From Caballeronia sp. SL2Y3 (GTDB taxonomy: Bacteria > Pseudomonadota > Gammaproteobacteria > Burkholderiales > Burkholderiaceae), in assembly GCF_022879575.1 (NCBI RefSeq), contig NZ_CP084260.1, forward strand, positions 186,001 to 250,000: 64,000 nucleotides of DNA, in the 5' to 3' direction. Within the stretch, counting starts at the first letter, position 1. Each line of letters begins with the position of its first letter. A model generated the notes under the pieces. That model was not told the DNA's origin. It ran no database searches and worked only from the letters and a program-made list of their open reading frames with translations. Position numbers and translations under genes: made by a program. This document shows, piece after piece, positions 1 through 64,000 of the stretch.

Positions 1-58
1 GCGGGGTTGATGCTTGGCAGAAGGCAGGAATGCCGGTCGTGAAACAAGGAGCCGTCAA

Positions 59-319
59 GTGAAAAAAGTCGTCATGTACAGCACGCAAGTGTGCCCGTAT
101 TGCCAGATGGCCGAACGTCTTTTAAAGTCCCGCGGGGTCGAAACCATCGAGAAGGTGCTGATCGACCGTGAGCCGGGGCGCCGCGAGGAGATGATGCAGC
201 GCACCGGGCGCCGCACCGTGCCGCAGGTTTATATCGGCGACACGCACGTCGGCGGTTACGACGATCTTTCGGCGCTCGACCGCAAGGGTGGTCTCGTGCC
301 GCTGCTCGAGTCGGCCTGA
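59..319 (+). CDS. grxC: Glutaredoxin 3
   Basis: This is an 86-residue glutaredoxin, a cytosolic glutathione-dependent disulfide reductase. The dithiol active site CPYC lies at residues 12-15, followed by the TVPQV cis-proline loop and the GGYDDL glutathione-binding motif near residue 63. The start is taken as GTG at 59, because an AAGGAG ribosome site sits 7 bases upstream. An in-frame extension further 5' lacks family similarity. The length matches the usual 83-87 residues. It precedes secB and gpsA, the conserved grxC-secB-gpsA order of proteobacteria. Confidence 0.93.
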   Translation: MKKVVMYSTQVCPYCQMAERLLKSRGVETIEKVLIDREPGRREEMMQRTGRRTVPQVYIGDTHVGGYDDLSALDRKGGLVPLLESA

Positions 320-376
320 CATCACCACACGCTGCCCGGCCACGCGCCGGGCAATTGATTTACCTAGGAAATCACT

Positions 377-847
377 ATGTCCGACGAGAATAACCAGCCG
401 TTTTTCAACATCCAGCGCATTTACCTGAAGGATATGTCGCTCGAGCAGCCGAACTCGCCCGCCATCTTCCTCGAACAGGAAATGCCGTCGGTTGAAGTCG
501 AAGTCGACGTGAAGGCCGACCGTCTCGCGGAAAGCGTGTTCGAAGTGCTGGTCACGGGCACGGTCACGGCGAAGGTCGCCGACAAGGTCGCGTTCCTGAT
601 CGAAGCCAAGCAAGCCGGCATCTTCGACATTCGCAACATCCCGGCCGAGCAGATCGACCCGCTCGTCGGCATTGCGTGCCCGACCATTCTGTTCCCGTAT
701 CTGCGCTCGAACATCGCCGACGCGATCACGCGCGCAGGCTTCCCGCCGATCCACCTGGCGGAAATCAACTTCCAGGCGCTGTACGAACAGCGCATCGCCC
801 AGCTCGCGAGCGCGCAGGAAGGCGCGGCGAACGGCGCGACGCACTGA
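377..847 (+). CDS. secB: Protein-export chaperone SecB
   Basis: This is a 156-residue SecB, the tetrameric cytosolic chaperone that keeps pre-secretory proteins unfolded and hands them to SecA. The sequence begins with an N-terminal segment containing [13 protein letters not shown], typical of SecB. It continues through the conserved segment [33 protein letters not shown] (shown by its core FPYLR at about residue 101) to an Ala-rich tail. The length is that of the family. It sits 57 bases after grxC and 38 bases before gpsA, so it is probably cotranscribed with both. Confidence 0.96.
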
Positions 848-885
848 GCGTCACCCGCACTGACTCTGCCGAACCGGAGCCGAGC

Positions 886-1884
886 ATGAAAGTAGCCGTT
901 CTCGGCGCCGGCGCGTGGGGCACCGCATTGGCGGGCCACCTCGCGACGCGGCACGACACCCTGCTTTGGGCGCGCGACGCCGCGCTCATCGAATCTCTCT
1001 CTTCCTCGCACGAAAACACGCGCTATCTGGCAGGCGTTGCGTTGCCGCGCGCGCTTTCGTTCGAAGCGAATTTCGACGCCGCGCTCGCGCATGCCGCCGC
1101 GCCCGATGCGCTTTGCGTGGTCGCCACGCCCGTCGCCGGTCTGCGCACGCTGTGCCGCGCGATGCGGCAGGCGGGCGTCGTTCCGGCGCATATCGTCTGG
1201 CTCTGCAAAGGCTTCGAGGCGGACACGCAATGTCTGCCCAACGAGGTCGTCGCGGCGGAACTGCCCGCGCATCGCAGCAACGGCACGCTGTCGGGGCCGA
1301 GTTTTGCCCGCGAAGTCGGGCGCGGTCTGCCGGTCGCGCTGACGGTGGCGAGCGCATCGGCGCAACTGTGCGCGCAGACGGTCGCCGCGTTTCACCACGG
1401 CGCGATGCGCATCTATACGGGCGACGACGTCATCGGCGTCGAAGTGGGCGGCGCCGTGAAGAACGTGCTCGCGATCGCCACCGGCATCTCCGATGGCCTC
1501 GGCCTCGGTCTGAACGCCCGCGCCGCGCTCATCACGCGCGGACTCGCGGAAATGTCGCGGCTCGGCGTCGCGCTGGGCGGTCGCGCGGAGACGTTCACCG
1601 GCCTCACCGGTTTGGGCGATCTGATTCTGACCGCCACTGGCGATCTGTCGCGCAACCGCACGGTGGGCGTGCAACTCGCGTCCGGCCGCACGCTCGACGA
1701 GATTCTCGCCGCGCTCGGTCATGTGGCCGAAGGCGTGCGCTGTGCCCGCGCAGTGCTGTCGCTCGCGCAGTCGCATGGAATCGACATGCCGATCACGCAC
1801 GCGGTATGTCGCGTGCTCTTCGAAAACGTCGCGCCGCGCGACGCGGTGCAGGCGCTGCTCAGCCGCGATTCGAAGGCGGAATAG
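886..1884 (+). CDS. gpsA: Glycerol-3-phosphate dehydrogenase [NAD(P)+]
   Basis: This 332-residue enzyme reduces dihydroxyacetone phosphate to sn-glycerol-3-phosphate for phospholipid synthesis in the cytosol. The N-terminal Rossmann fingerprint GAGAWGTA begins at residue 7. The catalytic segment [15 protein letters not shown], with the active-site Lys, lies near residue 186, followed by the family motif [11 protein letters not shown] near residue 243. The start is ATG at 886. It lies in the same frame as a longer upstream reading that only shadows secB. The gene is co-directional with grxC-secB, and a macro-domain gene follows after 25 bases. Confidence 0.95.
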
Positions 1885-1909
1885 CGCGACGTTTCTCTCG
1901 GAGACGCGC

Positions 1910-2440
1910 ATGGCGAAGCTCGAAGCCGTTCTCGCCGACATCACCACGCTTCATGTCGACGCCATCGTCAACGCGGCGAACAAATCGCTGCTGGGCGGCG
2001 GCGGCGTAGATGGCGCGATTCATCGCAAGGCGGGCAAAGGTCTCTTGCGGGAGTGCGAAACGCTCGGCGGCTGCGAAACCGGCGACGCTAAAATTACCGG
2101 CGCCTACGATCTTCCCGCCAAGTACGTGATCCATGCGGTCGGTCCGCGATGGAGCGGCGGCAAACGCAACGAGGCACAGTTTCTCGCAAACTGCTACCGG
2201 CGTTCGCTTGAACTCGCCGCCGATGCGCAGTGCGCGTCCATCGCGTTTCCGGCCATTAGCTGCGGCATCTATCGCTTTCCTGTCGAGGACGCGGTGAAGA
2301 TCGCCGTATCGACGGTCATCGAGACCTTGCCGCTCGCGCGTTCAGTCGAGCACGTCGTCTTCGCGTGCTTCAGCGACGACATGCTCGCGCTCTATCGCGC
2401 CGAACTCGACGCTCACGCGCCGCCCTCGAAGCCCGACTGA
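1910..2440 (+). CDS. Macro-domain O-acetyl-ADP-ribose deacetylase
   Basis: This is a 176-residue single macro domain resembling YmdB and MacroD enzymes, which remove acetyl from O-acetyl-ADP-ribose or mono-ADP-ribose from proteins. The signature [19 protein letters not shown] begins near residue 20 and carries the catalytic Asn and the Gly-rich loop. The second loop, [10 protein letters not shown], lies near residue 116. The start is ATG at 1910, 25 bases after the gpsA stop. Its 3' end overlaps the convergent trmL gene by 28 bases. The enzymatic class is clear, but the physiological substrate is not. Confidence 0.9.
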
Positions 2441-2883
2441 CGCCACGCTTCGAACGTCACGATCGCCACCGTGTTCGACAGATTCAGGCTGCGATTGCCG
2501 GGACGCATGGGCAGCCGCACGCGCTGCTCGGTCGGAAAGCGTTCCAGCAATTCCGCCGCGAGGCCGCGCGTTTCCGCGCCGAACACGAACCAGTCGCCGG
2601 GCTTGAACGCATGATCGAAGAACGGCGTCGAGCCGCGTGTGGTGAACGCGAACATGCGCGTGGCGTCGGGCGACTCTTTCGCGATGAACGCATCCCAGTT
2701 CGCGTGAACATTCATTTCGGCGTACTCGTGATAGTCGAGACCGGCGCGGCGCATCTTCGCGTCGTCGAGAGGAAAGCCGAGCGGCTCGATCAGATGCAGC
2801 CGCGCGCCCGTGTTCGCGCACAGGCGGATGACGTTGCCGGTATTCGGCGGGATTTCGGGTTCGACCAGTACGACGTTGAACAT
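2413..2883 (-). CDS. trmL: tRNA (cytidine(34)-2'-O)-methyltransferase
   Basis: This 156-residue SPOUT-class methyltransferase matches TrmL (YibK), which methylates the 2'-OH of the wobble base in tRNA-Leu isoacceptors. The N terminus [20 protein letters not shown] and the motif [17 protein letters not shown] are diagnostic. The C-terminal knot region holds FGAETRGL and [19 protein letters not shown], which bind S-adenosylmethionine. The length agrees with E. coli TrmL (157). It runs antisense to the upstream macro-domain gene, overlaps its end, and lies next to comF on the same strand. Confidence 0.94.
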
Positions 2884-2907
2884 GGATGGCAGTGCTTGGC
2901 TACGGGG

Positions 2908-3681
2908 TTAGTCTTTCGGGGTGCGCAGCGCGACGAAGTTCGTCACGCGCCGCGCGCCTGCGAGCTTGAGCGTGCGGGCGAGGGCATCGAGCGTGGCGCC
3001 CGATGTCATCACGTCGTCCACCACGCCGATATGTTTGCCACGAACGTCGCCCTCGACGACGAACGCGGACGCGACATTTCGCCTGCGCGTATCGGCATCC
3101 AGCCGCGACTGCTGTGCGGTATGGATGGTGCGCGCGACGAGCATCGGATCGGCCGGCACGCATAGGCGCCGGGCGAGCGGACGCGCGATTTCCCACGCCT
3201 GGTTGTAGCCGCGCTCGACGAGCCGCTGGCGCGAAAGCGGCACCGGCACGATCACGTCGGGCGTCGGCAGGCCGCTGTCTTCGAAGATCGCGTGCAAGTG
3301 CCGCGCGAACTCCGCGCCCGCTGCAAGACGCACGCGGAACTTCAATTCGACCGCCAGTGTATCGAGTGGCGCGCGATAGTCCGCGATGGCGAGCGTGTCG
3401 TTGAACGCGGGCGGATTCTCGAGGCACGCGGCGCAGTGCGCGCGCGTGTCATCGCGTTCGCGTCGCAGATAGGAAGGCGCGAGCGGCATCGCGCAGGTCG
3501 CGCACCGGAAACGCGGCTCGTTCCAGTACTGCTCATCGCAGCCGGCGCACAGCAATTGCTGCGACACATTGCCGCATAACGCGCACTGGTTAGGCAGCGC
3601 GAGTTCGAACGCGCGCTTCGCCACGGCCGCAAAGGCGAAGGCGCGCGCCGAAGACGGCAGCAAATTGCGGAGGACGTACAT
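2908..3681 (-). CDS. comF: ComF-family phosphoribosyltransferase-like protein
   Basis: This 257-residue protein has the ComF architecture. An N-terminal zinc-ribbon-like region carries Cys pairs (CALCGN, CAGCD, CATCAMP, CAACLE). The C-terminal type I phosphoribosyltransferase fold carries the PRPP motif VVDDVMTSGATL near residue 222. ComF proteins act in DNA uptake during natural transformation in several bacteria; in proteobacteria the exact role is uncertain. It shares its strand with trmL and is divergent from the downstream methyltransferase gene. Confidence 0.88.
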   Translation of the reverse strand: MYVLRNLLPSSARAFAFAAVAKRAFELALPNQCALCGNVSQQLLCAGCDEQYWNEPRFRCATCAMPLAPSYLRRERDDTRAHCAACLENPPAFNDTLAIADYRAPLDTLAVELKFRVRLAAGAEFARHLHAIFEDSGLPTPDVIVPVPLSRQRLVERGYNQAWEIARPLARRLCVPADPMLVARTIHTAQQSRLDADTRRRNVASAFVVEGDVRGKHIGVVDDVMTSGATLDALARTLKLAGARRVTNFVALRTPKD

Positions 3682-3798
3682 GGCTGAAAGCGCGTGAGGC
3701 GGGCTCGGGTGATCGATTGCAACGGCACGCGCGAAGGCTGCGCCGGGCCTATTTCAAGACGACCGAGTATACTTCGCACTCTTCGCGAACAGATCGTC

Positions 3799-4794
3799 AT
3801 GTCCCCAACGTCTCCCAGAACTGGCCGACCGGCCTATGATCCGCGCCGTTTGCGCGAGATCTTCGACCGTCGCGCCGCCGCTTTCGACGACGTCGCGTTC
3901 CTGCCGCGTGAGATCGCGGACCGCATGCGCGAGCGTCTCGAATACATCAAGGTGGCGCCGGCGCGCGTCCTCGATGCGGCCTGCGGCGCGGGCGCGGACC
4001 TGCCGCGCTTGCGGGAGCGGTTCCCGGAGGCGTCCGTGCTAGGCGTCGATATTTCCTCCGCCATGCTCGCGCGTGCACGCACGGCTGAGACTGCGGAAGC
4101 CGACAGCGGCGCGGGCTGGCGGCGCTTGTTGCCGGCAACGCTCGCCAAGGCGTTCGGCGCACGCGGCCCGCAACTGGCGCAGGCGGACTTCTCGGCGTTG
4201 CCGTTTGCATCGGCTGCATTCGAATTGCTGTGGTCGAACCTCGCGCTGCACTGGCATTCGCGGCCGGACTTCGTGTTTCCGGAATGGCAGCGCGTGCTCA
4301 AAGTCAACGGCTTGCTGATGTTCAGCACCTTCGGGCCGGACACGCTTCGCGAACTTGCCGCGGCTTATCGCGAAGCCGAACGCACGCTTGGCCTCGCGCC
4401 GATGCCGCACACCATCGACTTCGTCGACATGCACGATCTGGGCGACATGCTGGTCGAGAGCGGCTTCGAAATTCCGGTGATGGATCAGGAAGTGCTGACG
4501 ATCACCTACCGTTCGCCCGAATCGCTGCTCGCGGATGTCATGCGCTGGGGCGCTTATCCGTTCAGCCGTGAAGCGTTCGAGCGTGAAGCCGCGAGCGGCC
4601 GCGCAGACGCCGAAGCCTTGCGCCGCGCGGTGCACGAGGCGCTCGAAGCGCTGCGTCGCGACGACGGCACGATCCCGCTCACGTTCGAAGTGATCTATGG
4701 TCACGCGTGGAAAGCGGTGCCGCGAACGACGGCGGAAGGACATGGAATCGTGCGGCTGGAAGACATCGGACGCGGTCCGAAAAGGAACCGCTAA
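3799..4794 (+). CDS. BioC-like SAM-dependent methyltransferase
   Basis: This 331-residue class I methyltransferase resembles BioC, the malonyl-ACP O-methyltransferase of biotin synthesis. Motif I, VLDAACGAGADLPRL, lies near residue 55, and a GVDISSAML motif follows. A later segment, FELLWSNLALHWHSRPD, is typical of BioC relatives. The start is ATG at 3799; an in-frame extension of 35 residues upstream has no family character. No other bio gene lies nearby, and the protein is longer than E. coli BioC (251). The reaction is therefore inferred only at subfamily level. Confidence 0.8.
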   Translation: MSPTSPRTGRPAYDPRRLREIFDRRAAAFDDVAFLPREIADRMRERLEYIKVAPARVLDAACGAGADLPRLRERFPEASVLGVDISSAMLARARTAETAEADSGAGWRRLLPATLAKAFGARGPQLAQADFSALPFASAAFELLWSNLALHWHSRPDFVFPEWQRVLKVNGLLMFSTFGPDTLRELAAAYREAERTLGLAPMPHTIDFVDMHDLGDMLVESGFEIPVMDQEVLTITYRSPESLLADVMRWGAYPFSREAFEREAASGRADAEALRRAVHEALEALRRDDGTIPLTFEVIYGHAWKAVPRTTAEGHGIVRLEDIGRGPKRNR

Positions 4795-4946
4795 CGCGTC
4801 GGAAAGGAGTTCGGGAGGCGGATCGGCGAGGCGGTAAAGAGGGTGCGTGTTATGTCATGAATTTGCGCGCGAAGGACACGCCAAAAGGTGCGTCAATTCG
4901 GCGCAGAGGCTTGTGCCATCTGGCTTTGCGACGTCTGCGCCCTTGC

Positions 4947-4975
4947 TTGTGGATGCCACCCAACCCGCCTATAAT
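4947..4975 (+). promoter_or_regulatory. Sigma70 promoter of the cytochrome oxidase cluster
   Basis: A perfect -10 box TATAAT lies at 4970-4975. A TTGTGG -35 box lies at 4947-4952, spaced by 17 bases. It is about 90 bases upstream of the DUF2244 gene and is the only strong consensus promoter I see before coxB and ctaD. Confidence 0.7.
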
Positions 4976-5063
4976 GCGTCAGTTTGTCGCCTGAACTGAC
5001 ACAAATTTGGGCAAAATCCGAGCAAAAGTATGTGATTGCGTGTGCGGATGGATGGAGGCAGCG

Positions 5064-5540
5064 ATGCAGGTCAGCCAGACGCTGACGGAGTCCGAGCCGG
5101 TCATCAAGGACTGGCTGATGAAACGCAACTGCTCGGTGTCGCCGCGTCAGTTCGTGGGCTTCTATGTGTCGCTGGCGCTCTTTTCCCTTGCCGTCGCGAC
5201 GCCGCTTTTTCTGAACGGCGCCTGGCTGGTGCTGCCGTTCACCGGAGTCGAGTTGACGGTCGTGACGGTCGCGTTTCTGATTCATGCGCGACACGCCGTC
5301 GACTACGAACGAATCCGGCTGTTTGAGAACCGGTTGTTGATCGAACAGATGAACGCCGAAGAATTAACGCGCTTCGAGTTCAATCCGCGCTGGGTGCGGG
5401 TCGAAACGGGCGCGACGCCGAGGGAACCGCTCACGATCGTATCGCGCGGCCAGTCGGTGAGAGTCGGACAACACCTTGCACAGCATCGTCGCAAACAATT
5501 TGCTGCCGAACTGCAGGCGTCACTGAGGCGCCTCGCTTGA
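5064..5540 (+). CDS. DUF2244 membrane protein
   Basis: This 158-residue protein has two predicted transmembrane segments (roughly residues 30-50 and 53-73) followed by a soluble domain. The pattern is that of DUF2244. These genes often lie beside cytochrome oxidase genes, and here it is the first gene of the cluster, 74 bases upstream of coxB. The start ATG at 5064 has a GGAGG site 5 bases upstream; an upstream TTG at 5007 is in frame but has no such site. Function is unknown; a link to oxidase assembly is inferred from position only. Confidence 0.82.
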   Translation: MQVSQTLTESEPVIKDWLMKRNCSVSPRQFVGFYVSLALFSLAVATPLFLNGAWLVLPFTGVELTVVTVAFLIHARHAVDYERIRLFENRLLIEQMNAEELTRFEFNPRWVRVETGATPREPLTIVSRGQSVRVGQHLAQHRRKQFAAELQASLRRLA

Positions 5541-5614
5541 GGAGGAACCGGGTGTGGCAGGCGCGATGCGCAACGGGGTCGAGGGTTTGAATGGAAATTT
5601 TGGGTAAGGATGCT

Positions 5615-7207
5615 ATGAAAACAATCAAGCGAGCCCTCTCGGGCGTGCTGGCGGCGGGCGCACTGCTCAATGCCGGCGTAGCCCTGGCGGTCAACGACAG
5701 TCCTGGCGGTCCCGCTGTGAATGAGATCAATTTCCAGCAGCCAGTGACGAAGATCGCCGAGGAGCTCTACGGCCTCCATATCTTCATGCTCATCATCTGT
5801 ACCGTCATCTTCATCGGCGTGTTCGGGGTGATGTTCTATTCGGTCGTCAAGCATCGCAAGTCCAAGGGTTTCAAGCCCGCGCACTTCCATGAAAGCACCA
5901 CGGTCGAAATCATCTGGACGATCGTGCCGTTCATCATCGTCATTCTGATGGCGCTGCCGGCCACCAAGGCCGTCGTCGCGATGAAGGACACCACCAACGC
6001 CGATCTGACCGTCAAGGTCACGGGCTACCAGTGGAAGTGGGGCTACGACTACGTGAAGGGCCCGGGCGAAGGCATCAGCTTCCTCTCGACGCTCTCCACG
6101 CCGCGCAGCCAGGTGAACGGCCAGACGCCGATTTCCGATACGTATCTGCAGGAAGTCGACAACCCGCTCGTCGTGCCGGTCGACAAGAAGATCCGCATCA
6201 TCACCACCGCGAACGACGTCGTTCACTCCTGGTACGTGCCGGCGTTCGGCGTGAAGCAGGACGCGATTCCGGGCTTCGTGCGCGACACGTGGTTCAAGGC
6301 GGAGAAGGTGGGCACGTATCGCGGCTTCTGCACGGAACTGTGCGGCAAGGAGCACGCGTACATGCCGGTCGTCGTGGAAGTGCTGTCCACCGACGACTAC
6401 GCGAAGTGGGTCGACACGCAGAAGAAGAAAATGGCTTCTTCGGCCGACGATCCCAACAAGACCTACACGATGGACGAGCTGAAGACGCGCGGCGCGCAGA
6501 TCTACGCGTCGAACTGCGCGGTCTGCCACCAGCCGACCGGCAAGGGCGCGGGCCAGTTCCCGGCGCTCGACGGCAGCAAGGTGGCGAACGGTCCGATCGC
6601 CGGTCACGTGAATATCGTGCTGCACGGCAAGGGCGCCATGCCGCCGTGGCAGACGACGCTCAACGACGTCGAGATCGCATCGGTCGTGACGTACGAGCGC
6701 AACACGTGGGGCAACCACACCGGCGACGTTCTGCAGCCGAAGCAGGTTGCGGACGCGCGCAACGGCAAGATGCCCGAAGGCGGCGATCACACGGCAGCGG
6801 CGGGCGGCGAAGCCGCGAGCGGTGCGGCGGCAAGCGGCGCGGCGGAAGCCAGCGCGCCGGCTGCGGCGTCCGGCGAGCAGACTGCGCAGGGCGTGCTGCC
6901 GGCCAGCATCTACTTCGAAACGGGCAAGAGCGACCTGCCCGCCGACGCAAACAACGCAGTGCAGGCTGCCGCCGCTTACGTGAAGGCGCATCCGGACGCG
7001 AAGATCGCGCTTTCCGGCTTCACGGATGCAACCGGCGGCGCCGACCTCAACGCGGACCTCGCCAAGAAGCGCGCGCAAGCCGTTCGCGACGCGCTGAAGG
7101 CGGCCGGTGTCTCGGACGAACGCATCGTGTTGAAGAAGCCCGAGTCGGTCACGGGCGGCACGGATGCGAAAGAAGCACGCCGCGTAGAAATCAGTCCGGC
7201 TGCTTGA
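5615..7207 (+). CDS. coxB: Cytochrome c oxidase subunit II, fused to cytochrome c and OmpA-like domains
   Basis: This 530-residue subunit II of aa3 oxidase takes electrons from cytochrome c. It has a signal peptide (residues 1-25) and two membrane helices (about 45-120). The CuA domain has the copper motif CTELCGKEH near residue 237. A cytochrome c domain with heme site CAVCH lies near 299. After an Ala-Ser-rich linker comes a C-terminal OmpA-like domain (about 425-527). The start at 5615 has AAGGA 4 bases upstream and gives a clean signal peptide; an in-frame ATG at 5591 is possible. The extra OmpA-like domain makes it longer than ordinary subunit II. Confidence 0.95.
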   Translation: MKTIKRALSGVLAAGALLNAGVALAVNDSPGGPAVNEINFQQPVTKIAEELYGLHIFMLIICTVIFIGVFGVMFYSVVKHRKSKGFKPAHFHESTTVEIIWTIVPFIIVILMALPATKAVVAMKDTTNADLTVKVTGYQWKWGYDYVKGPGEGISFLSTLSTPRSQVNGQTPISDTYLQEVDNPLVVPVDKKIRIITTANDVVHSWYVPAFGVKQDAIPGFVRDTWFKAEKVGTYRGFCTELCGKEHAYMPVVVEVLSTDDYAKWVDTQKKKMASSADDPNKTYTMDELKTRGAQIYASNCAVCHQPTGKGAGQFPALDGSKVANGPIAGHVNIVLHGKGAMPPWQTTLNDVEIASVVTYERNTWGNHTGDVLQPKQVADARNGKMPEGGDHTAAAGGEAASGAAASGAAEASAPAAASGEQTAQGVLPASIYFETGKSDLPADANNAVQAAAAYVKAHPDAKIALSGFTDATGGADLNADLAKKRAQAVRDALKAAGVSDERIVLKKPESVTGGTDAKEARRVEISPAA

Positions 7208-7215
7208 CATGCTTC

Positions 7216-7256
7216 GCGTGCGCTTCTCCTTCGCTCAAGGCAACGGAGAAGCACGC
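7216..7256 (+). repeat. Intercistronic hairpin between coxB and ctaD
   Basis: Inverted arms GCGTGCGCTTCTCC (7216-7229) and GGAGAAGCACGC (7245-7256) pair with one small bulge. No T-run follows, so it looks like an mRNA processing or stability element rather than a terminator. Confidence 0.5.
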
Positions 7257-7302
7257 GGGCAACGCCAAGTGCCTCGAGTATTCGCTTTAGGAGATGATTG
7301 TC

Positions 7303-8916
7303 ATGTCTAGCATCGGACACGATGTAGTCGCGGGTCACGACCACGCGCACGACGACCATGCGCACGAAACACCGCATGGCTGGCGCCGGTGGCTTTTCGC
7401 CACCAACCACAAGGACATCGGTACCTTGTATCTGCTGTTCTCGTTCATCATGTTCCTGTCCGGGGGCGTGATGGCGCTCGGCATTCGCGCCGAACTGTTC
7501 GAACCGGGCCTGCAGATCATGCGCCCCGAGTTCTTCAATCAGCTGACCACCATGCACGGCCTCATCATGGTGTTCGGCGCGATCATGCCGGCGTTCGTCG
7601 GCTTCGCGAACTGGATGGTGCCGCTGCAGATCGGCGCATCGGACATGGCGTTCGCGCGCATGAACAACTTCAGCTTCTGGCTGCTGCCGGTCGCGGCCGT
7701 CCTGCTCGTCGGCTCGTTCTTCGTGCCGGGCGGCGCAACCGCCGCGGGCTGGACGCTGTACGCGCCGCTCTCGACGCAGATGGGCCCCGGCATGGACTTC
7801 GCGATTTTCGCGGTCCACATCATGGGCGCGTCGTCGATCATGGGCGGCATCAACATCGTCGTGACGATCCTGAACATGCGCGCGCCGGGCATGACGCTCA
7901 TGAAGATGCCGATGTTCGCGTGGACGTGGCTCATCACCGCGTATCTGCTGATCGCCGTGATGCCGGTTCTGGCAGGCGCCATCACGATGGTGCTGTTCGA
8001 CCGTCACTTCGGCACGTCGTTCTTCAACGCGGCGGGCGGCGGCGATCCGGTCATGTACCAGCACATCTTCTGGTTCTTCGGCCACCCCGAGGTGTACATC
8101 ATGATCTTGCCGGCGTTCGGGATCGTGTCGCAGGTGATCCCGGCGTTCTCGCGCAAGCCGCTCTTCGGCTATAGCTCGATGGTGTACGCCACCGCGTCGA
8201 TCGCGATTCTCTCGTTCATGGTGTGGGCGCACCACATGTTCGCCACCGGCATGCCGGTGACGGGCCAGCTCTTCTTCATGTACGCGACGATGCTGATCGC
8301 CGTGCCGACGGGCGTGAAGGTGTTCAACTGGGTCGCGACGATGTGGCGCGGCGCGCTGACCTTCGAAACGCCGATGCTCTTCGCGATCGGCTTCCTGTTC
8401 GTGTTCACGATGGGCGGCTTCACGGGCCTGATCCTTTCGATGGCCCCGCTCGACATCCAGATGCACGGCACGTATTACGTGGTCGCGCACTTCCACTACG
8501 TGCTGGTGGCCGGTTCGCTCTTCGCGCTGTTCGCCGGCTGGTACTACTGGTCGCCGAAGTGGACCGGCTGGATGTACAACGAAACGCGCGGGAAGATCCA
8601 CTTCTGGACGTCGATGATCTTCTTCAACATCACGTTCTTCCCGATGCACTTCCTGGGTCTCGCGGGCATGCCGCGCCGCTATGCGGACTACCCGGCGCAG
8701 TTCACGGACTTCAACCAGATCGCGACCATCGGCGCGTTCGGTTTCGGTCTCGCGCAGGTGTACTTCCTGTTCGCGGTCGCGCTGCCGACGTATCGCGGCG
8801 GCGGCGAGCATGAAAAGGCCAGCGACAAGCCGTGGGATGGCGCGGAAGGACTCGAATGGACCGTGCCGAGCCCGGCGCCGTTCCATACGTTCGAGAACCC
8901 GCCGACCGTCGAATAA
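7303..8916 (+). CDS. ctaD: Cytochrome c oxidase subunit I
   Basis: This 537-residue catalytic subunit holds heme a, heme a3 and CuB and pumps protons across the inner membrane. It has about twelve hydrophobic helices. The motif HPEVYIMILPAFG near residue 261 carries the His-Tyr crosslink and the K-channel region. The CuB His pair lies in WAHHMFATG near 308. The heme-ligand segment HFHYVL lies near 395. The N terminus is His-rich (GHDHAHDDHAH). The start ATG at 7303 has AGGAG 9 bases upstream; an ATG at 7294 abuts the ribosome site directly. Confidence 0.98.
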   Translation: MSSIGHDVVAGHDHAHDDHAHETPHGWRRWLFATNHKDIGTLYLLFSFIMFLSGGVMALGIRAELFEPGLQIMRPEFFNQLTTMHGLIMVFGAIMPAFVGFANWMVPLQIGASDMAFARMNNFSFWLLPVAAVLLVGSFFVPGGATAAGWTLYAPLSTQMGPGMDFAIFAVHIMGASSIMGGINIVVTILNMRAPGMTLMKMPMFAWTWLITAYLLIAVMPVLAGAITMVLFDRHFGTSFFNAAGGGDPVMYQHIFWFFGHPEVYIMILPAFGIVSQVIPAFSRKPLFGYSSMVYATASIAILSFMVWAHHMFATGMPVTGQLFFMYATMLIAVPTGVKVFNWVATMWRGALTFETPMLFAIGFLFVFTMGGFTGLILSMAPLDIQMHGTYYVVAHFHYVLVAGSLFALFAGWYYWSPKWTGWMYNETRGKIHFWTSMIFFNITFFPMHFLGLAGMPRRYADYPAQFTDFNQIATIGAFGFGLAQVYFLFAVALPTYRGGGEHEKASDKPWDGAEGLEWTVPSPAPFHTFENPPTVE

Positions 8917-8930
8917 GTCGTCTCTCCGTT

Positions 8931-8959
8931 CTGTGAGGCTTCCGCGCGAAGCCTCACAG
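8931..8959 (+). repeat. Perfect 12-bp stem-loop after ctaD
   Basis: CTGTGAGGCTTC (8931-8942) is followed by a five-base loop CGCGC and a perfect complement GAAGCCTCACAG (8948-8959). It sits between the ctaD stop and a small assembly-protein gene. The absence of a U-tract argues for a stability or processing element. Confidence 0.65.
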
Positions 8960-8978
8960 ACTCCCGAGCAAGAAACGC

Positions 8979-9119
8979 ATGGCCCCGAATCCACAAAAAA
9001 GACGCTCCCGCGAAGACATCCGCGCGGGCAACAAGCGGCTCGGTCTCATCATGGTGCTGATCGCCGCCGTCTTTTTTCTGGGTATCGTCGTCAGGCAATA
9101 CCTGTTGTCGCGAGGCTAA
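8979..9119 (+). CDS. Cytochrome oxidase small assembly protein (46 aa)
   Basis: This tiny gene encodes a basic N terminus (MAPNPQKRRSREDIRAGNKR) and one transmembrane helix (about residues 22-41, GLIMVLIAAVFFLGIVV). A short positively charged tail follows. It fills the gap between ctaD and ctaG exactly, and its stop lies one base before the ctaG start. Small single-helix proteins at this position are annotated as oxidase assembly factors in Burkholderiales. The role is by context and not demonstrated by any motif. Confidence 0.85.
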   Translation: MAPNPQKRRSREDIRAGNKRLGLIMVLIAAVFFLGIVVRQYLLSRG

Positions 9120-9120
9120 C

Positions 9121-9693
9121 GTGTCCACTCAGCATGAAGAGTCACATATCGACCGTTCCTTCAACCGGTCGATGCTGCTCAAGTTGTTCGTCGTCGCGGC
9201 GATGATGTTCGGCTTCGGCTTCGCGCTGGTGCCGATGTACCGCGCGATCTGCCAGATCACGGGCATCAACAATCTCGTGCAGCGCGATGTCGGCGCGCGC
9301 GAGGCGAAGAACACACAGGTCGATGCGAGCCGCACCGTGTCCATCGAATTCGATGCGAATGCGCGCGGGCCGCTGCAGTTCAAGCCGGAGCAGTCGAATC
9401 TCGACATTCACCCCGGCGAAGTGATGACGGTGATGTATCAGGTGACGAACGAGCAGGGGCGCACGGTGAAGGCGCAGGCCATTCCGAGCTACGCGCCGAA
9501 GCAGGCCACCGAGTTTTTCAAGAAGATCGAATGCTTCTGTTTCACCCAGCAGACGCTCGCGCCGAACGAAACGAAGCGCATGCCGGTGGTGTTCGTCGTC
9601 GATCCGAAGCTGCCGAAGGACGTGAAGACGATCACGCTGTCGTACACGTTTTTCGAGCTCGACGCGCCGAAAACGGCAGCGAAGGGAACGTGA
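9121..9693 (+). CDS. ctaG: Cytochrome c oxidase assembly protein CtaG (COX11)
   Basis: This 190-residue COX11-family protein delivers copper to the CuB site of subunit I. One N-terminal membrane anchor (about residues 17-37) is followed by a periplasmic immunoglobulin-like domain. The copper-binding motif CFCF lies near residue 138 in the segment FFKKIECFCFTQQTL, and a conserved FVVDP strand follows. The start is GTG at 9121, one base after the stop of the small assembly protein, which implies tight translational coupling. Confidence 0.95.
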   Translation: MSTQHEESHIDRSFNRSMLLKLFVVAAMMFGFGFALVPMYRAICQITGINNLVQRDVGAREAKNTQVDASRTVSIEFDANARGPLQFKPEQSNLDIHPGEVMTVMYQVTNEQGRTVKAQAIPSYAPKQATEFFKKIECFCFTQQTLAPNETKRMPVVFVVDPKLPKDVKTITLSYTFFELDAPKTAAKGT

Positions 9694-9698
9694 ACATC

Positions 9699-9899
9699 AT
9701 GAACGGACAGACGCAGGGCGGCGGGTTCGTGAAGCTGGTGAAGGCCGTGTTCTGGTCGTTCTTCGGCGTGCGGCGGCGGGCCGACCTCGAAAACGACGCC
9801 GCGCAGCTGAATCCGCTGCATCTGATCGCGGCTGGCGTGATTGGTGCTGCGCTTTTCATCGTCGTGCTGCTGGTGATCGTGCGCGCGGTAGTTCGGTAA
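9699..9899 (+). CDS. DUF2970 small membrane protein
   Basis: This 66-residue protein has an N-terminal amphipathic region containing VKAVFWSFFGVRRRADLE, followed by one transmembrane helix (about residues 42-65). It matches the DUF2970 pattern found beside cytochrome oxidase genes in betaproteobacteria. The start ATG at 9699 lies five bases after the ctaG stop. Its function is unknown; the location between ctaG and ctaE suggests a part in oxidase assembly or stability. Confidence 0.82.
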   Translation: MNGQTQGGGFVKLVKAVFWSFFGVRRRADLENDAAQLNPLHLIAAGVIGAALFIVVLLVIVRAVVR

Positions 9900-9978
9900 G
9901 GCCACCCGAAATGCGCTCGCGCCGAACGGCGCTGCGGCAAAATAATTCAAGCAACTGGATCGAAGTGGAGAATCAACG

Positions 9979-10836
9979 ATGAGCGGTCAAAACGAGAGCC
10001 CGTACTATTTCGTGCCGAATCCGTCACGGCATCCGATCATGGCTGCGTGCGGCTTGCTGGTAATGCTGTCGTCGCTGGCGGCGTGGGTGAACGGGCATTC
10101 CTTGGCGCCGTTCGGCACGCTCCTCGGCCTGCTGTTTCTGCTGTTCGTGCTGTGGCACTGGTTCGGCGACGCGATCTCCGAATCCGAAGGCGGCATGTAC
10201 GGCAAGCGCGTGGATGTGTCGTACCGCTGGAGCATGAGCTGGTTCATCTTCTCCGAAGTCATGTTCTTCGGCGCGTTCTTCGGCGCGCTCTTCTATGCGC
10301 GCGCCATCGCGCTGCACGAGCTCGGCAGTCTCGACTACAAGCTGATCTGGCCGGACTTCTCCGCCGTGTGGCCGAACAACGGTCCCGCCGCGCTGGTCCC
10401 GCATTTCCGCGCAATGGTGCCGTGGCCTCTGCCGACCATCAACACGGCGCTGCTGCTTTCGTCGGGCGCGACGCTGACGGTCGCGCACCACGCGCTGCGT
10501 GAAGATCATCGCAAGAAGGCGATCGGCTGGCTCGCCGCGACTGTGCTGCTCGGCGTCATCTTCCTGTTCTGCCAGGGCTACGAATACTTCCACGCGTACA
10601 ACGAATTGAACCTGACGCTCGCATCCGGCGTGTACGGCTCGACGTTCTTCCTGCTCACGGGCTTCCACGGCTTTCACGTGTTCCTGGGCGGCACGATGCT
10701 GGCTGTGGTGATGGTCCGGCTGATTCGCGGACACTTCACGGCGGAGCATCACTTCGCGTTCGAAGGCGCCGCGTGGTACTGGCACTTCGTGGACGTCGTG
10801 TGGCTCGGGTTGTACGTCGTTGTCTACTGGCTGTAA
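9979..10836 (+). CDS. ctaE: Cytochrome c oxidase subunit III
   Basis: This 285-residue subunit III has seven predicted membrane helices. Family hallmarks include RWSMSWFIFSEVMFFGAFFGALFY near residue 76 and GFHGFHVFLGG near residue 231. The C-terminal helix includes AWYWHFVDVVWLGLYVVVYWL. Subunit III stabilises the proton-pumping core of the oxidase. It is the last plus-strand gene before an intrinsic terminator at 10873, so the first oxidase operon probably runs from the promoter at 4947 to here. Confidence 0.96.
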   Translation: MSGQNESPYYFVPNPSRHPIMAACGLLVMLSSLAAWVNGHSLAPFGTLLGLLFLLFVLWHWFGDAISESEGGMYGKRVDVSYRWSMSWFIFSEVMFFGAFFGALFYARAIALHELGSLDYKLIWPDFSAVWPNNGPAALVPHFRAMVPWPLPTINTALLLSSGATLTVAHHALREDHRKKAIGWLAATVLLGVIFLFCQGYEYFHAYNELNLTLASGVYGSTFFLLTGFHGFHVFLGGTMLAVVMVRLIRGHFTAEHHFAFEGAAWYWHFVDVVWLGLYVVVYWL

Positions 10837-10872
10837 CTGCGTCTTCGCGGGCTTCAGGCCCGCAGCGCAAGC

Positions 10873-10908
10873 ACGCCGCCCTGACGTTCGAGGGCGGCGT
10901 TTTGTTTT
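10873..10908. terminator. Intrinsic terminator after ctaE
   Basis: ACGCCGCCCT (10873-10882) pairs perfectly with AGGGCGGCGT (10891-10900) across an eight-base loop, followed by TTTGTTTT on the plus strand. It closes the coxB-ctaD-ctaE operon. Confidence 0.85.
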
Positions 10909-10974
10909 GTTTCGCGACGTTGCCGCGACGTTGGCGCGACAATACGCCTCGTTCTTGCGAACCTTCGCGGCGGG

Positions 10975-11184
10975 TTATCGTCCGAGGGGAATGCCCGTCG
11001 ACTGAATCCAGCCCATCCAGTGCGCGAACAGGATGAACAGGAACAGCGAGATGGAAAGCCCGACGCGCATGGCGAGCGACCACACCATCCGCTTGGTCTT
11101 GCCGCGGTCGGTCATCATGAAGTACAGCGCCGAGCCGAGGCTGCCGAGAATGAGGATGAAAGCGATGGCGACGATAATGTGCAT
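10975..11184 (-). CDS. Twin-transmembrane protein (DUF2909)
   Basis: This small membrane protein has two helices, IIVAIAFILILGSLGSALYFM and a second around LSISLFLFILFAHWMGW. The helices are separated by a basic loop (DRGKTKRM), the DUF2909 pattern. The start is placed at ATG 11184, where homologous proteins begin (69 residues). An in-frame ATG at 11226 would add 14 residues (MRYPGKLSNFAGWF); neither start has a clear ribosome site. It is encoded between ctaE and SURF1, opposite to both. Function is unknown. Confidence 0.75.
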   Translation of the reverse strand: MHIIVAIAFILILGSLGSALYFMMTDRGKTKRMVWSLAMRVGLSISLFLFILFAHWMGWIQSTGIPLGR

Positions 11185-11314
11185 AAACCAGCCGGCAAAG
11201 TTGCTCAACTTGCCCGGATAACGCATCGAGCAGTATGGAAACGAGTCATCTCATTATCTCACTCGACGGATCGCGCCGCGCGGCGGCGCACACCGTCGCG
11301 CGGCGGCTGCGGTC

Positions 11315-12064
11315 ATGAAGATCCGCTTTTGGCCCACGCTTGTCATCTTGATCGTCGTTGCCGTAACGGTGCGCCTCGGCTTCTGGCAGCGCGACCGCGC
11401 GCATCAGAAAGAGGCGCTCAACGCGCGCATCACGGCCTTCGCGAATGCGCCGGCAACGCGCGTGGGCGTCGAACCGATGCCGCTGCAATCCGTCGAATTC
11501 CACCGGGTGCAGGCGCGCGGCGAGTTCATGCCGGAGCGCGTCGTCTATCTCGATAATCGTCCGTATAACGACCAGCCGGGCTTTTATGTCGTGATGCCGC
11601 TTAAACTCGAGGGCGGCGGCTACGTGCTCGTCAATCGCGGATGGCTGCCGCGCAATCTGGCTGATCGCACGGGCATCGAGCCGTACGAGACGCCGAAGGG
11701 CACCGTCGAGGTCGAAGGCATTGCCCGCGCCAATCCGTCGCAGGCGTTCGAACTGGGAACGGGCGGATCGGCCGGGCATCAGCAGATTCGCCAGAATCTC
11801 AGCATTCCCGCCTATGCCGCCGAAACCGGGCTCGCGTTTCAGCCGTTCGTGATCCAGCAGACGAACGACACGCACGACCGGCTCGTGCGCGACTGGCCCG
11901 CGCCGACGATGGGCGTGGAGCGCAATTACGGCTACATGCTCCAGTGGTGGGGCATGGCCGCCGCCGCCGTGGGCTTCGGGCTGTACGCCGCCCGCCGCGC
12001 CGCGAAGAAAGACGACACGCGTCTCGTAGACGACCGCGACGACGAAGCCGCCGACCACGCGTGA
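11315..12064 (+). CDS. SURF1-family oxidase assembly protein
   Basis: This 249-residue SURF1 homolog has two membrane helices, one at the N terminus (residues 6-23) and one near the C terminus (about 213-230). They flank a periplasmic domain. The family motif LDNRPYNDQPGF lies near residue 77, and YVLVNRGWLPR near 103. SURF1 proteins help insert heme a into subunit I. It is the first gene of a second co-directional run (SURF1, SCO-like, ctaA, ctaB, SCO) in the oxidase cluster. Confidence 0.92.
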   Translation: MKIRFWPTLVILIVVAVTVRLGFWQRDRAHQKEALNARITAFANAPATRVGVEPMPLQSVEFHRVQARGEFMPERVVYLDNRPYNDQPGFYVVMPLKLEGGGYVLVNRGWLPRNLADRTGIEPYETPKGTVEVEGIARANPSQAFELGTGGSAGHQQIRQNLSIPAYAAETGLAFQPFVIQQTNDTHDRLVRDWPAPTMGVERNYGYMLQWWGMAAAAVGFGLYAARRAAKKDDTRLVDDRDDEAADHA

Positions 12065-12086
12065 CCCAACTCTCACCGAATTCTTG

Positions 12087-12725
12087 ATGCCATCTCAACG
12101 TCCCACGACTGCCGACAAGCCCCGCACGCCCCCGAGAGGATCGTGGAGCAGCGGGCGCTGGATGCTCGTGCTGCTCGCGCTCGTCTGCGCGGCGCCCGTC
12201 ATCGCTTCGTATCTGATGTACTACGTGTTCAAGCCGGCGGGCGGCACGTCGAGCTACGGCGCGCTGATCGACCCGCAACGGCCCATTCCGGCGCAACTCG
12301 TCGTGACGAACGAGAAAGGGCAGACCATGCCGCTCAAGTCACTCGAAGGCAAGTGGCTGATGATCACCGTCAACGGCAGCGCTTGCGACGAGCAATGCGT
12401 CACGCGCCTTTACTACATGCGGCAGGTTCGCGTGCTGCAATCGGCGGAACGCGACCGCGTGGTCAACGTCTGGCTGCGCACGGATGACAAGCCTGTGGCC
12501 GATGTCATCAAGACGGCGTATCCGCAGCCGGACACGCGCATGCTGATCGCCGATCCGCGCGCGGTCGCCGACTGGCTGCCGGTCGCTGACGGCGGCAGCA
12601 TCACGGACCACATCTATCTGGTGGACCCGAACGGCAATCTGATGATGCGCTTCCCGAAGAATCCCGATCCCAAGAAGATCAACGCGGATCTGGCGAAGCT
12701 GCTGAAGTGGTCGCGGATCGGCTAA
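12087..12725 (+). CDS. SCO-like thioredoxin-fold membrane protein
   Basis: This 212-residue protein has one N-terminal membrane helix (about residues 26-46) and a periplasmic domain. The motif CDEQC at residues 100-104 has the CxxxC spacing of SCO copper chaperones. The segment LKSLEGKWLMITVNGSACDEQC resembles the start of a thioredoxin fold. It lies between SURF1 and ctaA, so a part in copper or redox handling for the oxidase is likely. It diverges from the canonical SCO protein encoded at 14774. Confidence 0.75.
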   Translation: MPSQRPTTADKPRTPPRGSWSSGRWMLVLLALVCAAPVIASYLMYYVFKPAGGTSSYGALIDPQRPIPAQLVVTNEKGQTMPLKSLEGKWLMITVNGSACDEQCVTRLYYMRQVRVLQSAERDRVVNVWLRTDDKPVADVIKTAYPQPDTRMLIADPRAVADWLPVADGGSITDHIYLVDPNGNLMMRFPKNPDPKKINADLAKLLKWSRIG

Positions 12726-12746
12726 CACGCGGGTTGAAGGTGAAAC

Positions 12747-13859
12747 ATGAGTTATGTATTGCAATTGGGGATGATCGGCTTGTGCATTGCGCTGCTGCCG
12801 CTGTCCTTCGTCTGGGTGAAAGCCGATGACAACAAGTTCCGCAAGCTCGTCTGGCTGACCACGTTTCTGACGCTCGATCTGATCATGTTCGGCGGCTTCA
12901 CGCGCCTGACCGATTCCGGCCTCGGCTGCCCCGACTGGCCGGGCTGCTACGGCACGTCGTCGCCGTTCATCGCGCACGCGCAAATCGCCGCCGCGTATCA
13001 GGCGATGCCCACCGGTCCGGTCAGCATGGTCAAGGCGTGGATCGAGATGCTGCACCGCTACTTTGCGATGGCAATCGGCGTGCTGATCATCGCGCAGGTC
13101 ATCATCGCGTGGACGGCGCGCATCAAGCGTCGTCCGCTGCACGTGTCGCCGTGGTGGCCCACCGGCATCCTGCTGCTGATCTGCCTGCAAGGCGCGTTCG
13201 GCGCGTGGACCGTCACGTTGAAGCTGCAACCCGTCATCGTCACGACGCATTTGCTGCTCGGGCTCGCGCTGCTTGGCGCGCTCGGCTGGCTCGCGGCGCG
13301 CCAGACGCCGATTCCGTCGCTCGATCCCGCGGCCGCGCGCTGGATGCCCGCCGCGCTGTTCGGGCTCACGTTGCTCGTCGTGCAGATCGCGCTCGGCGGC
13401 TGGGTGAGCACGAACTATGCTGTACTGGCCTGCACCGACTTCCCGCTTTGCAACGGCCAATGGATTCCGCCGATGAACTTCGAACACGGCTTTCACCTGT
13501 GGCGCGCGCTCGGCATGACGGGCGACGGCGACGTGATCTCGCAGGACGCGCTCGTTGCGATCCACTGGACGCATCGCACGTTCGCGGTGGTCGTCGTACT
13601 GTATCTGCTGTGGCTGGCCGCGAAACTGCGCCGCTTCGAATCGCTGCGCAAGCCGGCGAACGGCGTGCTGGCGGTCATCGTCATTCAGTTTCTGACCGGC
13701 ATGTCGAACATCGTGCTGCAATGGCCGCTGCCTATTGCCGTCGCCCATAACGGCGGGGCCGCGATCGTGCTGCTCCTGCTCGTCATGCTAAACTTTCGAA
13801 TCTCTTCCAGCCGTCCCGGCCGCGCCGCGCTCCCCGCACGCGACGTCGTTTCAGCGTGA
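12747..13859 (+). CDS. ctaA: Heme A synthase (COX15/CtaA)
   Basis: This 370-residue multi-pass membrane protein oxidises the C8 methyl of heme O to make heme A. The signature GGFTRLTDSGLGCPDWPGCYG begins near residue 50, and a second half repeats the theme in GGWVSTNYAVLACTDFPLCNGQW. Heme-ligand histidines occur in helices such as MLHRYFAMAIG and IHWTHRTFAVV. About eight helices are visible. It lies 12 bases upstream of ctaB, which makes its substrate. Confidence 0.95.
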   Translation: MSYVLQLGMIGLCIALLPLSFVWVKADDNKFRKLVWLTTFLTLDLIMFGGFTRLTDSGLGCPDWPGCYGTSSPFIAHAQIAAAYQAMPTGPVSMVKAWIEMLHRYFAMAIGVLIIAQVIIAWTARIKRRPLHVSPWWPTGILLLICLQGAFGAWTVTLKLQPVIVTTHLLLGLALLGALGWLAARQTPIPSLDPAAARWMPAALFGLTLLVVQIALGGWVSTNYAVLACTDFPLCNGQWIPPMNFEHGFHLWRALGMTGDGDVISQDALVAIHWTHRTFAVVVVLYLLWLAAKLRRFESLRKPANGVLAVIVIQFLTGMSNIVLQWPLPIAVAHNGGAAIVLLLLVMLNFRISSSRPGRAALPARDVVSA

Positions 13860-13871
13860 TGGCGCCTTCCC

Positions 13872-14777
13872 ATGGATAGCACGACACTCAATTCCCCTCT
13901 CGGCAGCCGCGTCTCGCAATACATTGCGCTGACGAAGCCGCGCGTCACGCAGCTCGCCGTCTTCTGCGCCGTCATCGGCATGTTTCTGTCGACGCCCGGC
14001 ATGGTTCCGTGGACCAAGCTGCTCGGCGGCGGCATCGGCATCTGGCTGCTGGCGGGCGCGGCGTTCGCCATCAACTGCCTCGTCGAGCAGAAAGTGGATG
14101 CGAAGATGCGCCGCACCGCATGGCGTCCGTCGGCGCGTGGGCAAATTACGAGCGCGCAGATTCTGACGTTCTCGGCCGTGCTCGGCGGCATCGGCATGTG
14201 GACGCTGTACCGCTTCACCAATCCGCTGACGATGTGGCTCACGCTCGCGACTTTCGTTGGCTACGCGGTCATTTATACGCTGCTGCTCAAGCCGTACACG
14301 CCGCAGAACATCGTGATCGGCGGCGCGTCAGGCGCCATGCCGCCCGCGCTGGGGTGGGCGGCGGTCACGGGCGCAGTGCCTGGCGACGCGTGGATTCTCG
14401 TGCTCATCATCTTTGTCTGGACGCCGCCGCATTTCTGGGCGCTCGCGCTTTATCGCCGCAAAGACTACGAGAACGCCGGCCTGCCGATGCTGCCCGTCAC
14501 GCATGGCGAAAAGTACACGCTGCTGAACATTTTTCTGTACACCATCGTGCTATTCGCGGTCACGTTGATGCCGTTCATTTCCGGCATGAGCGGCGTGGTG
14601 TATCTGGCGAGCGCGGTCGGACTCGGCGCGGTCTTTCTGGGCTACACGTGGAAGCTATACCGCGATTACTCGGACGCCCTTGCGCGCAAGACTTTTCGCT
14701 ATTCCATCGTGTATTTGTCGCTGCTCTTCGGCGCGCTGCTCGTCGACCACTACGTTCGCACGGTGATCGGCGCATGA
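13872..14777 (+). CDS. ctaB: Protoheme IX farnesyltransferase (heme O synthase)
   Basis: This 301-residue UbiA-family prenyltransferase adds farnesyl to protoheme to give heme O. The Asp-rich motif region [19 protein letters not shown] begins near residue 63, and the second motif region [19 protein letters not shown] near residue 195. About nine membrane helices are predicted. Its stop overlaps the start of the SCO gene in an ATGA arrangement at 14774-14777, which indicates translational coupling. Confidence 0.95.
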
Positions 14778-15364
14778 GGCAGATCGTTTGTCGGCTGTTC
14801 GCGCTGTTGGTCTGCGCGGTGGCGCTGTGCGCATGCGATAAGGCGCCCGACTTCAAGAACCTCGACATTACCGGCAACAAGCAATTCGGCAGCGACTTTT
14901 CGTTGCCCGATACGACCGGAAAGACGCGCACGCTCGCTGACTTCAAAGGCAAGGCGGTCGTGCTGTTCTTCGGCTACACGCATTGCCCGGACGTCTGCCC
15001 GACGACGCTCGCGGAGCTGTCGCAAGCCATGCAACAGCTCGGCGACAAGGCGAAGGACGTGCAAGTGCTGATGGTCACCGTCGATCCCGCGCGCGATACG
15101 CCCAGCCTGCTCGGCCAGTACGTGACCGCGTTCAACCCGGCGTACATTGGCTTGCGCCCGGCCAATGACGCTGAGTTGCAGAAAGTCGCGAAGGACTTCC
15201 GCGTCTACTACGCGAGGGCGGCGGGCAAGACGCCCGGCGACTACACGATGGATCACACCGCCGCGAGCTACGTGTTCGACAAAGACGGCAAGCTGCGGCT
15301 TTTCGCCCGCGACGGACAAGGCGTCGAACCCTGGGTCCACGATCTGAAGTTGCTGATCGACTGA
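14774..15364 (+). CDS. SCO1/SenC copper chaperone lipoprotein
   Basis: This 196-residue SCO protein brings copper to the CuA site of subunit II. The lipobox LCAC places the lipidated Cys at residue 21. The copper motif CPDVC is at residues 71-75, and the third ligand is a His in the segment [13 protein letters not shown]. The N-terminal signal sequence includes a run of additional Cys residues. It is the last gene of the oxidase cluster; a hairpin terminator follows within 15 bases. Confidence 0.93.
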
Positions 15365-15377
15365 TCGGCGGGTTCAG

Positions 15378-15404
15378 AAAGCGGCCTGCGGGCCGCTTTT
15401 GCGT
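15378..15404. terminator. Terminator between the SCO gene and yciI
   Basis: AAAGCGGCC (15378-15386), a TGCG loop and GGCCGCTTT (15391-15399) form a perfect nine-base stem with a short T-run. It lies between two convergent genes and can serve both. Confidence 0.8.
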
Positions 15405-15410
15405 TCTGCG

Positions 15411-15707
15411 TTACGCCTTCGACGGCTGCGGCAGTTTCCATCCCGGCGCCAGACGCGTCGCCTTGAATTCCATGATCTCGTAATGCGCGAGTTGCTGCCG
15501 GGCGAACGGATCTTCCGCGATGATCTCGTCGAGCCACGCCCGGTCGATGCCCGACGCGATGATCACGCCGCCGTCGCGGGGAACCTTCGGCCCCGCCATC
15601 ACGAATACGCCCGCCGCGAAGTAGCGTTCGAGGAAGAGGCGGTGTTCTTCAAGCGCATCGTCGATTTCGGCGAGCGCGCCGGTGTATCGCAGGTTGATCA
15701 CATACAT
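15411..15707 (-). CDS. YciI family protein
   Basis: This 98-residue protein has the YciI (YCII-related) ferredoxin-like fold, with HRLFLERYFAAGVFVMAGPKVPRDGGVII near residue 22. It includes a conserved His-Arg and the DPFARQQLAHYEI segment. Members are small cytosolic proteins of uncertain enzymatic function. The start ATG at 15707 fits family length; a longer in-frame reading to 15854 lacks similarity. It is convergent with the SCO gene. Confidence 0.88.
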   Translation of the reverse strand: MYVINLRYTGALAEIDDALEEHRLFLERYFAAGVFVMAGPKVPRDGGVIIASGIDRAWLDEIIAEDPFARQQLAHYEIMEFKATRLAPGWKLPQPSKA

Positions 15708-15894
15708 GTTTATCGCCGTCCGAAAGTGGGTCCCAGGCCCGATTCTAAGCGGACAGTGCGCCGGATATTCACATGAGGAAACTGTATTTCCGCTCGCATC
15801 AACGCTGTGCGAACATTCGGCACGCCGGCCCGCCGCTCGCGCCGGAGCCGGCATAAGTTATCCCGCAGTCATTTGCATTTGAAACAGGAAGACC

Positions 15895-16707
15895 ATGCAG
15901 CGCAGAAATATGCTCAAAGCCCTGGCGGCCGTCGTGGTGTCGGCCGCGTTCGTCGCGAGTTTCTCGGCACACGCCGACGACAAGATCATCAAGGTCGGCA
16001 CCATCAGCGGCCCTGACGCTCAAATTTGGCAAGTCGTACAGAAGGTCGCCAAGCGCGAGGGCCTCAACGTGAAGGTGGTCGAGTTCAACGACTACGTTCA
16101 GCCGAACGCCGCGCTCGACGCCGGCGATCTCGATGCGAACAGCTTCCAGCATCAGCCGTATCTGGACAGCCAGATCAAGCAGCGCGGCTACAAAATTGTG
16201 AGCGCGGGACTCACCTACATCTCGCCGCTCGGCGTCTACTCCAAGAAGCTGAAGTCGCTGAAGGACTTGCCGCAAGGCGCGAAGGTCGCGGTGCCGAACG
16301 ATCCGTCGAACGAGAATCGCGCGCTGTTGCTTCTGCAAACGCAAGGCGTCATCAAGCTGAAGGCGGGCGCGGGCGCGAACGGCAACAACGCGACGGCCCT
16401 CGACGTCGCGGAGAATCCGAAGAAGATCAAGCTCGTCGAACTCGACGCCGCGCAATTGCCGCGCACGCTCGCCGATGTCGACGCCGCCGCCATCAACACG
16501 AACTTCGCGCTGGCTGCGGGCCTGCAGCCGACCAAAGATGCGATCGCGCTGGAAGACGTGCATAGCCCGTACGCGAACCTGATCGCGGTGCGCACGAAGG
16601 ACAAGGATCAGCCGTGGGTGAAGAAGCTGGTCGCCGCGTACCAGTCCGACGACGTGCGCCAGTTCCTGAAGAGCGAGTTCAAAGGCTCGGTCGTGCCTTC
16701 GTTCTGA
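15895..16707 (+). CDS. MetQ/NlpA-family methionine-binding protein
   Basis: This 270-residue substrate-binding protein of the NlpA/MetQ family captures methionine for an ABC importer. The signal peptide ends near residue 27 (SFSAHADD). Family segments include DYVQPNAALDAGDLDANSFQHQPYLD near 62 and VPNDPSNENRALLLLQ near 132. No lipobox Cys is seen, so it is probably soluble in the periplasm. No metN or metI gene lies beside it, making it an orphan binding protein. An AGGAAG ribosome site precedes the ATG. Confidence 0.88.
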   Translation: MQRRNMLKALAAVVVSAAFVASFSAHADDKIIKVGTISGPDAQIWQVVQKVAKREGLNVKVVEFNDYVQPNAALDAGDLDANSFQHQPYLDSQIKQRGYKIVSAGLTYISPLGVYSKKLKSLKDLPQGAKVAVPNDPSNENRALLLLQTQGVIKLKAGAGANGNNATALDVAENPKKIKLVELDAAQLPRTLADVDAAAINTNFALAAGLQPTKDAIALEDVHSPYANLIAVRTKDKDQPWVKKLVAAYQSDDVRQFLKSEFKGSVVPSF

Positions 16708-16730
16708 GCGACGGCAATCTGAAGTACGAA

Positions 16731-16760
16731 AACGGCGTCTCCCAAGACGCCGTTTTCATT
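16731..16760. terminator. Bidirectional terminator after metQ-like gene
   Basis: AACGGCGTCT (16731-16740), loop CCCA and AGACGCCGTT (16745-16754) form a perfect ten-base stem followed by TTCATT. It lies between two convergent genes. Confidence 0.8.
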
Positions 16761-16768
16761 TGCGACGT

Positions 16769-17695
16769 TTAGTCGGCGTAAATGCGCCGCAACTCGCGCT
16801 CCCAGACGAGGCTTGCGTCCACGCCCTGTTGCGCCTTGAATCCGGTGCGCATGAAAAGCCCGCACAAATCTTCGCGCGCTTGATCGAGCCGGCACACGAC
16901 GCTTTCGTAGCCCGCGCCCTGAGCGAAGTTCGTACACGCGGCGACGAGCTGTCCGCCCAGCCCCCGACGGCGCGCGCCCGGCTCCACGAACAACAACTCG
17001 ATGCACGCCTGGCCGTCCGACGCGGCGGTCAGCAACGCAGCGCCGACGCGCGCGTCGCCTTCCTGTTCCGCGACCCAGCACGCGATACGCGGCGTGTCCG
17101 CCTGCATGGCGCCGAGAAAGCGCGACACGACCTTTGCCGCGTGAGCCTCGTAGGCGAGACTCGCGCGGTCGGAAACGTCGAGGTGCGCGTGACGTTCGAT
17201 CATCCAACCGAAGTCGCCGCAGCGGGGGCTGCGCAAGCGCGTGGGCGCTGCGTGCGAAGCCGGCGACAAGAGCCGCTCGATGTCCGCCATGGCCAGCGAC
17301 AACTGCTCGATCTCGCCCGGCGCGAGCGAATTCAATAGCGACGCCGTTTCGGAAGAGACGTGCAGATCGAGTTCATCCACCTTGGCTTTCGCTTCGGGCG
17401 TCATGGTCAGAAGATGCGCGCGGGCGTCGGCTTCGTTCTTCCGGCGCACGACGAGACCCAGCTTCTGGAAATTGGTGATGAGACGGCTGAGATATCCGGT
17501 ATCCAGCCCGAGGTTGCGCGCCAGATCCGCTGCCGTGTGCGCGCGTTCGTGCGCAAGCTCGTGAAGAATGCGCACTTCCGTCAACGAAAAATGACTCTTA
17601 TGTAGCCGCTCGTGAAAAGCGCCTGCGTGACGCGCGTAAAACCGGTTGAAGCGCCGCACGGCCTCGACAGCCCGACTCCGATCAAAACATCCCAT
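16769..17695 (-). CDS. MarR regulator fused to GNAT acetyltransferase
   Basis: This 308-residue protein joins an N-terminal MarR winged-helix domain (about residues 10-140) to a C-terminal GNAT acetyltransferase domain (about 155-305). In the MarR part, LTEVRILHELAHE and LDTGYLSRLITNFQKLGLV form the DNA-binding helices. The GNAT coenzyme A loop is VEPGARRRGLGGQLV. Such fusions may couple acetylation of a small molecule or protein to gene control; the target is unknown. Two palindromes lie directly upstream as candidate operators. Confidence 0.87.
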   Translation of the reverse strand: MGCFDRSRAVEAVRRFNRFYARHAGAFHERLHKSHFSLTEVRILHELAHERAHTAADLARNLGLDTGYLSRLITNFQKLGLVVRRKNEADARAHLLTMTPEAKAKVDELDLHVSSETASLLNSLAPGEIEQLSLAMADIERLLSPASHAAPTRLRSPRCGDFGWMIERHAHLDVSDRASLAYEAHAAKVVSRFLGAMQADTPRIACWVAEQEGDARVGAALLTAASDGQACIELLFVEPGARRRGLGGQLVAACTNFAQGAGYESVVCRLDQAREDLCGLFMRTGFKAQQGVDASLVWERELRRIYAD

Positions 17696-17734
17696 TGTGC
17701 GTTTGCTCTCTCAAAAATATGTGTTTCTATTTGA

Positions 17735-17757
17735 ATTAGTTGCGATTCCGAACTAAT
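17735..17757. promoter_or_regulatory. Inverted repeat upstream of the MarR-GNAT gene
   Basis: ATTAGTT (17735-17741), nine bases, then AACTAAT (17751-17757) form a perfect seven-base inverted repeat 40 bases upstream of the MarR-GNAT start. Symmetry and position suit a MarR operator. Confidence 0.5.
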
Positions 17758-17908
17758 GGACGCATTGTGCCAAAGAAAGCACGCTCGTGCGAATACGAAA
17801 ATGCCCGAATTTATGGACCTGTTTGGCAGTGGACGGCGACTGGTTCCATTGACCTCGGTATCCGGGTAAGTCCCGATAGCGGCCCTGTTGCGAAACCACC
17901 GTCTAAAC

Positions 17909-17920
17909 AAGTTGTAACTT
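17909..17920. promoter_or_regulatory. Palindrome AAGTTGTAACTT
   Basis: A 12-base palindrome of form AAGTT-GT-AACTT lies in the MarR-GNAT/GntR divergent region. It shares the AGTT/AACT core with the repeat at 17735. It could be a second operator for the MarR fusion. Confidence 0.35.
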
Positions 17921-17969
17921 ATTGATTAGAGACGGCATTTGACTTCCGTCACAAGCCTTTCGACACGCG

Positions 17970-17997
17970 TTGACTGGTATTATGTTGGTTATATAAT
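17970..17997 (+). promoter_or_regulatory. Sigma70 promoter of the GntR-nag operon
   Basis: TTGACT (17970-17975) and TATAAT (17992-17997) are separated by 16 bases, 33 bases upstream of the GntR start. The spacer TGGTATTATGTTGGTT is AT-rich and may hold the regulator's own operator. Confidence 0.75.
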
Positions 17998-18029
17998 GGG
18001 CTCCACCTAAAGCCGCGTGAGGCTCTTTC

Positions 18030-18764
18030 ATGAGAGGAAGTTGGAAGAATCTCACTCCGGATGAAAGCAGCGATACGCCGCTTTATCTCCAGCTTGCCTC
18101 GCGCCTGGCTTCAGCCATTCACGCGGGCACGTGGTCGGCGGGAGAGGCGCTGCCTTCGGAGCGCACGTTGGCGGAGGGCGTTGGCGTATCGCGTATCACG
18201 GCGCGCAAGGCCATCGCGTTGCTCGTCGAGCAAGGGCTGATCAAGCGGGTGCGCGGCGCGGGCAATTTCATCACGCCGCGCGTGGAAGATCCGTTGTCCA
18301 GATTAACCGGCTTCACGCGCAAGATGGAACAGCGCGGTTTCCTGCCCGATTCGGTGTGGCTCGGCCGCGGACTGAGGCCCGCGAATCGCGACGAGACCGT
18401 TCATCTGGGTCTGTCGCCCGGCGCGCTCGTTGCGAGTCTCAGGAGATTGCGGCGGGCGGATGGCATCGTGATGGCGGTCGAGCATTCCACACTGCCGGCG
18501 TGGCTGGTGCCGGACCCGTTGCTGATCGGCGCGTCGCTGTACCGGTACCTGGAGGAGCGCGGTCAGGCAGTGGTGCGCGCGTTGCAGCATTTTCGGGCGG
18601 TGAACGCGAGCGCCGAAGTCGCCCGGCTGATGGCCGTGGCGCCCGGCGCCGCGCTGCTCGTGATCACGCGCATCGGCTATTCGGCGCAACGGCGGGCGAT
18701 CGAACTGACGGACACCTATTGCCGCGACGACTACTACGACTTCGTCGCGGAACTGCATCGATGA
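18030..18764 (+). CDS. GntR-family regulator (HutC/UTRA type) of NAG use
   Basis: This 244-residue regulator has an N-terminal GntR winged helix (residues 14-75; LASRLASAIHAGTWSAGEALPSERTLAEGVGVSRITARKAI) and a C-terminal UTRA effector domain (about 95-238). UTRA regulators bind sugar phosphates, and in NAG operons the usual effector is glucosamine-6-phosphate or N-acetylglucosamine-6-phosphate. It is the first gene of a run leading to nagA, nagB-II, ptsP and nagE. It probably represses that run and itself. The effector is inferred from context. Confidence 0.88.
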   Translation: MRGSWKNLTPDESSDTPLYLQLASRLASAIHAGTWSAGEALPSERTLAEGVGVSRITARKAIALLVEQGLIKRVRGAGNFITPRVEDPLSRLTGFTRKMEQRGFLPDSVWLGRGLRPANRDETVHLGLSPGALVASLRRLRRADGIVMAVEHSTLPAWLVPDPLLIGASLYRYLEERGQAVVRALQHFRAVNASAEVARLMAVAPGAALLVITRIGYSAQRRAIELTDTYCRDDYYDFVAELHR

Positions 18765-18947
18765 GCGCGGGTGCAGCTCGGCCGGCGTCATCAGGCATTG
18801 AAAGAAGAGAGCAAGAAAGAGAACGAGAGGACCAAAAGAAGCCGTTCGCCGGCCGCGCACCGAAGCATCCGCGCGGACCAGCGTGCTCGCAGCACGGCGC
18901 GAACCGCACCTGAACCTCCTACGCATTGCGTACTTCCAGAGAACTTC

Positions 18948-20054
18948 ATGCTGAAAGGGAACATACTGACGAACGACGGCTGGATTCACGGCACCGTGCG
19001 TTTCGAGAACGGCCGCGTGACGGCGCTCGAAGGCCACATAGCCGATCCGACGTCGAATGACGCGCCGTACATCCTGCCGGGCTTCATCGACCTGCACGTG
19101 CACGGCGGCGGCGGCCGCGACATCATGGAAGGCGGCGACGCGGCCGATACCGTCGCGCGCCAGCACGCACAACACGGCACGACGAGCCTGCTCGCCACGA
19201 CGATGACCGCGCCGCGCGACGAACTGATGCAGGTCGTCGCCGGCCTCGGCGAACAAGCGAAGCGCCGCGCGCCGAGCGGTGCGCGCGTGCTCGGCGTGCA
19301 TCTCGAAGGGCCGTACATCAATCCGGGCAAGCTCGGCGCGCAGCCGGACGCCGCCGCGGTCGCCGTGCGCGACGAAGTGCTCAAGTACCTCGACCTCGCG
19401 CCCATTCGCGTCGTGACCATCGCGCCGGAGATCTCGGGTCATCTCGAAATCATCGCCGACATGGCCGCGCGCGGCGTGCGCGTGCAACTCGGTCATTCGC
19501 TCGGCACCTACGACGACGCCGTCAACGCGCTGAAGCACGGCGCGCGCGGCTTCACGCATCTCTTCAACGCCATGTCGCCGCTGCATCATCGCGATCCCGG
19601 CATGGTCGGCGCGGCGCTCGCGCATGCGGAGTACGCCGAACTGATTCCCGACCTGCTGCACGTTCACCCCGGCGCAATCCGCGCCGCCATGCGCGCCATT
19701 CCGCGACTCTACGTCGTGACCGACAGCACGTCGGCGGCGGGCATGCCGGACGGCGAATACCGCCTCGGCAGCCAGCACGTCACCAAGTGCATGGGCGGCG
19801 TGCGTCTCGCGGACGGCACGCTCGCAGGCAGCACGCTGACCATGGATCAGGCGCTGCGCAATCTCGTCTCGCTGGGCATTCCGCTCGCGGACGTTTCGAA
19901 TCGCTTGTCGCGCTATCCCGCCGACTATCTCGGACTCGAAGACCGCGGCCGCATCGCGCGCGGCGCATGGGCCGACATGGTCGTGCTCGACCGGGACTTC
20001 GCGCTGACCGCCACTTATGTCGAAGGAGAATCGATTGTCGAACATGCTCACTGA
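18948..20054 (+). CDS. nagA: N-acetylglucosamine-6-phosphate deacetylase
   Basis: This 368-residue amidohydrolase-fold enzyme deacetylates N-acetylglucosamine-6-phosphate in the cytosol. The metal-binding motif DLHVHGGGG lies near residue 48. Glu in HLEGPY near residue 121, His in LGHS near 182 and HLFNAMSPLHHRDPG near 205 follow. The catalytic Asp is in VVTDSTSAAGMPDG. The start is ATG at 18948; the 177 upstream bases in the same frame do not resemble the family. The 3' end overlaps the next gene. Confidence 0.94.
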   Translation: MLKGNILTNDGWIHGTVRFENGRVTALEGHIADPTSNDAPYILPGFIDLHVHGGGGRDIMEGGDAADTVARQHAQHGTTSLLATTMTAPRDELMQVVAGLGEQAKRRAPSGARVLGVHLEGPYINPGKLGAQPDAAAVAVRDEVLKYLDLAPIRVVTIAPEISGHLEIIADMAARGVRVQLGHSLGTYDDAVNALKHGARGFTHLFNAMSPLHHRDPGMVGAALAHAEYAELIPDLLHVHPGAIRAAMRAIPRLYVVTDSTSAAGMPDGEYRLGSQHVTKCMGGVRLADGTLAGSTLTMDQALRNLVSLGIPLADVSNRLSRYPADYLGLEDRGRIARGAWADMVVLDRDFALTATYVEGESIVEHAH

Positions 20055-21051
20055 GGCGCTGGAGTCCGCGGATGTCGTCGCGGCCCAACTCGCCGATACC
20101 TCGCGCATCGAGGCGCTCGCCGTGAAGCTCGCGGAGCAGCCGCGTCACGTTGCGTTGACCGTCGCTCGCGGCAGCTCGGACCACGCCGCGAGCTATTTCG
20201 CCAGCCTGACGATGAGCCGCATCGGCGTGCCGGTCGCGTCGCTGCCGATGTCCGTCGCCACGTTGCAGCAAGCGCCGCTGCGCGTGTCCGGCCAGCTTGC
20301 CGTCGCGTTTTCGCAGTCGGGCAAGAGCCCGGATCTCGTCGGCACCATGCAGGCGCTGCGCGAAGCCGGCGCATTCACCGTCGCGGCCGTCAACGTCGCC
20401 GGATCGCCGCTGGAGCACGCCTGCGAATACTATCTGCCGCTCTTAGCCGGACCGGAGCTTTCGGTTGCAGCGACGAAAAGCTATATCGCGATGCTGTCGC
20501 TCTCGGCCATCGTGATCGCGCACGTTCAGCGCGACGCCGAACTGCTGAACGCGCTGAAGTCGCTGCCGGATGCGCTGCGCGCGGCGGGCAAGCTCGACTG
20601 GACGCGCGCCGTGGATGAACTGAAGGGCGTCGACCGCATGATCGTCGTCGGGCGCGGCCTCGGGCTCGCCATTGCGCAGGAAGCGGCGCTCAAGCTGAAG
20701 GAAACCTCCGGCATTCAGGCCGAAGCGTTTTCGAGCGCGGAAGTGCGACATGGTCCGATGGAAATCATCGACCGCGACTATCCGCTGCTCGTGTTCGCGC
20801 CGCGCGGGCCGGAGCAGGCGGGTCTCATCCAGTTGGCCGCTGACATGCGCGCGCGGGGCGCACGCGTGCTGCTCGCAGCACCCGACGACGTGCCCGGCGC
20901 CGAATTGCCGCTCGTCGCCACCGACCACCCGGCGCTCGATCCGATCGCCGCGATCCTTTCGTTCTACGTGATGGCCGCGGGTCTTGCCGCCGCGCGCGGG
21001 CGCAACCCCGACGCGCCGCGCCACCTGAACAAGGTCACCGAAACCCATTGA
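20035..21051 (+). CDS. SIS-domain glucosamine-6-phosphate deaminase (NagB-II/AgaS type)
   Basis: This 338-residue protein has two sugar isomerase (SIS) domains (about residues 28-170 and 195-325) like the isomerase half of GlmS. Motifs include ARGSSDHAASYFASL, AFSQSGKSPDLV and SSAEVRHGPMEI. In NAG operons such proteins act as NagB-II deaminases making fructose-6-phosphate and ammonia. The start is set at TTG 20035, with AAGGAG six bases upstream; ATG at 20044 and 20017 are in frame. It overlaps the nagA end by 20 bases. The lack of an N-terminal glutaminase domain excludes GlmS. Confidence 0.87.
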   Translation: MSNMLTEALESADVVAAQLADTSRIEALAVKLAEQPRHVALTVARGSSDHAASYFASLTMSRIGVPVASLPMSVATLQQAPLRVSGQLAVAFSQSGKSPDLVGTMQALREAGAFTVAAVNVAGSPLEHACEYYLPLLAGPELSVAATKSYIAMLSLSAIVIAHVQRDAELLNALKSLPDALRAAGKLDWTRAVDELKGVDRMIVVGRGLGLAIAQEAALKLKETSGIQAEAFSSAEVRHGPMEIIDRDYPLLVFAPRGPEQAGLIQLAADMRARGARVLLAAPDDVPGAELPLVATDHPALDPIAAILSFYVMAAGLAAARGRNPDAPRHLNKVTETH

Positions 21052-21087
21052 GTGAGATAGACGATGCGCCGTGCCGAGGAGTCCGTG

Positions 21088-23652
21088 TTGAACCATTCCA
21101 CCGATAACCCGAGCGATATCGTTCTGCTCGCTCCGTTTACCGGTCCCGTCGTGCCGCTCGCCGACGTGCCCGACCCCGTGTTCGCCGAGGGGATGTTCGG
21201 CGACGGCATCGGCATCGATCCGCTCGATAACGTGCTTCTCGCGCCGTGCGACGGCACCGTGACGCATCTCGCGCGCACGCATCACGCGGTCACGCTGCGC
21301 ACGGCAGCGGGCGCGGAGATTCTCGTGCATATCGGCATCGACACGGTCGAGCTGGGCGGCGAGGGCTTCGCGCCGATGGTCGAACAAGGCGCGACGGTGC
21401 GCGCGGGCCAGCCGCTCATCGAGTTCAACGCGGATTTCGTCGCGCAGCACGCGCCGAGTCTCGTCTCGGTGATCGCAATCGCCAACGGCGACGCGTTCGA
21501 GGTCGCAGAGCGCGCCGGCCGTGGCGTGCTGAAGGCGGGCGCGCGCATGCTCGTGCTGCGCGCGAAGGACGGCGCGGCGGCGCACGTGGCGCGTTCGTCG
21601 TCCAACGTGATGACCGAAGCGCGGCGCACCGTCACGCTGGCCCACGCGGGCGGCCTGCACGCACGGCCGGCGGCGCGGGCGCGCGAGGCGGCGCGCGGTC
21701 TGGACGCCAAGGTGGAAGTGCGCTTCGAAGGCCGCAAGGCGCCGGTCGAAAGCGTGGTCGGCCTGCTCGGGCTGGGCGCGGGCGAGGGCGCGACCATCGA
21801 ACTCGTCGGCATGGGCGCGCAGGCGCAAGAAGCAGTGGATGCCGTCGCCACCGAATTGCTGCGCGCGGCGCAAGGCGAAGTCGAAGAGACGCCCGCGCGT
21901 GAGAAGTCGCCCGCGCCGGTCGCGGCGGTTCGCGCGTCCGCCGGGCCGCTGCCGCCGAACACGCTCGCGGGCGTGTGCGCGGCGCCGGGCATCGCGGTCG
22001 GCAAGCTGGTGCGCTGGGACGATCAGGAGATCGTGCCGCCGGAACAGGCGAGCGGTCCGTCGGCGGCGGAGAGCCGCGCGCTGGATAAGGCCATCGCGCA
22101 GGTCGATGCCGACCTCGAAGTCACCGTGCGCACCGCGTCCCAGCGCGGCGCGGTCGGCGAAGCGGGCATTTTCGCGGTGCATCGCGTGTTGCTGGAAGAC
22201 CCGACGCTGGTCGATGCCGCCCGCGATCTCATCAGCCTCGGCAAGAGCGCGGGCTTCGCGTGGCGCGAGGCGATCCGCGCGCAGATCGCGCTGCTCAACA
22301 ACGTGAACGACGCGCTGCTCGCCGAACGCGCCGCCGACCTGCGCGACATCGAAAAGCGCGTGCTGCGCGCGCTCGGCCTCACGAACACGGCGGCGCGCGC
22401 GCTGCCGGACGAAGCCGTGCTCGCGGCCGTCGAATTCACGCCGTCGGATCTGGCGTCGATTGACCGCACGCGCGTCACGGCGCTCGTGATGTCGCGTGGC
22501 GGCGCGACCTCGCATGCGGCGATCATCGCGCGGCAGATCGGCATTCCGGCGCTCGTCGCCATCGGCGATGCGCTGCACGGGATTGCCGAAGACGCGCAAG
22601 TGGTCGTGGACGCGTCGGCGGGCCGCCTCGAATATGCGCCGAGCGCGCTGGATGTCGAACGGGCGCGGCACGAGCGCGAGCGTCTTGCGGGCGTGCGCGA
22701 GGCGAACCGCAAGATGTCGCAGCAGGCGGCAGCGACGCGCGACGGCCGTCATGTCGAAATCGCGGCGAACATCGCCACGCTCGACGACGCCAAGGCCGCG
22801 GTCGAAAACGGCGCGGACGCCGTGGGCCTCTTGCGCACCGAACTGCTTTTTATCCATCGCCAGGCTGCGCCGACGGTCGCGGAACACGCGTCGAGCTATC
22901 AGGAAATCGTCGATGCATTGGCCGGCCGCACCGCGATCATCCGCACGTTGGATGTCGGCGCCGACAAGGAAGTGGACTATCTGACGCTGCCGCCCGAAGA
23001 GAATCCGGCGCTCGGCTTGCGCGGCATCCGGCTCGCGCAAGTGCGCCCCGATCTGCTCGACGACCAGTTGCGCGGCCTGCTCGCCGTCAAGCCGGCGGGC
23101 GCGGTGCGCATTCTCCTGCCGATGGTCACCGATGCCGGCGAACTGCAGCGCCTGCGTGCGCGCATCAACGAACTGGCGCGCGAAGCCGGGCGCACGGAGC
23201 CGGTGGCAGTGGGCGTGATGATCGAGGTGCCGTCGGCGGCGATGCTGGCCGATCAACTCGCGAAATACGCGGATTTCTTCTCGATCGGCACGAACGATCT
23301 CACGCAATACACGCTCGCGATGGACCGCTGCCAGCCCGATCTCGCCGCGCAGTCCGACGGCCTGCATCCGGCCGTGCTGCGGCTCATCAAGACGACAGTG
23401 CAGGGCGCGGAAAAGCACGGCAAATGGGTCGGCGTATGCGGCGCGCTCGGCGGCGATCCGCTCGCGGTGCCGCTGCTCGTGGGCCTTGGCGTGACGGAAT
23501 TGTCGGTCGATCCGTCCGCGGTGCCGGGCATCAAGGCGCGCGTGCGCAATCTCGATTACCAGCTTTGCCGTCAGCGCGCGGAAGACGTGCTCGCGCTCGA
23601 ATCGGCGCAGGCAGTAAGAGCGGCCAGCCGCGAAATCTGGCCGCAGGACTAA
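21088..23652 (+). CDS. Fused PTS protein EIIA(Glc)-HPr-Enzyme I
   Basis: This 854-residue phosphotransferase joins three steps of the PEP relay. The EIIA(Glc) domain is at about 9-150, with phospho-His near 81 in VHIGIDTVEL. The HPr domain is at about 176-265, with phospho-His near 191 in AGGLHARPAA. Enzyme I is at about 285-850, with phospho-His near 476 in SRGGATSHAAIIA. It carries phosphate from PEP towards the EIIB of NagE encoded next. The start is set at TTG 21088, with GAGGAG six bases upstream and matching where family members begin; ATG 21064 is in frame. Confidence 0.92.
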   Translation: MNHSTDNPSDIVLLAPFTGPVVPLADVPDPVFAEGMFGDGIGIDPLDNVLLAPCDGTVTHLARTHHAVTLRTAAGAEILVHIGIDTVELGGEGFAPMVEQGATVRAGQPLIEFNADFVAQHAPSLVSVIAIANGDAFEVAERAGRGVLKAGARMLVLRAKDGAAAHVARSSSNVMTEARRTVTLAHAGGLHARPAARAREAARGLDAKVEVRFEGRKAPVESVVGLLGLGAGEGATIELVGMGAQAQEAVDAVATELLRAAQGEVEETPAREKSPAPVAAVRASAGPLPPNTLAGVCAAPGIAVGKLVRWDDQEIVPPEQASGPSAAESRALDKAIAQVDADLEVTVRTASQRGAVGEAGIFAVHRVLLEDPTLVDAARDLISLGKSAGFAWREAIRAQIALLNNVNDALLAERAADLRDIEKRVLRALGLTNTAARALPDEAVLAAVEFTPSDLASIDRTRVTALVMSRGGATSHAAIIARQIGIPALVAIGDALHGIAEDAQVVVDASAGRLEYAPSALDVERARHERERLAGVREANRKMSQQAAATRDGRHVEIAANIATLDDAKAAVENGADAVGLLRTELLFIHRQAAPTVAEHASSYQEIVDALAGRTAIIRTLDVGADKEVDYLTLPPEENPALGLRGIRLAQVRPDLLDDQLRGLLAVKPAGAVRILLPMVTDAGELQRLRARINELAREAGRTEPVAVGVMIEVPSAAMLADQLAKYADFFSIGTNDLTQYTLAMDRCQPDLAAQSDGLHPAVLRLIKTTVQGAEKHGKWVGVCGALGGDPLAVPLLVGLGVTELSVDPSAVPGIKARVRNLDYQLCRQRAEDVLALESAQAVRAASREIWPQD

Positions 23653-23724
23653 ACGCTTGATGCTTCTTTCCTAGCCACAACCCGAGCAGCAACGACAAGA
23701 CCTATATCTTTTGGAGAACCCCCG

Positions 23725-25502
23725 ATGGACGCTAACCCGTTTGCAAAGATGCAGCGCCTAGGCCGCGCCCTGATGCTGCCGATTGCCGTTTTACCGGTGG
23801 CCGGCCTGCTGTTGCGTCTAGGCCAGCCCGATGTCTTCAACATCAAGATGATCGCCGACGCGGGCGACGCCATCTTCTCGAACCTGCCGCTTCTGTTCGC
23901 AATCGGCGTGGCGGTGGGCTTCGCGAAGGACAACAACGGCACGGCGGGTCTCGCCGGCGCGATCGGCTATCTGATCGAAACGGCCGTGATGAAGGACATC
24001 AACGACAAGCTCAACATGGGCGTGCTGTCGGGGATCATCGCCGGTATGCTCGCGGGGTACATGTACAACCGCTTCAAGGACATCAAGCTGCCCGAATATC
24101 TGGCGTTCTTCGGCGGCAAGCGGTTCGTGCCGATCGTGACAGGCGTCACGTGTCTGTTCATCGGCATCGTGCTGGGCTTCGTCTGGCAGCCGGTGCAGTC
24201 CGGCATCGACACGGCCGGCAACTGGCTGACGACGGCCGGCGCGCTCGGCACGTTCGTGTTCGGCGTGCTGAACCGTATCCTGCTCGCGACGGGTCTGCAT
24301 CACATCATCAACTCGCTCGCGTGGTTCGTGTTCGGGTCGTTCACGCCGCCCGGCGGCGGCGCGGTGGTGCACGGCGACCTGCATCGCTTCTTCGCGGGAG
24401 ACCAAACGGCGGGCGGCTTCATGACCGGCTTTTCCCGATCATGATGTTCGGCTTGCCGGCGGCGTGTCTCGCGATGTTCCACGAAGCACCGAAGGAGCGC
24501 CGCGCGGTGGTCGGCGGCCTGCTGTTCTCGATGGCGCTGACCGCGTTCCTCACGGGCGTGACCGAGCCGATCGAATACAGCTTCATGTTCCTCGCGCCGG
24601 TGCTCTACGGCATCCACGCGGTGCTGACGGGCCTGTCGCTCGCCATTTGCTCGGCGCTCGGCATTCACCTCGGCTTCACGTTCTCGGCGGGCGCGATCGA
24701 CTACGTGCTGAACTACGGCCTGTCGCAGCGCGGCTGGCTGGCGATTCCGATCGGCCTCGTGTACGGCATCGTGTATTACGGCCTGTTCCGCTTCTTCATC
24801 CGCAAGTTCAACATGGCGACGCCGGGCCGCGAGCCGGCCACCACCGACGCGCAAACCGATGCCACGCCGGTCGGCGGCTATGTGCCGGGCGACGTCGCGC
24901 CGGCAGCGGCGAGCACGCGCGCCACGAAGTACATCGCGGCGCTGGGCGGCGCGTCGAACCTGACGCTCGTCGATGCCTGCACGACGCGCCTGCGTCTGTC
25001 GGTGGTGGACACGGACGCTGTGTCGGAACCGCAATTGAAGACCATCGGCGCGCGTGGCGTGCTGAAGCGCGGCAAGACGAACGTGCAGGTCATCATCGGA
25101 CCGGAAGCGGACCTGATCGCCGATGAAATTCGCGGCGAACTCGAACACTCGTCGACGCGCGGCGCGACGCCGGCTTCGTCGGCTCCGGCGCATGCAGTTG
25201 CGACGGCAGGCGTAACCGATCAGACCGCTGGCCCGCTTGATCCGGACCCGCTGCGCTGGCTCGCGGTGTTCGGCGGCGCGACCAACGTCGTTTCGCTCGA
25301 TGCGGTGGCGCAAACGCGCCTGCGCGTGGTCGTGCGCGATCCGTCGTCGGTGGATCGTCAGCGTCTGTCGCAACTGGATGTCGCGTGGGTGTCGGCGGAC
25401 ACGTTCCACATTGTCGTCGGCTCGGCAGCGCAGCGGTACGCGGCGCAGATGGCCGCGCGTCTCGCGGGCAACGGTGGCGGCGCAGCGCCCATGCCGGCCT
25501 GA
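23725..25502 (+). pseudogene. nagE: NAG-specific PTS permease EIIC-EIIB-EIIB', frameshifted
   Basis: This would be a roughly 592-residue NagE that imports and phosphorylates N-acetylglucosamine. The first frame (23725-24444) gives the N-terminal EIIC. The second frame carries on to 25502 with the rest of EIIC and two EIIB domains. The break falls in the T-run 24430-24433: one extra T would restore the family motif GGFMTGFFPIMMFG. The first EIIB keeps the phospho-Cys (DACTTRLR, near 419); the second has DAVAQTRLR without Cys. A GGAGAA site precedes the ATG. Sequencing error or a real mutation are both possible. Confidence 0.9.
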
Positions 25503-25527
25503 TGCGGTAAGCGGTTAGTCGTAGAAG

Positions 25528-25550
25528 CGGCGCCTTCGGGCGCCGTTTTT
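25528..25550 (+). terminator. Terminator after nagE
   Basis: CGGCGCC (25528-25534), loop TTCG, GGCGCCG (25539-25545) and a T-run form an intrinsic terminator at the end of the NAG operon. Confidence 0.85.
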
Positions 25551-25574
25551 GTTTTCAACGCGCTGCGCACGCAA

Positions 25575-25606
25575 ACAAAAACCCCGCTGTCTTTCGACAG
25601 CGGGGT
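25575..25606 (-). terminator. Terminator of rpoH
   Basis: ACCCCGCTGTC (25581-25591), loop TTTC and GACAGCGGGGT (25596-25606) form an eleven-base stem. On the minus strand it is followed by TTTTGTTTG, ending rpoH transcripts. Confidence 0.85.
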
Positions 25607-25639
25607 TCGAACACGCTTGGCTTCCGTTCTGCCGCGGCG

Positions 25640-26581
<942 letters not shown>

Positions 26582-26636
26582 AAGCTCCTTGTCAACAATT
26601 GCCTGTAGCCGCAACGGCGGCAGCAGGCCAGTCACG

Positions 26637-26666
26637 ATATTAGCACTCCGTCCAACTGAGTGCTAA
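26637..26666 (-). promoter_or_regulatory. rpoH promoter overlapping the CIRCE operator
   Basis: On the minus strand, TTAGCA (26661-26666) and TAATAT (26637-26642), spaced by 18, form a candidate promoter. The CIRCE arms overlap both boxes, so bound HrcA would block RNA polymerase. Confidence 0.55.
26640..26666. promoter_or_regulatory. CIRCE element (HrcA operator)
   Basis: TTAGCACTC (26640-26648), nine bases, GAGTGCTAA (26658-26666) is a perfect match to the CIRCE consensus TTAGCACTC-N9-GAGTGCTAA, the binding site of the heat-shock repressor HrcA. Confidence 0.95.
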
Positions 26667-26929
26667 GTGTTAGAGGGAAACGACGTGTGGGAGTTCCCAC
26701 GAAACTATTGATTTTGTGGGTTTGATAGGTTTCCGGCTCCAGCGATTGCGCTGAACTTACCGAAGGCGAAGCGTTAGATCGAACTTATTACCGTGTAGGA
26801 GCATTAGCGCAACGGATTATTCAATCAAAGCGGCGAGATACGCTGGATTGTGCAAATATGTGTCAGCCGAAATACAATGCGCCGACCACCGCTCGGCGGG
26901 ACGTAACACTACCCATACATGGGGCGCTC
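26667..26929. other. Intergenic region rpoH-pagL
   Basis: This AT-richer spacer contains a 14-base palindrome GTGGGA-GT-TCCCAC at 26687-26700. It also contains two copies of GAACTT (26753-26758 and 26781-26786), 28 bases apart, that resemble sigmaE -35 boxes. I see no gene in it. Confidence 0.5.
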
Positions 26930-27496
26930 ATGCAGAAAAACAAGGTTCTCTGGCGCAGCTTGTTGTCTCACGGCGCCATCGCGGTTTCACTCGCCCTTGC
27001 ATCGGCGGCAGCGCATGCCGACCGGTTCGGACTTCAGATAGCGGGCGGCGTCGCCAACCATGACTTCAAGAAAGCCGATGTCGGCATTGTCTGGGACCCG
27101 AACCTGACGTGGTGGGAAATCGGCGGTTTCCACTTCACGCTGCTCGGCGAGGGACACGTCGCGTACTGGCACACGAAGGAAAGCAACTCGGTGAATCCGA
27201 ACGTCTGGGAGTTCGGCGTGACACCGGTTCTGCGTTTCGTGAAAAGCTCGGGCTACATCCGGCCGTTCGTGGAGGCGGGCATCGGCGTCCGGCTGCTCTC
27301 GCACGCCCGGATCACGGAAGACTACACGCTCTCCAGCGGCTTCCAGTTCGCCGATATGGTCGGCGTGGGCGCCATCTTCGGCGAGAAGCAGAACTATCAG
27401 GCCGGCTTTCGCTTCCAGCATCTCTCGAACGCGAGTATCAAAGAGCCGAATCCTGGTATAAATTTCAGCCAGCTATATCTGCAATACAACTTCTGA
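26930..27496 (+). CDS. pagL: Lipid A 3-O-deacylase PagL
   Basis: This 188-residue outer-membrane beta-barrel removes the 3-O acyl chain of lipid A. The signal peptide ends near residue 31 (ASAAAHA). The C-terminal active-site segment FQHLSNASIKEPNPGINF holds the His (about residue 164) and Ser (about 166). The protein ends in Phe, as beta-barrel proteins do (YLQYNF). The start is ATG at 26930; the ORF extends 24 codons further without a signal sequence. The gene stands alone, and an NTF2-like gene follows at 45 bases. Confidence 0.9.
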   Translation: MQKNKVLWRSLLSHGAIAVSLALASAAAHADRFGLQIAGGVANHDFKKADVGIVWDPNLTWWEIGGFHFTLLGEGHVAYWHTKESNSVNPNVWEFGVTPVLRFVKSSGYIRPFVEAGIGVRLLSHARITEDYTLSSGFQFADMVGVGAIFGEKQNYQAGFRFQHLSNASIKEPNPGINFSQLYLQYNF

Positions 27497-27541
27497 AGGG
27501 GCGCCGGCGCATCGGTTCCCCGGCGCAAGGGGAACCGACAG

Positions 27542-27925
27542 ATGCCGGCAAAAACCTTTGAGGCCATCCGCGGCCTGGAGCGCGACCGCTTTCGGGCGAT
27601 GGTCGAGGGCGACGGCGCCGCGCTCGAAGCGCTGCTGGCCGAGAACGTCAGCTATGTCCACACCAACGGCAAGCGCGAGACGAAGCGTCAGTTCATCGAC
27701 GCGATCACGGCCGGGCGCCGCCGCTATCGTCAGATCGAGATCCAGACGCAGGACGTCGTCTTAGCCGGTCCCGAGACTTGCCTGGTGTCGGGCCGCGCGC
27801 TGGTCGAAATGGAAGCGAAGAACGGCGCGCTGCTTTTTCCCATCGCCTATACGGCGATTCACGTGCAAACCGGCGGCCAGTGGCAACTGCTCGCGCTTCA
27901 GGCGACGCGCGTGGCGCTGGAATAG
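27542..27925 (+). CDS. NTF2-like (DUF4440) protein
   Basis: This 127-residue protein has the NTF2-like cone fold. Segments include LERDRFRAMVEGDGAALEALLAENVSYVHTNG at the N terminus and AYTAIHVQTGGQWQLLALQATRV at the C terminus, typical of DUF4440 proteins. Such proteins bind or turn over small molecules, but the substrate is unknown. It lies between pagL and the convergent leuA and is not obviously linked to either. Confidence 0.8.
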   Translation: MPAKTFEAIRGLERDRFRAMVEGDGAALEALLAENVSYVHTNGKRETKRQFIDAITAGRRRYRQIEIQTQDVVLAGPETCLVSGRALVEMEAKNGALLFPIAYTAIHVQTGGQWQLLALQATRVALE

Positions 27926-27944
27926 CGCGCCGCCGGCCAGGCTG

Positions 27945-29597
27945 TCAGGCTTCCACCGCCTCGTCCTCGCGCACCTTCCGCGCGATTCCCTTCGAGCGAT
28001 TCACCGCGCTCACGACCGCATCGACGACCGCGAGCGCCGGATTCGCGTGCACCGCGACGCCGAAGCGCATGGATTCGTCGGCGACGCGGCAGCCCACGAA
28101 GACGGCGGTTTCGCCGTTCGCCGTGACCGTCGATTCGAACCAGCTCACGCTCGCGCCGACGTCCAGACTCGCGGCGACCGCCTGTGCGTAATCTTCCTCG
28201 CTTGCAGCGCTCGAAGCCGACGGCACCGCAATGTTTCGCCCGAAGACGGAAACCGCCGCCGCATCCACGCGCAATACCGGCCCGCCGGCGTCGAAATACT
28301 CGCGCCTGAAGAGCGCGCAGATGGCGTCGCCGCTGATCTCCTCGCCCGATTCGTCCGCCACCGCCTGCACCGCATGACTGAACTCGATCTGCACGCGGCG
28401 CGGCGGCGTGAAGCCGAGGCCGCGTTCGAGCAGATAGGTCGCGCCGCCTTTGCCCGACTGGCTGTTCACGCGAATCACGGCGTCGTAGCTGCGGCCGAGA
28501 TCGGCGGGATCGATCGGCAAATAGGGCACTTCCCACGGCGTGCCGGGCACGCGCTGCGCGAATCCTTTGCGGATCGCGTCCTGATGTGAGCCGGAAAACG
28601 CGGTGAACACGAGGTCGCCCGCGTACGGATGGCGCGGATGCACCGGAAGCTGATTGCAGCGTTCGACCACGCGCCGCACCGCGTCGATGTCCGAGAAGTC
28701 CAGGCCGGGATCGATGCCCTGCGTGTACAGATTGAGCGCGAGCGTGACGAGATCGACGTTGCCGGTGCGCTCGCCGTTGCCGAAGAGGCAGCCTTCGACG
28801 CGATCCGCGCCCGCGAGCAGCGCAAGTTCCGCCGCCGCGACCGCCGTGCCGCGATCATTGTGCGGATGCACCGAGAGCACGATGCTGTCGCGAAAGCCCA
28901 TGTTGCGGTCCATCCATTCGACCTGATCGGCGAACACGTTGGGCGTGGCGGATTCGACCGTCGCCGGCAGATTGACGATCATCTTGTGGTCCGGCGTCGG
29001 ACGCCAGATTTGCGCCACGGCATCGCACACTTCGCGCGCGAACGACAGCTCCGTCATGCTGAAAGTCTCGGGCGAATACTGGTAGATCCAGTGCGTGCCC
29101 GGCCGCGCCGCCGCGCATTCCTTGATGATGCGCGTGCCCTCGACGGCCAGCGCCTTCACTTCGTCCTTCGACTGATTGAACACAATGCGCCGAAACGACG
29201 GCGCAATCGCGTTGTAGAGATGCACGATGACCTTGCTCGCGCCCTCGACCGCTTCGAACGTGCGCTCGATCAGTTCGCGGCGCGATTGCACGAGCACTTC
29301 GATGGTGACGTCGTCGGGAATGCGCTTTTCGTCGATCAGCTTGCGCACGAAGTCGAAATCGGTCTGCGACGCCGACGGGAATCCCACCTCGATTTCCTTG
29401 AAACCCGTTGCCACCAGCATCTCGAAGAATTCGAGCTTCGCTGCAATGCTCATCGGCTCGATCAGCGACTGATTGCCGTCGCGCAGATCGGTGCTCATCC
29501 AGATGGGCGCCTTCTCGATCGTGCGATTCGGCCAGCGGCGGCCATGCAGACGGACTTGCGGGAACGGGCGGTATTTCTCGGCGGGGTTCGGCATCAT
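27945..29597 (-). CDS. leuA: 2-isopropylmalate synthase
   Basis: This 550-residue enzyme condenses 2-ketoisovalerate with acetyl-CoA in the first committed step of leucine synthesis. The catalytic motif [11 protein letters not shown] lies near residue 35, and the metal-binding motif HPHNDRGTA near residue 243. A C-terminal LeuA regulatory domain, site of leucine feedback, follows from about 415. The length and start [15 protein letters not shown] fit the long LeuA form found in actinobacteria and fungi. A leader with CTA leucine codons lies upstream on the same strand. Confidence 0.95.
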
Positions 29598-29982
29598 GAT
29601 CGTCGATCTCTTTCAGCAGCGTAGCGCCTGCGAGAGCGGCCGACGCCGGCGGCTGGCCGGGTGCGGCGCGATGCACATGAAGCACGTGAAGCAGAACCGC
29701 GCGCACGATCCCATTGCGCACCGGCGACGGTGACGCCTGCGACCAACGTGAACGTGCGCGAAGCAGCGTGCATGTGACCCTCGCGTTTTCGATTCGCGGG
29801 ATGCGCGAACGAAAAACTGACGACTACTAGGTGGTAAGGAAGGAACTGCGGGAACGGCTGGCGGGAACGTGCGCCTGGCGACGCGCGCCGCTACGTCTGG
29901 CGACTTACGCTAGACGTAGCGATAGGGGCCGCGCTAGGCGGCCCGAAATAATTCGGAGGGAGAAGAATTGGGTGAAACGCAT
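29598..29982 (-). promoter_or_regulatory. Candidate leuA leader/attenuator RNA
   Basis: The 385-base leader of leuA holds a 25-codon ORF (29905-29982) rich in CTA. It also has stem A (GGGCCGC/GCGGCCC, 29926-29944) and stem B (GCTACGTCT/AGACGTAGC, 29890-29920), both overlapping the Leu codons. Downstream is a direct repeat GCGGGAACG (29848-29856, 29861-29869). No classical terminator with adjacent U-tract is visible. The termination step, if any, may be Rho-dependent or act on translation. Confidence 0.6.
29905..29982 (-). CDS. leuL: leuA leader peptide (four CTA Leu codons)
   Basis: The 25-residue ORF begins MRFTQFFSLRIISGRLARPL and ends SLRLA. Leucines 16, 20, 22 and 24 are all encoded by CTA, a rare codon in this GC-rich genome; Leu9 uses CTC. 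It lies upstream of leuA on the same strand, and its last Leu codons lie inside a nine-base stem-loop. This matches the logic of leu leader peptides, where scarce Leu-tRNA stalls the ribosome. A candidate -10 ends only six bases before the ATG, so the transcript may be leaderless. Confidence 0.7.
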   Translation of the reverse strand: MRFTQFFSLRIISGRLARPLSLRLA

Positions 29983-29988
29983 TGGCCT

Positions 29989-30018
29989 ACTTTAAACCAG
30001 CGTTGAAGAAGGTGTCAA
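29989..30018 (-). promoter_or_regulatory. Candidate promoter of the leuL-leuA transcript
   Basis: On the minus strand, TTGACA (30013-30018), 18 bases, and TAAAGT (29989-29994) form a sigma70-like promoter. The expected start point coincides with the A of the leader ATG at 29982. Confidence 0.6.
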
Positions 30019-30042
30019 ATGCGGATTTTCCGATTGCGGTGC

Positions 30043-31014
30043 CTATACCGGCCGGCGCACGACATCCGCGATCAGCTCCACCTGACGCGCGATGGCGGGC
30101 GGCACCGGCACGTCGCCCCGCATCACGTCTTCGATCCAGCGGGCGGTAGTGGCGGCATCGAGCGATTCGGGCAGTTCGACGGCGGGCGCGTCCGCTTGCG
30201 AACGCTCGGGCGCGACGAGCGTCTCGGCGTGGCCGTCGTGGAACCAGTCGATCTGCACCTGGCGGCGCGTGTCCGCGACCGCCTCGCCTTCGGTGCCGCG
30301 CGCGAGCAGCGCGCCGCCTTGCGCGGCGTCCGGGTGTTCGGTGAACAGCGCGGTGAGGCTGTCGCGATATTCGGGGTGCGTGTAGTTGACGAGCCGCAGG
30401 CCCGGCTCCGCGAACGGCTGCAGAATCTTGACGAGCGTGTGCGTCGAATTGCGCACGCCCATCACGCGCCGAAGGTCCAGCAGCCGCGCGAGCTTGGGCG
30501 CGAGCGCCGTCACCGGCGCGAACGCGAGGCGGCGCGAGGCGAGGCTGTCCTCGATCTCGTCGGGCGACGCGGCGTGCGGAATGCCCACTTCGGCGAAGAT
30601 CGCGGCGCTCGTCACGCGGCCCGGATCGTCCACCACGCCATGCACCAGCACCGGCACGCCTTCGCGCGCGAGCAGGAGCGCGAGCAGCGGCGTCAGGTTC
30701 GGCTGCTTGCGCGCGCCGTTGTAGCTCGGGATCGACACGGGCCGCGCGTGCTCGCGGCCTTCCTGCACATGCAGCGGCTCGAACGAACGATGCGCCGCCG
30801 CCAGCATCGCGGCGAGTTCGGCGGCGGTCTCGCCCTTCACGCGATACGCGAGCAGCACGGCGCCGAGTTCGACGTCGGAGACGCGGCCATCGAGCATGGC
30901 TTCGTAGAGCGAATAGGTGTCGTCACGCGAAAGTGCGCGCGCGCCGTTCGGGCCGCGCCCGATTTCCTTGATATAGCGCGCGCAGGGGAAAGAAGGAGGT
31001 GGAGTGTCGGTCAT
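30043..31014 (-). CDS. ybiB: YbiB-family DNA-binding protein (TrpD2)
   Basis: This 323-residue protein belongs to the TrpD2/YbiB family, related to anthranilate phosphoribosyltransferase by fold. Family members bind nucleic acid rather than PRPP. N-terminal helical motifs (LSRDDTYSLYEAMLDGRVSDVELGAVLLAYRVKGET) and the central IPSYNGARKQPNLTPLLALLLA are conserved. E. coli YbiB is induced in the SOS response. It lies alone, divergent from the FAH gene and downstream of the leu leader promoter. Confidence 0.86.
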   Translation of the reverse strand: MTDTPPPSFPCARYIKEIGRGPNGARALSRDDTYSLYEAMLDGRVSDVELGAVLLAYRVKGETAAELAAMLAAAHRSFEPLHVQEGREHARPVSIPSYNGARKQPNLTPLLALLLAREGVPVLVHGVVDDPGRVTSAAIFAEVGIPHAASPDEIEDSLASRRLAFAPVTALAPKLARLLDLRRVMGVRNSTHTLVKILQPFAEPGLRLVNYTHPEYRDSLTALFTEHPDAAQGGALLARGTEGEAVADTRRQVQIDWFHDGHAETLVAPERSQADAPAVELPESLDAATTARWIEDVMRGDVPVPPAIARQVELIADVVRRPV

Positions 31015-31092
31015 CGGAAGCGTGCGCAGAACGGGCGCTCATTTACATGGTCCTGAGCGGCGCCGTCGCGAGTGGAAGATGCGGTATGACAC

Positions 31093-31121
31093 TCAGTATC
31101 GCATTTAAGCGCTGCTTGCAA
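31093..31121 (-). promoter_or_regulatory. Candidate promoter of ybiB
   Basis: On the minus strand, TTGCAA (31116-31121), 17 bases, and TACTGA (31093-31098) suggest a promoter about 80 bases upstream of ybiB. Confidence 0.4.
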
Positions 31122-31311
31122 GTTCCGGGACAGGCATCGGGTGTGATTGCGCGGCGACTCGAAGGATGACAGCAGGCCGTCCGAAAGCTCGCGCGCCCGC
31201 GCCGGACAAGGCTCGCCACGATTCGCGCCGGCACGTTACACTCGCTTTTTGCGACTCCGGCGGCGAGCGTGGATGCGCCGGCGATCGACTAACATCAAAC
31301 AGGAGAGCGGG

Positions 31312-32010
31312 ATGACTTATGTGTTTCCCCCGGCGCCGGCGACCGCCGTTCCGGTCGCGGGTTCGAACGAGCAGTTTCCCGTGCGCCGCATCTACTGCGT
31401 CGGGCGCAACTACGAAGCGCACGCGCGGGAAATGGGCCACGATCCCGACCGCGAGCCGCCGTTCTTCTTCAGCAAGCCCGCCGACGCCGTGCTGTACGTC
31501 GCGCCGGGTTCGACCGGCGAGTTGCCGTATCCGTCGCAGACCAAGAACCTGCACTTCGAGATGGAACTCGTCGCGGCAATCGGCAAGCAGGGCAAGGACA
31601 TTCCCGCCGACAAGGGCCTCGACTACGTGTACGGCTACGCGCTCGGCCTCGACATGACGCGTCGGGACCTGCAAGCCGAAGCGAAGAAGCTCGGCCGTCC
31701 GTGGGATACGGCGAAAGGCTTCGACCACTCCGCGCCGCTCGGCCCGATTCATCCGGTGTCGAAGGTCGGGCATCTGGAAAAGAGCGCGATCTGGCTCACG
31801 GTCAACGGTGAGGAAAAGCAGCGTTCGGACATCTCGCAGCTGATCTGGTCGGTCGGCGAGACGGTGGCCTATCTGTCGACGCTCTTCGAGCTGTTCCCTG
31901 GCGATCTCATCTTCACCGGCACGCCCGAAGGCGTCGGCGCGGTCGTGAAGGGAGACCTGCTGAAGGGCGGCGTGGACGGCATCGGCGACTTCTCCGTGCG
32001 CGTGGTCTGA
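31312..32010 (+). CDS. Fumarylacetoacetate hydrolase-family protein
   Basis: This 232-residue FAH-family hydrolase cleaves a carbon-carbon bond of a diketo acid. The metal-binding motif HFEMELVAAIG lies near residue 83, and the later motif GDLIFTGTPEGVG near 197. The size fits fumarylpyruvate or acylpyruvate hydrolases. It is 15 bases upstream of maiA, whose product isomerises the matching maleyl compound. The pair would complete homogentisate or gentisate breakdown, though no ring-cleaving dioxygenase is present here. AGGAGA precedes the ATG. Confidence 0.85.
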   Translation: MTYVFPPAPATAVPVAGSNEQFPVRRIYCVGRNYEAHAREMGHDPDREPPFFFSKPADAVLYVAPGSTGELPYPSQTKNLHFEMELVAAIGKQGKDIPADKGLDYVYGYALGLDMTRRDLQAEAKKLGRPWDTAKGFDHSAPLGPIHPVSKVGHLEKSAIWLTVNGEEKQRSDISQLIWSVGETVAYLSTLFELFPGDLIFTGTPEGVGAVVKGDLLKGGVDGIGDFSVRVV

Positions 32011-32025
32011 GGCGGCGCGCGGACA

Positions 32026-32670
32026 ATGAAGCTCTACAGCTATTTCCGAAGCTCGGCGGCGTATCGCGTGCGCATCGCGCTTAATCTGAAGGGTCTCGAC
32101 TACGAGTACGAGGGCGTTCATCTGCTGCGCGACGGCGGCCTGCAACTCAAGCCCGAATATCGCGCGCTGAATCCGGACGGCATCGTGCCGACGCTCGTCG
32201 TGGACGGCGACGTGCTCACGCAGTCGCTCGCCATCATCGAATATCTCGACGAGACGCATCCCGAGCCGCCGCTTTTGCCGCGTGGCGCGTCGGACCGCGC
32301 GTTCGTCCGGTCGGTGGCGTTGCAGGTGGCCTGCGAGATTCATCCGCTCGATAACCTGCGCGTGCTGAAGTACCTCAAGCATCACGTGAAGGTGCCGGAC
32401 GAGGCGAAGGACGCGTGGTACCGGCATTGGGTGGAAACGGGTTTCGAATCGCTCGAAAAGCGCCTCGCGGCCGATCCGCGCATCGGCAAGCTGACGTTCG
32501 GCGACACGCCGACCATCGCCGATCTGTGCATCGTGCCGCAGGTGTTCAACGCGCGGCGCTTCGGCATCGACCTCGCGCCTTATCCGACCATCGAGCGCAT
32601 TGCCGATTTCGCGAACCAGATCGACGGCTTCATGCGCGCCGCCCCCGCGCAGCAGCCGGACGCCGAATGA
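32026..32670 (+). CDS. maiA: Maleylacetoacetate/maleylpyruvate isomerase (GST zeta)
   Basis: This 214-residue zeta-class glutathione transferase has an N-terminal thioredoxin-like domain with the zeta motif SSAAYRVRIALNLKGL (residues 6-21). The helical C-terminal domain includes TIADLCIVPQVFNARRF. It uses glutathione to isomerise maleylacetoacetate or maleylpyruvate. In the motif the usual second Cys of SSCS is Ala. It shares an operon with the FAH-type hydrolase upstream and overlaps the exporter gene downstream by four bases. Confidence 0.92.
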   Translation: MKLYSYFRSSAAYRVRIALNLKGLDYEYEGVHLLRDGGLQLKPEYRALNPDGIVPTLVVDGDVLTQSLAIIEYLDETHPEPPLLPRGASDRAFVRSVALQVACEIHPLDNLRVLKYLKHHVKVPDEAKDAWYRHWVETGFESLEKRLAADPRIGKLTFGDTPTIADLCIVPQVFNARRFGIDLAPYPTIERIADFANQIDGFMRAAPAQQPDAE

Positions 32671-33299
32671 CGGCGGCGGTCTCTGCGGGAGCCCTGTCGA
32701 GTTACTTGTCGGGTGCGGGATTGGGAGCGAGCCTGATCGTGGCGATCGGCGCGCAGAATGCGTTCGTGCTGCGGCAGGGGCTCAAGCGGCGGCACGTGGG
32801 CATCGTCGTGGCGATCTGCGCGTTCATCGACGTCATGTTGATCGCGCTCGGCGTCGGCGGCATGGGCGCGCTGATCGCGCGTGCGCCGTTTCTGCTCGAC
32901 GTGATTCGCTGGGCGGGCGCGGTGTTCCTGTTCCTCTACGGCTTGCGCGCGTTCGTCGCGGCGTGGCGCGGTCCGGGGCATCTGAACGCATCGGACGGCG
33001 ATTCGCAGACGGCGGTCGCGGCTGCGTCCACCGTGGTCGCGCTCTCGCTCTTGAACCCGCACGTTTATCTCGATACGGTCGTGCTGCTCGGCGGTATCGG
33101 CGCGCGGCATGCGTGGCCGGGCAATGCGTGGTTCGCGGCCGGGGCGATGTGTTCGTCCGTCATCTGGTTCACGGCGCTCGGCTATGGGGCGCGTCTTTTG
33201 GAGCCGTGGTTCCAAAAGGACGTGTCGTGGCGCGTGCTCGACGTGATCGTCGGCTGCGTCATGTGGTGGATTGCGGCGGCGCTGGTGTTTTCGCGCTGA
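32667..33299 (+). CDS. LysE/ArgO-family amino acid exporter
   Basis: This 210-residue membrane protein has about six helices. The LysE-type signature GASLIVAIGAQNAFVLRQGLKR begins near residue 19, and a conserved SLLNPHVYLDTVVLLGGIG lies near 128. The family exports basic amino acids, in E. coli arginine (ArgO); substrate here is not determined by sequence. Its start overlaps maiA by four bases (ATGA). A strong terminator follows. Confidence 0.88.
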   Translation: MTAAVSAGALSSYLSGAGLGASLIVAIGAQNAFVLRQGLKRRHVGIVVAICAFIDVMLIALGVGGMGALIARAPFLLDVIRWAGAVFLFLYGLRAFVAAWRGPGHLNASDGDSQTAVAAASTVVALSLLNPHVYLDTVVLLGGIGARHAWPGNAWFAAGAMCSSVIWFTALGYGARLLEPWFQKDVSWRVLDVIVGCVMWWIAAALVFSR

Positions 33300-33310
33300 A
33301 GCGACGAGAA

Positions 33311-33338
33311 AAAGGGCGTCTCGCGGACGCCCTTTTTT
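33311..33338. terminator. Terminator between argO-like gene and ftsY
   Basis: GGGCGTC and GACGCCC pair over a TCGCG loop (33311-33331) with A-run before and T-run after, ending both convergent genes. Confidence 0.85.
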
Positions 33339-33344
33339 CGCAGA

Positions 33345-34577
33345 TCAACCGAGCAACGCGTCGGCGAATTCTTCCGCCTTGAACGGCTGCAAGTCCTCGA
33401 CCTTCTCGCCGACGCCGATGAAGTACACCGGAATCGGCCGCTGCCGCGCGATGGCGGCGAGGATGCCGCCCTTCGCCGTGCCGTCCAGCTTGGTCACGAT
33501 GAGGCCGGTCAAGCCGAGCGCATCGTCGAACGCCTTCACTTGCGCCAGCGCGTTTTGCCCCGTGTTCGCGTCGATGACGAGCAGCACTTCGTGAGGCGCA
33601 TCCGGCATGGCCTTCGCAATCACGCGGCGCACCTTGCGCAACTCTTCCATCAGATGCAGTTGCGTCGGCAGGCGGCCGGCGGTGTCGGCCATCATCACGT
33701 CGATCTTGCGGGCGCGCGCCGCGCCCACGGCGTCGAAGATGACGGCGGCCGCGTCGCCGCTTTCCTGCGCGATCACCGTCACGTTGTTGCGTTCGCCCCA
33801 GACGGTGAGCTGTTCGCGGGCGGCGGCGCGGAAGGTGTCGCCGGCGGCGAGCAGCACCGACTGATTGAAGCTCTGCAAGTGCTTCGCCAGCTTGCCGATA
33901 CTCGTCGTCTTGCCGACGCCGTTCACGCCCGCGATCATCATTACCAGCGGCTGCGCGCGGCCGAGCATCAGCGACTTTTCGAGCGGACGCAGCAAATCGA
34001 CGATCAGTTCGCGCAACGCCGCCTTCACCTGCGAGGCTTCGGTCAGCCGCTCGGCGCGCACTTTCTCGCGCAGCGATTCGAGCAGGAATTCGGTCGCATC
34101 GACGCCCGCGTCCGACATCAAGAGCGCGGTTTCGAGTTCCTCGTACAGGTCTTCGTCGATCTTTGCGCCGACGAAGATTCCGGTCAGGCTCGAACTCGTC
34201 TTCGAGAGTCCGTTCCTCAGGCGCGACAGCCACGACTTCTTCGCGGCGGCGTCGGGCTCGGGCGGCGGAAGCACTTCTTCGCTCGCCTCGTCGGTCTCCG
34301 GCGCGCGCAGCCATTGGGACTGCGTGCGGCCCTGCCAATACGGTGCGGGTTGATCGTTCGCGGCAGCTTGAGCGGGCTGAGCGGGCGGTTCAGGCTCGAC
34401 TTCGGCAGGCGGCGCTTCGGCAGGAATGGCGGCGTCGACGGCGGGCTCGCGTTCCAGTTCCGCCTCGATCACGGGAGCGGACGCTTCTTCGTCCTCGATG
34501 GCGTCGGGCGTGTTCTCGGCGGAAGGGTCGAGCGGCGCGTCAGCCGGCTTTTTGAATCGTTTGAAAAAGCTGAACAT
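33345..34577 (-). CDS. ftsY: Signal recognition particle receptor FtsY
   Basis: This 410-residue SRP receptor GTPase docks ribosome-SRP complexes at the membrane. It starts with MFSFFKRFKK, followed by a long acidic, Pro-Ala-rich A domain (to about residue 100). The NG domain begins near 120; G1 is GVNGVGKTTSIGKLA near 215. DTAGR and TKLDGTAKGG complete the GTP site. The start at 34577 is preferred over an in-frame ATG nine codons upstream because family members begin at MFSFF. It is divergent from rsmD. Confidence 0.96.
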   Translation of the reverse strand: MFSFFKRFKKPADAPLDPSAENTPDAIEDEEASAPVIEAELEREPAVDAAIPAEAPPAEVEPEPPAQPAQAAANDQPAPYWQGRTQSQWLRAPETDEASEEVLPPPEPDAAAKKSWLSRLRNGLSKTSSSLTGIFVGAKIDEDLYEELETALLMSDAGVDATEFLLESLREKVRAERLTEASQVKAALRELIVDLLRPLEKSLMLGRAQPLVMMIAGVNGVGKTTSIGKLAKHLQSFNQSVLLAAGDTFRAAAREQLTVWGERNNVTVIAQESGDAAAVIFDAVGAARARKIDVMMADTAGRLPTQLHLMEELRKVRRVIAKAMPDAPHEVLLVIDANTGQNALAQVKAFDDALGLTGLIVTKLDGTAKGGILAAIARQRPIPVYFIGVGEKVEDLQPFKAEEFADALLG

Positions 34578-34784
34578 GATCTCGGACGATGATGCGCGCG
34601 TCAATCGACGGCCCGGCGCGCTCGTGGAACAACGCCGCGCAATGGCCCGCGCAAGAAGAGGTAAGCCGCGTATTTTATCAGGCGCCGTCTATCGCGCTTG
34701 TGCGCCAGCCGCCTGTGGTAACGTTGGCTTTCACCATGCGCGCCGTGCATTCGGCGCTCGCGCCCGATTCCAACGCTTTCCTCT

Positions 34785-35429
34785 ATGTCCCGTTCTTCCG
34801 CATCACGCCCGACCGCCTCCGCCGCTTCCGCCGCCTCTCGCCGCGCGCCTTCGCGCAGCGGCAAGCCGCACACCATCCGTATCATCGGCGGGAACTGGAA
34901 GCGCACGCCGCTGCCCGTGCTCGATCTCGAAGGCCTGCGTCCGACGCCCGACCGCGTGCGCGAGACGCTCTTCAACTGGCTCGGTCAGGATCTCGACGGG
35001 CAGCGATGTCTCGATCTCTTCGCCGGCAGCGGGGCGCTCGGATTCGAGGCGGCGTCGCGCGGCGCATCGCGCGTGCTGATGGTGGAACGCAGCTCGCGCG
35101 CCGCCGCGCAGCTTCGCGCGAACCTGGACCGGCTCGCCGCCCGCAACATCGAAGTGGCCGAAGCCGATGCGCTGCGCCTCGCCGCCGGGCTCACGCCCGG
35201 ATCGTTCGACGTGATTTTTCTCGATCCCCCTTTCGGTGATCAAGCGTTGCTCACGCGCGCGCTCGAAGTCGCCGCGCCGCTCGCAGCGTCCGATGGCGCG
35301 ATCTACGTCGAATGCGGCGAGCCGCTGGACCCCGACGCCATCGACGCTTTGTCCGGCTGGGCCGTGGCCCGCGAGGGCAAGGCGGGCGCGGTTCGGTATC
35401 ATTTGCTGCGCCGCCGAAATGAGGAATAA
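34785..35429 (+). CDS. rsmD: 16S rRNA (guanine(966)-N2)-methyltransferase
   Basis: This 214-residue enzyme methylates G966 of 16S rRNA. After a Ser-rich basic N terminus, the core has HTIRIIGGNWKRTPLPV near residue 29. The SAM motif DLFAGSGALGFEAASRGA lies near 75, and the catalytic DPPF near 146 in IFLDPPFGDQALL. The first 25 residues (MSRSSASRPTASAASAASRRA) are low-complexity, so translation could begin further in. It is followed by coaD. Confidence 0.93.
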   Translation: MSRSSASRPTASAASAASRRAPSRSGKPHTIRIIGGNWKRTPLPVLDLEGLRPTPDRVRETLFNWLGQDLDGQRCLDLFAGSGALGFEAASRGASRVLMVERSSRAAAQLRANLDRLAARNIEVAEADALRLAAGLTPGSFDVIFLDPPFGDQALLTRALEVAAPLAASDGAIYVECGEPLDPDAIDALSGWAVAREGKAGAVRYHLLRRRNEE

Positions 35430-35527
35430 TGCGCCTGCCGCGTCCGGGCGGAGCCGTACCGGAACGCGCATCGCGGGAATGACGGTCGCCGGAGCGCGGC
35501 CCAAGGTCAATAAAAGAGGAGAAGCTC

Positions 35528-36034
35528 ATGGTTGTCGCCGTGTACCCGGGAACATTCGACCCGCTGACGCGCGGGCATGAAGACATCGTGCGGCGCGCAT
35601 CGAGCATTTTCGATACGCTGGTCGTGGGCGTGGCCGACAGCCGCGCGAAGAAGCCGTTCTTCACGCTGCAGGAGCGGCTCGATATCGCGCATGACGTGCT
35701 CGGGCATTATCCGAACGTGCAAGTGAGCAGCTTCACCGGGCTACTGAAGGACTTCGTGCGCAAGAACAACGCGCGCGTGATCGTGCGCGGCCTGCGCGCC
35801 GTGTCGGACTTCGAATACGAGTTCCAGATGGCCGGCATGAACCGCTATCTGCTGCCCGACGTCGAGACGATGTTCATGACGCCGTCGGATCAGTATCAAT
35901 TCATCTCGGGCACCATCGTGCGCGAGATCGCGCAACTCGGCGGCGACGTCAGCAAGTTCGTGTTCCCTTCCGTCGAGAAGCGGCTGACCGACAAGGTCGC
36001 GGCTGTTCCTCAAAAGGATCCCGCCGCGCCGTAA
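35528..36034 (+). CDS. coaD: Phosphopantetheine adenylyltransferase
   Basis: This 168-residue enzyme makes dephospho-CoA from 4'-phosphopantetheine and ATP. The nucleotidyltransferase motif [16 protein letters not shown] lies at residues 6-21 with its T/HxGH elements. The C-terminal [10 protein letters not shown] near 126 completes the signature. The length agrees with the family. The adjacency rsmD-coaD is conserved in proteobacteria. AAAAGAGGAG stands before the ATG. Confidence 0.96.
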
Positions 36035-36058
36035 GCATGAGCATGAGCGCCGCGTTGC

Positions 36059-36409
36059 TCACTCCGGCGAGCCGTGCTTGTTTGCCGCTTTGGCGAATGC
36101 CTCGGCGAGCCTGTCGAAGTGACGTAGCGCGCCGGGCGTCAACTCGATCTGCTTGCGGCGCGCGTCTTCGGTATCGGTGAGGACGATCCAGCCCTTCTCG
36201 CGCATCGACGCGATGCGCGCGTGCAGCGTCGCGGGCGATCCGAACTGGCTCTGCGCCATCATGTCCCGCACGGAAAGACGCGCTTTCTGCTGACTCATGC
36301 GCGCGACGAATTCAAGGATGCGCTCCTCCAGCGGATCGAGCGCGGGCAAGCCGCGCAACGCTTCGGCGAACTGAAGAAATCGGAGATAGATATCGGCGGG
36401 GCGGGTCAC
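36059..36409 (-). CDS. MarR-like winged-helix protein
   Basis: This 116-residue protein has a single winged-helix domain. LDPLEERILEFVARMSQQ, LSVRDMMAQSQFGSPATLHARIASMREKGWIVLTDTEDARRKQIELT are the recognisable DNA-binding elements. It resembles MarR regulators but is shorter. Its target is unknown. It lies convergent to coaD, with the membrane protein gene at 36502 running the other way. Confidence 0.75.
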   Translation of the reverse strand: MTRPADIYLRFLQFAEALRGLPALDPLEERILEFVARMSQQKARLSVRDMMAQSQFGSPATLHARIASMREKGWIVLTDTEDARRKQIELTPGALRHFDRLAEAFAKAANKHGSPE

Positions 36410-36501
36410 GCCTGTGCTTCATCCAGTGTGATGGCTCGATCCGCGTCAACCGCGTGAGCTAAGATGAGCCGATAACAACGGGTGGCGGCCATTCTACTCC
36501 C

Positions 36502-37071
36502 ATGTCCAATCTGCGCTTGCACGTCGTCTCCGTGGTTGGCACAGCGGCCGTGTTCGTGCTGTCTTTGTGGCTCAATGAGCGCGTCTTCACGCACACCGAG
36601 TTCGTGCGGGGCGTCAACTGGATCTATCTGCCGTCGGGCGTGAGGCTGTTCAGTACGCTTCTTTTGGGCGGCGACGGCGCGCTCGGCTTGCTGATCGCGA
36701 GCTGGCTCGTCGATTTCTTCTACTTCTTTCCGCACGACCCGGTGCGAGCGTTCGCCGGGGGCATCATCGCGACGGTCGCGCCGTATGCGGTGTATCGGCT
36801 GGCGCGCGAGCGGTACGGGCTCAAGGCGTCATTGGCGAATCTCACCGCGAACCGCCTGTTGATTCTCGCGCTCGCTTATTCGATTGCGAATCCGCTTTTG
36901 CATCACATCTGGTTTGCGCTGCGCGGGGACACGCAGAATATCGTCGAGCGGTTTTTCGTGATGGTCGCTGGCGATCTGGCCGGCGCGTTGATTGTGCTGT
37001 ACGCCGCGAAAGCCTTGCTGGCCATCGTGTTCAGACACGGGCTGCCTCGCGGAGAACGGCTCGAAGACTAG
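36502..37071 (+). CDS. Integral membrane protein, MASE1-like
   Basis: This 189-residue protein has about five to six membrane helices and carries the pattern NWIYLPSGVRLFSTLLLGGDGALGLLIASWL, which resembles MASE1 sensor membrane domains. It has no attached catalytic domain. Function is unknown; it may be a stand-alone sensor domain or a transporter-like protein. A winged-helix gene lies divergently upstream, and possible control by that protein is inference. Confidence 0.7.
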   Translation: MSNLRLHVVSVVGTAAVFVLSLWLNERVFTHTEFVRGVNWIYLPSGVRLFSTLLLGGDGALGLLIASWLVDFFYFFPHDPVRAFAGGIIATVAPYAVYRLARERYGLKASLANLTANRLLILALAYSIANPLLHHIWFALRGDTQNIVERFFVMVAGDLAGALIVLYAAKALLAIVFRHGLPRGERLED

Positions 37072-37084
37072 CGCCGACGCGCCG

Positions 37085-37288
37085 CTATGGGCGGTGATGC
37101 AAGAAAGCGTTCGGAGAGAGCAGGGACAGCATGATGACCACGACCCAAAACGTCCAGAACACGACATACAGCGTGCTGCCGAGGGCGGTGAGCGTGCACT
37201 TGCGGTTCGACAACGTGATCACGGTGAACCATGCCACTCCGGGTCGACGGCACGTGGCGCATCCGACGAGACGGGGAAGCGCAAGCAT
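37085..37288 (-). CDS. Possible small membrane protein (67 aa)
   Basis: This 67-residue ORF has one hydrophobic helix (TLYVVFWTFWVVVIMLSLLSP) and a Cys pair (CATC) near the N terminus. From codon 18 onward the third codon positions are nearly all G or C, as in real genes of this genome. An AAGAG site lies six bases upstream of the ATG; GTG at 37237 is an alternative start. I recognise no family. It may be a genuine unannotated gene. Confidence 0.45.
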   Translation of the reverse strand: MLALPRLVGCATCRRPGVAWFTVITLSNRKCTLTALGSTLYVVFWTFWVVVIMLSLLSPNAFLHHRP

Positions 37289-37472
37289 AAGTCGCTCTTA
37301 CAGTGATGAATAGCGGCAGAACGAAGCCGGAAATCGATATGAAATCTATAACGATCCGGCCGCGCGACGGGCGCTCTTAATTCACTGCTGCTTTACGGCG
37401 AGAGCCCGCCAAAGCTGAGGGTCGGCGCGCTGTTCGCAATCGAGCACACCGGCGAGCCACGCGCCAGCGCGC

Positions 37473-37478
37473 TATAAT
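37473..37478 (+). promoter_or_regulatory. -10 box of the ferredoxin gene
   Basis: TATAAT lies at 37473-37478, 33 bases upstream of the ferredoxin start, followed by a T-run TTTTTT. No good -35 box is visible at 17 bases, so an activator may be needed. Confidence 0.45.
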
Positions 37479-37492
37479 CGCTTGTTTTTTAA

Positions 37493-37768
<276 letters not shown>

Positions 37769-37771
37769 CGC

Positions 37772-38842
37772 TTAACCGCCGATCAGTTCTTCGAGCGCAG
37801 CCGTCAGCGCATCGCATTCGGCGTCCGTGCCGATGGAAATACGCAAATGCTGGTCGATGCGCGGCAGCTTGAAGTGCCGCACGAAAATCTCCCGCTGCCG
37901 GAGCGCGGCGGCGAGGGCGGCGGCATCGTGAGCGGGATGCTTCGCGAACACGAAGTTGGCCGCCGAAGGCACCACGTCGAATCCCAGGCTTTGCAAGCGC
38001 GCGTTCAGCCTTTCGCGGCTCGCCACGACCTTGCTGCAGCTTTCCTCGAACCACGCGCGATCTTCGTACGACGCGAGCGCCGCCGCTTGGGCGAGCCGAT
38101 CGAGCGGATACGAATTGAAGCTGTCCTTCACGCGCGTCAGCCCTTCGATCAGCGCCGCATCGCCGAACGCGAAGCCCACGCGCATGCCCGCGAGCGAGCG
38201 CGCCTTCGATGTCGTCTGCACGACGAGCAGGTTCGGATACGTGTCGATCAAGCTCACGGCGGATTGCGCGCCGAAATCGACATACGCCTCGTCGATGATC
38301 ACCGGCACGTCCGGATTCGCCTTCAACAACGCTTCGATGTCCGCGAGCGGCAGCGCGCGGCCGGTCGGCGCGTTCGGGTTCGGCAGCAGCACGCCGCCGT
38401 TCGGCGCGCCGTACGCGTCGATATCGACGGCGAAAGCGGCATCGAGCGGAATCGTCTCGTACGCGACGCCGTATAGCTGCGCGTAGACCGGATAGAAGCT
38501 GTACGTGATATCGGGAAAGCGGATCGGCAGGTCGCGCTTGAGCAGCGCCTGGAATGCATGCGCGAGGACTTCATCGGAACCGTTGCCCGCGAAAACCTGC
38601 TCGACGCGCACGCCGTGGTGCGCGGCCACCGCCTCGCGCAGCGCGCGGGCCGTCGGATCGGGATACTTGCGCAGCGACGCGCCGTCCTCGCCGAGTTCGC
38701 GGCGGATCGCCTCGACCACGCGCGGCGACGGCGGATACGGATTTTCGTTCGTGTTCAGCTTGATCGGATGCGTCAGCGCGGGCTGCTCGCCCGGCACATA
38801 CGGCGTCAGACGGTGAACGATATCGCTCCAGAAACGGCTCAC
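37772..38842 (-). CDS. hisC: Histidinol-phosphate aminotransferase
   Basis: This 356-residue class I PLP enzyme transfers an amino group to imidazole acetol phosphate in histidine synthesis. The N-terminal [14 protein letters not shown] is typical of HisC. The PLP Lys lies in [18 protein letters not shown] near residue 217. It is not inside a his operon, so it may be a second HisC copy or act on another amino acid. It lies on the same strand as pth and is convergent with the ferredoxin gene. Confidence 0.92.
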
Positions 38843-38862
38843 GTTGGGCTCCGGATTCGTGG

Positions 38863-39465
38863 TCAGGAAGTGCGGTGCAGGTTCATCATCGCGCGCTCGG
38901 TCTCGCCCGCGACGACGAAAGGCATGACGGCGAGCGCGCGCTCGATGGACTGGTCGATGACGTCCTGCTCCTCGCGGCGCGGCGGCTTCAGCACGAAATT
39001 CGCGACGTCCGGCTTCGCGCCCGTCCGCGCGCCTTCCGGAATCAGATCGCGCGGATGCCCGATGCCGATGCGCAAGCGCCAGTATTGCTGCGACGACAGA
39101 TGCGCCGAAATGTCCTTGAGCCCGTTGTGGCCGCCGCTGCCGCCGCCGAGCTTCATCTTGACGGTGCCGGGCGGAAGGTCGAGTTCGTCGTGCGCGACGA
39201 GAATCTCGTCGGGCAGGATCTTGAAGAATTGCGCGACCGCAACCACCGACTGGCCTGAGCGATTCATGAACGTCTGCGGTTCCAGCAGGTGAATCTCCTG
39301 GCCGTGCAGACGCCCTTTGCCGTAGTGCCCGTGAAAGCGCCGTTCCTCGCGCAGCGTCGCGCCGGCATCGCGCGCCAGTTGATCGACGAACCAGAAGCCC
39401 GCGTTATGGCGCGTCGCCGTGTATTCGGCGCCCGGATTGCCGAGGCCAACGATCAGCTTGATCAT
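38863..39465 (-). CDS. pth: Peptidyl-tRNA hydrolase
   Basis: This 200-residue esterase releases peptides from peptidyl-tRNA that has dropped off ribosomes. The N terminus [25 protein letters not shown] carries the catalytic His at residue 20. The conserved [15 protein letters not shown] and [28 protein letters not shown] complete the family signature. The order rplY-pth is the usual bacterial pairing, here with a terminator between them. Confidence 0.96.
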
Positions 39466-39505
39466 GTCGAATCGTCGCGAGCCGCAGCCCGCGTGTTGTC
39501 ATGCC

Positions 39506-39540
39506 AAAAAAAACCCGCCGGGGCTTGCACACCGGCGGGT
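39506..39540 (-). terminator. Terminator of rplY
   Basis: ACCCGCCGG (39513-39521) pairs with CCGGCGGGT (39532-39540) over a ten-base loop. Read on the minus strand it is followed by eight T residues. It sits between rplY and pth. Confidence 0.85.
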
Positions 39541-39604
39541 CACGTCGACCGTTCCGTGAACGGATCGAGAGGATACTACAGCGCCGTCAGGCACCTTGCG
39601 AAGC

Positions 39605-40222
39605 TTAGGCAGCCGGCGTTTCGCCTTCCGCTGCGTCGCCTGCCGCATCCGACTGCTTCGCAGCCGGCACGGTCGCCGATGCCACCACCGGGTTTTCCGC
39701 CTCGACGTGCGCGGTCAGCGCGACGCCCTTCGGCAGCGCGATGTCCTTCGCGTGCATCGTCTGGCCGGCTTCGATCTTCGCCAGATCGATTTCGAGGAAT
39801 TCCGGCAGGTCGCCCGGCAGGCATTCCACTTCCAGTTCGGTGACGACGTGCGAGATCACGGCGCCCGCCAGCTTCACAGCCGGATTCGTTTCCTGGTTCA
39901 TGAAGTGCAGCGGCACCTTGGTGTGCAGTTTCTTCGTCGCATCGACGCGCTGGAAATCCACGTGCAGCACCAGTTGCTTGAACGGGTGATATTGCACGTC
40001 GCGCAGCAGCACTTGCTGCGAGTTGCCACCGACTTCCAGGTCGAGAATCGACGAATGGAACACTTCCTTCTTCAGGGCGTGCCACAGGGCGTTGTGGTCG
40101 AGCTCGACCAGTTGAACGTCCGCGTTACCGCCATACACGATACCCGGGGTCTTGCCCGAGTTACGCAGGCGGCGGCTCGCACCCGTACCTTGCTTGCTAC
40201 GCTCGAAAGCGACGACTTTCAT
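39605..40222 (-). CDS. rplY: 50S ribosomal protein L25/Ctc
   Basis: This 205-residue protein is the long CTC form of L25, which binds 5S rRNA. The N-terminal L25 domain (about 1-95) contains [23 protein letters not shown]-terminal beta domain (about 100-185) follows, and the tail is Ala-Glu-rich. The length is typical of betaproteobacteria. It is followed by a strong terminator before pth and lies downstream of prs on the same strand. Confidence 0.95.
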
Positions 40223-40289
40223 CTTTGACTCCTATAACTGCCCGCGACCAGGCAGGGAAACCGGGATCATCGAAATAGACGATCCCATA

Positions 40290-40322
40290 ACAAACGGCGC
40301 GAACCTTCGTACGTTCGCGCCG
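40290..40322 (-). terminator. Terminator of prs
   Basis: CGGCGCGAAC (40295-40304) pairs perfectly with GTTCGCGCCG (40313-40322) over eight bases. The minus-strand sequence then runs TTTGTTATG. It separates prs from rplY. Confidence 0.75.
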
Positions 40323-40369
40323 ATCATGCAAGAACGCGAAGCCCGAGCCTCGCGTGTATTGCCAATGCT

Positions 40370-41323
40370 TTAGCCTTCGGCGAAGAGCGACATCACCGAG
40401 TCGCCGCGCCGGATGCGGGAGAACGTCTCCGCGAGCAAGCCTGCGCTCGTCAGCGGACGAATCTTCGGACATGCCAGCGATTCCGCCGACAGCGGAATGG
40501 TGTCCGTGACGACGAGTTCGTCCAGTTGCGACGCCGTGAGGCGCTCCGCGGCGCCACCCGACAGGACCGGATGCGTGGCGTAGGCGAAAACCTGCTTCGC
40601 GCCGCGATCCTTCAACACTTGCGCGGCCTTGCACAGCGTGCCGGCGGTATCGACCATATCGTCCATGATGACGCAGGTGCGGCCTTCGACTTCACCGATG
40701 ATGTTCATCACCTCGGCGACGTTCGCCTTCGGACGGCGCTTGTCGATGATTGCCAGATCCGTGTTCATCTGCTTGGCGAGCGCGCGGGCGCGCACGACGC
40801 CGCCGACGTCCGGCGACACGATCAGCAGATGATCATGGTTCTGCTTGCGCAGATCGCCGAGCAAAACGGGCGTGGCGTAGATGTTGTCGACGGGAATGTC
40901 GAAGAAACCTTGAATCTGGTCGGCGTGAAGGTCCATGGTGATCACGCGATCGACGCCGGCAATTTCCAGCATGTTCGCGACGACCTTCGCCGAGATGGCC
41001 ACGCGCGCGGAACGCGGACGGCGGTCCTGGCGCGCATAGCCGAAATAGGGGATGGCTGCGGTGATCCGGCCTGCGGATGCGCGCTTGAGCGCATCGACCA
41101 TGATCATGAGTTCCATCAGGTTATCGTTCGTCGGTGCGCAGGTGGACTGAAGAACGAATACGTCTTTGCCTCGCACGTTTTCCTGGATCTCGACCATGAT
41201 CTCGCCGTCGGAGAAACGGCTGACCATCGCTTTGCCGAGAGGGATTCCTAGGATCTTGACGACTTCCTGAGCAAGCGCCGGATTTGCGTTGCCAGTAAAA
41301 ACCATCAGGCCGTCACTGCTCAT
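40370..41323 (-). CDS. prs: Ribose-phosphate pyrophosphokinase
   Basis: This 317-residue enzyme makes PRPP from ribose-5-phosphate and ATP for nucleotide, histidine and tryptophan synthesis. The N-terminal [18 protein letters not shown], the [14 protein letters not shown] signature near 131 and the PRPP-binding [13 protein letters not shown] near 219 are all present. The start is ATG at 41323; a longer in-frame reading runs through the tRNA-Gln gene and is false. The tRNA-Gln gene lies 47 bases upstream on the same strand. Confidence 0.96.
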
Positions 41324-41370
41324 CGTGCACCTGTCTGCGGCTGGAGGCGTGAGGAAAACGCGAGAAAGAA

Positions 41371-41447
41371 TGGCAGGGGAGGAAGGACTCGAACCCTCGC
41401 ATGCCGGAATCAAAATCCGGTGCCTTGACCAACTTGGCGACTCCCCT
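41371..41447 (-). tRNA. tRNA-Gln (anticodon TTG)
   Basis: The minus strand folds as a full cloverleaf. Acceptor AGGGGAG pairs with CTCCCCT. The anticodon loop ATTTTGATT within CCGGATTTTGATTCCGG presents TTG. The T-arm reads GAGGGTTCGAGTCCTTC. CCA is encoded at the 3' end (41371-41373). It lies between ispE and prs on the same strand, as in other Burkholderiales. Confidence 0.97.
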
Positions 41448-41502
41448 ACACTTAACCTTGAATCTTGCCGGGAAGTGTAGGACATACCCGACAAAACTAA
41501 AT

Positions 41503-42384
41503 CTATGACGCGAAAGCGAAGAGAGGATGAGAATCCAGACTGCTTGTCACCACGCTCTTCCAGCTTGCCGGCAGCTTGGCTTGCGCCAACTCCGCTTCGG
41601 CCTGGCTGGGGAAAGCGGCGAACACGCTTGCTCCAGATCCGGTCATTCGCGCCGGTGCGAGATTGGAAAACCACTCGAGCACCTTTGCAACTTCCGCGTA
41701 CTTTTCTGCAACTACAGCCTGCATGTCGTTCCGACCGAAGCTGTCTGGCCAGTTAGTGTCTGACCTTTGCTGTGCAAGAAAGTCCATGATTGTGGCGACT
41801 TCCGTATTCCGTGTCAAGCTTTTTTCGGAGAAAATCGCCGCGGTCGGAACGTGCACAGCGGGCGTGACTACCAGGAAGAAGCGTTTCGGCAGTTTGACCG
41901 CCTGCAGCGCCTCGCCCACACCCTCTGCAAATGCATTTTGCCCGAAGACAAAAAACGGCACGTCCGCGCCGAGTTGCAGGGCGAGATTCTGCAGAGTTTC
42001 ACGCGAAAGGTCAACTCCCCATAGACGATTCAACGCCAAAAGAGTCGTCGCCGCGTCGGAACTTCCTCCGCCGAGACCCGCGCCCATGGGCAGACGTTTG
42101 TCGATCTCGATCTCAACGCCATAGCCGCTGCCCGTGTGCTTCTGGAGCAATCGGGCGGCCCGCACGACGAGATCGTCGTCCTCGGCCACGCCGGGCACCT
42201 CGGACTTGCGCGTCACGACGCCGTCTTCTCGGCGCTTGAAGTGAAGGACATCGCCCCAGTCGAGCAGCTGAAAGACGGTTTGCAGCTCGTGATAGCCATC
42301 CGGACGACGGCCCGTGATGTGCAAGAACAGATTCAGCTTCGCGGGCGCGAGGCAATCGCGCATCGAATCATTGGAAGAAGACAT
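41503..42384 (-). CDS. ispE: 4-diphosphocytidyl-2-C-methyl-D-erythritol kinase
   Basis: This 293-residue GHMP kinase phosphorylates an intermediate of the MEP isoprenoid route. The N-terminal [24 protein letters not shown] is a family signature. The ATP-binding [21 protein letters not shown] lies near residue 95. A C-terminal GHMP motif, [13 protein letters not shown], lies near 256. It is 18 bases downstream of lolB on the same strand, and tRNA-Gln follows; this is the conserved lolB-ispE-tRNA-Gln-prs order. Confidence 0.95.
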
Positions 42385-42402
42385 GCGGCAGGCAAGAAGG
42401 CG

Positions 42403-43038
42403 TTACTGGTCGATGACGAGCTTGATGTCGAGCGGCGGCTCGCTGCGCGTGAGATTGATGCGCTTGACGCCGGCGGCAGGCGGCTCGGCATAGGCCAGGT
42501 AGTCGATCGTCCAGCCGTCCTGCTTGATTTCCTTGGGACGGCCGGTGTTCGATTCGGGGTCGAGCGTCGTCTCTGCGCGCGATGTCGGCGCCGCCGACGG
42601 TTGCAGCCAGTAGCGCAAGCCTTCGACGGGCAGCGCGAAGCCGAGCGCGTTGCGCATCAGATCCGAGACGTTGTCCGCGTTGAGCGGCTGGCGGTTCGGC
42701 AATTCGAGCGTCGCGAGGGAAGGCGAGGACGTGACGATCGCCATGGTCTGCCCGAGCGGATTACGTAACTGAAGCGTGACCGTATCGCCCGTTTCCTGCC
42801 AGTCGAAGTTGCCGTAGGCGTTACGCGCGACGCCGTTCTGATCGACGTACTGCACGGCGAAGCGCCCGTGGTACATGCGGCTCGTCTGCGTCGCGAGCGA
42901 TGTCGAGCCTTCCGACGTAGTCGGCAGGCGCGGTTGAAGGGCACAGCCGGACAGAACGAGCGCGGCGGCCGCCGCGAATCCGAGCGCGCAGCGCCGCGCC
43001 CCGGGACGCTTCGCGCCGGCGAAGAAGTCGAATGCCAT
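42403..43038 (-). CDS. lolB: Outer-membrane lipoprotein insertion protein LolB
   Basis: This 211-residue lipoprotein receives lipoproteins from LolA and inserts them in the outer membrane. The lipobox LSGC places the lipidated Cys near residue 32. The mature part holds YHGRFAVQYVDQNG and a concave beta-barrel pattern, and QDGWTIDYLAY near 170. The start at 43038 overlaps the upstream TPR gene stop by one base (TAATG). A longer in-frame reading has no signal sequence. Confidence 0.9.
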   Translation of the reverse strand: MAFDFFAGAKRPGARRCALGFAAAAALVLSGCALQPRLPTTSEGSTSLATQTSRMYHGRFAVQYVDQNGVARNAYGNFDWQETGDTVTLQLRNPLGQTMAIVTSSPSLATLELPNRQPLNADNVSDLMRNALGFALPVEGLRYWLQPSAAPTSRAETTLDPESNTGRPKEIKQDGWTIDYLAYAEPPAAGVKRINLTRSEPPLDIKLVIDQ

Positions 43039-44894
43039 TAGAGATCGTTCACCTGAAGTCGTTTCAGCGTTTTGACGAGCGTATCGTTGCCCGGTTCGAG
43101 CTTCTGAGCCTGCCGCCACGTAGCGCGCGCCTGGTCCTGCTGGCCGGACTCCCACTGCACTTCGCCGAGATGCGCGCCGATTTCCGCGTTCGGCTGAAGG
43201 TCATAAGCATTCTTGAGGATCTTCTCAGCTTCGGCTGCGTTTCCTTGGCGGAAGCGCGCCCAGCCGAGACTGTCCATGATGAACGCGTCGTTCGGCGCGA
43301 GCGATACCGCCTTCTCGATCAGATGCACCGCTTCGTCGAGCCGCTGATTCCGGTCGACGAGCGAGTACCCGAGCGCGTTGTACGCCTGCGGATTGTTCGG
43401 TTGCGTGCGCATCAGCGTGCGCAGTTGCGTTTCCATCACGTCGTAGTGGCCGTTCTTTTCGGCGGCCATCGCGTAGTCGTACACGAGGTCGGGATCGTCC
43501 GGAAACGCGGCGACCGCCTTCGCCAGATTTTCCTCGGCTTCCTTATAGCGATGCGCTTCGAAGAGAATCGCGGAATCGGTGCGCGCGAGAAGCGCGAGAT
43601 CGCGCGGATCCGAGCTTTGCAGGCTGTTGATGAGCGCCCGCGCATCGTCCACCTTGCCCTGCTTCGCAAGCAATTGCGCCCGCGTGATCTGCGCGGGCAA
43701 ATACTGCTGGCTCGTGCGCGGAATCTTGTCGAGCCACTGCGCGGCGGCGGCTTCATCCTTCTGTTCGAGCGCGAGCTGCGCGAGATAGATATACGCCTGA
43801 CCGGGGTCCGCGCCCGGCGTGCTTTCGGCAGCCTTCGCGTACTGATTTAGATAGTCCTTCGCCTTGTCGAACTGCTTCTTCTGGATGTCGATGAGCGCGA
43901 GCGCCATCAACGGCGTCAGGTCCTTCGAATCGTTCTTGCGCATGATTTCGAACTGCTTCTGCGCGTCGTCGAGCCGGTCGGACGACAGATACAGTTGCGC
44001 GAGCGCGAGCCGCGCATCATGCGACTTAGGGTTCTTTGCCAGATACTGCTCGAACGAAGCGATGCCTTCCGCGCGCTCTTGCGGCCCCATGCGCGCGAGC
44101 GTCAACGCAGCGGGCAGATAATCGGGCCGCAATTGCAGCGCCTTTTCGAGCGATGCCTTCGCGCCCGGCTGATCGTCCGCGAGCAATTGCTGACGCGCGA
44201 TCGCGAGTTGCGCTTCCGGGCGATCGCGGTCGTTCGCGGTGAGATCCTTCAGCACGTTGAGGCCGCCCACGCGATTCGGGCCGCGCGCCAGCAGCGCTTG
44301 CAGCGACAGAAGCGCCTCGCCGCGCTGCTCGGGCGACACCTTCGCGAGTTCGCGCTCGAGCGTGGGCTTCGCGTCGTCGGGCTTGCCCGCAACGATCAGA
44401 AGCGATGCGCTCAACTGCGCCGCGCGCTCCGAATGCGGCGCGAACTGCTGCCAGAGTTGCGCGGACGTGAGCGCGTCGTTCGGGCTTTGCGCGGCAATCG
44501 CGATTTCGGTCGCGCGTTGAGCGAAGCGCGGATCGTGCGTGTCGCGGGCGAGCGAGAGGTAAGTCTGGAAAGCGGGCGCGGGCTGTCCGCGCTGCAATGC
44601 CACTTCGGCGGCCAGCACCTGAAACACGATCTGGCTCGATACGGCCACGTTCGGCAGGTCTTGTTGCTCCGCGCCGCTGACGGGCGCGGTCAGCGCGTCG
44701 GCGGCGGTTTGCACAGCGGAATCGTCGTCGCCTGGAACGGGCGTCGCGTTGGGCGACTGCGCATGCGCGGGTGCAAACGCGAGTGCGGCGAGTGCCAGCG
44801 CCACCGCGCCGGCGGCGCGGGACATTGGCATCGCGAACGATTGCGTCAAGCCGGCCTGACGCTTCGCAAACAGCTTCATGACGAACGAGTTCAT
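43038..44894 (-). CDS. TPR-repeat periplasmic protein
   Basis: This protein of about 618 residues has a signal peptide (cleavage near AFAPAHA, residue 43) and many tetratricopeptide repeats. Examples are [35 protein letters not shown] and [41 protein letters not shown] proteins are scaffolds for multi-protein complexes. Position upstream of lolB, translationally coupled, suggests a role at the cell envelope. The exact role is unknown. ATG 44879 is a possible alternative start. Confidence 0.85.
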
Positions 44895-44978
44895 GGAAAT
44901 CCAGACGATGTTTCGGTCGATTGTAACGCGGTCGCTAAAATACCGGCACAACCGCTGAAGCAAGTCTCTCTCCAGAAA

Positions 44979-45809
44979 ATGCCCGAACTTCCGGAAGTCG
45001 AAGTCACCCGCCGGGGAATCGAACCCTACGTCGCGGGAAGGCGCGTCGAGCATGTCGACGTTCGCACGCCCGCGCTGCGCTGGCCCATCCCGAAGCATCT
45101 CGCGAAGACGCTCGGGCATCTGAAAATCGAGAAGGTCGAGCGGCGCGGCAAGTATTTGTTGTTCGAGACCGCCGAAGGCTGGCTCATCGTTCATCTCGGG
45201 ATGACCGGGACGCTGCGCGTGCTGCGCAACGTGCCGCGGCCGCCGGACGCGGCGAAGCACGATCACGTCGATCTGATCTTCGACGAATTCATTCTGCGTT
45301 TTCGCGATCCGCGTCGCTTCGGCGCGATTCTCTGGCATCCGCGCGAAGACGGCGACGTGCTCGCGCATCCGCTGCTTGCGAGTCTGGGCGTCGAGCCGTT
45401 CTCGCCAGAGTTCTCGGGCGCGCTGCTGTTTCGCGAGACGCGCGGGCGCAAGGTCTCGGTGAAGCAGGCGCTGCTCGCGGGCGGCATCGTCGTGGGCGTC
45501 GGCAACATTTATGCGTCGGAGAGCCTCTTCCGCGCGGGCATCCGGCCGACGACCGCCGCTGGCCGCATCTCGCTCGTGCGCTACGATCTGCTCGCGGATG
45601 CGGTGCGCGTGACGCTCGCCGCGGCCATCGACAAAGGCGGCAGCACGCTGCGCGATTTCGTCGGCAGCAATGGCGAATCGGGATACTTTCAGCTCGACTA
45701 CTTCGTCTATGATCGCGCGGGTCTGCCGTGCCACGTCTGCGGCACGGCGATCCGCCAAATCGTCCAGGGACAGCGTTCGACTTACTTTTGTCCGCGCTGC
45801 CAACGCTAA
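44979..45809 (+). CDS. mutM: Formamidopyrimidine-DNA glycosylase
   Basis: This 276-residue enzyme excises 8-oxoguanine and other oxidised purines. The catalytic N-terminal Pro-Glu of [16 protein letters not shown] is intact. The H2TH region and the C-terminal zinc finger [24 protein letters not shown] complete it. It is 5 bases upstream of mutY, its partner in the oxidised-guanine repair system, and divergent from the TPR gene. Confidence 0.96.
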
Positions 45810-45814
45810 ATCCG

Positions 45815-46872
<1,058 letters not shown>

Positions 46873-46876
<4 letters not shown>

Positions 46877-47523
46877 AGCAGTTGATGGTGCTGCATGTAG
46901 TGATGCACGACGTCGATGCGCGCGCCCGCGTCGAGCAGTTCCATCAGCTTCTGGCGGGAGCGCATGGGAATCGGCAGGATTTCCGAGAGCCGGTTGGAGA
47001 CCCACGTGGGATCGTCCAGCAGAAACGGCTCGATGAACGGCAGGTTCTCCGGCTCGCGCGTCTTGATGGCCTCGATGATCCGTTCGAGCACTTCCGCGCA
47101 CGCGCCGAACTTGGCGAGCGCCTCCGCGCCTTGCAACGGCCGGTCGTCGCCATATAGCTCGGCGGTGCCGACGAGCAGATTGCTCGCCTCCACGCGATGC
47201 GAAAGCAGCCGGAACCGCTCCGTGCCGCGCGCCTGCACGAGCAGCAGCCCGAAGGTATCCACATCGCATTCGATGATTTCCGCGAGACAGCCCACGTTCT
47301 CGGGCACCGACGGCTCACCCGGCGACGCGATCTCGTGCCCGCTCTTCAGAAGACACACGCCGAACGGCGTCTTTTCGCGCAGGCAGCCGCGCGCCATGTC
47401 GAGATAGCGCGCCTCGAAGATCTTGAGCGGCAGAAGCCCGCCGGGGAAAAGCACCGTGTGCAGCGGAAACAGCGGCACGTCGAAGAGAACGGGATTCGCG
47501 GGATTCGCGGGATTCGAGGACAT
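46873..47523 (-). CDS. LON-domain substrate-binding protein
   Basis: This 216-residue protein consists of a Lon N-terminal substrate-binding domain without ATPase or protease parts. The motif DVPLFPLHTVLFPGGLLPLKIFEARYLDM begins near residue 16. The N terminus has three repeated NPA units, from a nine-base tandem repeat at 47491-47517. Function is unknown; related proteins act as adaptors. It lies upstream of the rapZ gene on the same strand group. Confidence 0.85.
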
Positions 47524-47557
47524 CGCACCCCTCCAGGGTGGACCGCCTGCGCGGCGA

Positions 47558-48454
47558 TCAGGTTCGCGTGGTGCTCGCGCTCTCATCCACGGGAATGGGC
47601 GCGTCACGATGCCGCACGATCACGGTTGCAGCGTCGCGAAAGCGCGCGGCGAGCGCCTCCGCGATATACACCGAGCGATGCTGCCCGCCCGTGCAGCCGA
47701 TTGCGACGGTCAGATAGCTGCGGTTGTCGTCGCGAAAACGCGGCAGCCATTTGCCGACGAAGCCGTCGATATCGTCGATCATTTCGCCGACCATCGGCTG
47801 AGCCGAGAGATAGTCGATGATCGGCTGATCGCGGCCGGTGAACGGGCGCAACTCGCGGTCGTAGTACGGGTTCGGCAGCGTGCGCACGTCGAAGACGAGA
47901 TCGGCGTCGAGCGGCACGCCGCGCTTGAATCCGAACGATTCGAACATCAGCGTGAGATCGGCGGCGTCGGTTTCGACGAAGCGCCGCACCCACGCGCGCA
48001 GCACGTTCGCACGCAGGTTGCTCGTGTCGATCTGATGCCCGTATTCCGCGAGTCCCGCGACGAGTTCGCGCTCCCGCTCGATGGCTTCGCCAAGCGAATT
48101 CAGCACGCCCACGCTCGCGTCGTGCCCCGGAGGACCGGACAGCGGATGACGGCGGCGTGTTTCGGAGAAGCGTTGAATGAGCGCCTGCGTGCTGGCGTTG
48201 AGAAACAGCACGCGCAGGTCGTAGGCTTTCGTGAGGTTGTCGATGATGGACGGAACTTCGTCGAGCGACAGGCTCGAACGGGCGTCGATCGCGACGGCGA
48301 GACGCTGCTGCCCCTCGCTCGCGAGATACGCGGCGAGTTCGGGCAGAAAGCGCGGAGGCAGGTTGTCGACGCAGTAGTAGCCGCCGTCTTCGAGCGCGTT
48401 GAGCGCGACGGACTTGCCGGAGCCGGAAATGCCGGTAATCAGGATGATACGCAT
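47558..48454 (-). CDS. rapZ: RNase adapter protein RapZ
   Basis: This 298-residue P-loop protein is the RapZ adaptor, which in E. coli directs RNase E to the sRNA GlmZ and so controls GlmS. The N-terminal Walker A is [16 protein letters not shown] (residues 7-22). The C-terminal RNA-binding region holds [19 protein letters not shown] near 252. It shares its strand with hprK and ptsN, as usual in betaproteobacteria. Whether it acts on GlmZ here is unknown. Confidence 0.94.
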
Positions 48455-48533
48455 GGAAGTGTGCTCGTTCGCTTCATCTTAGCACCTGCGTATCGTACGG
48501 ACTTCGTGCGGATTCCGTGAAGACGCGCGGGCT

Positions 48534-49502
48534 TCAGACGAGTTTGCCGGGAAACTGGCTGTCCGGGTCCTGCATGGCAAGCCGCTGACGGTCCATGAAA
48601 TCGCGCAAGGTGTCGATGCCGCGCAATTGCAGAATCGTGTTGCGCACTGCCGCTTCCACCAGTACAGCAAGGTTGCGGCCTGCGGCGACCTGAATCGTCA
48701 CTTTGCTGATGGGCAGGCCGAGCACATCGACGGTCTGGCTTTCGAGCGGCAGGCGCTGGAATTCGCCGTCCGGGCGGCGCACGAGCTGCACGATCAGCTT
48801 GAGCTTCATCTTCCGGCGCACCGCGGTCTCCCCGAAGATGGTCTTGATATCGAGCAGGCCGAGGCCGCGCACTTCCAGCAGGTTTTGCAGGAGCGGCGGG
48901 CAGCGTCCCTCGACGAAATCCGGACCGAGACGCACGAAATCGACGGCGTCGTCGGCAACGAGTCCGTGGCCGCGGCTGATAAGTTCGAGGCCGAGTTCGC
49001 TTTTGCCGAGGCCGGAATCGCCCGTCAGCAGCACGCCCATGCCGAGAATGTCGATGAACACGCCGTGCAGCGTGGCGCGCGGCGCGAGAATCCGCGACAT
49101 ATACGCGCGCAGACTGTCGATGACGGCCGCCGCCGACATGCGCGTGGTGAAAAGCGGCGTCGACGAGCGCGTGCAGCGAAGCACGAGTTCGGGCGGCGCG
49201 CCCACTTCGCCCGCTACGACCAGGAACGGCGGCTCCAGCGCGATCAGCTCGGCCATGTGGCGCGAGCGGTCTTCGTCGGATTGGCGCTGGTAGTAGTTGA
49301 TCTCGGCGTCGCCCAGCACCTGAATGCGGTTCGGGTGAATGAGATTCAGGTGGCCGACGAGGTCGGCGCTCGACGTTGCGTTCGCCACCGTTTCGCTCGA
49401 AAACCCGCGTTCCCAGCCTTCGTGCCCGGTGAGCCAGCTGAGTTTCAGAGCGGCGGCGTTGTCGTCGAAAATACTTTGGGCGTTGATGCTGGACGTATCC
49501 AT
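48534..49502 (-). CDS. hprK: HPr kinase/phosphorylase
   Basis: This 322-residue enzyme phosphorylates or dephosphorylates a Ser of HPr proteins. The Walker A motif [25 protein letters not shown] lies near residue 153, and the HPrK signature [15 protein letters not shown] near 200. The start is ATG at 49502, where family members start (MDTSSINAQ); a longer in-frame reading of 42 residues lacks similarity. It is between ptsN and rapZ on the minus strand. Confidence 0.94.
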
Positions 49503-49695
49503 GAGGCCGGAACTCCGTTGGAAGCCGGGAGCAGCCTTCGCGTGACGAAGCCTGAGCTTCGATTCGCCGCATGGCGCTGCGTGTGACCGATTGTGCCGCA
49601 GAAGCACCGCGCACGCGAGACGCGTCAAAAGCGCGCGAGCGGCGCGGCGCGCTCGGTGCGTTTTTCAGAAGCGGTGGCCCGCGTCTAAGAAGCGA

Positions 49696-50151
49696 TTACG
49701 GTTGCCATTGCGTGAGCACCTGGTACAGCGCCTCACGGTTCTCTTCCTTGTGCAGACGCTCGCGCGCTTCGCTGTCGGAGAGCAGTTGCGCGATCTCCGA
49801 CAAAATTTCGAGGTGCTGCTGCGTAGCCTGTTCGGGCACGAGCAGGAAGATGAGGAGCGACACCGGCTGACCGTCGGGCGATTCGAACGCGACAGGCTCG
49901 GCCAGGCGCACGAAGGCAGCGAGCGGCTGCTTCAGCCCCTTGATGCGGCCATGCGGAATGGCGACGCCTTCGCCGAGCCCGGTGGAACCCAGGCGCTCGC
50001 GGGCGAAGAGGTTGTCGGTGACGATGCTGCGGGCGATGCCGTTCTGGTTCTCGAAGATCAGGCCCGCTTGCTCGAATACACGCTTCTTGCTGGTGACGGA
50101 CAGTCCGAGAACCACGTTCTCGATGGGAAGAAATTTGGCTAAACGATTCAT
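49696..50151 (-). CDS. ptsN: PTS nitrogen-regulatory EIIA component
   Basis: This 151-residue EIIA(Ntr) protein receives phosphate from NPr and affects potassium and nitrogen control. The phospho-His lies in GLGEGVAIPHGRIKGL near residue 66. PVSLLIFLLVPEQATQQHLEILSEIAQLL follows, as in fructose-type EIIA domains. The start is ATG at 50151; the longer upstream reading is not supported. It belongs with rpoN and hpf in the conserved sigma54 locus. Confidence 0.94.
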   Translation of the reverse strand: MNRLAKFLPIENVVLGLSVTSKKRVFEQAGLIFENQNGIARSIVTDNLFARERLGSTGLGEGVAIPHGRIKGLKQPLAAFVRLAEPVAFESPDGQPVSLLIFLLVPEQATQQHLEILSEIAQLLSDSEARERLHKEENREALYQVLTQWQP

Positions 50152-50537
50152 GTTGGCAGGCTGATGCGTGGCCTGATAGCTCCTCATCGTGGCTGCTGTC
50201 TGAAAGCGCTCACGGCGATGGTGATACGGAAGATGCGCTTGCGGCGTTCCCTGCGGCGTTCCCGTACTGCGGACCCCGATCATAACCGGCTCATTATAGA
50301 ACAGGGGACAGCGCAATGGTGCAGCGCGCCATTGCAGTCGCCGCATTCGAATGTGCAGTACAAAGCTCGGAAAATCAATGCTTTGTGCCACGCTGTCATG
50401 CACTATGCAACAAAAACGCCGCCAATGGGCGGCGTTTGTCCGAAGCGGGCGTTTCTCTGGCGCTTTTACATTCGAGGAATGCCTCGAATTGCGCCCGCCG
50501 ATGGCCGGCGGGCTGCGTCGTTTAGCGCGCCTGCCGC
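50152..50537. other. Intergenic region ptsN-hpf
   Basis: This 386-base spacer holds a minus-strand -10-like TATAAT (50293-50298) for ptsN and the terminator of hpf at 50412-50437. I see no gene in the rest. Confidence 0.5.
50412..50437 (-). terminator. Terminator of hpf
   Basis: AAACGCCGCC (50414-50423) and GGGCGGCGTTT pair over AAT. On the minus strand a run TTTTTG follows, ending the rpoN-hpf transcript. Confidence 0.8.
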
Positions 50538-50897
50538 TCAGGGCGAGGGCGCTTCCAGGCCGTGCGCTTCTTCGCGGTACTTCGCGGCTTCGTGTGCGTG
50601 ACCCTGGATCTTGTCCTTGTGGCGAATGACCTGGCGATCCAGCTTGTCGACCATCAGGTCGATGGCGGCGTACATATCAGCGTCACAACTCTCGATGAAA
50701 ATGTCCTTGCCCTTCAGGTGCAGATTGATTTCCGCCTTGTTGCGCTTGTCCTTGTCCCTATGAGTGTCGACCGAGAGGACAACGTTGCCATCCATCACCT
50801 GATCAAAATGACGGAGCACTCTGTCCAGCTTCGTGATCACAAACTCGCGCAACGCAGGCGTCAATTCGAGGTGGTGTCCACTGATCTTCAGATTCAT
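50538..50897 (-). CDS. hpf: Ribosome hibernation-promoting factor
   Basis: This 119-residue protein is HPF or YfiA-like and silences idle ribosomes. The sequence [32 protein letters not shown] and the segment [31 protein letters not shown] are typical. The start at 50897 has GGAGAG upstream. The short form lacks the long C-terminal dimerisation domain. It lies after rpoN, the standard order. Confidence 0.95.
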
Positions 50898-51080
50898 AGT
50901 TGCTCTCCAAGCTAAGGGCCGTTGAACCACGGCGGCTCGTCCGATACCGGTCGGCTACGCGTCCCGCCGTGCACGATGTTTGTACGCGCAAGGAACGGGC
51001 CGCTTGGCCGGCTCGTCCGCGCTTTCGCGATTGCGGCCGGTAAAAGTCCACCGCGGTATGCGGTGAACCACAGAGACGGG

Positions 51081-52598
51081 TCAAAGAGACTTGCGCAGAT
51101 TGACTGCGGGGATTTTCAGCGCCTCGCGGTATTTGGCGACGGTGCGCCGCGCGACCACGAAGCCTTGTTCCGCCAGCAGTTCGGCGATGCGGCTGTCTGA
51201 AAGAGGCGTTTTCGGGTCTTCCGCTCCTATCAGTTGCTTGATGAGGGCCCGGATCGCCGTGGAGGATGCGGCGCCGCCCGTGTCGGTGGAAACGTGCGAT
51301 CCAAAGAAGTACTTAAATTCAAGCGTCCCGAATGGGGTGAGCATGTACTTCCCGGTGGTCACACGAGAAACCGTCGATTCGTGTAAACCCAGCGTATCAG
51401 CAATCTCCCGCAAAACCAAGGGCCGCATGGCGATTTCACCATGCGCAAAAAAGTTCTTCTGACGCTCGACAATTGCCTGCGCGACGCGAAGAATCGTCTC
51501 GAAGCGCTGCTGGATATTCTTGATCAGCCAGCGTGCTTCCTGAAGCTGTTGACGCAGCGAACCACTGCCCGGATCGCCACGGTTGTTGCGCAAAATGTTC
51601 GCGTACAGATGGTTGATCCGCAGCCGCGGCACGATCTCCGGGTTCAGCTCCGCGGTCCATCCGCTCGCGGATTTGCGCACCAGAATGTCCGGCACCACGT
51701 AGTCCGCTTCGCTCTTGCCGTATGCGGCGCCGGGAAACGGCTCCAGCGACCGGATCAGCACATGCGCGTCTCTCAGCGCGTCGTCGCTTGCCTTCAGTTG
51801 CTTGCGCAAGCGCGTGAAGTCGCGCGCGGCGAGCAGTTCCAGATGGTTCGTGACGATATCGAGCGCGAGCGTGCGCGTGGGCGATGCATCGAGCCGCAGC
51901 AATTGCAGCTTCAGACACTCCGACGCCGACCGGCCGCCGACACCCGGCGGGTCGAAACTCTGGAGCAAGGCTAATGCCGCGCTGAGTTCGTCGACATCGA
52001 CTTCGAGTTCGTCCGGCAAATCTGCCTGAATTTCTTCCAGCGACGACGTGAGATACCCGTCCTCATCCAGCGATTCGATCAGAAACGTGATCAGCGCGCG
52101 GTCGCGCTGGTTCGCCTGCGTCATGCGCAGTTGCGCGGTGAGATGGTCGCGCAGCGTCGTTGTCGATTCGTGGATTTGCAGCGGCGGGAGGTCGTCGTCG
52201 TCGGAGGCGTTGCTCGAACGGCCGTAGTCTTCCAAATTCCAGTTGCTCGAATCCGTGCCGCCGTCGGATGAAAGGCCGTTGTACTCATCGACGCCCTGCG
52301 GCTCGCTGCTTTCCGATCGTTCGGAGCTCGACGAACTGGAAGTCGAGCCGTTGCTCATCATCGGCTCGGGGGCGGCGCTGCTCGCGCCGGCCGTGGCAAT
52401 CAGCGAGCCGTCTGCGGCCACGCGAAGGGGGCTCGCGATCCAGTCGTCGTCGTTTTCCAGCAGCGGGTTTTGCGCGACGGCCATCGCCACTTCCTGCTGC
52501 AGTTCGAGCGTCGACAACTGCAGCAGCCGGATGGACTGCTGCAGTTGCGGGGTGAGCGCAAGATGCTGCGATAGGCGAAGTTGGAGGCTGGCTTTCAT
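51081..52598 (-). CDS. rpoN: RNA polymerase sigma-54 factor
   Basis: This 505-residue sigma factor directs RNA polymerase to -24/-12 promoters with enhancer-binding activators. The glutamine-rich region [24 protein letters not shown], starts at residue 6. An acidic, Ser-rich region II follows (about 75-140). The C-terminal RpoN box [11 protein letters not shown] lies near 484. It stands between lptB and hpf on the same strand, with a hairpin terminator upstream. Confidence 0.97.
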
Positions 52599-52660
52599 GG
52601 CAAAGTTTTATTTCATTGTAGAGAGTTTGCCACGCGCGCGAAACCTCGCGGCCCAACCAA

Positions 52661-52689
52661 AAAAGCGCGTGCCGCCTCGAGGGCGGCAC
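52661..52689 (-). terminator. Terminator between lptB and rpoN
   Basis: GTGCCGCC (52669-52676) pairs with GGCGGCAC (52682-52689). The minus-strand sequence then continues GCGC and six T residues. Confidence 0.6.
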
Positions 52690-52760
52690 GTAAGTTTTGC
52701 TGTCTTCGCACGGGAGATGCGGTAATCCGCCGCATCGCCGAGCGCCGGATCGCGCTGACG

Positions 52761-53543
52761 CTACATGCGGAAATGCTCGCCGAGATAGACGCGCCGCACG
52801 TTCTCATTCTCGATGATCTCGCTCGGCGCGCCGGCCGCGAGCACGCTGCCGTCGCTGATGATGTAAGCGTGGTCGCAAATGCCGAGCGTCTCGCGCACGT
52901 TGTGGTCCGTGATCAGCACGCCGATGTTGCGCTGCTTCAGAAACTTCACGATCTTCTGGATTTCCAGCACGGCGATCGGATCGACGCCGGCGAAGGGTTC
53001 ATCGAGCAGAATGAAGCTGGGATTCGTCGCGAGCGCCCGTGCGATTTCCACGCGCCGCCGCTCGCCGCCCGACAGCGAGAGCGCCGGATTTTCACGCAGA
53101 TGCGCGATTTGCAGTTCGTCGAGCAGGGCCTCCGCGCGCTGCGTGATGGCATCCTTCGACAGTCGCTTGCCCGACGCGTCCGTTTGCAGTTCCAGCACGG
53201 CGCGAATGTTCTGCTCGACGGTGAGCTTGCGGAACACGGACGCTTCCTGCGGCAGATACGACAGGCCGAGATGCGCGCGCTGATGGATCGGCAGCAGGCT
53301 GATGGATTTGCCGTCGAGATCGATTTCGCCCGCGTCGAGCGGCACGAGGCCGACGATCATATAGAACGACGTGGTCTTGCCCGCGCCGTTCGGGCCGAGC
53401 AGACCGACGACTTCGCCGCTCTTCACGTCGAGCGAGACGTCTTTCACGACGGTGCGCGAACCGTACCGCTTCTTCAGGTTGCGGACGACGAGCGAACTCG
53501 ACTTGCCGTCCGGCTTGCTTGGGGACAGGGCGGGCGAATTCAC
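52761..53543 (-). CDS. lptB: LPS export ABC transporter ATP-binding protein
   Basis: This 260-residue ATPase powers LPS extraction from the inner membrane with LptFG. Walker [18 protein letters not shown] lies near residue 50. The ABC signature [15 protein letters not shown] lies near 156, followed by Walker [13 protein letters not shown] near 176. A short charged N-terminal extension precedes the domain. It overlaps the lptA 3' end by four bases. Confidence 0.97.
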
Positions 53544-54250
53544 TGCTGCGGCGTTCCTTGAATGGTGTTCGACGGCGCGAGGGTCGCGGGCGAGCCGTTG
53601 AGCGGCGCGGCGCCGCCGGAGCGGGGCGCGAGCATCGCGCGGACGCGGCCGCTCGGGTTGCCTGGACCGGCCACGTCCTTGCCGGCGCTCGCCGTGTAGA
53701 AGTCTTTCTGCCCGTCGTAGGTGATGACGCTGCCGCGCACTTCGTCCTGAACCGTGGTCAGACCTTGCAGGCGGCGCACCACGGCGCGCGTCGTGAGCTT
53801 GGTGAAGTCGTTCTTGCCGTCATAGTCGATGCGCACGGCATTGCCTTCGATGTATTCGTCGACGCCGTCGCGCTTCTGGCGGAAGTACGACAGATTGCTG
53901 CCGGTGGACGTGCCGGTCGCGTACTGATAGCCCTGCGGATCCTGCGTGACTTCCACGCGATCCGCCTTGATGACGATGGTGCCCTTGGTCGCGACGACGT
54001 GACCGGTGAAGACGTTCTTCTGATTCAGATCGTCGTAGGACATGTTGTCCGCTTCGATGTTGAGCGGCTTGTCGCGGTCGGCTTTTTCGGCGTGCGCGGC
54101 GGGCGCGAAGCCCGCGAGCGGCAGCGCGACGAGCGCGGCGGCGGCTGCGGCCAGCGCGGCCCGCATCACACGCCTCACGCGCGCGGTGGTGCGATGCGCG
54201 AACGTCGCGCCCGCGGGGCCGCCATCGGGACAAGGGAAGCTGTGGTTCAT
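53540..54250 (-). CDS. lptA: Periplasmic LPS transport protein LptA
   Basis: This protein forms the periplasmic bridge for LPS. A signal sequence ends in [11 protein letters not shown] (about residue 54). The OstA/LptA domain runs to about 170, with [25 protein letters not shown] and [12 protein letters not shown] Pro-Gly-rich tail follows (about 195-236). The start is taken at ATG 54250; a GTG at 54283 is in frame and overlaps the lptC stop as GTGA, so it cannot be excluded. It lies between lptC and lptB. Confidence 0.9.
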
Positions 54251-54279
54251 GCAGTCAAGATCAGGATGGAATGCCGGGT

Positions 54280-54882
54280 TCACTTGGAGGAGCCGCCATT
54301 GATATCCGTGGCCGCGATCGCGCCGCGCACGTTACCGAAGAGCTTCATTTCCCGGGTGACGTTGTTGTAGTTCATGCCGTTGGCGGTCATCACCGACGGA
54401 CCGCGCTGAAGTTTAACCGGCTTTTCCGTTTCGATGACATCGTCGTTCACCAGCACGCGAAAATGCTGCGAATCCGCCTGCATCTGCGGATCGCCGTAAC
54501 CGGCCGCGCGCAGGATGCGGGCGTTGTCGTAGAGATCGACGATCGACACGTCGCCGTTCACCGTGCCGCGCTGCGCCGTGGCCGTCACGATTGGCTTTTG
54601 CGGCTGGAACATGCGCACGGCGGGCAGCGTCAGGTCGCTGTTCTCGTCGTCCTCGTAATGGACCATGGATTTCGCCGTCAGCCGGTATTGCGTCGTGCCG
54701 GTGGAATCCAGTTCGGAGACGGAGAAGTTATCCGCGAAGTAGTCGGGCGTGTGACGTTTAGGCTGCTCGGGCGCCTGCGGCGCGGACGGCAGCGTGGCCT
54801 GCAGCAGCCAGTACGTGATGCCCGCGAGCGCCGCCATAGCCAGAAGCGGCAACAGCGAAGTGAGGCGTCGGGTGGGCGGCAT
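54280..54882 (-). CDS. lptC: LPS export protein LptC
   Basis: This 200-residue inner-membrane protein links LptBFG to LptA. One membrane helix lies at about residues 10-30 (LPLLAMAALAGITYWLLQ), followed by a periplasmic jellyroll with PDYFADNFSVSELDSTGTTQYRLTAKSM. The start is ATG at 54882; upstream extension is not supported. It precedes lptA and follows kdsC, the conserved kdsD-kdsC-lptC-lptA-lptB order. Confidence 0.92.
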   Translation of the reverse strand: MPPTRRLTSLLPLLAMAALAGITYWLLQATLPSAPQAPEQPKRHTPDYFADNFSVSELDSTGTTQYRLTAKSMVHYEDDENSDLTLPAVRMFQPQKPIVTATAQRGTVNGDVSIVDLYDNARILRAAGYGDPQMQADSQHFRVLVNDDVIETEKPVKLQRGPSVMTANGMNYNNVTREMKLFGNVRGAIAATDINGGSSK

Positions 54883-54886
54883 GGCG

Positions 54887-55423
54887 TCAGTCTCCGAGCG
54901 CCGCCGCGAGCAGCGCGTCATAGCGATTCTGTGCGCGGAGAATCGCATCGCACACTTCGCGCACGGCGCCGTGGCCGCCGCGTGCTTCGGTTACCCAATG
55001 CACGCGCTCTTTCACTTCCGCATGCGCGTTGGCCGGCGCGGCGGCGAATCCGCAGCGGCGCATGACGGCGAGATCGGGCCAGTCGTCGCCCATGTAGCCG
55101 CATTCGGCGGCGGCGATGCCGGTCGCGTCGAGCAATTGCGCGAGCGCCACCGTCTTGTCCGCGACGCCCTGATAAAGATGCGTGATGCCCAGTTCCTTCG
55201 CCCGCGCCGCGACGATTCCCGACTGCCGCCCGGTGATGATCGCCGTCTGCACGCCGATGCGTTCGAGCAGCTTCACGCCGTGGCCGTCGAGCGAATTGAA
55301 CGACTTCATGGTGTCGCCTTCGGCGCTGAAGTACAGGCTGCCGTCGGTGAAAACGCCGTCGATATCGAACACCATGAGCTTGATGCGGCTCGCGCGCTCG
55401 GCGGGGAAAGGCTTCTGCGCCAT
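54887..55423 (-). CDS. kdsC: 3-deoxy-D-manno-octulosonate-8-phosphate phosphatase
   Basis: This 178-residue HAD-superfamily phosphatase makes free Kdo. The HAD motif I is FDIDGVFTDGSLYF near residue 18. IITGRQSGIVAARAKELGI follows near 63, and GDDWPDLAVMRRCGFAAAPANAH near 112 is motif IV. Lack of a cap domain is typical. It shares one base with kdsD upstream and leads to lptC, linking Kdo synthesis to LPS export. Confidence 0.95.
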   Translation of the reverse strand: MAQKPFPAERASRIKLMVFDIDGVFTDGSLYFSAEGDTMKSFNSLDGHGVKLLERIGVQTAIITGRQSGIVAARAKELGITHLYQGVADKTVALAQLLDATGIAAAECGYMGDDWPDLAVMRRCGFAAAPANAHAEVKERVHWVTEARGGHGAVREVCDAILRAQNRYDALLAAALGD

Positions 55424-56406
55424 CAGATTACCTTCTTGGAGAAGAGGTCGTGCATGTTCAGTGCGCCGATCAGCGTCGCATCGGCGTCGACGACCAGCAT
55501 CTGATTGATGCGATGGCGCTCCATCAGTTCCACGGCTTCCACCGCGAGATGGTCCGGACCGATGGTGCGCGGATTGCGCGTCATCACGTCCGCGAGCTTG
55601 AGCGAGCGGAAATCGCCGTCGCGCTGGAGAATGCGGCGCAGGTCGCCGTCCGTGAAGATGCCTTCCACGTGACGATTGCCGTTGATGACCGCCGTCATGC
55701 CCATGCGCTTCGCGGTGATCTGAAAGAGGGCGTCTGAAACAGTTGCGTCGAGCGGCACGACGGGAACCTCGTCGCCCACGCGCATGACGTCGCGCACGTA
55801 GGTCAGCAAACGCCGGCCGAGCGCGCCGCCGGGATGCGAACGCGCGAAGTCGTCGGGGCCGAAGCCGCGTGCGTCGAGGACCGCGACGGCGAGCGCGTCG
55901 CCGAGCGCCAACGCGGCGGTCGTGCTGGCGGTCGGCGCGAGGTTCATCGGGCAGGCTTCTTTTTCGACGCGTGCGTTCAGGTGCATGTCCGCGAGTTGCG
56001 CGAGGCTCGACTCCGGACGGCCGGTAATGGCGATGAGTTTCGCGCCGAGGCGCTTGATGAGCGGGAGAATGGCGACGAGTTCTTCGGTCTCGCCGGAGTT
56101 CGATAGCGCGATGAAGATGTCGTCGGCGGTGACCATGCCGAGATCGCCGTGGCTCGCTTCGGCCGGATGCACGAAAAACGCCGGCGTGCCGGTGGACGCA
56201 AGCGTGGCGGCGAACTTGCGCGCGACGTGTCCCGACTTGCCGATACCCGACACGACCACGCGGCCGCGACAGCCGAGCAGGGCTTCGACCGCGTTGGTGA
56301 AGTTGTCGTCGAGAAGGTCCGAGAGACCGCGAACCGCGTCCGCTTCAATCTGGATTACGCTGCGAGCCAGCGCCAGTGCCCGGTCGCCATTGATTTTCGC
56401 TATCAT
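55423..56406 (-). CDS. kdsD: Arabinose-5-phosphate isomerase
   Basis: This 327-residue enzyme converts ribulose-5-phosphate to arabinose-5-phosphate, the precursor of Kdo. The N-terminal SIS domain (about 30-170) includes VSGIGKSGHVARKFAATLASTGTPAFFVHPAEA and SNSGETEELVAILPLIKRLG. A pair of CBS domains follows (about 210-325). The start is MIAKINGDRALALAR at 56406. It is the head gene of the Kdo-LPS export group, divergent from the antiporter gene. Confidence 0.95.
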   Translation of the reverse strand: MIAKINGDRALALARSVIQIEADAVRGLSDLLDDNFTNAVEALLGCRGRVVVSGIGKSGHVARKFAATLASTGTPAFFVHPAEASHGDLGMVTADDIFIALSNSGETEELVAILPLIKRLGAKLIAITGRPESSLAQLADMHLNARVEKEACPMNLAPTASTTAALALGDALAVAVLDARGFGPDDFARSHPGGALGRRLLTYVRDVMRVGDEVPVVPLDATVSDALFQITAKRMGMTAVINGNRHVEGIFTDGDLRRILQRDGDFRSLKLADVMTRNPRTIGPDHLAVEAVELMERHRINQMLVVDADATLIGALNMHDLFSKKVI

Positions 56407-56566
56407 TCGCGGAGTATAGCAAAGGCGTTTCTTCGCCGCGCCTTACGGTGCGCGGCGCGCCGCCGCTTATCCGCCCCCGCGAGCCCTGGCAAAAGGGGCT
56501 TCCCACGACACCGAAAACGCCGCGCCGGACACGTATCGGCGCGCTGACGACGAGGACGCTGGACGG

Positions 56567-58561
56567 ATGACTTCCCCGCTCGAAATGACGCTGTTGTTGC
56601 TGCTGTGTTCGGTGGCGGGCGTCGTCGTATTTCGTTTCTTCAACTTGCCGCCGATGCTCGGTTATCTGGCCGTCGGCATTATCGTCGGTCCGCACGCGGC
56701 CGGTATCGCACCGGATACCGAGCGCGCGCAGCACCTCGCCGAATTCGGCGTCGTGTTTCTGATGTTCTCCATCGGTCTCGAATTCTCGCTTGCGAAGCTG
56801 CGCTCGATGCGGCGTATCGTCTTCGGGCTCGGCGCGAGCCAGGTCGGCGCGACGATCGTCTTCGCGCTCGTCGCCGGGTGGCTCGCGCAGTTCTGGACCA
56901 CCATGTCGTGGCAGGCGAGCTTCGCGCTCGGCGGCGCGCTGTCCATGTCGTCCACCGCGATCGTGAGCAAGCTGCTCGCGGAGCGGCTCGAACTTGAATC
57001 GGAGCACGGCCGCAATATCTTTGGCGTGCTGCTGTTTCAGGATCTCGCGGTCGTGCCGCTCCTCATCATCATCGCGGCATTCGCTAACGGCAATTCGTCG
57101 CAACTCGTGATGTGGCTCGGCATCGCGGCGGTAAAGATCGTCGTCGCGCTGACGGTTTTGCTGTTCCTCGGCCAGAAGTTCATGACGCGCTGGTTCGACC
57201 TCGTCGCGCGGCGGCGCTCGCAAGAGCTGTTCATGCTGAACCTGCTGCTGGTGACGCTCGGCGCGGCGTTCATCACGGACAAGTTCGGGCTGTCGCTCGC
57301 GCTCGGCGCGTTCATCGCGGGCATGTTGATCGCGGAAACGCCGTACCGGCATCAGGTGGAAGAAGACATCAAGCCGTTTCGCGACGTGCTGCTCGGCGTG
57401 TTCTTCGTGACGACGGGCATGCTGCTGAATCCGCGCGTGATCTGGGAGCACCCGCTTCTCGTGCTCGCGTTCTTCGTCGTGCCCATTTTGCTGAAAGCCG
57501 TGATGATCACCGGCCTCGCGCGCCTGTTCGGCTCGCCGCCCGGCGTCGCCATGCGCACCGGGCTCGGGCTCGCGCAGGCGGGGGAATTCGGCTTCGTGCT
57601 CCTGAACCTCATTCGGGACTCGCATCTGGTCGACGCCACCATCCTTCAGGCGCTCCTTTCCGCGATGCTGCTCTCGATGCTCGCCGCGCCGTTCATCATT
57701 CAGAACGCGGATCGAATCGTGCTGCGGCTGTCGTCGACGGAATGGATGCTGCAATCGCTGCAAATGACGAAGATCGCGACGCAAAGTCTCAAGCAGAGCG
57801 GCCACGTCATTATTTGCGGCTACGGCCGCGCCGGGCAGAACCTCGCGCGAATGCTGGAACAGGAAGGCATTTCGTACGTGGCGCTCGATCTCGACCCGGA
57901 TCGCGTGGCGGCTGCCGCGGCGGCGGGCGAATCGGTCGTCTTCGGCGATGCCGGGCGGCGTGAATCGCTGGTCGCGGCGGGGCTGAACCGCGCGGCGACG
58001 GTCGCGATCACGTACGCGAACACGCCGTCCGCGATGCGCGTGCTGCACAACATCCACGAACTCGCGCCGACGCTGCCGGTGATCGTGCGCACGGTGGACG
58101 ACGCCGATCTCGAAAAGCTGACCGCCGCGGGCGCGACGGAAGTAATTCCGGAGATCGTCGAAGGCAGTCTGATGCTCGCCTCGCATACGCTCGTGCTGAT
58201 GGGCGTGCCGATGCGCCGCGTCGTGCGGCGCGTGGAAGAAATGCGCGATGCGCGCTACAGCCTGTTGCGCGGCTATTTCCACGGCGCGGACGATCTGGAC
58301 GACGACGATGGCCACGAGCAGGTGCGGCTACAATCCGTACCGATCGACGAACATTCGGAGGCGGTCGGGCATTCGCTCGACGATCTCGGTCTCGTCGGCA
58401 ACGGTGTCGAAGTGACCGCCATTCGCCGTCATGGCATCCGGGGCGTCCAGCCGGACCCCGAAACCAGGCTCCGCGCGAACGACATCGTCGTGTTGCGCGG
58501 CCTGCCCGAAGTGCTCGCGCAGGCCGAGGAACGGCTTTCGCGCAATCGCCGGGCAGCCTAA
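56567..58561 (+). CDS. CPA2 monovalent cation:proton antiporter (KefB/KefC-like)
   Basis: This 664-residue protein has about twelve membrane helices (residues 1-385), including GLSLALGAFIAGMLIAETPYRHQVEEDI. A RCK-N domain follows, with the nucleotide-binding GYGRAGQNLARML near 420, and a TrkA-C domain (about 575-655). It probably exchanges potassium or sodium for protons. It lacks evidence of a KefF/G partner. The gene lies divergent from kdsD. Confidence 0.88.
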   Translation: MTSPLEMTLLLLLCSVAGVVVFRFFNLPPMLGYLAVGIIVGPHAAGIAPDTERAQHLAEFGVVFLMFSIGLEFSLAKLRSMRRIVFGLGASQVGATIVFALVAGWLAQFWTTMSWQASFALGGALSMSSTAIVSKLLAERLELESEHGRNIFGVLLFQDLAVVPLLIIIAAFANGNSSQLVMWLGIAAVKIVVALTVLLFLGQKFMTRWFDLVARRRSQELFMLNLLLVTLGAAFITDKFGLSLALGAFIAGMLIAETPYRHQVEEDIKPFRDVLLGVFFVTTGMLLNPRVIWEHPLLVLAFFVVPILLKAVMITGLARLFGSPPGVAMRTGLGLAQAGEFGFVLLNLIRDSHLVDATILQALLSAMLLSMLAAPFIIQNADRIVLRLSSTEWMLQSLQMTKIATQSLKQSGHVIICGYGRAGQNLARMLEQEGISYVALDLDPDRVAAAAAAGESVVFGDAGRRESLVAAGLNRAATVAITYANTPSAMRVLHNIHELAPTLPVIVRTVDDADLEKLTAAGATEVIPEIVEGSLMLASHTLVLMGVPMRRVVRRVEEMRDARYSLLRGYFHGADDLDDDDGHEQVRLQSVPIDEHSEAVGHSLDDLGLVGNGVEVTAIRRHGIRGVQPDPETRLRANDIVVLRGLPEVLAQAEERLSRNRRAA

Positions 58562-58612
58562 GTTCTCTTCATCAGGCAAGCGCGGCCTCACAGCGCGGAT
58601 TTCGGAGAAGTC

Positions 58613-59188
58613 ATGTCCACCATTTCATCGAGCGCTTCGTCTGCATCGTCAGATGCGGCGCGGTTCATCAAGGAGCGCGTGCGCACGGTCGAAGACTGGC
58701 CGCAAGCCGGCGTCCAGTTCCGCGATATCACGCCCGTTCTGCAGGACCGCCGCGCGCTGCGCACGCTCATCGACCTGTTCGTGCAGCGTTATATCGACGC
58801 GAACCTGAGCGTCATCGCGGGCATGGATGCACGCGGGTTCATCATCGGGCCGATTCTCGCGTACGAGCTGAGTCTCGGTTTCGTGCCCATTCGCAAGAAG
58901 GGCAAGCTGCCGTACAAGACGCTCTCGCAGTCGTACGAGCTGGAATACGGCAGCGCGACGGTCGAGATTCACGAGGACGCGTGCCAGCCCGGCGACCGCG
59001 TCGTGATCGTCGACGATCTCGTGGCGACCGGCGGCACGATGATGGCCGGCAAGATTCTGCTGGAGCGGCTCGGCGCGAAGGTCGTCGAAGCGGCCGCGAT
59101 CATCGACTTGCCCGATCTCGGCGGCTCCAAGCTGCTGCGCGACGGCGGCTTGCCGCTCTACACGGTCTGCGAGTTCGGAGGCCATTGA
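58613..59188 (+). CDS. apt: Adenine phosphoribosyltransferase
   Basis: This 191-residue salvage enzyme converts adenine and PRPP to AMP. The segment [29 protein letters not shown] is typical near residue 27. The PRPP motif [17 protein letters not shown] lies near 131. A Ser-rich N terminus of about 15 residues precedes the core. Its stop overlaps the start of the LysE-family gene by one base. Confidence 0.95.
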
Positions 59189-59802
59189 TGCCGAACATAC
59201 TTTTGTTTCTCGCGACGTCGGTCGCAATCACCATCGCGCCGGGGCCTGACAATCTGCAAGTGCTCGCGCGCGGCATCTCGCAAGGCCGGCTCGCGGGCGT
59301 CGTCGCGGCGCTGGGTTTCGCGTGCGGCGTGATCTTTCATACGACGCTCGCCGCTCTGGGCGTTGCGGCGCTCTTGCGCTCGTCACCGCTCGCGTTTCAG
59401 GCGGTGAAGCTCGCGGGCGCGGCGTACCTCGTGTGGATCGGCATCAAGGCGCTGCGCAGCCACGGCCTCGCGACGGCGCACGCGCGCCCGAGTCAGCCGC
59501 TGTCGACCGTGTTTCGGCAGAGCGTGCTCGGCAACATGCTCAATCCGAAGGTCACGCTGTTCTTTATCGTGTTCCTGCCGCAGTTCGTCGATCCGCATGG
59601 CGCGCAAAGCGTGATGCTGCAAATGTTCGAGCTGGGCGGCGTGTTCATGTTGCAGACGGTCGCCGTGTTTTCGCTCTTCGGCATCGGCGCGGGGATGATC
59701 GGCGCGTGGCTCAAGCGCCGTCCGCGCGTGGGCGTCTGGCTCGACCGGCTCGCGGGCATGACGTTTATCGTGCTCGGCATTCGCGTGGCGCTGCGCGACT
59801 GA
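59188..59802 (+). CDS. LysE-family translocator (RhtB type)
   Basis: This 204-residue membrane protein has about six helices. The LysE/RhtB signature ITIAPGPDNLQVLARGISQGRLAGV lies near residue 13, and VLGNMLNPKVTLFFIVFLPQF near 113. Proteins of this family export amino acids such as homoserine, threonine or lysine; the substrate is not set by sequence. It is translationally coupled to apt (TGATG). Confidence 0.88.
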   Translation: MPNILLFLATSVAITIAPGPDNLQVLARGISQGRLAGVVAALGFACGVIFHTTLAALGVAALLRSSPLAFQAVKLAGAAYLVWIGIKALRSHGLATAHARPSQPLSTVFRQSVLGNMLNPKVTLFFIVFLPQFVDPHGAQSVMLQMFELGGVFMLQTVAVFSLFGIGAGMIGAWLKRRPRVGVWLDRLAGMTFIVLGIRVALRD

Positions 59803-59865
59803 TTTCGCTTTTCGCACGGCGCGCACGCGTCGGTCTTTCTTTGCCACGGTCCCGCCGGAGCCTTC

Positions 59866-60711
59866 ATGACTTTGCCTTGCCTCGTCGCCGCCCGCCGCTT
59901 CGACGCCGCCGCGCACGTGCCGTTCTTCATCGGCGATGAACGCGTCGGCTGGATTCGCAGGACGGATGTCGACTTGCTCGCGCGCTGGCCGGAAACGTTC
60001 GTGGTCGGCGACGCCGACGTGCGCCTGAATCCGTCGCTCGGCGGTATCGACGCGCGCACCGCGGCGCTCGCCACCGTCATCGCCGCGCTGCACGCCGAGG
60101 GCATCATTCCCGGCTGGCGCGACGAAACCTACGCGATCCGCAATCATTTCGACGCCGCGCCGCTCGCGTTCATCGAGCGCGCGGCGTCGCGCTTCTTCGG
60201 CACGATCACTTACGCGGTGCATGTGAACGGCATCGTAAAATATCGGGATAGCGCGCCGCGGCTCTGGATCGCGCGGCGCAGCCACACCAAGTCGACCGAT
60301 CCCGGCATGCTGGACAACGTGGTGGCGGGCGGCGTCGGCTGGGGTTACGGGCTGATGCCGACGCTCGCCAAGGAGTGCTGGGAAGAAGCGGGAATGCCCG
60401 AAAAACTGGCCATGACCGCGACGCCCGGCGGCACGTTCCACGTACTGCAATCAGCGCCGGAAGGCACGCAGGCGGAACAGATCTTCGTGTACGACATCGC
60501 GCTGCCGCCGGACTTCACGCCGCGCAATCAGGATGGAGAAGTCGCCGAGCATCGCGAGGCGAGCATCGACGAAGTCGCGCGCTGGATCGAAGAAGGCGAG
60601 ATGACCGTCGATGCGAGCCTCGCCACGCTCGACTGCCTGCTGCGCCATCGCTGGATCGACGAAGACGCCTGCCAGGGCATCGAGGCGCTCTACGCGCCGC
60701 CGCCCGTTTGA
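59866..60711 (+). CDS. DUF4743 Nudix hydrolase
   Basis: This 281-residue protein has an N-terminal DUF4743 region (about 1-120) and a C-terminal Nudix domain (about 125-265). The Nudix box region GGVGWGYGLMPTLAKECWEEAG lies near residue 154. It lacks the usual first Glu and has Lys in place of Arg; the closing EE of the box is kept. Relatives resemble the Nudix part of thiamine pyrophosphokinase Tnr3 in yeasts. The substrate is unknown. It is upstream of purU. Confidence 0.82.
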   Translation: MTLPCLVAARRFDAAAHVPFFIGDERVGWIRRTDVDLLARWPETFVVGDADVRLNPSLGGIDARTAALATVIAALHAEGIIPGWRDETYAIRNHFDAAPLAFIERAASRFFGTITYAVHVNGIVKYRDSAPRLWIARRSHTKSTDPGMLDNVVAGGVGWGYGLMPTLAKECWEEAGMPEKLAMTATPGGTFHVLQSAPEGTQAEQIFVYDIALPPDFTPRNQDGEVAEHREASIDEVARWIEEGEMTVDASLATLDCLLRHRWIDEDACQGIEALYAPPPV

Positions 60712-60751
60712 ACATCGAGCATCAACGCATTGAGGAAGGAGTAACCGGTTC

Positions 60752-61621
60752 ATGTCGACCGAACATAGTTTTATCCTGAAGTTGTCGTGCCCGGACCGGC
60801 CGGGAATCGTGCATGCCGTCTCCGGTTTTCTGTTCGATCTCGGCGCGAACATTCTGGATTCGGCGCAATTCGGCGACAGCCGCACCGGCGAATTCTTCAT
60901 GCGGGTGCATTTTCAGGAAGTGGGCGGCGATCCCGGCCTCGAGGCGCTGCGCAAGTCGTTCGCCACGCTCGCCGATGAGTTCGGCATGCGCTGGGAATTG
61001 CACGATGCATTGGCGAAGCCGCGCGTCGTCATCATGGTGTCGAAAATCGGCCATTGCCTGAACGATCTGCTGTTCCGCTATCGCACGGGACAATTGCAGA
61101 TCGAGATTCCGGCGATCGTTTCGAACCACAAGGATTTTTATCAGCTCGCCGCGAGCTACGACATTCCGTTCCATCACTTGCCGCTCAACGGCGGCACCGC
61201 GCAGGCGAAGGCCGCGCAGGAAGCGCGCGTGATGGAGATCATCGACCAGCACGATACCGATCTCGTCGTGCTCGCGCGCTACATGCAGATTCTGTCGCCG
61301 GACATGTGCGACAAGCTCGCCGGCCGCGCGATCAACATTCACCATTCGTTTCTGCCGAGCTTCAAGGGCGCGAAGCCGTACTATCAGGCGTTCGATCGCG
61401 GCGTGAAGCTGATCGGCGCGACCGCGCACTATGTGACGACGGATCTCGACGAAGGCCCGATCATCGAGCAGGAAGTGGAACGCGTGGACCACAGCATGAC
61501 GCCGGATCAGTTGACGGCGATCGGCCGCGACGTCGAGTGCGTGACGCTCGCGCGCGCGGTGAAATGGCATGTGGAGCATCGGATCGTGCTCAACGGAAGC
61601 AAGACGGTCGTGTTCCGCTAG
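60752..61621 (+). CDS. purU: Formyltetrahydrofolate deformylase
   Basis: This 289-residue enzyme hydrolyses 10-formyl-THF to formate and THF, balancing one-carbon pools and supplying formate to PurT. The N-terminal ACT domain (about 5-85) reads LKLSCPDRPGIVHAVSGFLFD. The formyltransferase domain holds HHSFLPSFKGAKPYYQAFDRGVKLIGATAHYVTTDLDEGPII near residue 198. It is followed by a strong terminator and is co-directional with the Nudix gene. Confidence 0.96.
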   Translation: MSTEHSFILKLSCPDRPGIVHAVSGFLFDLGANILDSAQFGDSRTGEFFMRVHFQEVGGDPGLEALRKSFATLADEFGMRWELHDALAKPRVVIMVSKIGHCLNDLLFRYRTGQLQIEIPAIVSNHKDFYQLAASYDIPFHHLPLNGGTAQAKAAQEARVMEIIDQHDTDLVVLARYMQILSPDMCDKLAGRAINIHHSFLPSFKGAKPYYQAFDRGVKLIGATAHYVTTDLDEGPIIEQEVERVDHSMTPDQLTAIGRDVECVTLARAVKWHVEHRIVLNGSKTVVFR

Positions 61622-61647
61622 ACGCTGCTAGGTGCCATAAAGTAAGA

Positions 61648-61684
61648 AAGCCCGCTGATCTTCGGATCGAGCGGGCTTCTTTGC
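61648..61684. terminator. Terminator after purU
   Basis: AAGCCCGCTGATC and GATCGAGCGGGCTT pair over TTCG with one bulge, followed by CTTTGCTTTT. It lies between purU and the convergent AI-2E gene. Confidence 0.8.
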
Positions 61685-61700
61685 TTTTGGGCGGCGGCGG

Positions 61701-62789
61701 TCAGACGAGCCGCAGATAGATCAGCTCGCGCTTGATGTACGCATAGAAAATGGGCGCGGCGATGACGCCCGGCAGACCGAACGCGGCTTCCATCGCGAGC
61801 ATCGCAAGCAGCAGTTCCCACGCGCGCGCCTCGATCTGCCCGCCGATGATCCGCGCGTTCAGGAAGTATTCGAGCTTGTGAATGACGATGAGAAACGCGA
61901 GCGACGCGACCGCCGTGCCGAACGACACCGAAAACGAGATCGCGACGATGATGGTGTTCGAGATCAGATTGCCGACCACGGGCAAGAGGCCGAGGATGAA
62001 CGTGATCAACACGAGCGTCTTGGAGAGCGGCAGGCGTTCGTGAAAGAGCGGCAGCGCGACGAGAAGATAGAGCGCGGTGAACGCGGCGTTGATCGCCGAA
62101 ATCTTGATCTGCGCGAACACGATGCGGCGGAAGGCGTCGGCAAAACGCGAGACGCGCGTGACGAGCGCCGTCGATAGCGGCAGCCGATGCGTCTGCTTCG
62201 GCGCGCCCACCGCGATGATCGCGCCGATGATCATGCCGATCAAAATATGCCCGAAGCCGCGCGCCATGTCCCGGCCGCCTTCCTGCAACTGCTCGGCGTG
62301 CTTGTGCATGAGTTCGGCGGCGCGCTCCTTCATCTGGCCGGCGTCGACCGGCAAATAATTCGCGATCCAGTCCGGCACGCGCAGCCGCGCATGCGACGTG
62401 ACGCTCACCAATTGGTCCAGCAGCCGCTGCAGGCTCGGGACGTCGTGCTCGAAATGCTCGATGGTCGCAATGGTGAGGCCGGTCAGCCCGCCGATGATGA
62501 TGGCCGAGATCAGCACGACCGCGATCAGCCGCGCGCCCTTGCTCATCACGTGCCGCTCGATGACGGGCGCGATCATGTGTACCAGCTGGAACACGAGCAT
62601 GCCCGCAAGCAGCGCGCCCAGCAGCTTGAGATGCAGCACGAGGAACATGGCGAGGAACGCCGCGATGTAACTGCCGATCTCCACGGCGGGGAGCTTGGGC
62701 AGGCTCATGTCGCTCGTCAGCCTGACGGGGCGCGCCGGCATGTCCCGTACGCGTCGCTCCTCGTTGGCCGCTTCGTTGCGCTTCCCCAT
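61701..62789 (-). CDS. AI-2E family transporter
   Basis: This 362-residue membrane protein has seven to eight helices and matches the AI-2E (PerM/TqsA) family. Motifs include LSKTLVLITFILGLLPVVGNLISNTIIVAISFSVSFGTAVASL. Members export AI-2 or, in other cases, ions such as sodium; substrate here is not known. It lies between purU and uvrA, convergent with purU. The start MGKRNEAANEERRV is Arg-Glu-rich; an internal ATG may be used. Confidence 0.85.
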   Translation of the reverse strand: MGKRNEAANEERRVRDMPARPVRLTSDMSLPKLPAVEIGSYIAAFLAMFLVLHLKLLGALLAGMLVFQLVHMIAPVIERHVMSKGARLIAVVLISAIIIGGLTGLTIATIEHFEHDVPSLQRLLDQLVSVTSHARLRVPDWIANYLPVDAGQMKERAAELMHKHAEQLQEGGRDMARGFGHILIGMIIGAIIAVGAPKQTHRLPLSTALVTRVSRFADAFRRIVFAQIKISAINAAFTALYLLVALPLFHERLPLSKTLVLITFILGLLPVVGNLISNTIIVAISFSVSFGTAVASLAFLIVIHKLEYFLNARIIGGQIEARAWELLLAMLAMEAAFGLPGVIAAPIFYAYIKRELIYLRLV

Positions 62790-62852
62790 GACTGCGTTCC
62801 CTTTTCGCTGCTGCCTACCACGGTTGTTCTTGCCGCCGGGCTGCGGCGGTTG

Positions 62853-64000
62853 TCAGGCGGCCGACTTCGGACGCTGAAGCAGCGGCGCGAGGTAGCGGCC
62901 CGTGAAGCTCGCCTTCGACTTCGCGACCTGCTCCGGCGTCCCCTGCGCGATGATCTGCCCGCCGCCCGCGCCGCCTTCCGGACCGAGGTCGATTACCCAG
63001 TCGGCGGTTTTGATCACGTCCAGATTATGCTCGATGATGACGACCGTGTTGCCCTGATCTCGCAACCGGTGAATCACTTCGAGCAAGAGCGCGATGTCGT
63101 GAAAGTGCAGGCCGGTCGTCGGTTCGTCGAGGATATATAGCGTCCGACCGGTATCGCGCTTGCTCAGTTCCAGCGAAAGCTTGACGCGCTGCGCTTCGCC
63201 GCCCGAAAGCGTCGTCGCCGACTGGCCGAGGCGGATGTAGCCGAGTCCCACGTCGAGCAGGGTCCTCAACTTGCGCGCGACGACCGGCACCGCCTTGAAG
63301 AACTCGTGCGCGGCTTCCACCGTGAGGTCGAGCACTTCGCTGATGTTCTTGCCTTTGTACTGGATGTCGAGCGTCTCGCGGTTGTAACGCTTGCCGTGGC
63401 ACACGTCGCAAGGCACATAAACGTCCGGCAGAAAGTGCATTTCCACCTTCAGCACGCCGTCGCCCTGACAGGCTTCGCAGCGTCCGCCCTTGACGTTGAA
63501 CGAGAAGCGGCCCGCTTCGTAGCCGCGCTCCTTCGCCGCCGGCACGCCCGCGAACAGTTCGCGAATGGGCGTGAACAAGCCGGTGTAAGTGGCCGGATTC
63601 GAGCGCGGCGTGCGGCCGATCGGCGATTGGTCGACGGCGATCACCTTGTCGAAGTGCTCCAGACCTTCGATGGATTCGTACGGCGCCGGCTCCGTCGACG
63701 AGCCATACAAATGCTGGGCGACCGCGTGCTGAAGCGTGTCGTTGATGAGCGTCGACTTGCCGGAGCCGGAGACGCCCGTCACGCATGTCAGCAGGCCGAC
63801 CGGAAGATCGAGCGTGACATGCTTCAGATTATTGCCGTGCGCCTCGACGATGCGCAGCCGCCGCTCGTCCGGCGCATTGCGCTTTTCCGGATAGCTGATC
63901 GTGCGCTTGCCGGACAGATATTGCCCCGTGATGGAGTTCGGGTCCTTCTGCACCTGCAGCGGCGTGCCCTCCGCGACGATCACACCGCCGTGTTCGCCCG
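62853..64000 (-). CDS. uvrA: Excinuclease ABC subunit A (C-terminal part, cut by window end)
   Basis: This 382-residue fragment is the C-terminal half of UvrA, the DNA-damage sensor of nucleotide excision repair. Walker [10 protein letters not shown] of the second ATPase lies near the start. A zinc finger follows ([27 protein letters not shown]). The ABC signature [15 protein letters not shown] and Walker [14 protein letters not shown] come later. The frame is open to the window edge, so the full gene extends beyond it; there is no sign of truncation. Confidence 0.95.

Follow-up and report, generated by a model that had tools for sequence, protein, structure and literature searches.

Amino-acid attenuation is a textbook mode of control in enterobacteria, and Rho-dependent leaders, of which tna is one among several, offer a parallel in which a small ORF is followed by a C-rich untranslated stretch. 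In leuL of Salmonella and E. coli, a short leader ORF with rare CUA control codons precedes a leucine gene, and changes of CUA to CUG reduced the sensitivity of the Salmonella leu attenuator (passages of PMC1183508). According to passages of PMC1262725, the actinobacterial LEU element of leuA combines a Leu-codon leader ORF with RNA structure, a conserved pseudoknot included, and has no evident terminator, and tna is named there as a possible parallel. The trpL leader of Sinorhizobium meliloti, as described in passages of PMC7298713, contains Trp codons and an attenuator terminator; its RNA, rnTrpL, was shown to start at the trpL ATG, and the products of this leader (rnTrpL and peTrpL) act in trans. 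Leaderless genes have also been reported, in passages of the literature, from B. cenocepacia.

Here we describe a leader preceding leuA in Caballeronia sp. SL2Y3, found in a 64,000-nucleotide stretch of its genome (the window). Like leuL, it is a short ORF with rare CUA codons before a leucine gene, but the CUA codons form a run in leuL and are spread over nine codons here, the start is presumably leaderless, leuA alone follows, and there is no conserved terminator/antiterminator pair. The likeness to enterobacterial leu leaders drawn in the original prediction, which had been made from the window alone, holds for the sensor part and fails for the terminator/antiterminator part. The actinobacterial LEU element belongs to a different lineage, and its stem between Leu codons and the leuA Shine–Dalgarno sequence was not found in 24 main-family leaders. 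With the S. meliloti trpL leader the present one would share an ATG at the RNA 5′ end, although it is concerned with leucine rather than tryptophan and has no terminator. In the literature consulted, which consisted mostly of titles and abstract openings, we found this leader described nowhere, nor any leucine attenuator from the Burkholderia group, and main-text passages of PMC4603805, PMC5688073 and PMC10175445 do not name leuA.

The leader ORF and leuA

On the minus strand, the leader region lies between ybiB (30043-31014), upstream, and leuA, downstream, with 385 nt from the leader ATG to the leuA ATG. The two coding features are:

29905..29982, minus strand: leader ORF of 25 codons, CTA at codons 16, 20, 22 and 24 and CTC at codon 9, presumed leaderless (ORF reading and comparison)
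27945..29597, minus strand: leuA, 2-isopropylmalate synthase, 550 aa, TIGR00970 type

The translation of the leader ORF (29905-29982, minus strand) is MRFTQFFSLRIISGRLARPLSLRLA, ending at a stop codon. A 25-codon ORF upstream of leuA and on its strand had been predicted and is indeed present; the four CTA codons are where they had been placed, but the peptide contains five leucines rather than the four that had been counted. CTA is as rare as had been supposed, making up 25 of the 1,908 Leu codons (1.3%) in the 48 gene-like ORFs of the window, or 1.40 per 1,000 codons, and at this rate at least four CTA among five Leu codons would arise with P = 1.5e-7, a value that takes the ORF as picked beforehand and is uncorrected for selection. 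Searches of the leader peptide against Pfam (E ≤ 10) and NCBIfam (E ≤ 0.001) found no family. At the gathering threshold of Rfam 15 the leader belongs to no family, the whole window yielding one tRNA alone, and three sub-threshold matches lie at the leader.

The closest leuA locus among named genomes is that of Caballeronia sp. GAFFF1 (97% protein identity). The LeuA protein of the window has the catalytic and IPMS_D2 domains, its last 159 residues have no Pfam match, and its match to M. tuberculosis LeuA ends at residue 444. The C-terminal region is where we would presume the leucine-feedback domain to lie; because no Pfam match was found there, control by the leader may carry a larger share of leuA regulation. 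In two other genomes, at L170 (1908-3017, plus strand) and L176 (84-1184, minus strand), the leader precedes a leuA of only 366–369 aa that consists of the catalytic domain alone.

Conservation of the ORF and its CTA codons

In named genomes, 45 of 51 leuA loci are preceded by a correspondingly placed leader ORF that has four or more CTA codons. Of the six loci lacking it, L042 is the second leuA copy of the genome carrying L014, L043 and L044 come from distant organisms, and L047, L048 and L050 are partial or low-scoring leuA matches. Sixty upstream regions from further family members gave the same picture: all 40 main-type leuA loci have the leader ORF, with 3–5 CTA each, and once GTG and TTG are admitted as starts, an ORF with three or more CTA is seen in 18 of the other 20 (second copies, other genera) and in neither of the remaining two. 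With ATG as the sole start, 52 of these 60 upstreams contain an ORF with three or more CTA; the reverse strand gives 0 of 60, and single-base shuffling gives 10 of 1,200.

The comparisons that follow draw on 74 leaders, of which 51 are distinct; 50 of these and 40 further ones form a set of 90, with L082–L090 left out. Loci whose leuA start was unrecognised (L041, L043, L044, L047, L048 and L050) and L042, which has no leader, were excluded, and L038 was excluded from the mutual-information, RNAalifold, arm-shuffle, terminator, C-minus-G and promoter sets. Two alignments were hand-picked from the 90: A1, with 26 leaders chosen for diversity, and A2, with 25 leaders chosen for a short E loop, none of them from Caballeronia.

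CTA is kept at codons 16, 20, 22 and 24 in 25, 26, 26 and 26 of 26 diverse leaders, so that both the ORF and its CTA codons have the conservation in relatives that the original prediction implied. Codons 16 and 20 lie outside the paired strands of stems A and B described below and are CTA nonetheless, which indicates that the codon itself is kept. Among 35 distinct 25-codon leaders of the Caballeronia type, codons 15–25 are nearly invariant, and codons 10, 11, 15–17, 20 and 22–25 are invariant in every base.

Some loci outside the main family carry CTA-rich leader ORFs of their own. In genus g3, which we guess is probably Cupriavidus-like, the ORF ends in LPIGCRA-like residues (L138, L139 and L140; L135 by eye), and in L138–L140 its Leu and Ser codons are complementary to the leuA Shine–Dalgarno sequence, an arrangement reminiscent of the actinobacterial LEU element. 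Several second leuA copies (L141, L144, L145 and L147–L150) have, by eye, a CTA-rich leader ORF of their own at a TTGAC-type promoter, together with repeated CCGGUU/AACCGG segments capable of successive pairings, including one with the leuA start; for L145, such a duplex was also obtained by computation.

A promoter that suggests a leaderless start

The promoter elements are:

30013..30018, minus strand: −35 hexamer TTGACA, exact in 81 of 81 distinct upstreams
29989..29994, minus strand: −10 hexamer TAAAGT, separated by 18 bases from the −35 box and by six from the leader ATG (consensus scan)

With 10 of 12 matches to the consensus, TTGACA-18-TAAAGT is the sole match in 29500-30100, where 0.1 would be expected. 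The predicted geometry, with the −10 box ending six bases before the ATG, was confirmed, and the layout is common to all 81 distinct upstreams: each has TTGACA, a spacing of 16–18 and a gap of 6–11 bases from −10 to ATG, these distances being possibly off by one or two as the −10 register was chosen by score with at least three of six matches needed. A Shine–Dalgarno motif (GGAG, GAGG or AGGA at the usual place) precedes the leader ORF in 0 of the 81. Judged by this geometry, the first base of the transcript would belong to the leader AUG or lie no more than a few bases away from it, making the leader ORF leaderless.

The pattern TTGACA, 16–18, TANNNT, 5–8, ATG occurs at five places in the whole of the organism's own genome, and the reversed pattern at none. 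At one of the four besides the leader (L189, C2:86589-86628), a 142-aa ORF starts at most eight bases after the −10 box; it looks like a MarR-type regulator and is a candidate for another leaderless gene.

Stems A, B and C

Three hairpins lie within and directly after the leader ORF:

29926..29944, minus strand: stem A, within the ORF, with CTA16 in its loop (covariation; missed by RNAalifold)
29889..29921, minus strand: stem B, pairing the final ORF codons with bases beyond the stop, which itself lies in the loop region (covariation)
29867..29888, minus strand: stem C, directly after stem B (four consensus pairs)

Stem A is the perfect hairpin that had been proposed, with 7 bp at 29926-29944. 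Stem B, which had also been called perfect (29890-29920), is present but contains one A.C mismatch on the transcribed strand (G.T on the other). Codon 20 lies in the linker between the two stems, and codons 22 and 24 are partly in stem B. The fold of 29870-29982 (113 nt) has an energy of −50.9 kcal/mol (z = −5.23).

Both stems covary in relatives. In A1, 94.3% of the 404 cells of stems A and B are paired, compared with 19–57% in slid registers; the covariation is 0.192 against 0.112, a value reached in 0 of 500 shuffles, and six pairs have changes in both partners, where shuffles give 2.6. The count of pair types in A1 does not exceed that of shuffles (75 of 500). The two stems contain 26 G.U cells and four A.C cells, a G.U pair being possible on the leuA sense strand alone. 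Applied to 85 leaders, RNAalifold recovered stems B and C, stem A being absent. In an arm test over distinct forms, stems A and B and helix E (below) scored above 500 shuffles and helix F did not, the arms of stem B having been placed by best complementarity, which favours that stem. Column mutual information was set aside as swamped by shared ancestry. It is on the leuA sense strand that both stems show covariation.

Genomic distribution of the leader

A covariance model (R1) was made from stems A and B plus the ORF. In the organism's own genome (5.5 Mb) it has one significant match (E = 4.2e-25), the two others having E values of 0.34 and 0.81. At E up to 0.01 it matches 107 of 249 family genomes, with 101 strong matches in five genera. 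Weak matches were found before leuA in two g16 genomes (a sixth genus), and those in four g3 genomes were rejected as chance, being on contigs other than that of leuA or far from it. Of the strong matches, 97 of 101 sit 284–421 nt before a listed leuA; two of the four remaining genomes were examined and have a short-form leuA there also, the other two being G200 and G114. Among 150 genomes of the order there were three matches, two in the same genus and one (G330, E = 1.7e-4) at a chance place among unrelated ORFs. The carriers are Caballeronia, Paraburkholderia and Trinickia, with Pararobbsia in variant form, and in addition g11 and g25.

In five genomes of the same genus as the window (G003, G005, G009, G026 and G044), leuA was matched in pieces only, several with stop codons, and the leader is still detected with lower R1 scores, as if leader and leuA were decaying together.

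The region between the leader and leuA

Stem C is followed by a C-rich, G-poor stretch and then by a three-way junction, in which helix E joins the bases after hairpin D to a segment shortly before leuA and helix F closes the junction. A second ORF (ORF2) also lies here:

29796..29873, minus strand: stretch rich in C and poor in G, a possible loading site for Rho, overlapping F and D in its 3′ portion
29819..29825, minus strand: 5′ strand of helix F, AGUCGUC (core invariant in A2; window fold; fails arm shuffle)
29786..29816, minus strand: hairpin D (folding, alignment)
29778..29784, minus strand: 5′ strand of helix E, GCGAGGG, also the Shine–Dalgarno sequence of ORF2 (covariation in A2; window register)
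29630..29636, minus strand: 3′ strand of helix E, CUCUCGC (window register)
29598..29604, minus strand: putative 3′ strand of helix F, GACGAUC, between the leuA Shine–Dalgarno sequence and AUG (minimum-energy fold)
29594..29773, minus strand: ORF2, 59 codons, Shine–Dalgarno-led, ATGA overlap with the leuA start, no CTA

The best 78-nt C-minus-G value of the leader region is in the top 0.33% of the window. It is reached by 50 of 90 leaders against 3 of 47 control upstreams, the leaders being related and not independent, and 24 of the 90 fall below 0.18.

In A2, 88.4% of 525 junction cells are paired and the covariation is 0.179 against 0.125, reached in 0 of 500 shuffles; two further measures on the same alignment do not exceed shuffles (129 and 463 of 500). 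All four varying pairs of helix E show both-sided change. Helix F has an invariant core, and its outer two pairs are formed in 9 and 11 of the 25 leaders. RNAalifold on the A2 alignment recovered F, D and E unaided. In the arm test, which assigned E arms in 84 and F arms in 82 of the 90 leaders, helix F was 84.2% paired against a shuffle maximum of 85.7% and so was not supported there. In the minimum-energy fold of the window, the 5′ strand of helix F pairs beside the leuA AUG, covering two of its bases. Sequence comparison shows the ORF with its CUA codons, the layout of the promoter, both in-frame stems (A and B) and, in related genera, helix E. Neither the C-rich stretch nor the long-range three-way junction before leuA, with its covarying helix E, had been part of the original prediction.

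ORF2 was considered as a necessary part and rejected, as it is absent in several genera. In the window and in other Caballeronia loci it has lost its CTA and runs into leuA through the ATGA overlap, and in six Paraburkholderia-type loci (L095, L096, L098, L104, L119 and L126) its end is a short Leu-rich stretch that includes CTA. Three further loci (L131, L132 and L134), read by eye, seem to have two tandem Leu leaders.

Search for a terminator or an RNA switch

No terminator-like site was found in 29500-30100, so that the earlier statement that no U-tract terminator is visible was right for the window. Between the leader stop and leuA, an intrinsic terminator is absent in 68 of 90 leaders. 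The other 22 have terminator-like matches, and the ten of these 22 that were listed sit 170–200 nt after the stop rather than at stem C and have no shared position. When 11 leaders were folded at four ribosome positions, no alternative to stems B and C recurred, which speaks against classical switching within the limits of a method that cannot exclude mutually exclusive alternative helices. Among 24 main-family leaders, the duplexes that the leader or the C-rich stretch could form with the leuA start varied from one to the next, and the position of the ribosome had no consistent direction of effect on the accessibility of the leuA start in nine leaders; neither was retained as a shared device.

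Proposed mechanism and alternatives

We consider that the locus is probably a leaderless-ORF, ribosome-mediated leucine attenuator of leuA with an output other than an intrinsic terminator. Ribosome stalling, a response to leucine and an output of the leader are what we infer from the arrangement. The leaderless transcript would have its 25-codon leader translated from the 5′ end; when charged Leu-tRNA for CUA is low, the ribosome would slow at CUA 16, 20, 22 or 24, and the position at which it stops would decide whether the in-frame stems A and B form. Given the usual ribosome footprint, a ribosome held at codon 16 would still allow stem B to form, whereas from codon 20 onwards, the stop included, it would sit on the 5′ strand of that stem. 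Four spread CUA codons are a less direct sensor than the run in leuL, which weighs somewhat against this reading. As to the output, Rho could act on the C-rich stretch after the ribosome leaves, and Rho-dependent termination in this untranslated stretch is the likeliest candidate, tentative as it is. The small ORF followed by a C-rich stretch resembles tna-type leaders, but the stretch begins ~30 nt after the leader stop, where a stalled ribosome would not visibly mask it from Rho. Control of the leuA start is the next likeliest output, and here too we would not put it beyond a possibility.

The same evidence bears on several other readings. Translational attenuation, in which the leader ribosome would set the D/E/F junction over the start of leuA or of the ATGA-coupled ORF2, so that translation rather than transcription is controlled, is possible but doubtful. 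It would make sense of the covariation of helix E at all four varying pairs, of the recovery of F, D and E by RNAalifold, of the window fold that pairs F with the leuA start region, two AUG bases included, of the failure to find a terminator, and of the complementarity between leader codons and the leuA Shine–Dalgarno sequence in L138, L139 and L140. Against it stand the inconsistent pairing between leader and leuA start in the 24 main-family leaders, an accessibility with no consistent response to ribosome position in the nine leaders folded, the failure of helix F in the arm shuffle with outer pairs in only 9 and 11 of 25, and the absence of ORF2 from several genera. Less likely than this, and rather speculative, is a two-stage leader of the Burkholderia group, in which a leaderless CUA leader with position-reporting hairpins would be followed by a junction holding the start of ORF2 or leuA, again with no intrinsic terminator, as a chain of checks on leucine. 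ORF2 would then be a second leader, headed by a Shine–Dalgarno sequence; CTA persists in it at several loci of the Paraburkholderia type, and in Pararobbsia it is a clear second Leu leader.

Classical attenuation of the enterobacterial leu type, with an intrinsic terminator, is the least probable reading: it would account for the hairpins and for a leader ORF containing rare Leu codons ahead of a leu gene, but the window and 68 of 90 leaders lack the terminator and no alternative pairing recurs. It is improbable that the region is a structured or small RNA that does not sense leucine and whose CTA codons merely follow from base pairing. The strength of the stems (z = −5.23) and the partial inclusion of codons 22 and 24 in stem B fit such an RNA, whereas codons 16 and 20 are still CTA outside the stems (25 and 26 of 26), all 81 upstreams have the ORF starting where the transcript is presumed to begin, and the R1 matches are tied to leuA (97 of 101). 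A leader RNA or peptide acting mainly in trans, for which rnTrpL and peTrpL of S. meliloti set a precedent (passages of PMC7298713), is very improbable; the near invariance of codons 15–25 in the 35 Caballeronia-type leaders would suit it, but nucleotides are fixed there and not residues alone, which codon sensing and the stems explain.

We therefore favour the leaderless leucine attenuator. It is single-copy, linked to leuA and well conserved, and it seems to have dropped both the Shine–Dalgarno start and the intrinsic terminator and to have added a long-range RNA junction. Should the two-stage arrangement prove true, stages of leader gain and loss would be preserved across genera. The leader offers a clean system for learning how a ribosome stalled on a leaderless ORF may signal without a terminator hairpin.
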